Positions 1 through 39,565 of a stretch of 39,565 nucleotides of DNA are shown here, piece by piece. Position 1 is the first letter of the stretch, and the number at the start of each line of letters is the position of its first letter. The DNA is from Melioribacter sp. (GTDB lineage: Bacteria; Bacteroidota; Ignavibacteria; Ignavibacteriales; Melioribacteraceae): positions 55,516 to 95,080 of the forward strand of contig PMDS01000087.1 in the NCBI GenBank assembly GCA_003155655.1. The letters run 5' to 3'. Made by a program: the position numbers and the translations under genes. The notes under the pieces are model-generated. The model saw only the letters and a list, made by a program, of their open reading frames with translations, searched no databases and was not told where the DNA came from.

Positions 1-186
1 TTTCATCCTACAATGACTGATACCGAACTGAATATTATTTTTGACGCAATTGAAGAGATAATTGGTAATGCAAAAGAATGGTATAAAGATTACACATATT
101 CACCAAAGACAAATGAGTATTCTTATAAGTCTGAAAAAAAAAATTATGAGGAAATAAAATCGTGGTTTTTGCTTGATGTTAAATAA
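1..186 (+). CDS. C-terminal fragment of a probable class V aminotransferase-fold PLP enzyme
   Basis: An open frame runs from the window edge to TAA at 184-186 and gives 61 residues. It begins FHPTMTDTELNIIFDAIEEI, which resembles the end of class V aminotransferase/cysteine desulfurase-fold enzymes, where a short R-x-S-F-H-P-like strand is followed by the last helix of the small domain. The rest is charged and helical (ending SWFLLDVK). The PLP lysine and the rest of the active site lie outside the window, so substrate and exact family cannot be judged. The downstream 168 bases to the next gene contain nothing I recognise. The neighbouring cassette runs in the opposite direction and converges on this gene, so no operon link is implied. 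Confidence 0.5.
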   Translation, partial: FHPTMTDTELNIIFDAIEEIIGNAKEWYKDYTYSPKTNEYSYKSEKKNYEEIKSWFLLDVK

Positions 187-354
187 TTGGAGATTGTATA
201 ATTTTTAGATCTTTAATTGTTTAATGCCCCATCGTAATTGCTATAAACATAAGTAGTCATGAAAGATGTTATTTTTTATAGACTTTTGTTTGTTTGAAAT
301 CAAAGGATTTTGAATAATGGTTTTAATAATTTTATCAAAAAAAATTTATTCTCA

Positions 355-816
355 TTATTCATTTATAACCCTTCGCATAAAATAAGCTGCCTCACCATAT
401 GCACGTCCATTCAACACTTCCGGTGAATTATGTTCTATGTCTTCATAACTGCCTAATTTACTTATCCATTTACCATTATGCAATTGTTTTGCCATATGTG
501 TTGGCTCGTTTTCTTTTACATATAGGGCTATTTTTTCATATCCACTTTCTAAAGAATTTGATTCACATAATTCATAACCATAAGCTTTCCTAAAAGTATT
601 AATAAAGTTTTCAACACTTTCTTCTAATGGGAATCCATCAGGCCAATAATAGCCATCTTCTTTAATAGGCCACATTTTTGTTATTTTTAATCCAGCAACA
701 AAAGCAATACAATTATAAATCGAGTCATAAGCACTTTTTTTCTCCCCATTATTGTCGTGTAAATTTTCCCAATAGTAATTTACTAAAGAAGGGGGCATGG
801 ATATTCCACATGTCAT
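355..816 (-). CDS. Conserved hypothetical protein, DUF7689-like (third gene of a three-gene cassette)
   Basis: This 153-residue soluble protein has no signal peptide or membrane segment. Recognisable features are YNCIAFVAG near residue 34, a Trp/Tyr/Pro-rich stretch (YYWPDGFP) near 56-63, SLESGYEKIALYVK near 88-101 and the signature THMAKQLHNGKWISKLGS followed by EDIEH near 106-128. From memory this matches a widespread uncharacterised family (I believe DUF7689) seen in Planctomycetes, Cyanobacteria and Bacteroidota; the name was not checked. The conserved Cys-Ile-Ala near the N-terminus and the late His residues could be a catalytic set of a papain/NlpC-like fold, but this is speculation. 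It overlaps the upstream gene by 4 bases (ATGA), so the two are very likely translationally coupled. A later ATG at 798 would shorten it by six residues. Confidence 0.7.
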   Translation of the reverse strand: MTCGISMPPSLVNYYWENLHDNNGEKKSAYDSIYNCIAFVAGLKITKMWPIKEDGYYWPDGFPLEESVENFINTFRKAYGYELCESNSLESGYEKIALYVKENEPTHMAKQLHNGKWISKLGSYEDIEHNSPEVLNGRAYGEAAYFMRRVINE

Positions 817-1286
817 ATCAGTTTATTTTCTTCTCCCCACTTTATCCATGCATCTGTTGCAAGTCTAAAATTTTTTGATTCCTCTGGATTTACTGGATTG
901 GTTTCGGAAAGAATTCTAAGGGCAAGGAACCAATCATCTGGGTCTCGCTTCATTTCTTGAAGAATAAAGGGTATTACTTTTTCTCCAAGTTTTATTATTT
1001 TCAAATAATTTTCATTTAGATATTTTTTAGTTGGCGAAGCGCAAGTGATTGTTTCTATTTTCCATTTTGTACAAAGTTCTTGAAATTTTAATTTTATTGC
1101 ACTTTCTTTTTTGGGTATAAATTCACTGAGATGTACAGTAATTATTTTTTCAATTTCGCGCGCATTCCAACTAACATATATTCTTTCTTTTGCTGAATAA
1201 GGAAGTTCATGTATTTTTGTTGCAATATTCCCTTTGGAGGGAAGAATATCATCTATAGTTTTATCAGAAATTTCTGGCCTCTCCAT
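813..1286 (-). CDS. Conserved hypothetical protein (middle gene of a three-gene cassette)
   Basis: A 157-residue soluble protein of unknown function. The C-terminal ~95 residues contain the recognisable part: FQELCTKWKIET near 68-79, YLKIIKLGEKVIPFILQEM near 93-111, DDWFLALRILSETNPV near 116-131 and DAWIKWGEE near 145-153. The pattern (helix, 'Y-x-x-I-I-x-x-G', helix, 'D-x-W-F-x-A-L') looks like one or two HEAT-like helical hairpins and corresponds, from memory, to a family of ~105-residue hypothetical proteins normally found beside the DUF7689-like protein. The first ~60 residues are an extension relative to that core. The start ATG overlaps the upstream stop (TAATG), and its stop overlaps the next start (ATGA). 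I do not recognise a biochemical function. Confidence 0.7.
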   Translation of the reverse strand: MERPEISDKTIDDILPSKGNIATKIHELPYSAKERIYVSWNAREIEKIITVHLSEFIPKKESAIKLKFQELCTKWKIETITCASPTKKYLNENYLKIIKLGEKVIPFILQEMKRDPDDWFLALRILSETNPVNPEESKNFRLATDAWIKWGEENKLI

Positions 1287-1969
1287 TATTCTTCACCCTC
1301 AATTTTTATTTTTTTAACATTCATTTTATCTAACATATTACTAAAACAATTAATTTGATTTTCGGCAAATTCAATAGCTTTTTTAATGGACTTTATGTCT
1401 TTTTCGTCAATTGCAATATAAATAACTTTATTAGACTCACCATCAAAATAATTTAGTCTCAATGTAGTACTTATTATAGCAGTTTTCGGTAATTCATCGG
1501 AATTTATATAAACTGGACGAATGTCTGTAAAAATCTGTACAGAGCTGAATAATTTTTCATGTCCTGCATATAGCTCAGAAGATTTTACAGAATTAAACAC
1601 TTTTTCATTACCTAAAAGTTCCAACAATCTCTTCTTAAACTTATCTATTAAATTTGGTTCTATTTTAAAATCAATTTTTTCGTTTTCATTTATACTTTTT
1701 GCGAAGTCATCAATGACATCTCCACAAAGAATTCCTTTTCGCTCACTAATCATTAATAATGTACTTAGAGCATCTAAAATATTTGAAGCATCAATGGACG
1801 ATAGATTTTTAAAAGAAGATACAAGTTGTTTTGAAAAAGCTGACCGCATTAGACCAAAATCAATTTTGTCAAGCGAATCTGATAATTGTTTAAAATCGGA
1901 TTCGTCAAGTGTAATAATTTTTTTAAATCCACTTATTATTTCGTCTGGAATATTTGTAAATATAGCCAT
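1286..1969 (-). CDS. Conserved hypothetical protein (first gene of a three-gene cassette)
   Basis: A 227-residue soluble protein. Residues 1-110 are predicted by eye to be mostly helical; residues ~125-227 look alpha/beta and hold the conserved-looking block LYAGHEKLFSSVQIFTDIRP near 133-152, then a strand TAIISTTLRLNYF near 162-174 and a helix-rich end ('YIAIDEKDIKSIKKAIEFA' region, 183-202). From memory the 'FxxxRIxTDxRPxF...HxLxIxYH' pattern belongs to a family often encoded beside the two downstream proteins. No catalytic motif stands out. It is the promoter-proximal gene. A possible divergent promoter (TTGACA at 2085-2080, TAAATT at 2063-2058, minus strand) lies about 90 bases upstream, back to back with the trp promoter. 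Confidence 0.65.
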   Translation of the reverse strand: MAIFTNIPDEIISGFKKIITLDESDFKQLSDSLDKIDFGLMRSAFSKQLVSSFKNLSSIDASNILDALSTLLMISERKGILCGDVIDDFAKSINENEKIDFKIEPNLIDKFKKRLLELLGNEKVFNSVKSSELYAGHEKLFSSVQIFTDIRPVYINSDELPKTAIISTTLRLNYFDGESNKVIYIAIDEKDIKSIKKAIEFAENQINCFSNMLDKMNVKKIKIEGEE

Positions 1970-2057
1970 GGTTATTATGTCTATTTATTTTTATTTTTTT
2001 ATTCAATGTTCTACAATCAAACCCCTAAATAGCAACAGATCAATACATCTATTGGCT

Positions 2058-2085
2058 AATTTATGGAAATTACAATTAATGTCAA
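2058..2085 (-). promoter_or_regulatory. Possible promoter of the three-gene cassette
   Basis: On the minus strand TTGACA (2085-2080) is followed after 16 bases by TAAATT (2063-2058). The -35 element forms an inverted repeat (TGTCAA, 14 bases, TTGACA) with the -33 element of the divergent trp promoter, so both promoters would start from a shared 26-bp block. The -10 match is only fair and there is a long gap to the first start codon, so this is tentative. Confidence 0.3.
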
Positions 2086-2099
2086 ACTGGTTTAATGGC

Positions 2100-2131
2100 T
2101 TGACAAATGGGAATTTTATTTACTATCTTTG
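2100..2131 (+). promoter_or_regulatory. trp operon promoter, Bacteroidota type
   Basis: TTGACA at 2100-2105 is followed by TATCTTTG at 2124-2131, an exact match to the Bacteroidota -7 element TAnnTTTG with 21 bases between TTG and TA. The inferred transcription start is about 4-7 bases after the -7 element, i.e. 2135-2138. That places it 2-5 bases before the leader-peptide ATG at 2140. Confidence 0.7.
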
Positions 2132-2139
2132 CGCCCAAG

Positions 2140-2229
2140 ATGAAAAACAATCAAATTACATACCGATCACAAATCAATAAACTTTGGTGGTGGTGGAATA
2201 ACTATACTCATGTAAATTCAGTGACATAA
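2140..2229 (+). CDS. trpL: trp operon leader peptide with four tandem Trp codons
   Basis: A 29-codon frame begins ATG at 2140 and stops TAA at 2227-2229. Codons 16-19 (2185-2196) are TGG TGG TGG TGG, within KLWWWWNNY. It lies between a promoter and an intrinsic terminator directly upstream of trpE, the exact layout of a ribosome-mediated trp attenuator. The peptide itself has no expected function after synthesis: its translation rate reports charged tRNA-Trp. A ribosome held at the Trp codons leaves 2217-2224 free, while a ribosome at the stop codon covers it. No Shine-Dalgarno sequence can fit between the inferred transcript start and the ATG, so the leader is probably translated from a nearly leaderless mRNA. 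Four adjacent Trp codons in such a short frame are very unlikely by chance. Confidence 0.9.
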   Translation: MKNNQITYRSQINKLWWWWNNYTHVNSVT

Positions 2230-2278
2230 ACTAATTAATATAGAATTTCAATCAGAACCCTTCTTAGTTATCACTGAG
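2217..2278 (+). promoter_or_regulatory. Candidate antiterminator pairing of the trp attenuator
   Basis: TTCAGTGA (2217-2224), just before the leader stop codon, is complementary to TCACTGAG (2271-2278), which spans the loop and the upper 3' arm of the terminator: eight pairs including one U-G. Its 5' partner starts about 20 bases after the last Trp codon, the right distance to stay exposed when a ribosome stalls there and to be covered when it reaches the stop codon. A second possible pairing, ATAACTA (2198-2204) with TAGTTAT (2265-2271), uses the 5' arm of the terminator but lies too close to the Trp codons to be free under a stalled ribosome. Confidence 0.55.
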
Positions 2279-2289
2279 AAGGGTTTTTT
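2256..2289 (+). terminator. Intrinsic terminator of the trp attenuator
   Basis: AACCCTTCTTAGT (2256-2268) pairs with ACTGAGAAGGGTT (2273-2285) around a four-base loop, giving a 13-bp stem with one U-G pair, followed directly by a run of six T (2284-2289). It lies 27 bases after the leader stop codon and 21 bases before the trpE start, so it would stop transcription before the structural genes unless the antiterminator forms. Confidence 0.9.
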
Positions 2290-2310
2290 GTTATATAAGG
2301 ATTAACTTTT

Positions 2311-3792
2311 ATGGATTATAAACAATTTGAAAAATTAGCGGCAGATTATAATTTTGTTCCGGTTTACGAAATAATTTCAGCCGATATGCTGACTCCCGTT
2401 CTGGCTTATCTAAAGCTTAGAATGCATAATTCTACATCCTTCCTGCTGGAATCGGTTGAAGGCATAGGCAGACTTGCAAGATATTCATTTATAGGACTTG
2501 ACCCTTCAGAAGTCATCTCAAATGTTCACATGGAATTAACTGTAAAAACCCGTGAACGGACTGAGAAACAAAACTGTAATTTATTTGATTATTTAAAGTC
2601 TAAGGTTGCCGGATTCCATTACCCTCATATTGAAGAACTTCCCTATTTCACCGGCGGAATAGTAGGATATATTGGCTTTGAAAATATTTCTCTAATTGAA
2701 GATGTTATAGAGTACGATCCTAATTCTAATTCTATCGCACCGGATTCAATTCTTGGTTTTTACAAAACCATTATTGTGTTCGATCATTTCAAACATCAAA
2801 TCATCATAATTGTTAATACAGATGTTACCGATAAATCTAATATCGGAACAAAGTATGATGATGCAGTCAAAAAACTGAAAAAACTTAAATCATTTCTTAC
2901 AAACCGGATTGACTACAAATCCAACTTTAAGTTCACACCCTATGAACAAGTCAATGGAGAAGATAAAACATTCGGCAGTTTAATAGAAAAGGGTAAAAAG
3001 AATATCTACCAGGGGGATGTATTTCAAATTGTACTTTCCAGAAGATTCCAGGCTGATTATGAAGGTGACACATTCAACGTTTATAGATCTCTTAGAATGA
3101 TTAATCCATCACCATACATGTATTATATGGAATTCGAAAACGACTTTCAGATAATCGGAACTTCCCCTGAGGATTTATTAAAAGTAAAAGACAGGAAAGC
3201 GGAAATACTGCCGATTGCAGGAACACGCCGGCGTGGAAAAGATAAGGAAGAAGATTTGAAACTTGAAATTGAGTTGATGAATGATCCTAAGGAAATTGCA
3301 GAACATACTATGCTGGTGGATCTGGCAAGAAATGATCTGGGGCGTGTTTGTAAATATGGTACTGTAAAAATTTCAGAGAATATGAAGATAAACCGGTTTT
3401 CTCATGTAATGCATATTGTATCAAGAGTGGAAGGGCTTTTACGTGATGATACTGATTGCATCGATGCATTTAAAGCCTCCTTTCCTGCGGGAACAGTTAC
3501 AGGTGCGCCTAAAATCAGGGCTATTCAGCTTGTAAATGAATATGAAAATCTTAAACGAAACGTCTATGCAGGTGCGGCTGGCTATATTGATTTCAGCGGC
3601 AATCTTGATATGTGTATTGCTATAAGAACATTGTTTGCAAATAAAAATAAAATATTCTGGCAGGCTGGTGCTGGAATTGTTGCAGACAGTATCATTGAAC
3701 TTGAATTAAAAGAAATAAAAAATAAATCGGCAGTTTTACTTAACGCTTTAAAAATGGCAGAGATAATAGATGAGAATTCTGATAATAGATAA
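2311..3792 (+). CDS. trpE: Anthranilate synthase component I
   Basis: The 493-residue protein makes anthranilate from chorismate, using ammonia delivered by TrpG; this is the first committed step of tryptophan synthesis. The N-terminal domain carries the tryptophan-binding signature LLES (45-48) and RYSFIG (57-62), so feedback inhibition by Trp is expected. The C-terminal chorismate-binding domain contains GTSPEDLL, IAGTRRRG, the DLARNDLGRV block and PAGTVTGAPK (392-401). The length is normal for a stand-alone TrpE. ATG at 2311 is preceded by AAGGA about ten bases upstream. It is the first structural gene behind the attenuator and overlaps trpG by 23 bases. Aminodeoxychorismate synthase PabB is the main alternative, but the position at the head of a full trp operon argues for TrpE. 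Confidence 0.96.
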   Translation: MDYKQFEKLAADYNFVPVYEIISADMLTPVLAYLKLRMHNSTSFLLESVEGIGRLARYSFIGLDPSEVISNVHMELTVKTRERTEKQNCNLFDYLKSKVAGFHYPHIEELPYFTGGIVGYIGFENISLIEDVIEYDPNSNSIAPDSILGFYKTIIVFDHFKHQIIIIVNTDVTDKSNIGTKYDDAVKKLKKLKSFLTNRIDYKSNFKFTPYEQVNGEDKTFGSLIEKGKKNIYQGDVFQIVLSRRFQADYEGDTFNVYRSLRMINPSPYMYYMEFENDFQIIGTSPEDLLKVKDRKAEILPIAGTRRRGKDKEEDLKLEIELMNDPKEIAEHTMLVDLARNDLGRVCKYGTVKISENMKINRFSHVMHIVSRVEGLLRDDTDCIDAFKASFPAGTVTGAPKIRAIQLVNEYENLKRNVYAGAAGYIDFSGNLDMCIAIRTLFANKNKIFWQAGAGIVADSIIELELKEIKNKSAVLLNALKMAEIIDENSDNR

Positions 3793-4336
3793 TTACGATT
3801 CATTTACATTTAATCTTGTACAGCTTGTTGGAAAATTTTTGGACGATATTATTATTAAAAGAAATGATAGGACAACAATTGAAGAGATAAAGCAGCTTAA
3901 TCCCGGTAAAATAATTATCTCTCCCGGACCTGGAACACCTCAGGAATCGGCAATCTCTTTGGATGTAATAAAACAATTAGGTAAAAATATTCCTGTTCTT
4001 GGTGTCTGCCTTGGTCATCAGGGCATTGGTTATTCCTTTGGCGGGAAAATTACCAACGCACCCTATCTAATGCACGGTAAGGCTTCAGAGATTATTCACG
4101 ATGGTAAAGGTATCTACAATAATGTACCCCAAAAATTTCTTGCGGGCAGATATCATTCACTTGTTATTGAAAATGATTCCCTGCCGGATGAACTTGTAAA
4201 AACAGCAGAAACAGAAGACGGGATTATTATGGGAGTAAGGCATAAGGAATTTCCAATAGAAGGAATCCAATTTCATCCTGAATCTGTTCTAACAAACGAA
4301 GGTGAAAAAATAATTCAAAACTGGATAAATCAATGA
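3770..4336 (+). CDS. trpG: Anthranilate synthase component II (glutamine amidotransferase)
   Basis: A class I glutamine amidotransferase of 188 residues that hydrolyses glutamine and passes ammonia to TrpE. The catalytic triad is visible: Cys80 in GVCLGHQG, and His169 and Glu171 in GIQFHPES. The oxyanion segment SPGPGTP is at 51-57. The start MRILIIDNYDSFTFNLVQ is typical of the family. The gene starts inside the end of trpE (23-base overlap) and its TGA overlaps the trpD start (ATGA), so the three are probably translationally coupled. A dual role with PabB in folate synthesis is possible in organisms with a single amidotransferase, but cannot be decided from this window. Confidence 0.95.
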   Translation: MRILIIDNYDSFTFNLVQLVGKFLDDIIIKRNDRTTIEEIKQLNPGKIIISPGPGTPQESAISLDVIKQLGKNIPVLGVCLGHQGIGYSFGGKITNAPYLMHGKASEIIHDGKGIYNNVPQKFLAGRYHSLVIENDSLPDELVKTAETEDGIIMGVRHKEFPIEGIQFHPESVLTNEGEKIIQNWINQ

Positions 4337-5352
4337 AAGAATATCTTGAAAAAGTAATTGAAGGCGAAGACCTTACTTACGACGAAGCTTACAATGTTAT
4401 GTTTTCAATTATGAGCGGAAATGAAAACAATTCAAAGATAGCTTCGCTGCTTACCGCCCTAAAAATGAAACGCGAAACCCCTATTGAAGTTGCTGGATTT
4501 GTAAAAGCTATGAGGGAAAAGGTAATTAAGATTAAGTGTAGTGATGAAAATGTTATTGATGTATGCGGAACCGGCGGTGATGGCTCCGGAACATTCAACA
4601 TCTCTACTGCCGTTGGCTTTGTTGCAGCGGGTGCCGGAGTAAAAGTAGCCAAACACGGTAACCGTTCAATTTCCAGCAAAAGCGGCAGTTCGGATGTTCT
4701 TCATGAACTTGGTGTTGATGTTCAATTATCGCCTGAATATTCTGAGAAAGCCCTTAATGAAATAGGAATAGCATTTTTATTTGCACCGTTATATCACCCG
4801 GCTATGAAGCATGTTGCCCCGATTCGTAAAGAACTTGAGTTCAGATCTATCTTTAATATATTGGGACCATTAACAAATCCAGCAGGAACTAAAAGACAGC
4901 TTATCGGCACATTTAACTTTGATGTAGCAAAACTTATGTCCGATGCGGTTCAGTATCTTGATATGAAAAAGGCGTGCTTTATATGTACAAATAATGCTTT
5001 TGATGAAGTTACTTTAACTCATCCTACCAGCGTTATTGAAACAATGGATAGGAACGGATTATACTCTTACCAGCTTACAAATGAAGCTTTTAATTTTCCA
5101 ACTTTAGAACTGAAAGATATTCAGGGAAGTTCTGCCAAAGAGAATGCTTCAATTATCTATAAAATATTCTCGGGTAAAGAAAAAACACCCGGCTATTACG
5201 TAGTTGTTGCAAATGCTGCATTGGCATTAAAAGTTGCCGGTGTTTCTGATGATTTAAACGTTTGTATTCAAGCGGCTGAAGATTCAATTTTATCCGGGCG
5301 CACATTGAAAAAGCTGAATGAACTGAAAGATTTTGGAGATAAATGTAAATGA
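4333..5352 (+). CDS. trpD: Anthranilate phosphoribosyltransferase
   Basis: Transfers the phosphoribosyl group of PRPP to anthranilate, the second step of the pathway. At 339 residues it has the usual length. The PRPP-binding loop CGTGGDGSGTFNIST is at 78-92, and the second signature KHGNRSISSKSGSSDVLHEL at 107-126. The conserved HPAMKHVAPIRKELEFRSIFN and NILGPLTNPA segments follow. TrpD is a separate protein here rather than fused to TrpG as in enterobacteria. Start and stop overlap its neighbours by four bases each, consistent with coupled translation along the operon. Confidence 0.96.
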   Translation: MKEYLEKVIEGEDLTYDEAYNVMFSIMSGNENNSKIASLLTALKMKRETPIEVAGFVKAMREKVIKIKCSDENVIDVCGTGGDGSGTFNISTAVGFVAAGAGVKVAKHGNRSISSKSGSSDVLHELGVDVQLSPEYSEKALNEIGIAFLFAPLYHPAMKHVAPIRKELEFRSIFNILGPLTNPAGTKRQLIGTFNFDVAKLMSDAVQYLDMKKACFICTNNAFDEVTLTHPTSVIETMDRNGLYSYQLTNEAFNFPTLELKDIQGSSAKENASIIYKIFSGKEKTPGYYVVVANAALALKVAGVSDDLNVCIQAAEDSILSGRTLKKLNELKDFGDKCK

Positions 5353-6143
5353 GCATTTTGCAAAAAATAGTAGAAACAAAAAAGGAGGAAGTAAAAATTC
5401 TTCGAGCCAAATACTCTTTGGAAAATTTTAAGGACTATGAATTTTTCAATGCCAATTCAATAAGTCTAAAAGAATCATTAAGGCGTGATGATAGATTAGG
5501 AATAATTGCCGAAATAAAAAAAGCAAGCCCGTCTAAAGGAATATTAAAAAACGATTTTGATTATCTGGATATTGCTAATATTTATATGCAAAACAAAGTT
5601 GATGCAATTTCTATACTGACAGATAAAAAATATTTTCAAGGAGATATTAAATTTATAGCTGATATCGCACAATTAAAGACTGTTCCATTACTCCGCAAAG
5701 ATTTTATAATTGATGAATACCAGGTATTTGAAGCTAAGGCATTTGGCGCCGATGCTATATTGCTTATATCCGAAATACTTTCTAAAAACCAGATAAATGA
5801 ATTAACTGCCGTGGCAAAAGAGTGCAGTTTGGAAGTTCTTCTTGAAATCCATTCAGAAGCGCAATTGGGTAAAATTAATCTTAGTGAGAATGATTTAATC
5901 GGTGTAAACAATAGGGATCTGGATACCTTTGAGATAAATACCGGGACTTCATTACGGCTTGCACAACTTATCCCTGATGATGTTTTAATTATTTCTGAAA
6001 GCGGGTTAAATAATTACAGTGATATAATAAAAATTAGGTCATCAAAAATAAAGGGAGTTTTAGTCGGCGAACACTTTATGAAATCTGAAGACATCAAAGA
6101 GCAATTAATGGAATTTATTGAATGGTGCAAATATGAAAGTTAA
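5349..6143 (+). CDS. trpC: Indole-3-glycerol phosphate synthase
   Basis: A 264-residue TIM-barrel enzyme that closes the indole ring of carboxyphenylamino-deoxyribulose phosphate with loss of CO2. The family motifs appear in order: GIIAEIKKASPSKG (51-64) with the catalytic Glu55 and Lys57, PLLRKDFIIDEYQV, the VNNRDL segment and ISESGL near the C-terminus, which shapes the phosphate site. It is monofunctional; the PRA isomerase is the next gene. ATG overlaps the trpD stop (ATGA), and its stop lies within the beginning of trpF (11-base overlap). Confidence 0.96.
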   Translation: MSILQKIVETKKEEVKILRAKYSLENFKDYEFFNANSISLKESLRRDDRLGIIAEIKKASPSKGILKNDFDYLDIANIYMQNKVDAISILTDKKYFQGDIKFIADIAQLKTVPLLRKDFIIDEYQVFEAKAFGADAILLISEILSKNQINELTAVAKECSLEVLLEIHSEAQLGKINLSENDLIGVNNRDLDTFEINTGTSLRLAQLIPDDVLIISESGLNNYSDIIKIRSSKIKGVLVGEHFMKSEDIKEQLMEFIEWCKYES

Positions 6144-6753
6144 AATATGCGGAATTACAAATCTTGATGATGCATTACTTTGCTGTTCTCTTGGTGCAGA
6201 TGCAATCGGATTTATTTTTTATGATAAGAGTAAACGCGCCATTAGTCATCAAGACGCAAAAAATATAATTGCTAAGCTGCCGCCGTTTATTACTAAAGTT
6301 GGTGTATTTGTTAATCAAACACCTGAAGAAATAAATACTTTATCTGAAGAAATTGGACTAAATGTTATTCAGTACCATGCGGATATTTTGCCCATTGAAG
6401 CAAAGAAAATAATTTATCCGGTAATTAAGGTATTTCGTGTTTCAACCGGATTTAATTTCAAATTATTATCCGGTTACAACAACTGCACTTTTCTTTTAGA
6501 TACATATACGGAAGAAAACATTGGCGGCACTGGAAAAACTTTCGATTGGAACATCATTCCGCAGGAATTAAGAAGTAAAATTATTCTGGCTGGAGGAATT
6601 TCTATTGATAATATTGAGCATATTTACAACATCGTTAAGCCATATGCAATAGATCTATCCTCTTCTGTTGAATATTTGCCTGGGAAAAAGGATAAAAATA
6701 AACTAACAGAATTTTTTAATAAAATAAATCAACTGAGATATTCATCATGTTAG
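6133..6753 (+). CDS. trpF: Phosphoribosylanthranilate isomerase
   Basis: Catalyses the Amadori rearrangement of phosphoribosylanthranilate. I place the start at ATG 6133, giving 206 residues and the standard N-terminus MKVKICGIT with the catalytic Cys6; an upstream in-frame TTG at 6118 would add five untypical residues. The catalytic Asp is in FLLDTYT, followed by GGTGKTFDW, and the phosphate-binding end ILAGGIS and DLSSSVE is present. Its position in the operon follows the enzyme order E-G-D-C-F-B-A. It overlaps trpC by 11 bases and trpB by 7. Confidence 0.94.
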
Positions 6754-7952
6754 ACAATTATTTATTCCCGGATGTAAAAGGTAAATTTGGAATATATGGT
6801 GGTAAGTACGTCCCTGAGACTTTAATTTCAGCATTAATCGAACTTGAATCGGTCTACAACGTATTAAAAAATGACTGTGAATTTATTTCCGAATACAACC
6901 TTTTACAGAAAGAATATAACGGTCGCCCTACCCCGTTAACTTTTGCAGAAAGATTAACAAGTTATTACGGCAAAGCCAAAATATATTTGAAACGGGAAGA
7001 TCTATGCCACACTGGTGCGCATAAATTAAATAATGCCATAGGGCAAATTCTTTTAGCAAAGCGGCTTGGTAAAAAGCGGATTATTGCCGAAACCGGCGCA
7101 GGGCAGCATGGCGTTGCTGTTGCAACTGTATGCGCAAAATTTGGTCTGCAATGTATTGTTTATATGGGTGAAACCGATATTGAAAGACAAAAAATGAATG
7201 TCTTTAGAATGAAACTTTTGGGAGCAGAAGTCCGCCCTGTATCTTCGGGCAGTAAAACACTGAAAGACGCAACAAACGAGGCAATAAGAGACTGGGTTAC
7301 TAATGTTGAAGATACTTACTATATAATTGGTTCCGTGGTGGGACCACATCCATATCCTTTAATTGTCCGCGACTTCCAGTCAATTATTGGAATTGAAACC
7401 AAAGAACAGATAATGGCTGCTGAAAATAAATTACCTGATTACATCCTGGCGTGTGTAGGAGGAGGATCAAATTCAATAGGAATATTTTATCCATTCATTA
7501 ATGACGAAAATGTTTCTCTGATTGGAATTGAAGCTGCCGGATTTGGAATTGATACGGAGAAACATTGCGCCACTCTGACACTTGGTGAACCTGGTATCTT
7601 TCAGGGGATGAACTCTTACCTCCTTCAAGATGATAATGGAAATATTACTGAAGTTTATTCAATTTCTGCCGGACTTGATTATCCGGGTGTTGGTCCAGAG
7701 CATTCGCATTTAAAAGATACCGGCCGTGTAAAATATTTTTACGTTTCTGATGATGAGGCTCTTAAAGGTGTACGCCTTCTTACCAGCCTGGAAGGAATTT
7801 TACCTGCCCTGGAAAGCGCGCATGCAGTAGCTTATCTTGAAAAAATGATGCCTTCAACAAATAAAGATGAAATTGTAATTGTAAACATAAGCGGAAGGGG
7901 TGATAAAGATCTTTCTACAATTATAAGCAGGATAAATGGAGAAATTAAATGA
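6747..7952 (+). CDS. trpB: Tryptophan synthase beta chain
   Basis: The PLP enzyme that joins indole and serine to make tryptophan, working in an alpha2-beta2 complex with TrpA. It has 401 residues, the normal length of the TrpB1 type. The N-terminus has [15 protein letters not shown]; the PLP lysine is Lys93 in [13 protein letters not shown]; the catalytic Glu lies in [11 protein letters not shown]; and the phosphate-binding loop is VGGGSNSIG. The signature [14 protein letters not shown] is intact. The start overlaps trpF by 7 bases and the stop overlaps trpA by 4. Tight coupling to trpA fits the 1:1 stoichiometry of the complex. Confidence 0.97.
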
Positions 7953-8734
7953 GCTATATTAAAAGTTATATTGAAAACTTAAATAAAAACAATAAAAAAG
8001 CTCTTTCTGTTTTCCTTACTTCAGGATTTCCTGATAAAGAAAATTTTATTTCAATTGCAAAAAATATCCTTGATGCCGGGGCGGATATGCTTGAACTTGG
8101 AATTCCTTTCAGTGATCCATTGGCAGACGGTCCTGTAATTCAGGCTTCTTCTAAAATAGCTTTGGATAATGGCGTAAACATCAATACTGTTCTGTCTTAT
8201 GCCGAATCACTTGCAAAATATACTAACAAACCTATCATTCTCATGGGTTATGCAAATCCAATTAAGAAGTATGGTGTTAAAAATTTTCTTAACGATGCCG
8301 GCAGTCTTGGAATAAAAGGTTTGATTGTTCCTGATGTTCCATTAGAAGAATACGATAGTTTTTTTGAAAACATGAACGGGAATTTAGATATTATTCTTCT
8401 TACAACACCAACTTCTTCAAATGAAAGAATAAAATCTATAGATAATACAAGCAAAGGATTTGTTTATTGTGTCAGCGTTACAGGCATTACAGGCATTAAA
8501 AATAATTTCGATAGTGATTCTATTAAAAATTTGGAAAGGTCCTATTCAATTATCGAAAAGAATAAAATGTTAATTGGGTTTGGAATTTCTAAACCTGAAA
8601 ATGTTAAAGAATTTATACCTTATTGTGACGGTGTGATAGTTGGCAGCAGAATAATAAAATCTTTTTTTGATAAAGATAAATTGCCGGATACTTTACAAAT
8701 TGTTAGCAAATTAAATGAAGCATGCAGGTTTTAG
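7949..8734 (+). CDS. trpA: Tryptophan synthase alpha chain
   Basis: Cleaves indole-3-glycerol phosphate to indole and glyceraldehyde 3-phosphate and channels indole to TrpB. The protein is 261 residues. The catalytic pair is visible as Glu49 in [16 protein letters not shown] and Asp60 in the same block. Further family blocks are [27 protein letters not shown] and [11 protein letters not shown] near the phosphate site. It is the last gene of the operon. No convincing hairpin plus T-run follows; the next gene converges from the other strand after only 14 bases. Confidence 0.96.
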
Positions 8735-8748
8735 AAGGGTATATCCGG

Positions 8749-8970
8749 TTATTCCGAATGATTGGTCTCGTTTTTATCAGATTTCAAATCAATAATCCCG
8801 GAGATAGATAGTGCCGTACCTAAACCTGTCAGCACGGCAAAAAATGTAAGCATGATTAATTTCAATAATGTATTTATATGAGCCAATCCATACAGTGGTA
8901 AAAGTATTAAAGCAAGGGCGCCTAAAACTGCTAATGGCGCCCCTATACCTAACTTTGCTTTTGTTCTCAT
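8749..8970 (-). CDS. Small two-helix membrane protein of unknown function
   Basis: A 73-residue protein with a basic start (MRTKAKLGIG), two hydrophobic helices at about 10-28 and 35-58, and a short hydrophilic tail (DLKSDKNETNHSE). The positive N-terminus and charged tail suggest both ends face the cytoplasm. I recognise no family. It stands alone between the end of trpA (14 bases away, converging) and a 326-base spacer. Codon use is like that of the neighbours and the hydrophobic pattern is regular, which supports a real gene, but the evidence is modest. Confidence 0.55.
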   Translation of the reverse strand: MRTKAKLGIGAPLAVLGALALILLPLYGLAHINTLLKLIMLTFFAVLTGLGTALSISGIIDLKSDKNETNHSE

Positions 8971-9296
8971 TAAGAAAACCTTATTCGTTTATCATATGAT
9001 AATCATTTTAGCCCCGCCGGCTAGTATACTTATACTCTAAATTGCTTCATTCTTTAGACGCAAAATTAAAAAAATAGTTCTATGCTGCTTCAAAATATTT
9101 ATAAAAGGTATAATAAACTGATTGAAGGTAATCTCATTTTTTAAGAAAAGATTATAAATTATAATTTTAAACAGTAGGAAATCGCAAATTACAAGTTGAT
9201 AATATGGCAATAAATTTGTTTAATCTGAGGTTATCTTAATGATCTGTGCAATCAGCGATCTATTCCCCGGCAAACAAGAAAGACAGGGAAAGTTTT
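8971..9296. other. AT-rich intergenic spacer with one repeat copy
   Basis: No gene is visible. The left part (8971-9060) would hold the promoter of the small membrane protein. The right part contains one copy (9222-9266) of an intergenic repeat whose partner lies on the other side of the acetyltransferase gene. Confidence 0.5.
9222..9266 (+). repeat. Intergenic repeat, copy 1 (flanks the acetyltransferase gene)
   Basis: A 45-base stretch beginning AATCTGAGGTTATCTTAAT aligns without gaps to 9896-9940, with roughly three quarters of positions identical, including the cores ATCTTAAT and TCTATT. The two copies are direct repeats about 630 bases apart. Confidence 0.55.
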
Positions 9297-9809
9297 TTAA
9301 TCAAATAACTCTGCAAGCTTTCCAATAGATTCGCCGGTGACACGGAAAACTGTCCATTCGTCCATTGGTTTGGCGCCAAGTTTTTTATAAAATTGGATTG
9401 CCGGTTCATTCCAATCGAGAACGCTCCATTCAATTCTTCCGCAGTCTCTTTCCTGAGCAAGTTTTCCTAAATATGCCAGCAGCAGTTTTCCTATTCCCTT
9501 ACCGCGTAATTCAGGTTTAACAAGGAGATCTTCAAGGTATATTCCCGGTTTTCCAATAAATGTTGAAAAATTATGAAAGAAAAGCGCAAAACCTGCAGGC
9601 TCATTTTTATATTCTGCAATTAATACTTCAGCCATTCGTCTTTTGCTAAATAGATTTTCCTTAAGAAGTTGCTCTGTAACAATAACATCTTCTGTCAGTT
9701 TTTCATATTCAGCCAATCCGCGAATTAAACTTAAGATCAGCGGAACGTCTTCCTCTGATGCAAAACGTATTGTTATATCTTGATTCTTGGTTCTTATCTT
9801 TTCATTCAT
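9297..9809 (-). CDS. GNAT-family N-acetyltransferase, diamine/spermidine acetyltransferase-like
   Basis: Counted from ATG 9809 the protein has 170 residues; a further in-frame ATG at 9866 would add 19 untypical residues, and the 9809 start has GGGAG at a usable distance. It is a single GNAT domain that would transfer acetyl from acetyl-CoA to an amine. The acetyl-CoA-binding motif A is PELRGKGIGKLLL. The signature blocks GLAEYEKL, GIYLEDLLVKPE, EWSVLDWNEPAIQFYKKLGA and MDEWTVFR match the SSAT-like subgroup that acetylates polyamines and related diamines. Substrate cannot be fixed from sequence; thialysine acetyltransferase belongs to the same subgroup. It is a single gene between two copies of an intergenic repeat. 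Confidence 0.85.
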   Translation of the reverse strand: MNEKIRTKNQDITIRFASEEDVPLILSLIRGLAEYEKLTEDVIVTEQLLKENLFSKRRMAEVLIAEYKNEPAGFALFFHNFSTFIGKPGIYLEDLLVKPELRGKGIGKLLLAYLGKLAQERDCGRIEWSVLDWNEPAIQFYKKLGAKPMDEWTVFRVTGESIGKLAELFD

Positions 9810-9895
9810 ATTACTTAATTCACTCCCTTTTCTGCTATTATTAATTCCAATTTTATAATATATCAAAAAGTAAACAGATTATCCGGCAAGCTTCA

Positions 9896-9940
9896 AATCA
9901 GTGGTAATCTTAATTATCAGTGTCATCTGCGTTCTATTAC
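9896..9940 (+). repeat. Intergenic repeat, copy 2
   Basis: A 45-base stretch beginning AATCAGTGGTAATCTTAAT is the direct-repeat partner of 9222-9266. It lies upstream of the acetyltransferase gene and downstream of the his operon. Confidence 0.55.
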
Positions 9941-9990
9941 TTAACAACCTTGAAAAGATTGGGAGTATATTTTAGAAAATCATTCTCCAT

Positions 9991-10033
9991 CCTGCCGGCA
10001 GGCAGGTCTCAATTCGCAATCCGCCACGGCGGA
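9991..10033. repeat. GC-rich palindromes downstream of the his operon
   Basis: Two compact palindromes stand out in AT-rich DNA: CCTGCCGGCAGG at 9991-10002 and TCCGCC-ac-GGCGGA at 10020-10033. The second ends six bases from the hisIE stop codon. Neither is followed by a T-run on the minus strand, so they are not typical intrinsic terminators; they may protect the transcript 3' end or be mobile REP-like sequences. Confidence 0.5.
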
Positions 10034-10038
10034 CAAGT

Positions 10039-10653
10039 TCATTTTACATTGTGTCTTTCCACAAGCTTATTTACAACTTCTTCCAGATTTATATCCTGTT
10101 CAGACAGCATTACAAGCAGGTGATAAATTAAATCGGCGGTTTCGTTTATTATTTCTTTTTTATCCCTGTTCTTTGCAGCTATAACTGTTTCAATAGCTTC
10201 TTCGCCGACTTTTTGAATTATTCTATTGGCGCCTTCCTTGAATAATTTTGTCGTATATGAATTTTCAGGTAAATTTTTCTTTCGTTCGTTAATTAATTCA
10301 TTCAATTGTTTTAGAAAATTTATATTCGTTTTCTCAATATCGAAGCATGAGTAAGCGCCGGTATGACAGGTTGGTCCTTCTGGTTTTGCAATTATTAATA
10401 ATGTATCATTATCACAATCACTTTTTATATCGATAACATTCAAGTAATTGCCCGAAGTTTCACCTTTAATCCAATAAGTTTGTCTAGTTCTGCTGAAGAA
10501 TGTAACGCGTTTTGTCTCTAAAGTCTTTTCATATGCTTCTTTATTCATAAATCCTAACATCAATACCTGGTTTGTATTAAAGTCTATAATAATAGCAGGA
10601 ATCAATCCTCCCAGTTTTTCAAAATTAAGTTCTTCAGTTTTAATCTTAATCAT
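10039..10653 (-). CDS. hisI: Bifunctional phosphoribosyl-AMP cyclohydrolase / phosphoribosyl-ATP pyrophosphatase
   Basis: A HisIE fusion of 204 residues performing steps 2 and 3 of histidine synthesis. The HisI domain (about 1-115) shows MLGFMNKEAYEKTL, FFSRTRQTYWIKGE, the metal ligands in SDCDNDTLL and the zinc cysteines in GPTCHTGAYSCF. The HisE domain (about 118-204) is helical and contains the acidic motif KVGEEAIETVIAA and NETADLIYHLLVML that bind magnesium and pyrophosphate. It is the last gene of the his operon. Unlike the other junctions, it is separated from hisF by 106 bases of duplicated sequence. The start at 10653 has GGAG about 14 bases upstream. Confidence 0.95.
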   Translation of the reverse strand: MIKIKTEELNFEKLGGLIPAIIIDFNTNQVLMLGFMNKEAYEKTLETKRVTFFSRTRQTYWIKGETSGNYLNVIDIKSDCDNDTLLIIAKPEGPTCHTGAYSCFDIEKTNINFLKQLNELINERKKNLPENSYTTKLFKEGANRIIQKVGEEAIETVIAAKNRDKKEIINETADLIYHLLVMLSEQDINLEEVVNKLVERHNVK

Positions 10654-10787
10654 AATCTTACTCTAACTCCATTCGACTTTAGTTAATTCTTCAACTCCTT
10701 TATCTCCAGTTCTTCAATTATTATCTTAATCATAATCTTACTCTTAATCTTACTCTCAATCATAATCTTACTCTAACTCCATTAGAC
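10654..10787 (-). repeat. Partial tandem duplication of the hisF-hisI junction
   Basis: On the minus strand the end of hisF reads AATGGAGTTAGAGTAAGATT followed by ATGATT (10781-10756). The same bases recur at 10673-10648, where they form the bases before and including the hisI start codon. Between the copies a 16-codon frame (ATG 10733 to TAA 10683) begins MIKIIIEELEIKELKN, a decayed version of the HisI start MIKIKTEELNFEKL. The layout is hisF end, false hisI start, second hisF end, true hisI start, i.e. an old tandem duplication of about 100 bases. Confidence 0.75.
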
Positions 10788-11512
10788 CTTAAATATTGCT
10801 TTAAATCCTTTATAGCTAATTCTTCATAATGGAAAAGGCTGGCGGCAAGGCAGGCATCCACACCAACATTAAACGCATCCAGAAAATGTTCTTTAGTTCC
10901 AGCCCCTCCGGACGCTATAACAGGAATTGTCACACTTTCTACAACTTGTTTCAAAAATCTAAGATCATAACCGGCTTTGGTTCCGTCGTGATCCATAGAA
11001 GTTAACAGAATTTCTCCGGCGCCAAGTTCATTAACTTTTTTACACCAGTATAATCCTTCAATTTCAGTCTCTTCCTTTCCCCCTTTTACAAAAATTTTTT
11101 TAATACCATTCACTGCCTTAATATCAATTGCAGCAACTATTGCCTGACTGCCAAACCTATTTGCAGCCTGAGTAATTAAATCCGGATTTTTAACAATTGA
11201 AGAGTTAAGGGATACTTTATCAGCGCCTGCTCTCAATAATGCTTCAATATCATCAAGTTCAGAAATACCTCCTCCAACAGTGAAGGGAATCCTGATAACA
11301 CTTGCAACGTCCTTAACAAGTTCCACCAGGGTTTTTCTTTTTTCTAATGTCGCCGTGATGTCTAAAAAAACAAGCTCGTCTGCTCCTTCGTCGTAATATC
11401 TTTGTGCAAGTTCTACAGCTGAACCTGCATGACGCAGTTCAACGAAATTAATTCCTTTTACAACTTGACCGTCCTTAACATCCAGGCAGGGAATAATTCT
11501 TTTACTTACCAA
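10760..11512 (-). CDS. hisF: Imidazole glycerol phosphate synthase, cyclase subunit
   Basis: The 250-residue barrel uses ammonia from HisH to convert PRFAR to imidazole glycerol phosphate and AICAR. The catalytic aspartates are Asp11 (IIPCLDVKDG) and Asp130 (VAAIDIK), and the phosphate-binding ends TVGGGIS and IASGGAG are intact. The start codon is TTG at 11512; it gives the family-standard N-terminus MVSKRIIPCLD, so I keep it. The gene overlaps hisA by 11 bases. The C-terminus VRVRL lies inside the duplicated junction sequence. Confidence 0.95.
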   Translation of the reverse strand: MVSKRIIPCLDVKDGQVVKGINFVELRHAGSAVELAQRYYDEGADELVFLDITATLEKRKTLVELVKDVASVIRIPFTVGGGISELDDIEALLRAGADKVSLNSSIVKNPDLITQAANRFGSQAIVAAIDIKAVNGIKKIFVKGGKEETEIEGLYWCKKVNELGAGEILLTSMDHDGTKAGYDLRFLKQVVESVTIPVIASGGAGTKEHFLDAFNVGVDACLAASLFHYEELAIKDLKQYLRSNGVRVRL

Positions 11513-12221
11513 ATCTTGAAAGCTCCTTTAGATCTATTTTATTTTCGTAAATTGCCTTACCAACAATTGCAGCACTGCATTTCATGTCATCCAGTTCATT
11601 AAGATCATTCATATCGCGAATACCGCCGGAAGCAATGATGTTTATTTCCGGGAAAAATTCTTTTAGCCCGCGGTAAAGATGCAGATTTGGTCCTTCCATC
11701 ATCCCGTCTTTATCAATATCAGTAATTAAAAAATTATTTAAACCATATCCTTTGCATTGAGTAATTAAAGCGCTTATTTCAAGATTGGAATTCTCACTCC
11801 ATCCTTTTACAATAATTTCTCCTTTTTTAGTATCCGCAGCAATTACAATATTGTCTTTCGAAAATTTTTCAACTATCATTTCAAATTCGGGTCTATTTAC
11901 TAACGGAAGCGACCCCATAACTATTCTGTCAACTTTATTGAAAAATAAATTTGCGGCATCTTCAAATTTTCTTATTCCCCCTCCAAATTCAATCTTAATT
12001 TTTGTTTTATTTTTTATTTCTTCCAAAATTTTTAACGTTGAAATATTTCCCTTCTTGGATCCTGAAAGGTCAACTATATGTACCCATTCAAAGCCGAAGT
12101 CTTCGTAAATTTTAGCTTGATCAAGTGGATGTTCGGAATAGCTTTTTGCTGTTGCGAAATCACCTTTCTTAAGACGGACTACCTTTCCGTCTAAAATATC
12201 AATTGCAGGTATAATTAGCAT
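11502..12221 (-). CDS. hisA: ProFAR isomerase (phosphoribosylformimino-AICAR-P isomerase)
   Basis: A 239-residue TIM barrel paralogous to HisF that isomerises ProFAR to PRFAR, step 4 of the pathway. The N-terminus MLIIPAIDILDGKVVRLKKG carries the catalytic Asp8; the second catalytic Asp is in VIAADTKKG; phosphate-binding segments are EFGGGIRK and IASGGIRD. It overlaps hisH by 7 bases and hisF by 11. No sign that it replaces TrpF: a dedicated trpF is present in the same window. Confidence 0.95.
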   Translation of the reverse strand: MLIIPAIDILDGKVVRLKKGDFATAKSYSEHPLDQAKIYEDFGFEWVHIVDLSGSKKGNISTLKILEEIKNKTKIKIEFGGGIRKFEDAANLFFNKVDRIVMGSLPLVNRPEFEMIVEKFSKDNIVIAADTKKGEIIVKGWSENSNLEISALITQCKGYGLNNFLITDIDKDGMMEGPNLHLYRGLKEFFPEINIIASGGIRDMNDLNELDDMKCSAAIVGKAIYENKIDLKELSRFGK

Positions 12222-12802
12222 TTTTCTATAAAGTTTTTCATTAGTAAAGTTCCGGCCTGACCGGATTTTTCAGGGTGAAATTGTACACCGTAAAAATTAT
12301 CTTTTTCCATTGAGGAGCAAAAATCAATGTCATAGTTACAAACCGAGGTTGCATATTCATTTATGGGTACATAATAAGAATTTGCAAAATAAAAATATTC
12401 ACCTTCCTGTATCCCGTCAAAAAGTTTTGACTGCTTCGTATATTTTAACTGGTTCCAACCCATATGGGGTACTTTTACTTTTGTATCATCAAATTTTTCT
12501 GTTGATCCGGGTAAAATTCCTAAACTTACAACATCTCCTTCCTTGGATTTTTGACAAAACAACTGCATGCCAAGACATATTCCAAGAAGAGGTTTTTTAA
12601 TAATATGCAGCAGGTTAAATAAGTTTGTCATGTGAAGCCGGCGGACTGCATATGCTGCTTCTCCAACACCGGGAAATATTATTTTCTCCGATTTACAAAT
12701 ATCAGATTCACAGTATGTAATCTTATAATCGCAATTTAAATCTTTTAACACGTTTGCCACTGAAGCAGTGTTGCCGGCGCCATAATCAATTAGAGCAATC
12801 AT
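12215..12802 (-). CDS. hisH: Imidazole glycerol phosphate synthase, glutaminase subunit
   Basis: A class I glutamine amidotransferase of 195 residues that feeds ammonia into HisF. The triad is visible as Cys76 in LLGICLGMQ and His176/Glu178 in GVQFHPEKSG. The N-terminus MIALIDYGAGN and the PGVGEA segment (44-49) are typical of HisH rather than TrpG or PabA. The gene sits directly between hisB and hisA, as in many his operons, with 4- and 7-base overlaps. Confidence 0.95.
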   Translation of the reverse strand: MIALIDYGAGNTASVANVLKDLNCDYKITYCESDICKSEKIIFPGVGEAAYAVRRLHMTNLFNLLHIIKKPLLGICLGMQLFCQKSKEGDVVSLGILPGSTEKFDDTKVKVPHMGWNQLKYTKQSKLFDGIQEGEYFYFANSYYVPINEYATSVCNYDIDFCSSMEKDNFYGVQFHPEKSGQAGTLLMKNFIEKC

Positions 12803-13404
12803 ATTACTCCTTTGGTTGAAGGCAGACTGCCTTTATTCCGTGTATCGTATTTCAACGCACTATTAAGCGCCCTGGCAAACGCCTTGAATATTGCTTCTGC
12901 TTTATGATGATCGTTTTCACCTTCAGCTTTTATATGTATGTTAGCACGCATACCTAAAGATAGTCCCCTAAAAAATTCCTTAAAAAGTTCTGTCGGAAAA
13001 TCACCAATCTTTTCCCTTTTGAACTTGCAGGTAAAAGATAAATACGGTCTCCCGCCAAGATCAATTGCACATTGCGCTAATGCGTCATCCATTGGGAGCA
13101 TAAATCCAAAACGCTCAATCGATTTCCTATTTCCTAAGGCATTGCTTATACCTTCACCTAATGCAATTCCAACATCTTCAACAGTATGGTGCTCATCAAT
13201 GTGTAAATCACCTTTAACCGATATTTCCATATTTATATTCGAATGTTTTGCCAATTGTTCAAGCATGTGGTCAAAAAAACCAACTCCGGTTTTTATCTTG
13301 TTTTTACCATTCCCATCAAGATCCAATTTAATTTTTATGTCGGTTTCTTTAGTCTTTCTTCTGTAATCGGCTTTACGTACTATTTTACTTTTTTCTTTGT
13401 TCAT
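12799..13404 (-). CDS. hisB: Imidazoleglycerol-phosphate dehydratase, monofunctional
   Basis: Dehydrates imidazole glycerol phosphate to imidazole acetol phosphate (step 6). The two repeated metal-binding blocks are clear: FFDHMLEQLAKHS with DEHHTVEDVGIALG, and the later NDHHKAEAIFKAFARALN. The MDDALAQCAIDLGGRP segment and the C-terminal STKG are also present. At 201 residues it is only the dehydratase; the N-terminal HAD histidinol-phosphatase domain found in many Bacteroidota HisB proteins is absent. It lies 85 bases after hisC, the widest gap inside this operon apart from the duplicated hisF-hisI spacer. Confidence 0.95.
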   Translation of the reverse strand: MNKEKSKIVRKADYRRKTKETDIKIKLDLDGNGKNKIKTGVGFFDHMLEQLAKHSNINMEISVKGDLHIDEHHTVEDVGIALGEGISNALGNRKSIERFGFMLPMDDALAQCAIDLGGRPYLSFTCKFKREKIGDFPTELFKEFFRGLSLGMRANIHIKAEGENDHHKAEAIFKAFARALNSALKYDTRNKGSLPSTKGVI

Positions 13405-13489
13405 TTAATCTCTGCCTCAAAATTAATATAATACTACCTCTTGTATTATTTGCAAAATCTAAAATAGTAATTATCCATTAATCAAAAAA

Positions 13490-14539
13490 TTATCCTGCTA
13501 ATATATCTTTCAATCCGTTTAGAAATTTAATATTCTCTTCCCTGGTTCCTACAGAAACCCTTAATGAATTTTTTACCTGGCTGCTTCTATCACGAATAAC
13601 AATTCCTATCTCAATTAATTTAGTGTATACTGAAGATGGATTTTCGCACTCAAATAATATGTAATTAGTTTCAGATGGATATACTTTCGTAATTCCCGGC
13701 ATGGAATTTAATTCATCTTTAATAAATTTCCTCTCATTTTTAATGGCTTGTACAAATTTATCTTTCTGCTCATAATTTTTAAGCGCATGTAATATAACCT
13801 CAGATGTTAATTTATTAAGGTTATAAGGCATCTTAATTTTATAGAGGAGATTGATTATTTCTTTTGACGAAGCGCAGAAACCACACCGCACACCAGCCAA
13901 TCCCCATGCCTTTGAAAAAGTCCTTGTTACAATTAGATTTGGAACTCTCCCCACCTTGGCAATCAAAGAATCCTGTGAAGCAAAATCTATATAAGCCTCG
14001 TCTACAAATACAATTCCGTTAAACTTTTCGGCTAACTCCATAATTGATTTTGGTTCTATTAAGTTCCCTGTTGGATTATTAGGCGAGCATATAAATATTA
14101 CTTTAGTATTTGTTGTAATTGCTTTGTAAACCTTTTCAAGATCAATTTGGAAATTATTATTTAAAGGAAGCGATATAGTGGAAACATCATTAATATCACA
14201 GACAACTTTATACATTCCGTAAGTGGGTTCCAAAGTAATTACATTATCAATTTTGGGTTCACAGAATATCCTTATAGTTAAATCGATAATTTCATCCGAA
14301 CCTACTCCTATGAACAAATTTTCTTTTCGCATACTTAAATAAGAAGCAAGTTCTTCCCGCAACTTATTGTGAAACGGATCGGGATAACGGTTCAAGCCAA
14401 TATTCCATTCATCATTTACTACTGGACCAAAACTATTCTCATTTGCATCAAGAAGAATACCTGTTAAATGGTCTTCTCTTGCAGAGGTATACGGCTTAAG
14501 TTGGAGAATGTTTTTCCTTACGATAGATTCAATTTTCAT
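13490..14539 (-). CDS. hisC: Histidinol-phosphate aminotransferase
   Basis: A PLP-dependent class I/II aminotransferase of 349 residues converting imidazole acetol phosphate to histidinol phosphate with glutamate. The substrate and cofactor motifs are LDANENSFG, GVGSDEIID, SPNNPTGN (152-159), VDEAYIDF (179-186) and the PLP lysine Lys210 in TRTFSKAWGLAGVRCG. C-terminal SLRVSVGTREEN supplies the carboxylate-binding arginine. It overlaps hisD by 11 bases. Broad-specificity aromatic aminotransferases look similar, but operon position supports HisC. Confidence 0.95.
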   Translation of the reverse strand: MKIESIVRKNILQLKPYTSAREDHLTGILLDANENSFGPVVNDEWNIGLNRYPDPFHNKLREELASYLSMRKENLFIGVGSDEIIDLTIRIFCEPKIDNVITLEPTYGMYKVVCDINDVSTISLPLNNNFQIDLEKVYKAITTNTKVIFICSPNNPTGNLIEPKSIMELAEKFNGIVFVDEAYIDFASQDSLIAKVGRVPNLIVTRTFSKAWGLAGVRCGFCASSKEIINLLYKIKMPYNLNKLTSEVILHALKNYEQKDKFVQAIKNERKFIKDELNSMPGITKVYPSETNYILFECENPSSVYTKLIEIGIVIRDRSSQVKNSLRVSVGTREENIKFLNGLKDILAG

Positions 14540-15818
14540 TCTTTATCCTGATTTTAATTGCGTTTGCATGTGCGTCCAATTTTTCAAGCGAGGCAAATTC
14601 AATTACCGTTGATGAAATATTATTCAGCCCCTTTCTGCTTACATTTTGGAATGTAATTGTTTTCATAAAGGATTCTACAGAAATCCCGCCCATTGTTTTT
14701 GCGTAACCGTAAGTTGGAAGTGAGTGATTTGTACCTGATGCATAATCTCCGATGCTTTCAGCGGAAAAACTCCCGAGGAAAACAGAGCCTGCATTAACTA
14801 TCTTTTTTATATACTGCTCCGGCTTGTCAACATTAAGTATTAAATGTTCAGGTGCATAGTTGTTACTCATTTCTATTGCTTCATCAATTGATTTTACAAC
14901 TATTATAAATGAATTTTTCAGTGCTCCATCAATAAACTTTCCGCGAGATAAATATTTTTTCTGCTTCTCAATTTCACCAAGTACTTCTTTCGAAAGCTTT
15001 GCGCTTGTTGTAAGCAATATTACCTGTGAATCAACTCCATGTTCTGCCTGTGAGAGCAAATCAGCGGCGATATAAGATTTATTCGCGTTTTCATCTGCAA
15101 TAACTAAAACTTCGCTTGGACCGGCAGGCATATCAATTGCACATCCTTGCGGGTCAATACTTACCAAAGTCTTAGCGGCAGTAACGTATTGATTACCGGG
15201 ACCAAAAATTTTATCTATTTTTTTAATTGATTTATCTCCGTAAGCCATTAAAGCTACTCCCTGGGCTCCTCCAATTTTGTAGAGCTCTTCAATGCAGCAG
15301 ATTTTTGCCGCGAATAATACCGCGGGATTAATTTTGTTTTTAACAGGTGAAAGGGCAGCAACTCTTTTACATCCGGCAATCATTGCAGGTATTCCTAGCA
15401 TAAGCATTGTAGACGGCAATACGGCAGTTCCGCTGGGTATATAAAGACCAACATTTTCAATTGCCCGGTATTCCCTGGAACATTTGATTCCCGGCATTGT
15501 TTTAACTGTATATTCATTCGGGTATTGCCGGACATGAAATTTTTCAATGTTTTTGGCGGCGGTAATAATTGCATTTTTAGATTCACTGCTTAATTGTTTC
15601 TCGGCGTTTTCAAATTCACTTTTCTTTACAAGTAAATCTTTCCCATTAAAACCGTCAAATTTTCTTGAATACTTAAGAGCAGATTTAAGCCCGTTCTTTT
15701 TAACATCAACAACTATTGGCTTCACTATTTTTATGACTTTTTCATTATCAATTGCAGGTCGTGAAAATAGGGTCATTAACTTTGCCTGACTTATTTTTTT
15801 TGTTGAATAAATTTTCAT
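14529..15818 (-). CDS. hisD: Histidinol dehydrogenase
   Basis: Performs the last two oxidations from histidinol to histidine with NAD and zinc. The 429-residue length is standard. Seen in order: LYIPSGTAVLPSTMLMLGIP, KIFGPGNQYVTAAK, IDMPAGPSEVLVIAD, SQAEHGVDSQVILLT with a metal-site region, NYAPEHLIL with the catalytic Glu-His pair, and GDYASGTNHSLPT with the zinc-binding aspartate and histidine near it. It overlaps hisG by four bases (ATGA type) and hisC by 11. Confidence 0.96.
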   Translation of the reverse strand: MKIYSTKKISQAKLMTLFSRPAIDNEKVIKIVKPIVVDVKKNGLKSALKYSRKFDGFNGKDLLVKKSEFENAEKQLSSESKNAIITAAKNIEKFHVRQYPNEYTVKTMPGIKCSREYRAIENVGLYIPSGTAVLPSTMLMLGIPAMIAGCKRVAALSPVKNKINPAVLFAAKICCIEELYKIGGAQGVALMAYGDKSIKKIDKIFGPGNQYVTAAKTLVSIDPQGCAIDMPAGPSEVLVIADENANKSYIAADLLSQAEHGVDSQVILLTTSAKLSKEVLGEIEKQKKYLSRGKFIDGALKNSFIIVVKSIDEAIEMSNNYAPEHLILNVDKPEQYIKKIVNAGSVFLGSFSAESIGDYASGTNHSLPTYGYAKTMGGISVESFMKTITFQNVSRKGLNNISSTVIEFASLEKLDAHANAIKIRIKNEN

Positions 15819-16684
15819 AATATCATATTCTCTATTGGTACAAGTAATAATCCGGATGCGCCTGCTTCATGCAGGTCTTTTTGTATTTCCCAGAACATAT
15901 CAGAAGGAATTACTGCATGTACTGCAAGCATAGATTCATCTGCCAGTGGAAGTATTGTTGGGCTTTTTAATGACGGTAAAACTTCCCTTACACGTTCTAA
16001 AGAATCTTTTGGTACGTTCATCATTAAATACTTTGAGTTCTTTGCATTAAGTGCAGATTCAATTCTTACAATCAGATTTTTTAACTTGGAATATTTATCT
16101 GAATCTTTTTCAATATTTTTATTCCCGATCAGGACTGCTTCCGAATCAAACACTGTCATATACTTTTTCAATTTATTCAATTTTAATGTATTACCTGTTG
16201 ACACTATATCACAAATATAATCTGCAACACCAAGGGAAGGAGCAATCTCAACCGAACCGCTAATTTGAATAATTTTCGCTTGAATTTTATTATCGCGGAA
16301 ATAATTAGCTAGTATCTTAGGATAAGATGTTGCTACCCGCTTTCCGTTAATCTCCTGAATTTCCTTAATATCTTCATTTTCGGGTCCTGCAAGCATCAGT
16401 CTGCATTTGCCAAAGCCAAGTTTTTTAATCATTTCTACATCAGCTTCTTTCTCAATAACTACATCTTCACCAACAATTCCAACGTCTGCTACACCATCCT
16501 GAACATATTCAGGGATATCGTCATCGCGTAGAAATAATAAATCAAGTTCATAATTACGCGTTGTAACAATCAGCCTGTTCGAATAATTTTCAATATCCAG
16601 CCCGCAGGTGCGTAAAAGCTGTAATGATTTTTCGGACAGTCTTCCGCTCTTCTGGATTGCTAATTTCAAATTTCCATTTGCCAT
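15815..16684 (-). CDS. hisG: ATP phosphoribosyltransferase, long form
   Basis: Catalyses the first step of histidine synthesis, ATP plus PRPP to phosphoribosyl-ATP. At 289 residues it is the long form: a catalytic periplasmic-binding-like pair of domains (GVADVGIVGEDVV near 64-76, DYICDIVSTGNTLK with the PRPP-binding loop near 155) and an ACT-like regulatory C-terminus (about 215-289) that binds histidine. HisZ is therefore not needed, and feedback inhibition is expected in addition to attenuation. ATG at 16684 has a strong AAAGGAGC ribosome binding site, placed between the attenuator terminator and the gene. Confidence 0.95.
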   Translation of the reverse strand: MANGNLKLAIQKSGRLSEKSLQLLRTCGLDIENYSNRLIVTTRNYELDLLFLRDDDIPEYVQDGVADVGIVGEDVVIEKEADVEMIKKLGFGKCRLMLAGPENEDIKEIQEINGKRVATSYPKILANYFRDNKIQAKIIQISGSVEIAPSLGVADYICDIVSTGNTLKLNKLKKYMTVFDSEAVLIGNKNIEKDSDKYSKLKNLIVRIESALNAKNSKYLMMNVPKDSLERVREVLPSLKSPTILPLADESMLAVHAVIPSDMFWEIQKDLHEAGASGLLLVPIENMIL

Positions 16685-16701
16685 ATTTGCTCCTTTAAAA
16701 C

Positions 16702-16723
16702 AAAAAATCCGGCATTGCCGGAT
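16702..16723 (-). terminator. Intrinsic terminator of the his attenuator
   Basis: Read on the minus strand, ATCCGGC (16723-16717) and GCCGGAT (16713-16707) form a 7-bp stem with a three-base loop, followed by a T run (16707-16702). It ends 17 bases before the hisG start. Its 5' arm can pair instead with GCCGGAT at 16768-16762 inside the leader peptide gene. Confidence 0.88.
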
Positions 16724-16768
16724 GTAAGTTTAATCAATTTTTTAGAAAATTAATTATAGCGATCCGGC
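16717..16768 (-). promoter_or_regulatory. Antiterminator pairing of the his attenuator
   Basis: GCCGGAT at 16768-16762 (minus strand; codons 18-20 of the leader) is a perfect 7-base complement of the 5' arm of the terminator, ATCCGGC at 16723-16717. It begins 15 bases after the last His codon, so it is free when a ribosome stalls on His codons and covered when the ribosome reaches the stop codon. The GCCGGAT sequence is also identical to the 3' arm of the terminator, so the two hairpins compete for the same partner. Confidence 0.8.
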
Positions 16769-16819
16769 TACCTCTGCAGGTGAATGATGGTGATGAAGAT
16801 GGTGGATTGCTCTGTTCAT
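16754..16819 (-). CDS. hisL: his operon leader peptide with six His codons
   Basis: A 21-codon frame from ATG (16819-16817) to TAA (16756-16754) encodes MNRAIHHLHHHHSPAEV and four more residues. Codons 6-7 and 9-12 are His (16804-16784), interrupted by one Leu. It lies between a promoter-like sequence and an intrinsic terminator upstream of hisG, the classic his attenuator layout. Translation speed through the His codons would report charged tRNA-His; the peptide product is not expected to have its own role. It is the counterpart of the Trp-rich leader ahead of the trp operon in this window. No Shine-Dalgarno sequence is obvious in the roughly 20-base 5' UTR. Confidence 0.9.
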   Translation of the reverse strand: MNRAIHHLHHHHSPAEVAGSL

Positions 16820-16845
16820 ATATATAATTATTAATTTTCTTGTTG

Positions 16846-16876
16846 TAAATATAATTTTTTAGGCTTAATTGTCAAA
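16846..16876 (-). promoter_or_regulatory. Probable his operon promoter
   Basis: On the minus strand TTTGACA (16876-16870) is followed after 16 bases by TATATTTA (16853-16846), one mismatch from the Bacteroidota -7 element TAnnTTTG with the expected TTTG-type -33 element. Transcription would start near 16840, about 20 bases before the leader-peptide ATG. Confidence 0.6.
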
Positions 16877-16968
16877 CTAATTTTACAAAGGTAATCCTTT
16901 TTTTTAGGGCATTATAATTTTAATAGACGATTCATATATTAAAGTATGTAATTCTGACGGATTAATAA

Positions 16969-17808
16969 ATGCATAATTGTTTTTTTGTATCTGACCTGCA
17001 CGGCAGAGTTGAGCGTTATGAAAAACTTTTCTCAATAATTACGAAGGAGATTCCCCGCGCTGTATTTCTTGGCGGTGACTTACTTCCTCATAGTTACGCA
17101 AATAAAAATTTCATTTTAGATTACCTAATTCCAAATTTTGCTACCGTCAAGAAGCAGCTTAAGGAAAATTATCCGAGAATTTTTATTATCCTTGGAAACG
17201 ATGATGCCCGGTCGGAAGAGCAAAACATTATTACCGGTGAACACGAAGCAATTTGGGAATACATTCATTATAAATCCGCTGAATTGGACGGAAAGAAAAT
17301 ATTTGGTTATTCATTTACCCCGCCGTCACCTTTTCTTCTTAAAGACTGGGAAAAATATGACGTTTCACGATATGTTGAACCCGGCTGTATTTCACCGGAA
17401 GAAGGTAAAAGAACATTTGAAATTACAGATCAAGAAAAAAAATATTCAACTATAAAAAATGATCTTGAAGATCTGGTTGATGATGAAAATATTAATGATG
17501 CGATATTTCTTTTTCATGGACCCCCTTATCAAACAAACCTGGATAGAGCTGCATTAGATGGCGTTATGTACGATCATACTCCGGCTGATGTACATGTGGG
17601 AAGTATTGCAATTAAAAGATTTATTGAACAAAAACAGCCGTGTATTACGCTGCATGGGCATATCCATGAATCAGCAAGGTTGATGGGAACATGGAAAGAT
17701 AAAATTGGAAAGACTTTCTGCTTCAACGCTGCACATGACGGGCAAGAATTGGCTGCTGTAATATTTAACTTCAGCAATCCTGAAGAGGCAAAGAGAATAT
17801 TAATCTGA
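16969..17808 (+). CDS. Calcineurin-like metallophosphoesterase
   Basis: A cytoplasmic 279-residue phosphoesterase with a complete two-metal site: Asp9 and His11 in FVSDLHGR, Asp37 in FLGGDLLP, Asn77-Asp78 in ILGNDDA, His183 in LFHGPPYQ, and His229-Gly-His231 with His233 in LHGHIHES. There is no signal peptide. The substrate is unknown; the family includes nucleotide, phosphodiester and protein phosphatases. It runs divergently from the his operon and converges on the PEP/pyruvate-binding pair, overlapping its last gene by 9 bases at the 3' ends, so a shared operon is impossible but the arrangement may be conserved. ATG at 16969 has only a weak GGA upstream. Confidence 0.85.
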   Translation: MHNCFFVSDLHGRVERYEKLFSIITKEIPRAVFLGGDLLPHSYANKNFILDYLIPNFATVKKQLKENYPRIFIILGNDDARSEEQNIITGEHEAIWEYIHYKSAELDGKKIFGYSFTPPSPFLLKDWEKYDVSRYVEPGCISPEEGKRTFEITDQEKKYSTIKNDLEDLVDDENINDAIFLFHGPPYQTNLDRAALDGVMYDHTPADVHVGSIAIKRFIEQKQPCITLHGHIHESARLMGTWKDKIGKTFCFNAAHDGQELAAVIFNFSNPEEAKRILI

Positions 17809-20800
17809 TGAACCTGAATTTTTAATTTTCAATTTGCGCGCAGCATCCGTAACCGCATTTATCTTAACGGCAAAACTTGTTTTATTTTTAATATCATCAT
17901 CTGTAACATAATGAACATCTAGCAAGCCCTGTGCTTTATAACCGGTGCGCAAATAATTCATTTCACTTAATGCTAAACTCCATCCTTCAAACCAAAGGCT
18001 TAATTCTTTTACATTGCATTTTTTCTTATCAATATGAACAATCAGATCGATATCACTGCCCGGACCTGAGAAAGCATTTTTTGTACTCCCAAAAACGTAA
18101 ATTCCGTTTACATTGAATCTTTCTGCATCCAGCTCTGAAGCAATTTTTTCAGCCATTTTCATTCTCCACCGCCAGTGGTCTACTGAATGATGTTCAGTAT
18201 TTTCTTTAACTTCACGTTCCGGAATTACTTCTGAAGAAGGCTCTGAAAAAATTCCTATGCCTTTCTCTAGTTCTGCGTTCATAAGTATCTTAAGTACCTT
18301 ACCACCGGTTGAAGCCGGTACATCAATAACTTTTATTGTATCTTCCAGATAATTATACTCATGAACGAGTTCAGCAAATATATTTTTAGAATTGTTAAAG
18401 AAATTATCGTTAAAGAAATTTCCCTCATCATCGGGATAAAGCGGCAGGTACCTGATGCCTGCTTCAACTAAATCCTGGAAAAAATGCGTCCCAAAAGATA
18501 GATCAGGTACATAATTTCCCTTTTTCCTGGCAATTTCAATAAGCATTGCAGTGTTATTTATATCGGAATAAGTAACATTTACACCTAGTTTAATATCACC
18601 ACGGCTTCCCCACCTTCCCGGTCCCATTAAAATAAAAGCGCGTTTAGGTAGGGTCTTGTTTAACTTTCCTACAGCATGTCCCACATTCAGCAATTTTGTT
18701 ATTTCTGAAATCTCGGTATACTTCTGAGGATCAACATAAACAATGTGGGTGATATCGGGAACTCTTCCATTTGAAATAAATTTTGTTGCGCTAAAAAGAG
18801 TTTTATCAGCAGCAATATCTTTGGGTATCGGATCTGCATTAGATTCGCCTGAAAAACTTTGAGGACGGCATTGCAGCAAATAAAGATCCTTTCCGTCAAA
18901 TGCAAATTCAAGATCAACCGGGGATTTAATTTTAGATTGCAATGTTTTTAATATTTCATCAATCCTTTTTAGAAAATTGGTTTTCGAAATTAATCCATCA
19001 AAAGTAACAATGAATTCTTTCTCTTTGTCGTCAAGATCCCAGCTCATTGGCTGGCGAAGCATTGTTCCATCCAATACAGAAAATATTTGAACTGCATTTG
19101 GATATTCCATCCCGGATTCTTGAAGAACCCTGGTGATTGGTATTGTTTCAAACTCATTCGTTTCTAAATTAATAACATCAATTTTTTTAGGAGAATATCT
19201 TCTTAATTCCTCAGGAGAAACATTAACTCTTAAATTCGGCTGACCGGGAGAAACAAGAACCGGGTAATCATCACTAAGCCTGTCTACAGCGCGCGTGCCT
19301 AACCCGGGTACAATTCTTAAGAGTCCATCTTCCCGTTTGATTCTTGGAGACCATCGGAATTCATTATTGCTGAAAGCAACTCCTGCAAATGCCGGGAACC
19401 AGTATTTACCAACTTTAGTCCCAACAACTTGTTGAATCATCACTCCCATTTCTTCATGGAAATCTAATAGTCCGCGCTCTGCCCTGTACTCAATAGGATC
19501 CGGACTAAAAGTTGAAGCATAAACTTCTGCAATTGCGTCCATTAATGCTGCCATCTTTTGCTGCTTTGAACCCTGGTTGGCAAGGAATAAACTTTTATAT
19601 TTCCCGGAAAATGTTGCACCCATCTGGTCTTCCAATAGTGAAGAACTTCTTACAACGAGAGGTCCATCACCAAGATCATCAAGCGCTACTGAAAGTCCCT
19701 TTAATATGTCCGATGGGAAATCTGAATTCTTAAATAGCTGTACAACGTGCGGATATTCAATTCTTACTTCATCAATATCTTTATATTTCTGTTCAAGAAC
19801 TTCCTCAAGATTATTATGCTGCATAAAATAAAGAACTCCGTCTGATGTAATGTACCAGGTTTTTGGAGTTTTAACATCCTTTAAAATATCATTATGCTCG
19901 GCTTCTTTTTGCAAAATATGAGCAGCTAAAAATAATCCGGCGCTTTTACCTCCAAGCTTGCCATGGCTGCCGGCAGGGAAAATCATCTTATCAATTAATT
20001 TATAGAAGTCGGTAAGCTTAACATATTCTTTGGCAACACTAATGTAATCGAGATGTTCAGTGAAAAATCTTCTAAGCAGGGAAACGCGCAAACCTTTTAC
20101 CGTTGAAGGCGGGAGTTCAAATTTTTCCGGTGCAATATGATAATATCTTCTAATTGCATCTGCAATTTCCGTCAATGATGTATCTTGATTATCTACAACT
20201 TTAACAAGAGTGCTTGATTTATCTTCTTGAATCCATTTTTGAATTCTTGCAAGAATTATTTCATCCGGTAAATTTTCATCTACGAGTCTTAGTATTGTTT
20301 CAACATATTGATCATAATCCATAATTTTAGACACTTTTGTGGGTCTGTTGTCGTCATAATATTCATCAGTTTCAGTTCCACTGTCTTTGTGCACAAGACT
20401 TGTATGCTTCATTAACATTTCAGCTTCTTCCACACCTTTCCAGCATAAAAGATGAAGAAGCTTTCTCATCAGACTCATAAACAAATTTGGATCTGTTTTG
20501 CGTATCATATCAAGAACTATCCGCCATTCCCCTTTCTTGCTCCCTCCCACCTGTTCTCTTACAGTTTTAAATTCATTGAATACGGTTTTCAATTTCTGAT
20601 GAAGTATAAAATGTCCAAGGCGGTCGGCAATCGTATCCAGTAATTTTTTTTCTTCCTTTAAAAAAGGGCCAAGTACATTGCTTGAAAAAGGCACTTCTTC
20701 TAAATAATAAACTGATATATGCCCGACAATTTTTTCCTGCACAATTATTTCAGATTTTATTGACCATTTAGTCTCTTCAAAATCACTTGTCTGGTAAACA

Positions 20801-21006
20801 ATATCTCCATAAACCAATTTTGCTTTGCAGATATTAGGAAACTGCCATGCAGGTGGTATTGCGTTAATTACAGTGTGGAATGCCTGCCTCAAAGAAATTT
20901 CCGAGCGGTTTAAACTGTCTTCAATCATATAAAGGCAGTTTAATTCCTTTGCACGTTCCTGAAGTTCAAATACTAAATTATCAATTGGTTTATTTTCATT
21001 TAACAT
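17800..21006 (-). CDS. PEP/pyruvate-binding ATP-grasp protein with C-terminal nucleotidyltransferase domain
   Basis: A 1068-residue cytoplasmic protein of several parts. Residues ~1-140 resemble a GAF-like sensor domain. A helical region follows to ~340. The PPDK/PEP synthase N-terminal ATP-grasp domain runs ~345-735, with GGKSAG (352-357), RSSSLLED (from Arg453) and the late LLQCRPQS. A region with GPGRWGS (795-801) and FGTHFFQ (His841) is shared with the next gene. The end is a minimal nucleotidyltransferase domain: Gly973-Ser974 and Asp985-x-Asp987 in the pattern GS-x10-DxD. The swivelling phosphohistidine domain and the TIM-barrel of true PEP synthase are missing, so it should not make PEP. 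Substrate unknown. It starts 7 bases inside the end of the upstream paralogue. Confidence 0.8.
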   Translation of the reverse strand: MLNENKPIDNLVFELQERAKELNCLYMIEDSLNRSEISLRQAFHTVINAIPPAWQFPNICKAKLVYGDIVYQTSDFEETKWSIKSEIIVQEKIVGHISVYYLEEVPFSSNVLGPFLKEEKKLLDTIADRLGHFILHQKLKTVFNEFKTVREQVGGSKKGEWRIVLDMIRKTDPNLFMSLMRKLLHLLCWKGVEEAEMLMKHTSLVHKDSGTETDEYYDDNRPTKVSKIMDYDQYVETILRLVDENLPDEIILARIQKWIQEDKSSTLVKVVDNQDTSLTEIADAIRRYYHIAPEKFELPPSTVKGLRVSLLRRFFTEHLDYISVAKEYVKLTDFYKLIDKMIFPAGSHGKLGGKSAGLFLAAHILQKEAEHNDILKDVKTPKTWYITSDGVLYFMQHNNLEEVLEQKYKDIDEVRIEYPHVVQLFKNSDFPSDILKGLSVALDDLGDGPLVVRSSSLLEDQMGATFSGKYKSLFLANQGSKQQKMAALMDAIAEVYASTFSPDPIEYRAERGLLDFHEEMGVMIQQVVGTKVGKYWFPAFAGVAFSNNEFRWSPRIKREDGLLRIVPGLGTRAVDRLSDDYPVLVSPGQPNLRVNVSPEELRRYSPKKIDVINLETNEFETIPITRVLQESGMEYPNAVQIFSVLDGTMLRQPMSWDLDDKEKEFIVTFDGLISKTNFLKRIDEILKTLQSKIKSPVDLEFAFDGKDLYLLQCRPQSFSGESNADPIPKDIAADKTLFSATKFISNGRVPDITHIVYVDPQKYTEISEITKLLNVGHAVGKLNKTLPKRAFILMGPGRWGSRGDIKLGVNVTYSDINNTAMLIEIARKKGNYVPDLSFGTHFFQDLVEAGIRYLPLYPDDEGNFFNDNFFNNSKNIFAELVHEYNYLEDTIKVIDVPASTGGKVLKILMNAELEKGIGIFSEPSSEVIPEREVKENTEHHSVDHWRWRMKMAEKIASELDAERFNVNGIYVFGSTKNAFSGPGSDIDLIVHIDKKKCNVKELSLWFEGWSLALSEMNYLRTGYKAQGLLDVHYVTDDDIKNKTSFAVKINAVTDAARKLKIKNSGSSD

Positions 21007-22748
21007 TTTTTAATTACTCCGCGGCTTTTTCGTCCATCAACTTTGATTTTAAGTGGCTGAGCTAATTTAATATGCTTTACAAAATTCATTTCAACAACAA
21101 TATCCTGCAAATTCAGCCAATTCCAATCAATTGCAAACTCTCCATCAAAAGTTATTGAAAAATAACTAACATTGAAACTGGTAAGATTATGAAAGAAATG
21201 TGAACCCTGGCTTAGTTCAACATTTATATCAAATAATGTTGATTCAATAATTACACTGGCGCCACCAATTTGACCCCACTTTACCGGGATACCAAGCCAT
21301 GGATCAGAACTTCCCCACCTTCCAAAACCAATTAGAAGATATGGCAGTTTTTCTTTAACCAGGCTTCTATTTATAGAATCAATCTCGCTAGCAATTTTAT
21401 GAGTGTCTTTTTTATCGAACGTCTCAGGTTTCAAAAAAACAACATCATAAATATTTTCAATAACCCCGTTCCCCATAACCAATTTTGAAGCAGCTAAAAC
21501 ATTTTTACCATATAATTCTTTTTCATCCAGTTCAACCTTTTCACCAAAAACTGCAGCCGGACGCACCTGCAAAAATCCGAAATGAAGTTTTTGACTGTCT
21601 CTTGGTATTGTAACGGCAAATTCAATTTCAACAGGCCCTTTTAATTCTTCTTCATATACTTCAAGAAGTTTTTTTATCAGATCATTGAAATGAAATTCAT
21701 TCATAGTTAAAAGCCGGCAAAAATTAATAACCCGGGCACCGCTTTCAGCAACACCCATCACAATTCTGTCTGATGGAGCATCGTAAGTTGAAGCAATATA
21801 TTTCAGTGTATCATCGTAATCAGCATCACTCAAATTATATTGCGTCATATATTCTTCTTCTTTGGTCGCATCATATTCAATAGAATGGCTCATATTTACA
21901 GCCCAAAAATTTGTCTGGGTATTATTGAGCAATGCATTAGTATCGCCAAAAGGAGGAACAGATTTTGGGAATGCCGGGCTATAATTCCAGACTAATCCTC
22001 CGTCGACAATTGTTTTACCAAGTCCAAGGGCAAGACCAACAGCTCCCTGTTCCGGTTTTGCTTTTCCGTGAGGAAAGAAATTATATGAACGCGCAACTCC
22101 CGAGAAGTTTGGATAAAACCTATCATTAAACTTCTGTCCTGCTATTTCTTGAATTATTACAGCCATTTTTTCTTCTTTAATTGAATGAGAAGAAACTTTG
22201 AAATAGTCTTTTGATACTTTTAAAAATGTTGAGACATATACAAATTTAATTGCTTCAATAAGTTTTAAAAATCTTTCATCAGTACTGGTTTGGTTATTTG
22301 GAATCATTTTAGTAGCATAAATGCCGGAAAATGGTTCATTTTTGGCGTCTTCCAACATACTTGAAGAACGTACGGCCAAAGGAACTCTCACGTTTTCAAT
22401 CAGACCACGCAAATCACCTAAAATTTCTGAGGGCATATCTGCCTGCAGAAAGGCAAGTATTATATCTTCGTCCCGTTCATCAGAATAAGCAATTTCAAAA
22501 AGATTATTCCTTTGCAAAAAAGCATCAAACAAACCGGTGCGTAAAACGACCAACCTGGGAATGTTTATTATAACATCAGGAAATTCTTTAGACTCAATTT
22601 TTTCTTTTATAATTTTATCTGCAAGAGCAAGCCCGCTTGCTTTTCCTCCTAATGCTCCCTCTCCAATCCACGTAAACTCTTCCCTGGACTCAAGGAAGTC
22701 CCTGTTAAAGCCGGAAATGATATTGTTATTATTATCAGATGTTTTCAT
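21000..22748 (-). CDS. PEP/pyruvate-binding ATP-grasp protein
   Basis: A 582-residue protein with the PPDK/PEP synthase ATP-grasp domain: GGKASG (34-39), the long conserved RSSSMLED block from Arg127 with FSGIY, VIIQEIAG, and FGFLQVRP near 416. The C-terminal ~120 residues carry GFGRWGSSDPWLGIPV from 474 and QGSHFFHNL around His517, the same motifs as in the downstream 1068-residue paralogue. No GGxTxH phosphohistidine motif and no TIM-barrel domain are present. It is the first gene of the pair, and the 7-base overlap implies coupled translation and perhaps a heteromeric complex. Often annotated as PEP synthase or pyruvate-phosphate dikinase in this group; the missing domains argue against that activity. 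Confidence 0.8.
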   Translation of the reverse strand: MKTSDNNNNIISGFNRDFLESREEFTWIGEGALGGKASGLALADKIIKEKIESKEFPDVIINIPRLVVLRTGLFDAFLQRNNLFEIAYSDERDEDIILAFLQADMPSEILGDLRGLIENVRVPLAVRSSSMLEDAKNEPFSGIYATKMIPNNQTSTDERFLKLIEAIKFVYVSTFLKVSKDYFKVSSHSIKEEKMAVIIQEIAGQKFNDRFYPNFSGVARSYNFFPHGKAKPEQGAVGLALGLGKTIVDGGLVWNYSPAFPKSVPPFGDTNALLNNTQTNFWAVNMSHSIEYDATKEEEYMTQYNLSDADYDDTLKYIASTYDAPSDRIVMGVAESGARVINFCRLLTMNEFHFNDLIKKLLEVYEEELKGPVEIEFAVTIPRDSQKLHFGFLQVRPAAVFGEKVELDEKELYGKNVLAASKLVMGNGVIENIYDVVFLKPETFDKKDTHKIASEIDSINRSLVKEKLPYLLIGFGRWGSSDPWLGIPVKWGQIGGASVIIESTLFDINVELSQGSHFFHNLTSFNVSYFSITFDGEFAIDWNWLNLQDIVVEMNFVKHIKLAQPLKIKVDGRKSRGVIKKC

Positions 22749-22760
22749 ATCATTTTAATA

Positions 22761-23191
22761 ACTTATCTTACGCATAATTTAATTTATAATCACGACTTTT
22801 AAGTTGATGAATAGATAAAGAAACTAGTTTTTAGCTTTTACCGAAGGGATGGATACGCAAAGCCCAACCCTTTGTTCAATGGACAGATAATTTCGTTATT
22901 ACCTTACATCTTCATCTATTTTATTTGGGCTAAAGCCCTTTTCTTTTTTGTTGTTCTTTTTCTCCACCGTGAACGGCGGAGTTATGGAGTTATATTGCTA
23001 ACCATGTCCTTCAGGACGTGGAGTCTAACCAAGTAAAATAATCCCGGGCTTTAGCCCAAATCTTTGTTTAATGGAAACATAATTTCGTTATTAGCTTACA
23101 TCTTCATAATGAACTCGAAAATATGAAAGCATGCTTTGCTATGAAGTTTTAAAATCAATTGGTGTAAATACCGTTTTTGTGTAACGTAAGT
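22761..23191 (-). mobile_element. MITE-like element, copy A (older, rearranged)
   Basis: This 431-base stretch is a diverged, inverted relative of the element at 27041-27259. Ends are ACTTATCTTACGCA (22761-22774) and, on the other strand, ACTTACGTTACACA (23191-23178). The flanks TAATA (22756-22760) and TAACA (23192-23196) look like a decayed 5-base target duplication. The block 22998-23191 aligns along its length with copy B; the left end 22761-22796 matches the other end of copy B; and 22870-22918 is a second, internal copy of the middle part. The stretch has no open frame of note. It contains the palindromes GGGCTAAAGCCC and GTCCTTCAGGAC. Confidence 0.75.
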
Positions 23192-23201
23192 TAACAAATA
23201 C

Positions 23202-23246
23202 AAAAGCCGGAAATTGATTGAATATATTTCATACAATTCCCGGCTT
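23202..23246 (-). terminator. Intrinsic terminator after glutamate dehydrogenase
   Basis: AAGCCGGGAATTG (23246-23234, minus strand) pairs with CAATTTCCGGCTT (23216-23204) over 13 bases with one G-U pair, followed by a short T stretch (TTTTG). It starts 41 bases after the gdhA stop codon. The adjacent mobile element lies just beyond it. Confidence 0.75.
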
Positions 23247-23286
23247 AATCTCCTTACTTTAAGTAAAGTCTGGAAAAAGGATTACA

Positions 23287-24576
23287 TCATACCCAACCGC
23301 GGTCTTTGCATGCCTGTGCAACCCGGCTGATAGAAATAACGTATGCAGCATCGCGCATGTAAAGATTTCTTTTCTTAGCAAGATCACTTACTGCATGGAA
23401 TGCAGCAGTCATTTTAACATCAAGCTTACCAAGCACTTCATCTTTTTCCCAATAGTAGTTCATATTGCACTGAACCTGTTCAAAGTAACTGCATGTAACA
23501 CCGCCTGCATTTGCAAGAAAATCAGGAATAACAAATATTCCTTTTTCTTTAATTACTTTATCTGCTTCCGGAGTTGTTGGGCCGTTTGCGCCCTCAGCAA
23601 TAATTTTAACTCTCTTTGTTATCTTGTTAACGTTATCCTGGTTAATTTGATTTTCCATTGCAGCAGGAATTAAAATATCTACATCCTGCTCAATCCATGC
23701 GCCGCCGTCAAGAATTTCATATCCTAGTTTTTTTGCTTCAGCTTTATCAACTCCTCCGAATTTATCTGTGATTTTCAATAATTCCTGCAGATTAACTCCG
23801 CTTAGTTTTTTAAAAGTATACGAGCACTTATCATTCTGATCCCAGCTGGAAACACAAACAACTTTTCCGCCAAGCTGTTGATAAAGTTCTATTGCAAATT
23901 GTGCAACATTACCAAATCCTTGAACTGCCGCAGTTGTATCCTGCGGACGAATGTTCATATTTTTTAATGCTTCGCGTACTGTAAAAATAACACCATAACC
24001 TGTAGCTTCAGCTCTTCCAAGTGAACCGCCCATACCAACGGGCTTGCCAGTTATAAAACCAGGATATTTTGCCCCATGTATTACTTCAAATTCATCAAGC
24101 ATCCAAAGCATGTGCTGTGCGTTTGTCATAACATCCGGTGCAGGAACATCTTGAAGAGGACCAACGTTTCTTGCCATTTGACGAATCCACCCGCGGCAAA
24201 TTTGTTCTTGTTCTTTCATGCTTAGATGATGCGGATCGCAAATTACGCCGCCTTTTCCGCCGCCGAGAGGAATGTTCACGACTGCACATTTCCAGGTCAT
24301 CCACATTGCTAATGCACGTACTGTATCTATTGTTTCCTGGGGATGAAAACGAATTCCGCCTTTATTTGGTCCCCGGGCGTCATTATGCTGAACTCTAAAT
24401 CCTTTAAATATTTTTGTTGTTCCGTCATCCATTTTAACAGGAATACTGAAATGGAATTCTCTCAGTGGATTTCTCAATATTTGCCGCGTGGCATCATCAA
24501 GATTCAATATTTCTGCAACATTATCGAATTGTGCTTGTGCCATATCGTAAGGATTAAATGCTTTGCTGCTGCTCAT
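23287..24576 (-). CDS. gdhA: Glutamate dehydrogenase (Glu/Leu/Phe/Val dehydrogenase family)
   Basis: Converts 2-oxoglutarate and ammonia to glutamate, or the reverse. At 429 residues it is the small hexameric type. Catalytic and substrate residues are intact: Lys72 in GPNKGGIRFHP, Lys96 in MTWKCAVV, Lys108 in PLGGGKGGV and Asp148 in VPAPDVMTN. The dinucleotide domain has AVQGFGNVAQ. The length and motifs resemble the NAD(P)-dependent archaeal/Bacteroidota-type enzymes; coenzyme preference cannot be set by eye. ATG at 24576 is preceded by AGAGG. It is a single gene with its own terminator, upstream of a divergent peptidase gene, and the 343-base shared upstream region contains a 12-base palindrome. 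Confidence 0.93.
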   Translation of the reverse strand: MSSSKAFNPYDMAQAQFDNVAEILNLDDATRQILRNPLREFHFSIPVKMDDGTTKIFKGFRVQHNDARGPNKGGIRFHPQETIDTVRALAMWMTWKCAVVNIPLGGGKGGVICDPHHLSMKEQEQICRGWIRQMARNVGPLQDVPAPDVMTNAQHMLWMLDEFEVIHGAKYPGFITGKPVGMGGSLGRAEATGYGVIFTVREALKNMNIRPQDTTAAVQGFGNVAQFAIELYQQLGGKVVCVSSWDQNDKCSYTFKKLSGVNLQELLKITDKFGGVDKAEAKKLGYEILDGGAWIEQDVDILIPAAMENQINQDNVNKITKRVKIIAEGANGPTTPEADKVIKEKGIFVIPDFLANAGGVTCSYFEQVQCNMNYYWEKDEVLGKLDVKMTAAFHAVSDLAKKRNLYMRDAAYVISISRVAQACKDRGWV

Positions 24577-24919
24577 AAAATAACCTCTATAAAAAAAATG
24601 TTTATAATTTTTAATGAGTCAGCGAGAAGAATTCTTCAGAGGAAATTATTTATTATTTTTATCTATTTCTATATAAATATTCTAATCGCCAACTAATCTT
24701 CCAATAACGGAAAATTTACTTAAGAAAAATAGACACCTTAATCCTGTGAAGCAAGGTAAGCTTTTTACATGTACAGTAAATAAATAATAAACTTTTCTTT
24801 GTTTATATTGTTTTTATTACCTTCCATTAAACAACAAGCAAGTACAACTGGAAATCATTGCAAAATTTTACTTAAGTTTATCAATAAATTAATTCAGCCT
24901 AAATTATTAAGGAGCTATT
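24577..24919. other. Divergent promoter region between gdhA and the prolyl oligopeptidase gene
   Basis: A 343-base AT-rich region with no gene. It must hold the two outward promoters, but I cannot place either with confidence. The only marked feature is the palindrome at 24626-24637. Confidence 0.4.
24626..24637. promoter_or_regulatory. Perfect 12-base palindrome upstream of gdhA, possible operator
   Basis: GAAGAATTCTTC is a perfect inverted repeat 50 bases upstream of the gdhA start codon, in the region where a promoter is expected. It could be a dimeric repressor site, but AT-rich DNA produces such palindromes by chance. Confidence 0.25.
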
Positions 24920-27034
24920 ATGAAGACAGTTTCTAAATTGATTGTCCTTTTCAGTTTTATGTTAATTTCAGCAATAAATTGCCAGCAAATTAAATATCCG
25001 GAAACAAAAAAAATTGATCAGGTAGATGATTATCACGGTACTAAAATTGCCGATCCTTACAGATGGTTGGAAGATAATAACTCAAAGGAAACTGCTGCAT
25101 GGGTGGAAGAAGAAAATAAAATTACACAGGATTATCTTTCCAAAATTCCATACAGGGAAGCTTTTAAAAAACGGTTGACTGAATTATGGAATTACGAGCG
25201 TTTCTCAGCGCCATCAAAACACGGCGATTATTATACATATTCAAAAAATGACGGGTTACAGGAACAAAGTGTGATTAACATTCAAAATGGATTAAAAGAT
25301 GCCCCTGAAGTTTTGCTTGACCCGAATAAACTTTCCAACGATGGCTCAGTCAGTCTGGACGGATTATATTTTTCAAATGATAACAAATATATGTCTTATG
25401 GAATTTCGCGGGGCGGATCTGACTGGAGGGAATATTTTGTTATGGATGTGAAAACCAGGCAGCTTACAAAAGACTACATTAAATGGGCAAAGTTTACAGG
25501 AATAGCATGGTTCAAAGATGGCTTTTACTACAGCCGTTTTGACGAACCGCAAAAAGGTGAAGAATTAAAACAAAAAAATGAATTTCAAAAATTGTATTAC
25601 CATAAACTTGGGACTGATCAGTCTCAAGATCAGCTGGTTATGGAAGACAAACAAAATCCTAAATATGGTTTTGGAGCAGGTGTGACAGATGATGAAAGAT
25701 TCCTTCTTGTATATGTTTCGCAAGGAACCGCACCTGAAAATATGCTTTACTACAAAGATTTGGCTACAGACATGGCTATAAAACCTGTCTTTGATAAGTT
25801 TGAAGCACAGTATAATATAATAGATAACCTTGGAGATAATTTTTTAATACTCACAAATTATAAAGCACCAAACAATAAAGTGGTTCTTGTAGACCCTAAA
25901 AATCCTGCAAAAGAAAACTGGAAAACTATTGTTGCTGAGTCTAAAAATGTAATCCAGGAAGCTTCTTTTGTGGGCGGCAAAATTTTTATTACATACTTAA
26001 AAGACGCAAATAGTATTGTATCGGTTTTCAATACAGATGGTAAATTTCTTTATGATGTAAAACTGCCCGGTATTGGAACTGTAAGCGGGTTTGGCGGCAA
26101 AAAAAATGAGTTTGAAACTTTTTATACTTTTACATCATTTGCATATCCTTCAACAATTTTTAAGTATGATGTCAAGAATAACACTTCTGAACTTTTCAGA
26201 AAATCGGAGGTCAAATTTGACCCTGAAGCATATGAAGCTAAAGAGGTATTTTATGAAAGCAAAGATGGCACAAAAATTCCATTATTTATTGTCCACAAAA
26301 AAGGGCTGAAATTAGATGGAAATAATCCAACTCTTCTTTATGCATATGGAGGATTCAACATTCCTATACTCCCTGCATTCAGCGTAGCCAGAATTCCATT
26401 ATTAGAAAACGGAGTTATATATGCCTCTGCATGCCTGCGCGGAGGAAGTGAATACGGGGAAGACTGGCACAAAGCCGCAATGTTCGAAAAGAAACAAAAT
26501 GTTTTTGATGATTTTATTAGTGCGGCTGAATACCTAATAAAAAACAAATATACCAATTCAACGAAACTAGCCGTACAGGGTGGATCAAACGGCGGACTGC
26601 TTATAGGTGCAGTAATTAATCAAAGACCGGATTTATATAAAGTAGCTTTCCCGCAAGTTGGTGTAATGGATATGCTGCGTTTCCATAAATTTACAATCGG
26701 CTGGGCATGGGTTTCTGAATACGGCTCAAGTGATAATGCCGATCAATTTAATTATTTGATAAAGTATTCACCGCTTCATAATATTAAAAAAGGTGCAACT
26801 TACCCGGCTACAATGATTACAACCGCAGATCATGATGATAGAGTATTTCCAGCTCACTCATTCAAATATACCGCAACACTTCAGGAAATGAATGACGGTA
26901 AAAACCCAACTTTAATCAGGATAGAAACTAAGGTCGGGCATGGCGCAGGAACAAGTACATCAAAATCAATTGAGCTGTATTCTGATTTCTGGTCTTTTAT
27001 GTTTTATAATATGGGTCTGACACCTAAACTTTAA
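24920..27034 (+). CDS. Prolyl oligopeptidase, S9A family, exported
   Basis: A serine peptidase that cleaves short peptides after proline. The 704-residue protein starts with a signal peptide (hydrophobic 7-18, then SAINC at 17-21); Cys21 is not in a standard lipobox, so a soluble periplasmic form is more likely than a lipoprotein. The N-terminal block YHGTKIADPYRWLED is the family signature; a beta-propeller follows to ~400; the alpha/beta-hydrolase domain contains the triad Ser556 in GGSNGG, Asp640 in DHDDRVFP and His674 in VGHGAG. ATG at 24920 has an AAGGAG site six bases upstream. A MITE-like element is inserted directly after the stop codon. Confidence 0.93.
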   Translation: MKTVSKLIVLFSFMLISAINCQQIKYPETKKIDQVDDYHGTKIADPYRWLEDNNSKETAAWVEEENKITQDYLSKIPYREAFKKRLTELWNYERFSAPSKHGDYYTYSKNDGLQEQSVINIQNGLKDAPEVLLDPNKLSNDGSVSLDGLYFSNDNKYMSYGISRGGSDWREYFVMDVKTRQLTKDYIKWAKFTGIAWFKDGFYYSRFDEPQKGEELKQKNEFQKLYYHKLGTDQSQDQLVMEDKQNPKYGFGAGVTDDERFLLVYVSQGTAPENMLYYKDLATDMAIKPVFDKFEAQYNIIDNLGDNFLILTNYKAPNNKVVLVDPKNPAKENWKTIVAESKNVIQEASFVGGKIFITYLKDANSIVSVFNTDGKFLYDVKLPGIGTVSGFGGKKNEFETFYTFTSFAYPSTIFKYDVKNNTSELFRKSEVKFDPEAYEAKEVFYESKDGTKIPLFIVHKKGLKLDGNNPTLLYAYGGFNIPILPAFSVARIPLLENGVIYASACLRGGSEYGEDWHKAAMFEKKQNVFDDFISAAEYLIKNKYTNSTKLAVQGGSNGGLLIGAVINQRPDLYKVAFPQVGVMDMLRFHKFTIGWAWVSEYGSSDNADQFNYLIKYSPLHNIKKGATYPATMITTADHDDRVFPAHSFKYTATLQEMNDGKNPTLIRIETKVGHGAGTSTSKSIELYSDFWSFMFYNMGLTPKL

Positions 27035-27035
27035 T

Positions 27036-27040
27036 TAGTT
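27036..27040. repeat. Target-site duplication of MITE copy B (left copy)
   Basis: TAGTT at 27036-27040 is repeated exactly at 27060-... on the far side of the element (27260-27264). The two copies abut the terminal inverted repeats. Confidence 0.7.
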
Positions 27041-27259
27041 ACTCACGTTACGCAAAAAAGGTATTTACACCAATTGATTTTAAAACTTCATAGCAAAGCG
27101 TGCTTTCATATTTTCGAGTTCATTATGAAGATATAAGCAAATAACGAAATTACGTTTCCATTGAACAAAGTGTTGGGCTAAAGCCCGGAATCTTTTTACT
27201 TGGTTTCAATCCACGTCCTGAAGGACGTGGTTATAAATTAAATTATGCGTAAGGTGAGT
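27041..27259 (+). mobile_element. MITE-like non-autonomous transposable element, copy B
   Basis: A 219-base element with 14-base terminal inverted repeats, ACTCACGTTACGCA on the left and ACTCACCTTACGCA read from the right end, differing at one position. It is flanked by exact 5-base direct repeats TAGTT (27036-27040 and 27260-27264), the expected target duplication. It has no coding frame. Internally it carries two palindromes: GGGCT-aa-AGCCC and CCACGTCCTGAAGGACGTGG. A diverged inverted copy lies at 22761-23191. The inserted position is two bases after the peptidase stop codon. The transposase family that would mobilise it is not in the window. Confidence 0.85.
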
Positions 27260-27271
27260 TAGTTAGTGAAT

Positions 27272-27299
27272 AGATGCGCTGAACGCGTCTCTTTTTTTT
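27272..27299 (+). terminator. Intrinsic terminator, probably of the prolyl oligopeptidase gene
   Basis: AGATGCG (27272-27278) and CGCGTCT (27284-27290) form a 7-bp stem with one T-G pair and a five-base loop, followed by C and eight T. It lies 12 bases beyond the MITE; without the 219-base element and its duplicated target it would sit only about 13-18 bases after the peptidase stop codon. Confidence 0.75.
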
Positions 27300-27350
27300 C
27301 TATGATATGGGACGAACCAGCTGACAAAGGTTCTATTGACTTAACTTCTT

Positions 27351-27407
27351 ACACACCCCTTCTTTTCCCCTCTCGAGAGGGGAAGGAGCGGAGCGACAGG
27401 GGTGTGT
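27351..27407. repeat. Long double palindrome (nested hairpin element)
   Basis: ACACACCCCT (27351-27360) is perfectly complementary to AGGGGTGTGT (27398-27407). Inside it lies the perfect palindrome CCCCTCTCGAGAGGGG (27367-27382). It is GC-rich against AT-rich surroundings and untranslated, which suggests a mobile REP-like sequence. A bidirectional terminator between the peptidase and the histidine kinase gene is possible but there is no T-run. Confidence 0.6.
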
Positions 27408-27477
27408 CTAATACAGCGAGACGAAGCATCGCCTCGTTTTAACGATTATGATTAATGACACGAGATTTTCAAAACAA

Positions 27478-28791
27478 TTATGCAAAAGTTCTTATTTTAG
27501 GAATTGTAAAAATAAATTGACTGCCTTTGCCAAATTCACTTTCCACCCATACTTTTCCACCATGCCGTTCTACAAATTCTTTACAAAGTATAAGACCAAG
27601 ACCCGTCCCTTTTTCTTTTGAAGAACCAATTTCAGTATTGTTAACATCAATTCTAAAAAGCTTTGAAAGATCACTTTCAGTTAATCCAATTCCGGAATCA
27701 GAAACAATTATCTTAACAAATTCATCAATGTCAACTGCATTGATCTTAACAAAACCTTCGGGGTTGGTAAATTTAATTGCATTGGCAACCAGGTTACGAA
27801 GCACTGTATCGAGCATATTTTTATCTGCATGAACCATAAAAGAAGCGCTAACTTCCGCAGAAAGTGTGATGCCCTTTTTTTGGGCTTGAGAGTTCAATAG
27901 TTCAAGTGAATTATTAACAATTTTTTTCAACTCGAGAGCAGTCGGAATATATTCCATTCTTCCTGTCTGCGACCTTGCCCAACTAAGCAGATTTTCCAAT
28001 AGCCGATGGGCAAACTTTGAAGTTTCACCAATTGTATTTATTATACGTACTCTCTCTTCACTTGGAAGAAGTTCAAAATCTTCGTTAAGAATTTCTGAAT
28101 AACTTGAAATTATGAAGAAAGGATTTTTAAGATCGTGACCAATAATAGAAAATAGTTTATCTTTGGCAGCATTTAATTCTTGAAGTTTCTGTTCAGATTC
28201 CTCCAATTGATAATTTATCATATTAATTTTTCCAGCCTCTTCTTCAATTTGCTCTTTAGATATTCTTAATTCTTCAAGCAATCTTTCCTTTTCTTCTTCA
28301 TCATTTTTTTCTTCCGAAATATCTTTTATATTCATTATAAGAATTTGTACACCATCATAGTCGTCAAGCTTGGCAGAAATAGAACTGATGAAATAATTTT
28401 TTGTCTCTTTTAGCAGTTGTATCTCCTTATTTTCAATTTTACCTGTTTTTTGAATTTCGTTCAACACGTTATTCAAATCTTCCGGGAAAATGAAATATTC
28501 GAAGAAGTTATTTGAAAAGAATACTGTTTTTTCGACTTCAAACAACTCTAAAGTTTTTGAATTGGCATAAATAACATTGCCGCTTTTGAATTCTAGAATA
28601 ACTAATGGGGATGGAATAATTTCTATTAACGTCGAAAATCTATTTTCAATCCCATCAGTTTTTTTGGAAAAAGATTTTTTTTGTTTTTCGTCTAAATTAA
28701 GTCCCTGGAAAATATTAACCGCACTGCCATTACAGGGTAATGTAAAATCCTGCCCGGATGTTCTATTGAATTCCATTTTCACTGCCATCAA
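27478..28791 (-). CDS. PAS-domain sensor histidine kinase, soluble
   Basis: A 437-residue kinase without membrane segments. A PAS domain spans about 50-165, a coiled coil 165-210, the HisKA dimerisation domain about 205-275 with the phosphoacceptor His219 in IGHDLKNPF, and the HATPase domain to the end, with N box LVANAIKF, G1 DSGIGL and G2 GTGLGL. It probably senses an internal signal or small ligand through PAS and phosphorylates an unlinked response regulator, since none is adjacent. The C-terminal half (HGGKVWVESEFGKGSQFIF) is typical. The first codons read MMAVKMEFN, so the exact start among three nearby ATG codons is uncertain. Confidence 0.9.
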   Translation of the reverse strand: MMAVKMEFNRTSGQDFTLPCNGSAVNIFQGLNLDEKQKKSFSKKTDGIENRFSTLIEIIPSPLVILEFKSGNVIYANSKTLELFEVEKTVFFSNNFFEYFIFPEDLNNVLNEIQKTGKIENKEIQLLKETKNYFISSISAKLDDYDGVQILIMNIKDISEEKNDEEEKERLLEELRISKEQIEEEAGKINMINYQLEESEQKLQELNAAKDKLFSIIGHDLKNPFFIISSYSEILNEDFELLPSEERVRIINTIGETSKFAHRLLENLLSWARSQTGRMEYIPTALELKKIVNNSLELLNSQAQKKGITLSAEVSASFMVHADKNMLDTVLRNLVANAIKFTNPEGFVKINAVDIDEFVKIIVSDSGIGLTESDLSKLFRIDVNNTEIGSSKEKGTGLGLILCKEFVERHGGKVWVESEFGKGSQFIFTIPKIRTFA

Positions 28792-28949
28792 GATTAATTT
28801 ATATAATATATTACCAGTTAAGTCCAGTTATATAATTTTTCAGTATAATTTAGCAGCCCATTGTAATACGAAGGAAATACTACCCTATGTAATATTATTA
28901 TCGGAATTAATGGCAGGGAGTTTAATATTTAAATGAATTAAAAACCGGT

Positions 28950-30515
28950 CTATTCTTTAATAAAGATCCTTGGCAGAATTTTCAACAGATCAACAAGGCT
29001 GCTTAATTTGATTGAAATTTTTCTGCTGTAAAGCAGGTTTAAGGCTCCTTTTAAACCATTATATAATTTTTTGTTAAACGGATGCCACCATAAATTCCTT
29101 TTTACCAAAGGAAGAATATCCTTAACAATAGTTAAAGATTGGGTCATTTCATCAAACCCTTGTTTACCATGTGTTCTTCCAATTCCGGATTCTTTGAAAC
29201 CTCCCCATGCAGTCTCTGCTAAACCATGACTCATCAGGTGATCATTCACTGTAACAACACCGGCTTTAATTTGGCGCGCAAGCTCGTCTCCCGTTGACCT
29301 GCTTTTTGTCCATACAGACCCGGTAAGTCCAAGATATGAATCATTTGCTAATTGAATTGCTTCTTTATAATCTTTAAACTTCATCACGCCAACAACCGGT
29401 CCAAATGTCTCATCGCGCATTAATAACATATCATGATTAACTTCAACAAAAACAGATGCAGGTAGAAAATTTTTGTATTTAAAACCCTTATCAAATTTTG
29501 ACTGCGCAAATATTTTGGCTCCTTTTTTCAATGCATCTTTGATGTGAAGTTTTACAGTGTCAATTTGTTTTTGAGTTGTTAAGCACCCCATATCAGAATT
29601 AAATTCTAGATCATATGTAACATTTAGATTCTCGATTTTATTTTTAAGTATACCCATGAATTGATCGTAGATTTTTTCATGCACGTAAATTCTCTCAACA
29701 CCGCCGCAGGATTGACCCGCATTTTGAAATCCTGCCCATAAAGCGCCAAGAGCAGCCCTGTAAGGATCTGCATCTTCGCAGACTATCATTGCATCATTTC
29801 CGCCAAGCTCAAGACAGAGAGGAGTTAAATATTTCGCTGCACGTTCCATTAAATATTTGCCAACTGCCACCGAGCCTGTAAAAAATATTTTATTAACACC
29901 GCAGTCTAAAAATGCGTCGCCTGCCACTTTACCCGGAAGATTTATATAATTAAAAATTCCTTCCGGAAGATTTGCCGATTCAACCGCCTCTTTAAGAATC
30001 AAGCCAACCATTTGTGTTTCTGTGGCAGTTTTTAAAATTACAGCATTGCCTGCCAGTAATCCCATAACAACTTCTGAGAAAGGAATGGTAAAAGGATAAT
30101 TCCAGGGTGAAATTATTCCAACAACGCCATAGGGCACCCTGATAATTTTACTTCTTTTATTTATTAGAATAATGTTTCCGCCATGAATGCTTTTATCTTT
30201 TAAAAATCTTTTGGCATTATTGCAATAGTAAGTAATTGCCATTGCCGCAGGCAAAACTTCTGTTCCAAGTGCATCAATTCTTGTCTTTCCATTATCCCTT
30301 GAAATTGTCTCCGCGATTCTATCAATGTTATTTACTATGAAGTCCCTGATTTTAAGAACATGCTTTACTCTTTGGCCTACAGGATATTTTTCCCATAAGT
30401 GTTGAGCTTCTCTTGCATTGTTAATCATCTTTTTGAGATCATCAACTGAATGTAGTTGTGATGATCCAATAGATTTTTTAGTAGCGGGATTGATAGACTT
30501 GGTTTGTTTTTTCAT
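28950..30515 (-). CDS. NAD(P)-dependent aldehyde dehydrogenase
   Basis: Oxidises an aldehyde to its acid. The active site is complete: catalytic Cys270 in GQSCGGVER, general base Glu236 in LELGGND, and the conserved SPWNYPF and FTGSVAVGK (NAD-binding) segments. At 521 residues it is longer than usual: about 50 C-terminal residues after the normal fold end (from about NLWWHPF) are basic and hydrophobic and could form an amphipathic membrane-binding tail. Succinate-semialdehyde-type or long-chain aldehyde activity are both possible; the tail would suit a membrane-derived fatty aldehyde, but this is inference. It is a single gene between the histidine kinase and tRNA-Ser(CGA), with no evident operon. 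Confidence 0.88.
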   Translation of the reverse strand: MKKQTKSINPATKKSIGSSQLHSVDDLKKMINNAREAQHLWEKYPVGQRVKHVLKIRDFIVNNIDRIAETISRDNGKTRIDALGTEVLPAAMAITYYCNNAKRFLKDKSIHGGNIILINKRSKIIRVPYGVVGIISPWNYPFTIPFSEVVMGLLAGNAVILKTATETQMVGLILKEAVESANLPEGIFNYINLPGKVAGDAFLDCGVNKIFFTGSVAVGKYLMERAAKYLTPLCLELGGNDAMIVCEDADPYRAALGALWAGFQNAGQSCGGVERIYVHEKIYDQFMGILKNKIENLNVTYDLEFNSDMGCLTTQKQIDTVKLHIKDALKKGAKIFAQSKFDKGFKYKNFLPASVFVEVNHDMLLMRDETFGPVVGVMKFKDYKEAIQLANDSYLGLTGSVWTKSRSTGDELARQIKAGVVTVNDHLMSHGLAETAWGGFKESGIGRTHGKQGFDEMTQSLTIVKDILPLVKRNLWWHPFNKKLYNGLKGALNLLYSRKISIKLSSLVDLLKILPRIFIKE

Positions 30516-30573
30516 AACAGCACCCTAATGTTTTAATTGTTAAACAAATAGTAATCTGTAATTAAAAACCTTG

Positions 30574-30660
30574 CGGAAAGGGGGGGATTCGAACCCCCGG
30601 TAAGCTTGCGCAAACAACGGTTTTCGAGACCGCCGCATTCAACCACTCTGCCACCTTTCC
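30574..30660 (-). tRNA. tRNA-Ser(CGA)
   Basis: On the minus strand an 87-base class II tRNA folds with acceptor GGAAAGG / CCTTTCC, anticodon loop CTCGAAA (anticodon CGA, reading UCG), a long variable arm (TTTGCGCAAGC region) and T arm GGGGG-TTCGAAT-CCCCC. The discriminator base is G, as usual for serine, and CCA is not encoded. A TATGTTTA sequence lies 7 bases upstream. Confidence 0.95.
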
Positions 30661-30675
30661 AAAATTTAAACATAT

Positions 30676-30714
30676 GCTAACAACGGTTTTTCCCGATAGA
30701 TCGGGACCGCATTC
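30676..30714 (-). pseudogene. Partial tRNA-Ser copy interrupted by a palindrome
   Basis: On the minus strand this segment reads GAATGCGG, then the palindrome TCCCGATCTATCGGGA, then AAAACCGTTGTTAGC. The two outer parts match the anticodon arm of the adjacent tRNA-Ser(CGA): GAATGCGG and AAAACCGTTGTTTGC. The anticodon itself has been replaced by the palindrome. It lies directly upstream of the intact gene and looks like a relic of a tandem tRNA. Confidence 0.5.
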
Positions 30715-30911
30715 TCCCGCTCCACAGACCACGGCGTTTATCACGCCCTGGCGGGACCACATTTTCCTTACCTTATTAAAGCATTGTAAAATTATGAAAT
30801 TAAATCTTCTTTTTCAGATTAGTGGATTAGTTTATTAGATGAAAACATTTTTATAAGAGAAAGAGGCGAGGTTGACTGAGAAGCAGGATATATAGTCTTC
30901 ACGATAAAACA

Positions 30912-33284
30912 CTATTTTATTTTAATCACTATAATTGTTACATCGTCAGCTAATGGAGTATTACCTGACCAGTCATAACTTTTTGCAAACAAGTAATCAA
31001 GAATTTCCATTGCGGATTTTTCAGCAGCTTCTTTCAGAGATTCAATAACACGTTCTTCTCCATAAGTTTCTTTTTTGTTATTGAACATTTCTGGCAATCC
31101 GTCACTTGTCATCAGAATTATATCGCCCGGTTCAATTGAAGATTCTAATTTTTTATAAGGGAAATTACTAAATGCGCCAAGAGGCATTGCTTTTAAAACA
31201 AGTTTTTCAACACTCTTTGAATTATTTCTATAAATAAGCAAAGGCGGCATACCGGCTGAACTTAACTCAATTTTATTGTCGTAAAATCTTAATAATGCTG
31301 CGCACATTGTTAACATATTAAGATTCATTTTTTTGATTGATTTGTTGGCATCATTTAATATTTCTACAAGATCTTCATATTCAAAAAGAATATTTAGAAT
31401 ACCTTTTATTGCTATTACCATATTTCCGGCTTTCAATCCATGTCCGGTCGCATCACCGGTCACAACAGTCAATTTATTTTTTTCTGAAACAAAAAAATCA
31501 TAATAGTCTCCTCCAACCTCTGTCGCGGTATTCATCCGGCATGCTATATCAAGATAATCAATTTGTGGAAGCTCTTTAGGAAGCAAGGATAGTTGCAGCT
31601 GCCGGGCTGACTCTAACTCACGGCTTTTTCTTTCACTTTCAAGTTCAATAGTTTTTCGTTGAAGCTCTGAAGCAAGGGCTAATCTTTCCTGCTCAATTGT
31701 TTTGTCTGATAACTGCTTTACATTTTGAAGCTGAACCTCCAAATCTTTATTTACCCTTGCAAAATTATATGAAAGGAAAATTGACATAGAAATAGCGATG
31801 GATAGCATTCCATAGGCATAAGATTGACTAATTAAACTAGTTGGAGTAATAATTGAATAATCTACAAGCAGCTGCAATAAAATAAATACACATAGTATTA
31901 TTGAACCAATAGCTAATAACCATCCACCGTGATGACTTTTTCGCTTCTTTTTAAAAAAGGAATAAATGATTTCAATCAAAAGAAAACCAAAGAAAATGTA
32001 GTTGAATGTCATTATTGAACTGAACGGATATCCAATAAATATTAGAGCGCTTATCAGAAAAAACATACCGGCAAATAACCATATTCTCCTGGGCATTTTA
32101 TAATAGTTTAATTCGTAACCGGTAAGAGTCCCAAATAATATTATTACGCTAACAGAAATAAGACCAAGTTTGGATAAGAGAATAATTCTGTCTACATCAA
32201 CAACTAAATTCCGGGTATAATTAAAGTAGGTAAGCCCTGCAAAACCCAGCATACAGATTGCATAATACAAATTCTGTCTTTGTATTCTTAAGAATCCATA
32301 AAGTGAAAGATGAACCAATGCCAAAATGAGTGGAATTAAAGTGAAAAACATCTGGCGTTCCGAATTTTCTCTTAAATCTACCGCGGTCCTAAAAGCTGAG
32401 TTTAAATTTTTAATTGATATTAAAAAGCCTGGATAATACCCCAACTCTTTAAGACTTTTCCAATCATAATTTGCATATCTAACTACTATAACCTGCTCAT
32501 ACTGTGGATCAATTTTAAACTCTTGCCACCAGGTCATAGCATTTGGCTGGTATTTATTTACCTCAACATTCCCAAAAGAATAAAGTAGTTTTCCGTTATA
32601 ATATATTTGTGATGCGCCTAATTCTTCAATTTTAATCGCAAGTGTCTTGTTCCAAAGTGATGAATCCACATACATATGAAATCTGAACCATCCTATTCCA
32701 TTCCACTCTGGCTCAGAGGATCTTGACCATTGTATATAAGAATCAGTCAATACCCAATTTCTATCCTCATATTTTTTTTCTGCCCACTTCAAACTGTCCC
32801 CTGGATAATATCTCCACAAATCTTCAAGTTCCAAGTTTGGCCGCTTAGGGCGGAATCTTTCCGAAGATAGGACCGGAATTCCATTGGACATTTTATTTAG
32901 CCATCCAAAAACATCAACGGTAACCACAGTATCACTTTTTACATCTAATTTAAAATTATCATAATATTTTTCATCATTATTCACCGCCTGCGTCCAAAAT
33001 GAACCGCACGTAACTTTGTATTCAAGTTTCTCTCCCTTGACAAATTCTAATCTTACAGACCACAAACTGTCATTTTCTTTTGTCATAGGAAGATATAACG
33101 GATCCCAATTTCCAAGTTTTATATTATTTCCGGTAAGGTAAACTTTAGTAGCGGTTGTGGGTTTGTGTAATTTAGCTATAAATTTTACAAATTTTTGATT
33201 TGGTAATTTTTCTTTACAAGATATAAATAATAAAGGAAGAGTACTTATTAAAAGCGGGATTATTACAGTAATAAATTTTTTCAA
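30912..33284 (-). CDS. Lipoprotein/CBM20-like/7TM sensor with SpoIIE-type PP2C phosphatase output
   Basis: A 790-residue membrane phosphatase. In order: signal sequence ending LLFISC, probable lipidation at Cys23; a starch-binding CBM20-like beta domain (~30-125, with VYLTGNNIKLGNWDP); a beta-sandwich like the jelly-roll extracellular domain of 7TM-DISM proteins (~150-300); seven membrane helices (~310-515); a coiled coil (~525-575) ending RQLQLSLLP; and a SpoIIE phosphatase domain (~575-790) with the metal aspartates Asp593 in GGDYYD and Asp611 in GDATGHG and the late LADDVT. It should sense an extracytoplasmic, possibly carbohydrate, signal and dephosphorylate an anti-sigma antagonist. The start codon is TTG at 33284 with GGA upstream. 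No partner-switch genes are adjacent. Confidence 0.85.
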   Translation of the reverse strand: MKKFITVIIPLLISTLPLLFISCKEKLPNQKFVKFIAKLHKPTTATKVYLTGNNIKLGNWDPLYLPMTKENDSLWSVRLEFVKGEKLEYKVTCGSFWTQAVNNDEKYYDNFKLDVKSDTVVTVDVFGWLNKMSNGIPVLSSERFRPKRPNLELEDLWRYYPGDSLKWAEKKYEDRNWVLTDSYIQWSRSSEPEWNGIGWFRFHMYVDSSLWNKTLAIKIEELGASQIYYNGKLLYSFGNVEVNKYQPNAMTWWQEFKIDPQYEQVIVVRYANYDWKSLKELGYYPGFLISIKNLNSAFRTAVDLRENSERQMFFTLIPLILALVHLSLYGFLRIQRQNLYYAICMLGFAGLTYFNYTRNLVVDVDRIILLSKLGLISVSVIILFGTLTGYELNYYKMPRRIWLFAGMFFLISALIFIGYPFSSIMTFNYIFFGFLLIEIIYSFFKKKRKSHHGGWLLAIGSIILCVFILLQLLVDYSIITPTSLISQSYAYGMLSIAISMSIFLSYNFARVNKDLEVQLQNVKQLSDKTIEQERLALASELQRKTIELESERKSRELESARQLQLSLLPKELPQIDYLDIACRMNTATEVGGDYYDFFVSEKNKLTVVTGDATGHGLKAGNMVIAIKGILNILFEYEDLVEILNDANKSIKKMNLNMLTMCAALLRFYDNKIELSSAGMPPLLIYRNNSKSVEKLVLKAMPLGAFSNFPYKKLESSIEPGDIILMTSDGLPEMFNNKKETYGEERVIESLKEAAEKSAMEILDYLFAKSYDWSGNTPLADDVTIIVIKIK

Positions 33285-33373
33285 GCTATACTTTTCCGAA
33301 ATTAAGCTTTTTACTTATGAAACATCTGAATTATTTTTTCAGAAATCAATACATCACTTCTTTCTTGCATGTC

Positions 33374-33446
33374 AAACTTGCTTTTAGCTATGCCATCCGT
33401 CTCTGACGGAGGAGGGGAAACCCTCCTGAGGCGGGCAAGTTTTTTT
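33374..33446. repeat. Structured repeat with a three-way junction
   Basis: AAACTTGC (33374-33381) pairs with GCAAGTTT (33435-33442) and encloses two hairpins: TCCGTC-tct-GACGGA (33396-33410) and GGAGGG-gaaa-CCCTCC (33411-33426). A run of seven T follows on the plus strand (33440-33446). There is no plus-strand gene upstream, so it is more likely a mobile structured repeat than a terminator. Confidence 0.55.
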
Positions 33447-33574
33447 GAAGTGTTCAAAATTATTATTTAAAGAAATTTTGCATATTCGCAAAGGGTATTT
33501 TGAAGTTAAAATATTTTACCCTAGAAAGTTCATTGACATATTGACAATTCCATTGATGCCTAACGGTAAAAAAA

Positions 33575-33680
33575 ATGGGATAAAAACGGTCCAAAATTGG
33601 GATGAAAACGTGGTGGAAACGTGGTGGAAATTGGGATGAAAAATGGATGAGAATTGGTGAAAACAGGGTGAAAATTGTTG
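33575..33680 (+). repeat. Degenerate purine-rich tandem repeat
   Basis: A strongly strand-biased tract built from variants of TTGGGATGAAAA and GTGGTGGAAAC, about 10-12 bases per unit, nine or so units, with G runs every unit and almost no C on the plus strand. It is not part of a credible gene. Confidence 0.6.
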
Positions 33681-33861
33681 TATAACTTATGAACAGTATT
33701 TAAAGGAGAATTGGTATTTTTTGCAAAAAAGATTCTGAAAAAAAATTAAACGAATGACAAAAAATCCTGATGTTTACAAGACTCAGAACCGTTACCGAAT
33801 TAATGAAGTAGTACACGTAGGCATAGCCTGCCCCGACGTTTTTTGTCGGGGGCTAATGGAT

Positions 33862-33889
33862 CACGTCTAGCATCTAGCCTCTCGCGTCT
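33862..33889 (+). repeat. Four tandem heptamers
   Basis: CACGTCT AGCATCT AGCCTCT CGCGTCT are four adjacent heptamers that all end TCT and differ at three or four positions. This is the pattern of short tandem heptamer repeats found in intergenic DNA of some bacteria. Confidence 0.45.
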
Positions 33890-33995
33890 CACCGAAGAAT
33901 GCTTGTCTTGAACCTGAAAATATACCACGTCTCCGTTTCCGTCAGCTTGCCAGCCTCTGGCACCGATAACCGATTATAAAGTCAGCCACAAGGCC

Positions 33996-34301
33996 CTAAT
34001 GTACCTTATCAACGAATGCGATACTTAACATTATACTCATGAATACGACTCCAACAAAAAATGCGAGAAGACTCCATTTATTTGTCCGGGATACCTTACC
34101 TGCTATCAAGAGAATATATCCAATAAGCAAATTGGCTAAACCCCACAAAACATTAACCAGTGGAGACGACAATCCTTTTCCAGGTGGATTTGCAAATGGA
34201 GATGGAAAACTATCACCGGATATGCCATGCATAAAATGCGGCACGGCATTCGTTAAGAATAAACCAGCGAAGATACAAGCAACATAATGGTACCATTTCA
34301 T
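33996..34301 (-). CDS. Small conserved membrane protein of unknown function
   Basis: A 101-residue protein with three hydrophobic helices (about 5-22, 46-67 and 76-96). The loop between the first two has a conserved-looking segment, VPHFMHGISGDSFPSPFA followed by NPPGKGLSSP, that I recall from uncharacterised small membrane proteins; no function is known to me. The His-rich VPHFMHG right after the first helix could bind a metal or heme, which is a guess. It stands alone, with 200 bases to the next gene. Confidence 0.65.
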   Translation of the reverse strand: MKWYHYVACIFAGLFLTNAVPHFMHGISGDSFPSPFANPPGKGLSSPLVNVLWGLANLLIGYILLIAGKVSRTNKWSLLAFFVGVVFMSIMLSIAFVDKVH

Positions 34302-34424
34302 AAAACACTCCTTAAATAATATTTATTGTTTAGACTAACAATACTGAAACTAACTTGATACCGAATAAATTAATTATTCAAACAAATTTTACCGCATCAA
34401 AATCTACTGCCCGTTGAACGAGTG

Positions 34425-34444
34425 ATCACGACGCAAGTCGTGAT
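34425..34444. repeat. Perfect 8-bp hairpin
   Basis: ATCACGAC-gcaa-GTCGTGAT is a perfect stem with a GCAA tetraloop, followed on the plus strand by TTTA. It lies 57 bases after the lytic transglycosylase gene (minus strand), where the hairpin has no T-run, so its role as terminator is doubtful. Confidence 0.4.
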
Positions 34445-34501
34445 TTTATCGAAATTTATCTACCGTAGGTATTGCCACCGGATCGAAGGTTTAGTTAAAT
34501 T

Positions 34502-35098
34502 CTATTTTGTAAATGAATGATGTAATTTTTGAGCAGCTTTATTCAACTGATTCTGGAAGCTGTCAATCTTTGTTACATACTCCAGAGTTTCTTTATGCCT
34601 CCATTTTGGCACTTCAGGGGCTATTTCTTTTATAGAATTCCACGATTTATGATCAAGTTTTTTTTCTTTTGCTTTGTCTTGAGCTTTTTGAATAGTCCCT
34701 TTACCGGCGTTATAACTTCCAAAAGTGAAATATTTTTTATCCGGGTCATTCAGTATATCTTCCCATGATCTCCATAGCTGGCGGTCATAATAGATGCCTG
34801 CAGCTATATTCCATTCAGGGTCGTTAATCTCCAACAGATCGGGATTCCTGCTTTTTATTTCCTCGTATGTGGATGGCATCAACTGCATAATACCTTTTGC
34901 GCCAACATTGCTTTCTGCATCGGGTGAAAGGCCGCTCTCTGCAATTCCCTGGGCTTTAAAAATTTTCCAGTCATACGCCGGTCCAAAATATCTTTTACTG
35001 TACTTTTTAAAGATGTGATCATACTCAGAATTTGATCTCTGAGCGTTTGCAGAAGATACTAGAGCCAGAAGAAAAAAGAAAAACAACAACTTTTTCAA
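34502..35098 (-). CDS. Exported lytic transglycosylase, SLT domain
   Basis: A murein lytic transglycosylase of 198 residues that cleaves the glycan backbone of peptidoglycan. A clear signal peptide is followed by cleavage near ANA-Q (19/20), so the mature enzyme is periplasmic and not lipidated. The SLT fold shows the catalytic Glu54 in GIAESGLSPDA, GAKGIMQLMPST and the YNAGKG segment typical of MltF/Slt-type enzymes, and a C-terminal TLEYV helix. There is no LysM or other wall-binding domain. It follows a DUF350 gene with a 4-base overlap (ATGA), so the two are co-translated. Confidence 0.9.
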   Translation of the reverse strand: MKKLLFFFFLLALVSSANAQRSNSEYDHIFKKYSKRYFGPAYDWKIFKAQGIAESGLSPDAESNVGAKGIMQLMPSTYEEIKSRNPDLLEINDPEWNIAAGIYYDRQLWRSWEDILNDPDKKYFTFGSYNAGKGTIQKAQDKAKEKKLDHKSWNSIKEIAPEVPKWRHKETLEYVTKIDSFQNQLNKAAQKLHHSFTK

Positions 35099-35298
35099 TT
35101 GAGAGAATTCCCAACTATAATTGCAATGCCCATAAAGAGAGCTGCAATAAATATTGCCACTGCAATGTTCCCCTTTTTCAATTCTTCAGCAAAATTTACC
35201 TTTGGCGTTAACCAGTCAAAAACTTTATATGCAAGAAACATTAGTACAACACCAAGAATTGCGTACAGAAAATTCATCGCGATAATATTCCATTCCAT
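35095..35298 (-). CDS. DUF350 family inner-membrane protein
   Basis: A 67-residue protein with two membrane helices (about 6-28 and 44-64) and a linker LTPKVNFAEELKKGNIAVAI, which is the DUF350 (UPF0719) signature. Such proteins usually occur as tandem duplicates; this one has a single unit. Function is unknown. It is the first gene of a two-gene operon with the lytic transglycosylase (4-base overlap), hinting at an envelope role. Confidence 0.82.
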   Translation of the reverse strand: MEWNIIAMNFLYAILGVVLMFLAYKVFDWLTPKVNFAEELKKGNIAVAIFIAALFMGIAIIVGNSLN

Positions 35299-35459
35299 TT
35301 TTGAATTCCTTAATTGATATCAATTGTATTAAATAGATAATTTATCGAATTCTGCGAAAATTTTTTTGCGGTTTTTTATCATCCCGATTCCCAAATATTT
35401 CTTTTCTAAGAAGATAATAATTAAAATAACGAAAATTTTTAATTAAAATTACTAAATGA

Positions 35460-35467
35460 TATATTTG
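35460..35467 (+). promoter_or_regulatory. -7 element of the tRNA-Ser(GGA) promoter
   Basis: TATATTTG matches the Bacteroidota -7 consensus TAnnTTTG and lies 16 bases before the tRNA. No clear -33 element is visible at the expected distance. Confidence 0.5.
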
Positions 35468-35483
35468 TTTTTGAAAAATACAG

Positions 35484-35573
35484 GGAGAGGTGCAGGAGTG
35501 GTTTATCTGGCTACCCTGGAAAGGTAGTGTACCTTCACGGGTACCGAGGGTTCGAATCCCTCTCTCTCCTCCA
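35484..35573 (+). tRNA. tRNA-Ser(GGA)
   Basis: A class II tRNA with acceptor GGAGAGG / TCTCTCC, anticodon stem CTACC / GGTAG, loop CTGGAAA (anticodon GGA, reading UCC and UCU), a long variable arm GTACC-ttcac-GGGTAC and T arm GAGGG-TTCGAAT-CCCTC. The 3' CCA is encoded (35571-35573). The base before CCA is T rather than the G usual for serine tRNAs, and the last acceptor pair is G-U. Confidence 0.93.
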
Positions 35574-36649
35574 GTAAAAAACAGCAAATGCATTTAGATA
35601 ATAAATGCATTTTTTGTTTATAATCGGAATATCTCTTCTCAACAACTCCAATCATTATATTCATTTCTTTTCCAATCGCGTCGCTTGAGTCTTTATTTAC
35701 ATGCCTTTGTGTATCATCCCTATCATCTTACCCACTTTTCCTTGCACTATCTTTTTGTTATGCTTCTGCGTTATTCACCATTTCCAATCCAGCAGCAATT
35801 GTTGATGCAGTTAGTATGACAAAACGTGAGAAGCAGGTAATTGAATTGATAGCAAAAGGTTTTACTAATAAAGAGATTGATCAAAAACTTCATATCTCAA
35901 CCTACACAATCAAGATTCATTCCCATAACAGCCTTGAAATATTAACTCTTCAATCTCTTGTTCAAATAGTTAAACATGCTATTTTTTCGGCCTCGTACAA
36001 CACAAATTGTAGTATGGTTTATTTCAGTGCTGAATAGTAAATATTCTCCACTTTTAAAAAGAAGTAATTCTATTTTCATCCCTTTGCTTTCTTGAAATCG
36101 AAATACGCTTCATTTGAAGAAAAACATAATAATCGAAATTCATGCTCGGAGATAAATACTTCTGCTGAAATAACTAATTTCATAACCCTATCCCGTTTTG
36201 CAAAAAATGTTTTCCACCTTCAATTTTGATGTGAATTTGCTTTATCATCTCAAATTTTACTATAAAATCGTGAAATCACTAATCAAATACATGTAAATTC
36301 ATCTTTCTACCTCATGAAATGCTGCAAAATCATGTTTCCAGCGTAAAATTCGCAGTAAATATCGTTAAATCAGCCTTTGCTGACCAGTCAAGAGCTATAT
36401 CCGTTTCTCAAAATTATAATAAAATCTAAGCGTTTCACTCAACATTTTTTAATTTGCCAGTCTTTTATTACATTAATCAGATAAATCTCAACTGAGAAAT
36501 TTTATATTTTTTTATATGAAATATTTTTCAGATTTTATTTTGAATAAGGACGAGGATTATAGATTAATTGATCCGGGAAAGTCTATTATGGAAAGCTAGC
36601 TCTTCAAATCATCCGCTATCTAAATTACATTGTGATAAAAAGAAGAAGT
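35574..36649. other. 1.1-kb region with only a gene relic
   Basis: Apart from the LuxR-type HTH relic at 35816-36037 I find no gene, repeat or RNA here. The right half is AT-rich with short frames only. It may be decayed coding DNA. Confidence 0.5.
35816..36037 (+). pseudogene. Relic of a NarL/LuxR-type response regulator (HTH only)
   Basis: The frame encodes MTKREKQVIELIAKGFTNKE and IDQKLHISTYTIKIHSHNSL, the four-helix LuxR-type DNA-binding domain that forms the C-terminus of NarL/FixJ response regulators. The receiver domain is missing upstream, where the frame is open for about 60 bases without likeness to a receiver. Several positions normally conserved are changed (K-x-H-x-x-N as KIHSHNSLE), and after the last helix the reading frame drifts into unrelated sequence. 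I take it as a decayed fragment. A functional stand-alone HTH protein of 73 residues cannot be excluded. Confidence 0.55.
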
Positions 36650-37276
36650 TCAACGTTTTAAGATAAAATAAGAAATAATTCTCGCTGTTATAACCCCGAA
36701 ATAAAACCCTGCAATAACATCACTTAAAAAATGGTAATCTGTTACAATTGTAGAAATTCCAAGTAAGGAAAGAACTAGGAGTGTATATTTCCTAAACTGA
36801 GGATAGTATAAACATAACACCTGACCAAAAGCGGCAAACACCGTCATATGCCCTGATGGAAAGCTGCTGAGATCATTATGAAGTAATAAGTTATGATGCA
36901 AAGTTGAATGATGAGCCACCCATACTCGAAAGAATTCTCCTCTGAAGAATATTTTCAACAAAGATTTAATTATATACGAAGATGGGATAATAATTCCTGA
37001 TAATTTGAGAAAAATAACTTTTTGTGTTTTATCATCCCTCCGTGCATAATAAAAGTAGAATGCCCATATTAAAATTGTACTTATTATTACAATATAAATT
37101 AAAAGGTCAGGGATATTATTTGCTAGGTTTCTTAATAAATGATGAGAAAAAAGGAAGTTTGTAATAAAACCTGCAATCCAATTGTCCAGGTAAATAATTG
37201 AAAATACAGTTGCAAATAGTGCAATTAAAGTAAATAAAATATTTTTTGGCGCTAGATTTATTTTTTGACTATGCAT
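36650..37276 (-). CDS. PAP2-family membrane phosphatase-like protein
   Basis: A 208-residue protein with about six membrane helices and the PAP2 layout. Motif 2 is intact (SFPSGHM, acid-base histidine). Motif 3 reads STIVTDYHFLSDVIAG: the nucleophile histidine and the aspartate are present, but the arginine of the usual SR-x5-H is Thr. Motif 1, normally K-x6-RP, is represented only by LLKIFFRGEF without the Pro. The family removes phosphate from lipids such as undecaprenyl or phosphatidylglycerol phosphate; here activity may be altered. It lies next to a nucleotide-sugar dehydrogenase, compatible with a role in surface-polysaccharide lipid carriers, but the genes are 127 bases apart. Confidence 0.8.
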   Translation of the reverse strand: MHSQKINLAPKNILFTLIALFATVFSIIYLDNWIAGFITNFLFSHHLLRNLANNIPDLLIYIVIISTILIWAFYFYYARRDDKTQKVIFLKLSGIIIPSSYIIKSLLKIFFRGEFFRVWVAHHSTLHHNLLLHNDLSSFPSGHMTVFAAFGQVLCLYYPQFRKYTLLVLSLLGISTIVTDYHFLSDVIAGFYFGVITARIISYFILKR

Positions 37277-37403
37277 ACTTCTTTTTTAAATAATGTAGTT
37301 GATAATTAAGTTAACTGTATCAATCAACGCAATTTTTGAAGTCTTAACACTCCCGGGTATGTAACACATTAAATATCAAAGCTTACTTATTGCGAGCAAA
37401 TAA

Positions 37404-38744
37404 TCAAGCTTTAAATATATTTGGTTGATGAATTCCGTGTCTTTCAAACGCATTTCTTGTATCAATAATTAAGTTAGAATTCTTAGCGATAAGCTCATAG
37501 TCAAACATATCGTGGTCAGTCGATAACAGTACAAGACCATATGATTGCAGTTTGGTGGGATTTAATTCAACAGAGTGCATCTCATAATTATACTTTCTCG
37601 TTGGGAATAATTTCAGAACATATGGATCATGATAATCCACTTTGGCACCCTTGGATTCTAATATTTCAATTAACTTCAATGTGGGTGATTCCCTCATATC
37701 ATCAATATTCTTTTTATAAGCAGCTCCCAGGATCAATAATTTAGAATTTACAATTGAGAGTTGTGAATTATTCAGGACTTCAATTACTTTTTCAACTACA
37801 TAATATGGCTGATAGGTATTAATCTCACCGGCTAGTTCAATAAACTTAGTGTTAATATCATATTCACGAGCTTTCCATGTTAAATAGAAAGGATCAATTG
37901 GAATACAATGACCTCCTAATCCCGGACCTGGATAAAACGCTTGAAAACCAAACGGCTTTGTTTTGGCTGCTTCAATTACTTCCCATATATCTATATTCAT
38001 CCTATCAAAAACCATTTTAAGTTCGTTTATAAGAGCAATATTGACAGAGCGGTAAATATTCTCAAGTAACTTGGTTGCTTCAGCTGTTCGAGGTGATGAC
38101 ACCGGGACAGTCTTAACAATTACCTGATCATACAATTTGCTTGCAACTTCTAAACAATTAGGTGTCATTCCACCAACAACTTTTGGAATTGTTGAAGTTG
38201 AATAATTAGGGTTATTAGGGTCTTCACGTTCAGGACTAAATGCTAAAAAGAAATCTTCCCCTACTTTCATTTTTGAACCATTTTCACCATTGCATCTCTC
38301 AAATAATGGAAGTAAGATTTCCTCAGTTGTTCCGGGATATGTTGAAGATTCCAAAGTAACTAATTGTCCTGACCTTAAATATTGTGCAACAAACTTGCCA
38401 GAATTTTCAATATAGCTTAAGTCGGGTTCACGGTGATGATCAAGCGGAGTAGGGACACAAATTATTATACAATCACAAGAAGTTAGTTCTGAGAAATCAT
38501 ATGTGGCTTTAAATTTTTTGCTTTCGACTACTGACAGAACGTTGTCATCTGAAATATGTTTGATATAGCTCTTACCATCCATTAGGATCGGAATTTTCTT
38601 TTCATCGATATCCAAACCAATTGTTGTAAATCCTTTCTTCGAAAATTCTAATGCAAGAGGAAGTCCAACATAACCAAGACCTATTATACCTATAACGGCT
38701 TTTCTTGAACTAATTTTTTCAAGTAAGATATTTTTAATCTTCAT
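37404..38744 (-). CDS. Nucleotide-sugar dehydrogenase, UDP-GlcNAc 6-dehydrogenase (WbpA)-like
   Basis: Two-fold NAD-dependent oxidation of a UDP-hexose(amine) to the uronic acid, for surface polysaccharide synthesis. The 446-residue protein has the N-terminal dinucleotide fold IGIIGLGYVGLPLA (18-31), the central ESSTYPGTTEE and FSPERED segments, and the catalytic Cys280 in GPGLGGHCIPIDPFYL. The AAKTKPFGFQAFYPGPG stretch and the overall length point to the WbpA/TviB group (UDP-GlcNAc or UDP-GalNAc) rather than UDP-glucose dehydrogenase. The C-terminal UDP-binding domain contains LGAAYKKNIDDMRESPTLK. It is the start of what may be a polysaccharide locus interrupted by the IS21 element. Confidence 0.9.
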   Translation of the reverse strand: MKIKNILLEKISSRKAVIGIIGLGYVGLPLALEFSKKGFTTIGLDIDEKKIPILMDGKSYIKHISDDNVLSVVESKKFKATYDFSELTSCDCIIICVPTPLDHHREPDLSYIENSGKFVAQYLRSGQLVTLESSTYPGTTEEILLPLFERCNGENGSKMKVGEDFFLAFSPEREDPNNPNYSTSTIPKVVGGMTPNCLEVASKLYDQVIVKTVPVSSPRTAEATKLLENIYRSVNIALINELKMVFDRMNIDIWEVIEAAKTKPFGFQAFYPGPGLGGHCIPIDPFYLTWKAREYDINTKFIELAGEINTYQPYYVVEKVIEVLNNSQLSIVNSKLLILGAAYKKNIDDMRESPTLKLIEILESKGAKVDYHDPYVLKLFPTRKYNYEMHSVELNPTKLQSYGLVLLSTDHDMFDYELIAKNSNLIIDTRNAFERHGIHQPNIFKA

Positions 38745-38958
38745 AAGAGATCCATTATTATTATTTAAATCAACTAAATTTTATTGATTATTGTTTTTAA
38801 AAATCTGTAAAATATTTTGTGTAAACGGACATTAACCTCAAAGGGCATTACAGTCTCTCATAAAAAGTAATAGATAAATGAAATAATCGAGTTATACGAT
38901 GAATACTCTTTGAAATTATGAATAATGTGATTCTTTTATTATATAACTTAAATATTGT

Positions 38959-39565
38959 TGTTTCCGCTGAAAATTGACCAGTATTCCGGCCAAAATTGAC
39001 CAGCCAAGTTAGTTATTTTTTACAATATTTTTCATTCTAAAACTCTTTCCGTTTATCAAAAAAGGATAAGAATGATGCAGCAATCTGTCAAGGATTGCCG
39101 ATGCTACAATATCATCATTAAAGATTTCTCCCCACTCTTCAAACGGTTTATTAGTTGTAATAATAATTGACCCTGATTCATATCGTTTCGATATGAGTTG
39201 GAAAAATAATTTCGCTGTTTGTTTTGTAAGCGAGAGATATCCAAGTTCATCGATGATAATTAAATCAAGTCTTGAAAGACTATCGAGAGTTCTGTTAAGA
39301 TTGCCCGATACTTCTGCAGAAGCGAGTTGAAGGGTTAGATTTTCGGCAGTAAAAAACATAACCCTTTTTCTTTCTTGAACTGCTTTAACACCAATACTGA
39401 TAGCAAGATGAGTTTTGCCCACACCTGGAGCTCCGACAAAAAGAATATTCTTTGCCCCTTCTAAAAAGTTCAAGTTGGCAAGTTCACGGATAAGTTTTTC
39501 ATTTATTTTGGGCTGATAAGAAAAATCAAATTCCTCAAGCTTCTTGATTTGAGGGAAGCCTGCAA
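38959..39565 (-). mobile_element. IS21-family element, partial, right end at about 38959
   Basis: The istB gene is followed by an IS21-like terminus. The end starts TGTTTCCGCTG (from 38959) and contains two direct repeats AAAATTGACCAG at 38970-38981 and 38992-39003, spaced by 22 bases; multiple short terminal repeats of the GAAAATTGACC type are characteristic of IS21 ends. The remainder, with istA and the other end, is beyond the window. The target duplication cannot be checked. Confidence 0.75.
39009..39565 (-). CDS. istB: IstB-like ATPase of an IS21-family element, 5' end outside the window
   Basis: The AAA+ helper ATPase that activates the IstA transposase. The frame is open to the window edge; an internal TTG at 39473 is not the start, because the upstream codons encode typical IstB sequence (FPQIKKLEEFDFSYQPKI, then KLIRELANLNF). 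The Walker A motif is VGAPGVGKTHLA, Walker B is LIIIDELGYL, and the sensor region SIIITTNKPFEEWGEIF and the C-terminal LLHHSYPFLINGKSFR are intact. About 185 residues are visible. The gene ends within a few bases of the IS terminal repeats, as expected. No frameshift is seen, so the element may be active. Confidence 0.93.
   Translation of the reverse strand, partial: AGFPQIKKLEEFDFSYQPKINEKLIRELANLNFLEGAKNILFVGAPGVGKTHLAISIGVKAVQERKRVMFFTAENLTLQLASAEVSGNLNRTLDSLSRLDLIIIDELGYLSLTKQTAKLFFQLISKRYESGSIIITTNKPFEEWGEIFNDDIVASAILDRLLHHSYPFLINGKSFRMKNIVKNN

Follow-up and report, generated by a model that had tools for sequence, protein, structure and literature searches.

The window, by which we mean the whole 39,565-nt stretch of Melioribacter sp. 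DNA analysed here, carries an eight-gene his operon on the minus strand with hisG as its first gene (start at 16684). A short leader ORF begins 135 nt upstream of hisG on the same strand, and re-reading of the coordinates placed all elements of the candidate his attenuator on the minus strand of the window (Table 1). A first-pass annotation, made from the letters alone, had described an HHLHHHH leader with six His codons in a 21-codon frame, followed by a 7-bp terminator. Both are present, the leader at 16819-16754 and the terminator at 16723-16707, where ATCCGGC-AAT-GCCGGAT-TTTTTGTTTT forms a stem of seven pairs (five of them G-C) that lies 22 nt upstream of the hisG ATG at 16684. The annotation had also pointed to the same GCCGGAT in leader codons 18-20 and in the terminator 3' arm, with ATCCGGC as partner for both, and the sequence bears this out: the seven bases at 16768-16762 are identical to the 3' arm, so both copies can pair with ATCCGGC.

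The folding energy of the leader RNA gave a z score of -3.56, with equal stability in 1 of 200 shuffles. In 35 of the 56 loci compared below, the 60 nt preceding the leader start contain TAnnTTTG, which we take to be the Bacteroidota-type promoter consensus; the shuffle mean was 4.5. By eye, no evident Shine-Dalgarno sequence precedes the leader ATG. Elsewhere on the minus strand of the window (17800-22748), two neighbouring large ORFs show weak likeness, far under curated cut-offs, to parts of phosphoenolpyruvate synthase-like proteins.

Table 1. Features of the candidate his attenuator and of the operon behind it, in window coordinates.
Feature	Position	Strand	Details
Probable promoter	16846..16875	-	TTG, 19 nt, TATATTTA; TAnnTTTG with one mismatch; 11/12 against the sigma-70 consensus
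Leader ORF	16754..16819	-	MNRAIHHLHHHHSPAEVAGSL, 21 codons, 6 His; ATG at 16819, stop ends at 16754
Regulatory codons HHLHHHH	16784..16804	-	Codons 6-12, six His
Region 1, AGCAATCC	16804..16811	-	Possible partner of GGATCGCT (16758-16765), 7/8 pairs, by eye
Region 2, GCCGGAT	16762..16768	-	Codons 18-20; predicted antiterminator 5' strand
Region 3, ATCCGGC	16717..16723	-	Terminator 5' arm, common to predicted antiterminator and terminator
Region 4, GCCGGAT	16707..16713	-	Terminator 3' arm
Terminator U-tract	16697..16706	-	Read from sequence
AAAGGAG, probable Shine-Dalgarno of hisG	16690..16696	-	Read from sequence
hisG (ATP phosphoribosyltransferase)	15815..16684	-	Pfam HisG and HisG_C; first gene of the operon
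Rest of his operon, 7 genes	10039..15818	-	Order in the next two rows
After hisG		-	Histidinol dehydrogenase, aminotransferase (hisC position), imidazoleglycerol-phosphate dehydratase, glutamine amidotransferase (hisH position)
Operon end		-	Two His_biosynth proteins (hisA and hisF positions), then hisIE

Loci and rules used in the comparison

The main set consisted of 56 distinct hisG loci, window included, drawn from 50 family genomes and six further named records after eight of 64 hisG loci had been removed as duplicates (L041-L045, L049, L053, L062). Among 79 family genomes, 26 gave no hisG match and 53 did; of the latter, G026 was cut at a contig edge, and G002 and G003 fall outside the 56. 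Named hisG relatives, among them Melioribacter and other Ignavibacteriales assemblies, were 63-83% identical (14 loci) and point to Melioribacteraceae (Ignavibacteria) as the family of the window. A further set of 36 loci comprised 34 from other families of the order and two from the family; four of the 36 duplicate main-set species, and the named records L046, L050, L051 and L054 recur in this set by leader sequence. The order-set tally omitted L183 and L184 and the class set omitted L208 (73 nt upstream), and the class and phylum sets were hand-chosen, rather than random, among the matches listed. NCBI treats Ignavibacteriota as a separate phylum, whereas the grouping of the genome search has a wider single phylum, presumably Bacteroidota. 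In the relatives hisG only was examined; the controlled operon itself was read in the window, where it consists of histidine biosynthesis genes.

A leader was counted as His-rich when an ATG ORF had at least three His in eight codons, and a terminator as strict when a perfect stem of at least five pairs, at least four of them G-C, was accompanied by a U-tract; dinucleotide shuffles served as controls. When no threshold was applied, a best hairpin was returned for all 56 loci. The leader ORF of L068 was re-assigned by hand.

A His-rich leader and a terminator are conserved upstream of hisG

A His-rich ATG ORF was present in 54 of the 56 upstream regions, against 0.55 in shuffles, and 47 regions had an ATG ORF with at least four His in eight codons, against 0.00 in shuffles. 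For none of seven other residues did the same ORF test exceed 5 of 56 loci. The ATG count stands at 54 because L025 and L055 have GTG-start ORFs only; a leader with at least three His was assigned in all 56 loci, with ATG starts in 52 and GTG starts in four. In the further set, 35 of 36 loci had a His-rich ORF, L179 being the exception.

Strict terminators were equally frequent in the main set: 54 of 56 loci had one in the interval from the last His codon to hisG (shuffle mean 1.1), with L046 and L050 failing the rule. In the further set, 30 of 36 loci had one at most 130 nt from hisG; it was missing from L089, L090, L092, L094, L179 and L182. Within the window's own genome (4.6 Mb, 137 contigs), four consecutive His codons were matched 28 times. 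Six of the 24 other distinct His4 tracts fell within short ATG ORFs, none of these six was followed by a strict terminator within 150 nt, and none of the 24 was another His leader.

A separate observation concerns the terminator loop of some distant relatives. In L182, L230, L231, L235 and L241 the loop of the hisG terminator (e.g. CTGAGTATATCA) shows 8-13 nt of complementarity to an element further downstream, which starts 20-26 nt before the hisG start. Loop matches of at least 8 occurred in 6 of 48 loci with a scored terminator, the one in L215 being placed elsewhere, and in none of the 56 main-set loci. The arrangement could be a pseudoknot or an inverted DNA site.

The predicted antiterminator covaries with the terminator arm

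In every locus, the sequence running from the His codons to the terminator was tested for pairing with the terminator 5' arm of that locus. Own arms gave a mean 2:3 duplex of -11.58 and swapped arms one of -9.79, none of 2000 permutations equalling the own arms; shuffling region 2 gave -6.54. When the set was reduced to a single locus for each genus label (n=35), the means were -11.56 and -9.73 (0 of 10000 as good). These shuffle and swap controls remove relatedness only in part. At the level of single loci, 2:3 complementarity exceeded 95% of own shuffles in only 39 of 56, and the weakest pairings, above -7 kcal/mol, were those of L012, L036, L052 and L064.

Region 2 was then anchored by a leave-one-out profile blind to its own partner. 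The anchored words paired in 77% of cells, compared with 24-48% when slid and 70% when partners were swapped whole, the last value being high owing to the near-invariance of the CCGG core. In 39 cells both sides had changed, where 17.4 such cells were expected (0 of 1000 permutations). Extra pair types amounted to 15 against an expected 12.6, a result matched by 34 of 1000 permutations. Clear covarying pairs include GTGTCGG/CCGACAC and GCGTCGG/CCGACGC, together with ATCGGGGTTA/TAACCCCGAT in genus g2. The predicted antiterminator has a strand in common with the terminator, and covariation backs this arrangement. That antiterminator and terminator compete for one strand had been proposed in the first-pass annotation, which named loss of the His codons or of the pairing between region 2 and the terminator arm in relatives as evidence against its reading; the His codons are conserved well beyond the shuffled expectation, and the pairing is kept and covaries, own arms outperforming swapped ones in every permutation.

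Two other hairpins were considered. The 1:2 pairing was stronger with own than with swapped partners (-7.25 vs -5.43, 0 of 2000 permutations), but just 14 of the 56 loci, the window not among them, surpassed 95% of their shuffles. In the window it was not significant (rank 0.46; leader fold z -0.62), and in single relatives it looks good; regions 1 and 2 may form a pause hairpin that encloses the His codons. The window also has an 11-bp AU hairpin that juxtaposes regions 2 and 3 (linker z -5.43). As a general part of the leader this nested hairpin was rejected, with a mean z of -0.12 over the 56 loci.

Spacing and modelled folding states suit ribosome-mediated attenuation

The region 2 core starts exactly 19 nt past the last His codon in 27 of the 56 loci and 16-22 nt past it in 47, the window value being 16 nt; this distance suits a ribosome stalled on the His codons. 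The core was found in all three reading frames, and in nine loci the leader stop precedes it, which indicates that the RNA rather than the peptide is constrained. We modelled ribosome positions with assumed values of 10 nt covered beyond the A site and a 28-nt footprint. With the ribosome stalled and region 4 not yet made, 2:3 formed in 54 of 56 loci (L016 and L069 failing), and with the ribosome at the leader stop, 3:4 formed in all 56, the core being covered in 54 under the assumed footprint. When the stalled ribosome was modelled on full-length RNA at equilibrium, the terminator was more stable in 48 of 56 loci, so capture of region 3 by region 2 would have to be kinetic and not an equilibrium outcome.

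We interpret these features, with high confidence, as a his-operon attenuator of the classical, ribosome-mediated transcriptional type, and the his attenuator reading given in the first-pass annotation is supported. Comparative sequence analysis establishes the leader ORF with its His codons, the terminator, the covarying 2:3 pairing and the spacing. With ample His-tRNA, the ribosome would reach the leader stop and cover region 2, leaving region 3 to pair with region 4, and RNA polymerase would terminate before hisG. With scarce His-tRNA, the ribosome would stall on the His codons and leave region 2 free; region 2 would then capture region 3 as it emerges, pre-empting the terminator and allowing the operon to be transcribed.

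Other accounts of the same elements were weighed against this attenuator. The 2:3 pairing might act on hisG translation or through Rho instead of on intrinsic termination, an idea to which the short distance between the terminator end and the hisG ATG (22 nt) lends something, as the hairpin sits near the ribosome binding site. Against it, the strict G-C rich stem with its U-tract recurs in 54 of 56 loci where shuffles gave 1.1, and in the window the probable Shine-Dalgarno sequence lies outside the hairpin; we regard this account as improbable. Still less probable, in our judgement, is that the His-rich ORF encodes a functional small peptide, such as a metal-binding one, with the terminator incidental to it. 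His runs can bind metals, and the ORF is found in all 56 loci. By eye, however, the peptides have in common no more than the His run and a C-terminal Ala-Gly, and the latter is accounted for by the GCCGG RNA word, which is also kept in other frames and beyond the ORF. A strict terminator follows the ORF in nearly every locus (54 of 56). As the loci were picked by hisG, the position of the ORF before that gene is no independent evidence against a peptide, but the 24 other His4 tracts of the genome offered no combination of leader and terminator.

The terminator might also serve a different sensor, namely a T-box, a known riboswitch or a leader bound by a protein. In other bacteria his genes are under control of this sort, with a T-box mentioned upstream of hisS in Chlorobia (PMC2965389), and a repressor site is present in other orders of the class (see below). 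The repressor-type site is nonetheless absent from all 56 main-set loci, no Rfam family reached its gathering score in the window, where permissive matches were far below it, and the run of His codons is itself the signature of sensing by a ribosome; we give this account almost no credence. In the window, RF00514, the His leader, had no covariance-model match at the gathering score, and the sole amino-acid leader in the permissive list was Thr_leader, at 13.9 bits against 55. T-boxes, riboswitches and known Rfam leaders were likewise rejected for the trp and ilv leaders, neither of which had a match, as the his leader of the window had none.

Leaders of other amino-acid operons

Finding trp and his attenuators within one window had led the first-pass annotation to suggest attenuation as a general means of controlling the amino-acid operons of this lineage, and to propose a scan of other operons of the same genome. 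Five own-genome loci were looked at: his, trp, ilv-leu, the prephenate dehydratase gene and the aspartokinase gene. The suggestion held in part. All 30 family loci examined, taken from the 77 genomes that gave any match, carried a counterpart of the window's trp leader (MKNNQITYRSQINKLWWWWNNYTHVNSVT) with at least three Trp in eight codons. Among 30 ilv-leu loci examined, taken from 42 matching genomes, 28 had, as a raw count, an Ile/Leu/Val-rich leader; no standard intrinsic terminator was seen by eye after it. Before the prephenate dehydratase gene (phe), no combination of leader and terminator was seen by eye in the own genome, and the aspartokinase ORF (thr locus) has only 82 nt of contig upstream of it.

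The trp leader of the window (2140-2290, plus strand) contains WWWW. Its region 2, TCAGTGA at the leader end, pairs with the loop and apical half of the terminator 3' arm, unlike that of his, which pairs with the 5' arm; over 30 loci this pairing was -13.21 with own and -10.97 with swapped partners (0 of 1000).

The ilv-leu cluster on contig 122 of the own genome comprises ilvD, ilvB, ilvN, ilvC, leuB, leuA, a leuC-like gene, one gene left unassigned at the cut-off applied and a citramalate synthase gene. Its leader, upstream of ilvD (L086, 3905-4167), encodes a peptide of 52 aa. After the leader comes a long-range helix, GGTTAATCCC/GGGGTTGACC, whose two strands change together in relatives (GGTCGATCCC/GGGGTCGACC). 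A swap comparison of this helix gave 9.7 against 6.8 pairs and is biased because the words were chosen for complementarity. The ilv-leu leader possibly works by Rho-dependent or translational attenuation; if true, its mechanism would be an unusual variant.

A TrpR-family repressor probably replaces the attenuator in other orders of the class

Outside the order the picture was uneven. His-rich leaders preceded hisG in only 4 of 21 same-class loci (shuffle expectation 0.45), none being found in the 12 loci L194, L200 and L203-L212 (in L208, 73 nt upstream only), and in 21 of 27 hand-chosen loci of other classes of the wider phylum used by the genome search (shuffle expectation 1.00). In 11 of 22 same-class loci (L194, L200, L203-L207, L209-L212) the gene directly upstream of hisG encodes look-alike proteins, and the three scanned, from L194, L205 and L212, all match Pfam Trp_repressor. 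A TTTAnnnnnnTAAA site lay at most 60 nt before hisG in 8 of 22 same-class loci; it was found before hisG in none of the 56 main-set, 36 order-set or 27 other-class loci. This site resembles the published operator of HisR, a TrpR-family protein whose consensus is given as cacTTTAnnnnnnTAAAgtg (PMC9413887). In other orders of the class a HisR-type repressor probably takes the place that attenuation has in Ignavibacteriales, which would account for the few His leaders in the class outside the order, and the two devices seem to replace each other before hisG.

Taken jointly, these loci are compatible with a wider reading that we offer tentatively, leaning slightly towards doubt: leader-peptide attenuation may be an old means by which amino-acid operons are generally controlled, both throughout Ignavibacteria and in much of the wider Bacteroidota. 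A single genome would then hold several architectures, and other orders of the class would have a TrpR-family repressor in place of his attenuation. Under this reading, region 2 of his would copy arm 4 and capture arm 3, region 2 of trp would capture the loop and apical half of arm 4, and ilv-leu would rely on a conserved long-range helix without an intrinsic terminator.

Discussion

The putative his attenuator is a known kind of switch, found here in a little-studied group for which we came upon no description. Among the literature matches listed, none described a his attenuator in Ignavibacteria; an earlier prediction is possible in Lopatovskaya et al. 2010, reportedly a broad comparative survey.

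Among the closest in design is the gamma-proteobacterial his operon leader, RF00514, which likewise has a leader peptide with His codons, an intrinsic terminator and a mutually exclusive antiterminator before the his operon (PMC9413887); the window differs in having no match to that family, and a 1:2 pause hairpin is not clearly conserved here. In the same source, his attenuators were predicted in three Firmicutes lineages, and RF00514 had no match in Firmicutes (PMC9413887). These resemble ours in their short leader with three to five consecutive His codons, their attenuator and antiterminator and their comparative prediction, and differ in phylum, the likeness being one of description and not of sequence (PMC9413887).

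Nearer relatives also offer parallels. Strong clues for leader-peptide attenuation before amino-acid operons were noted in Flavobacterium psychrophilum, and conserved 5' elements lie upstream of hisG and pheA in Flavobacteriaceae (PMC9723704). The hisG element concerns the same gene in a related group, but not in Ignavibacteria, and is likened to ours by description only (PMC9723704). The trp, ilv and leuS leader-peptide attenuators of Actinobacteria share the principle and the comparative prediction, and the ilv mechanism is unclear there too, whereas phylum and genes are different (PMC1262725). In bacilli, leaders with His codons outside Proteobacteria precede hisZ and hisS*; these control hisZ/hisS paralogues in Firmicutes rather than a biosynthetic operon (PMC2965389). 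That 2010 paper states that leader-peptide systems had earlier been shown, before its bacilli case, only in Proteobacteria and Actinobacteria (PMC2965389). Further literature cited as known background includes PMC4833913, PMC2864571 and PMC7366714.

The window leader is undetected by the current Rfam library, and the his leader elements provide testable sites. When histidine runs low, the short His-rich leader gene, acting with a competing RNA hairpin, very likely turns the his genes on. A his attenuator supported by covariation and kept through an order of Ignavibacteria, together with the leaders in 21 of 27 loci of other classes, would show the breadth of this mechanism.
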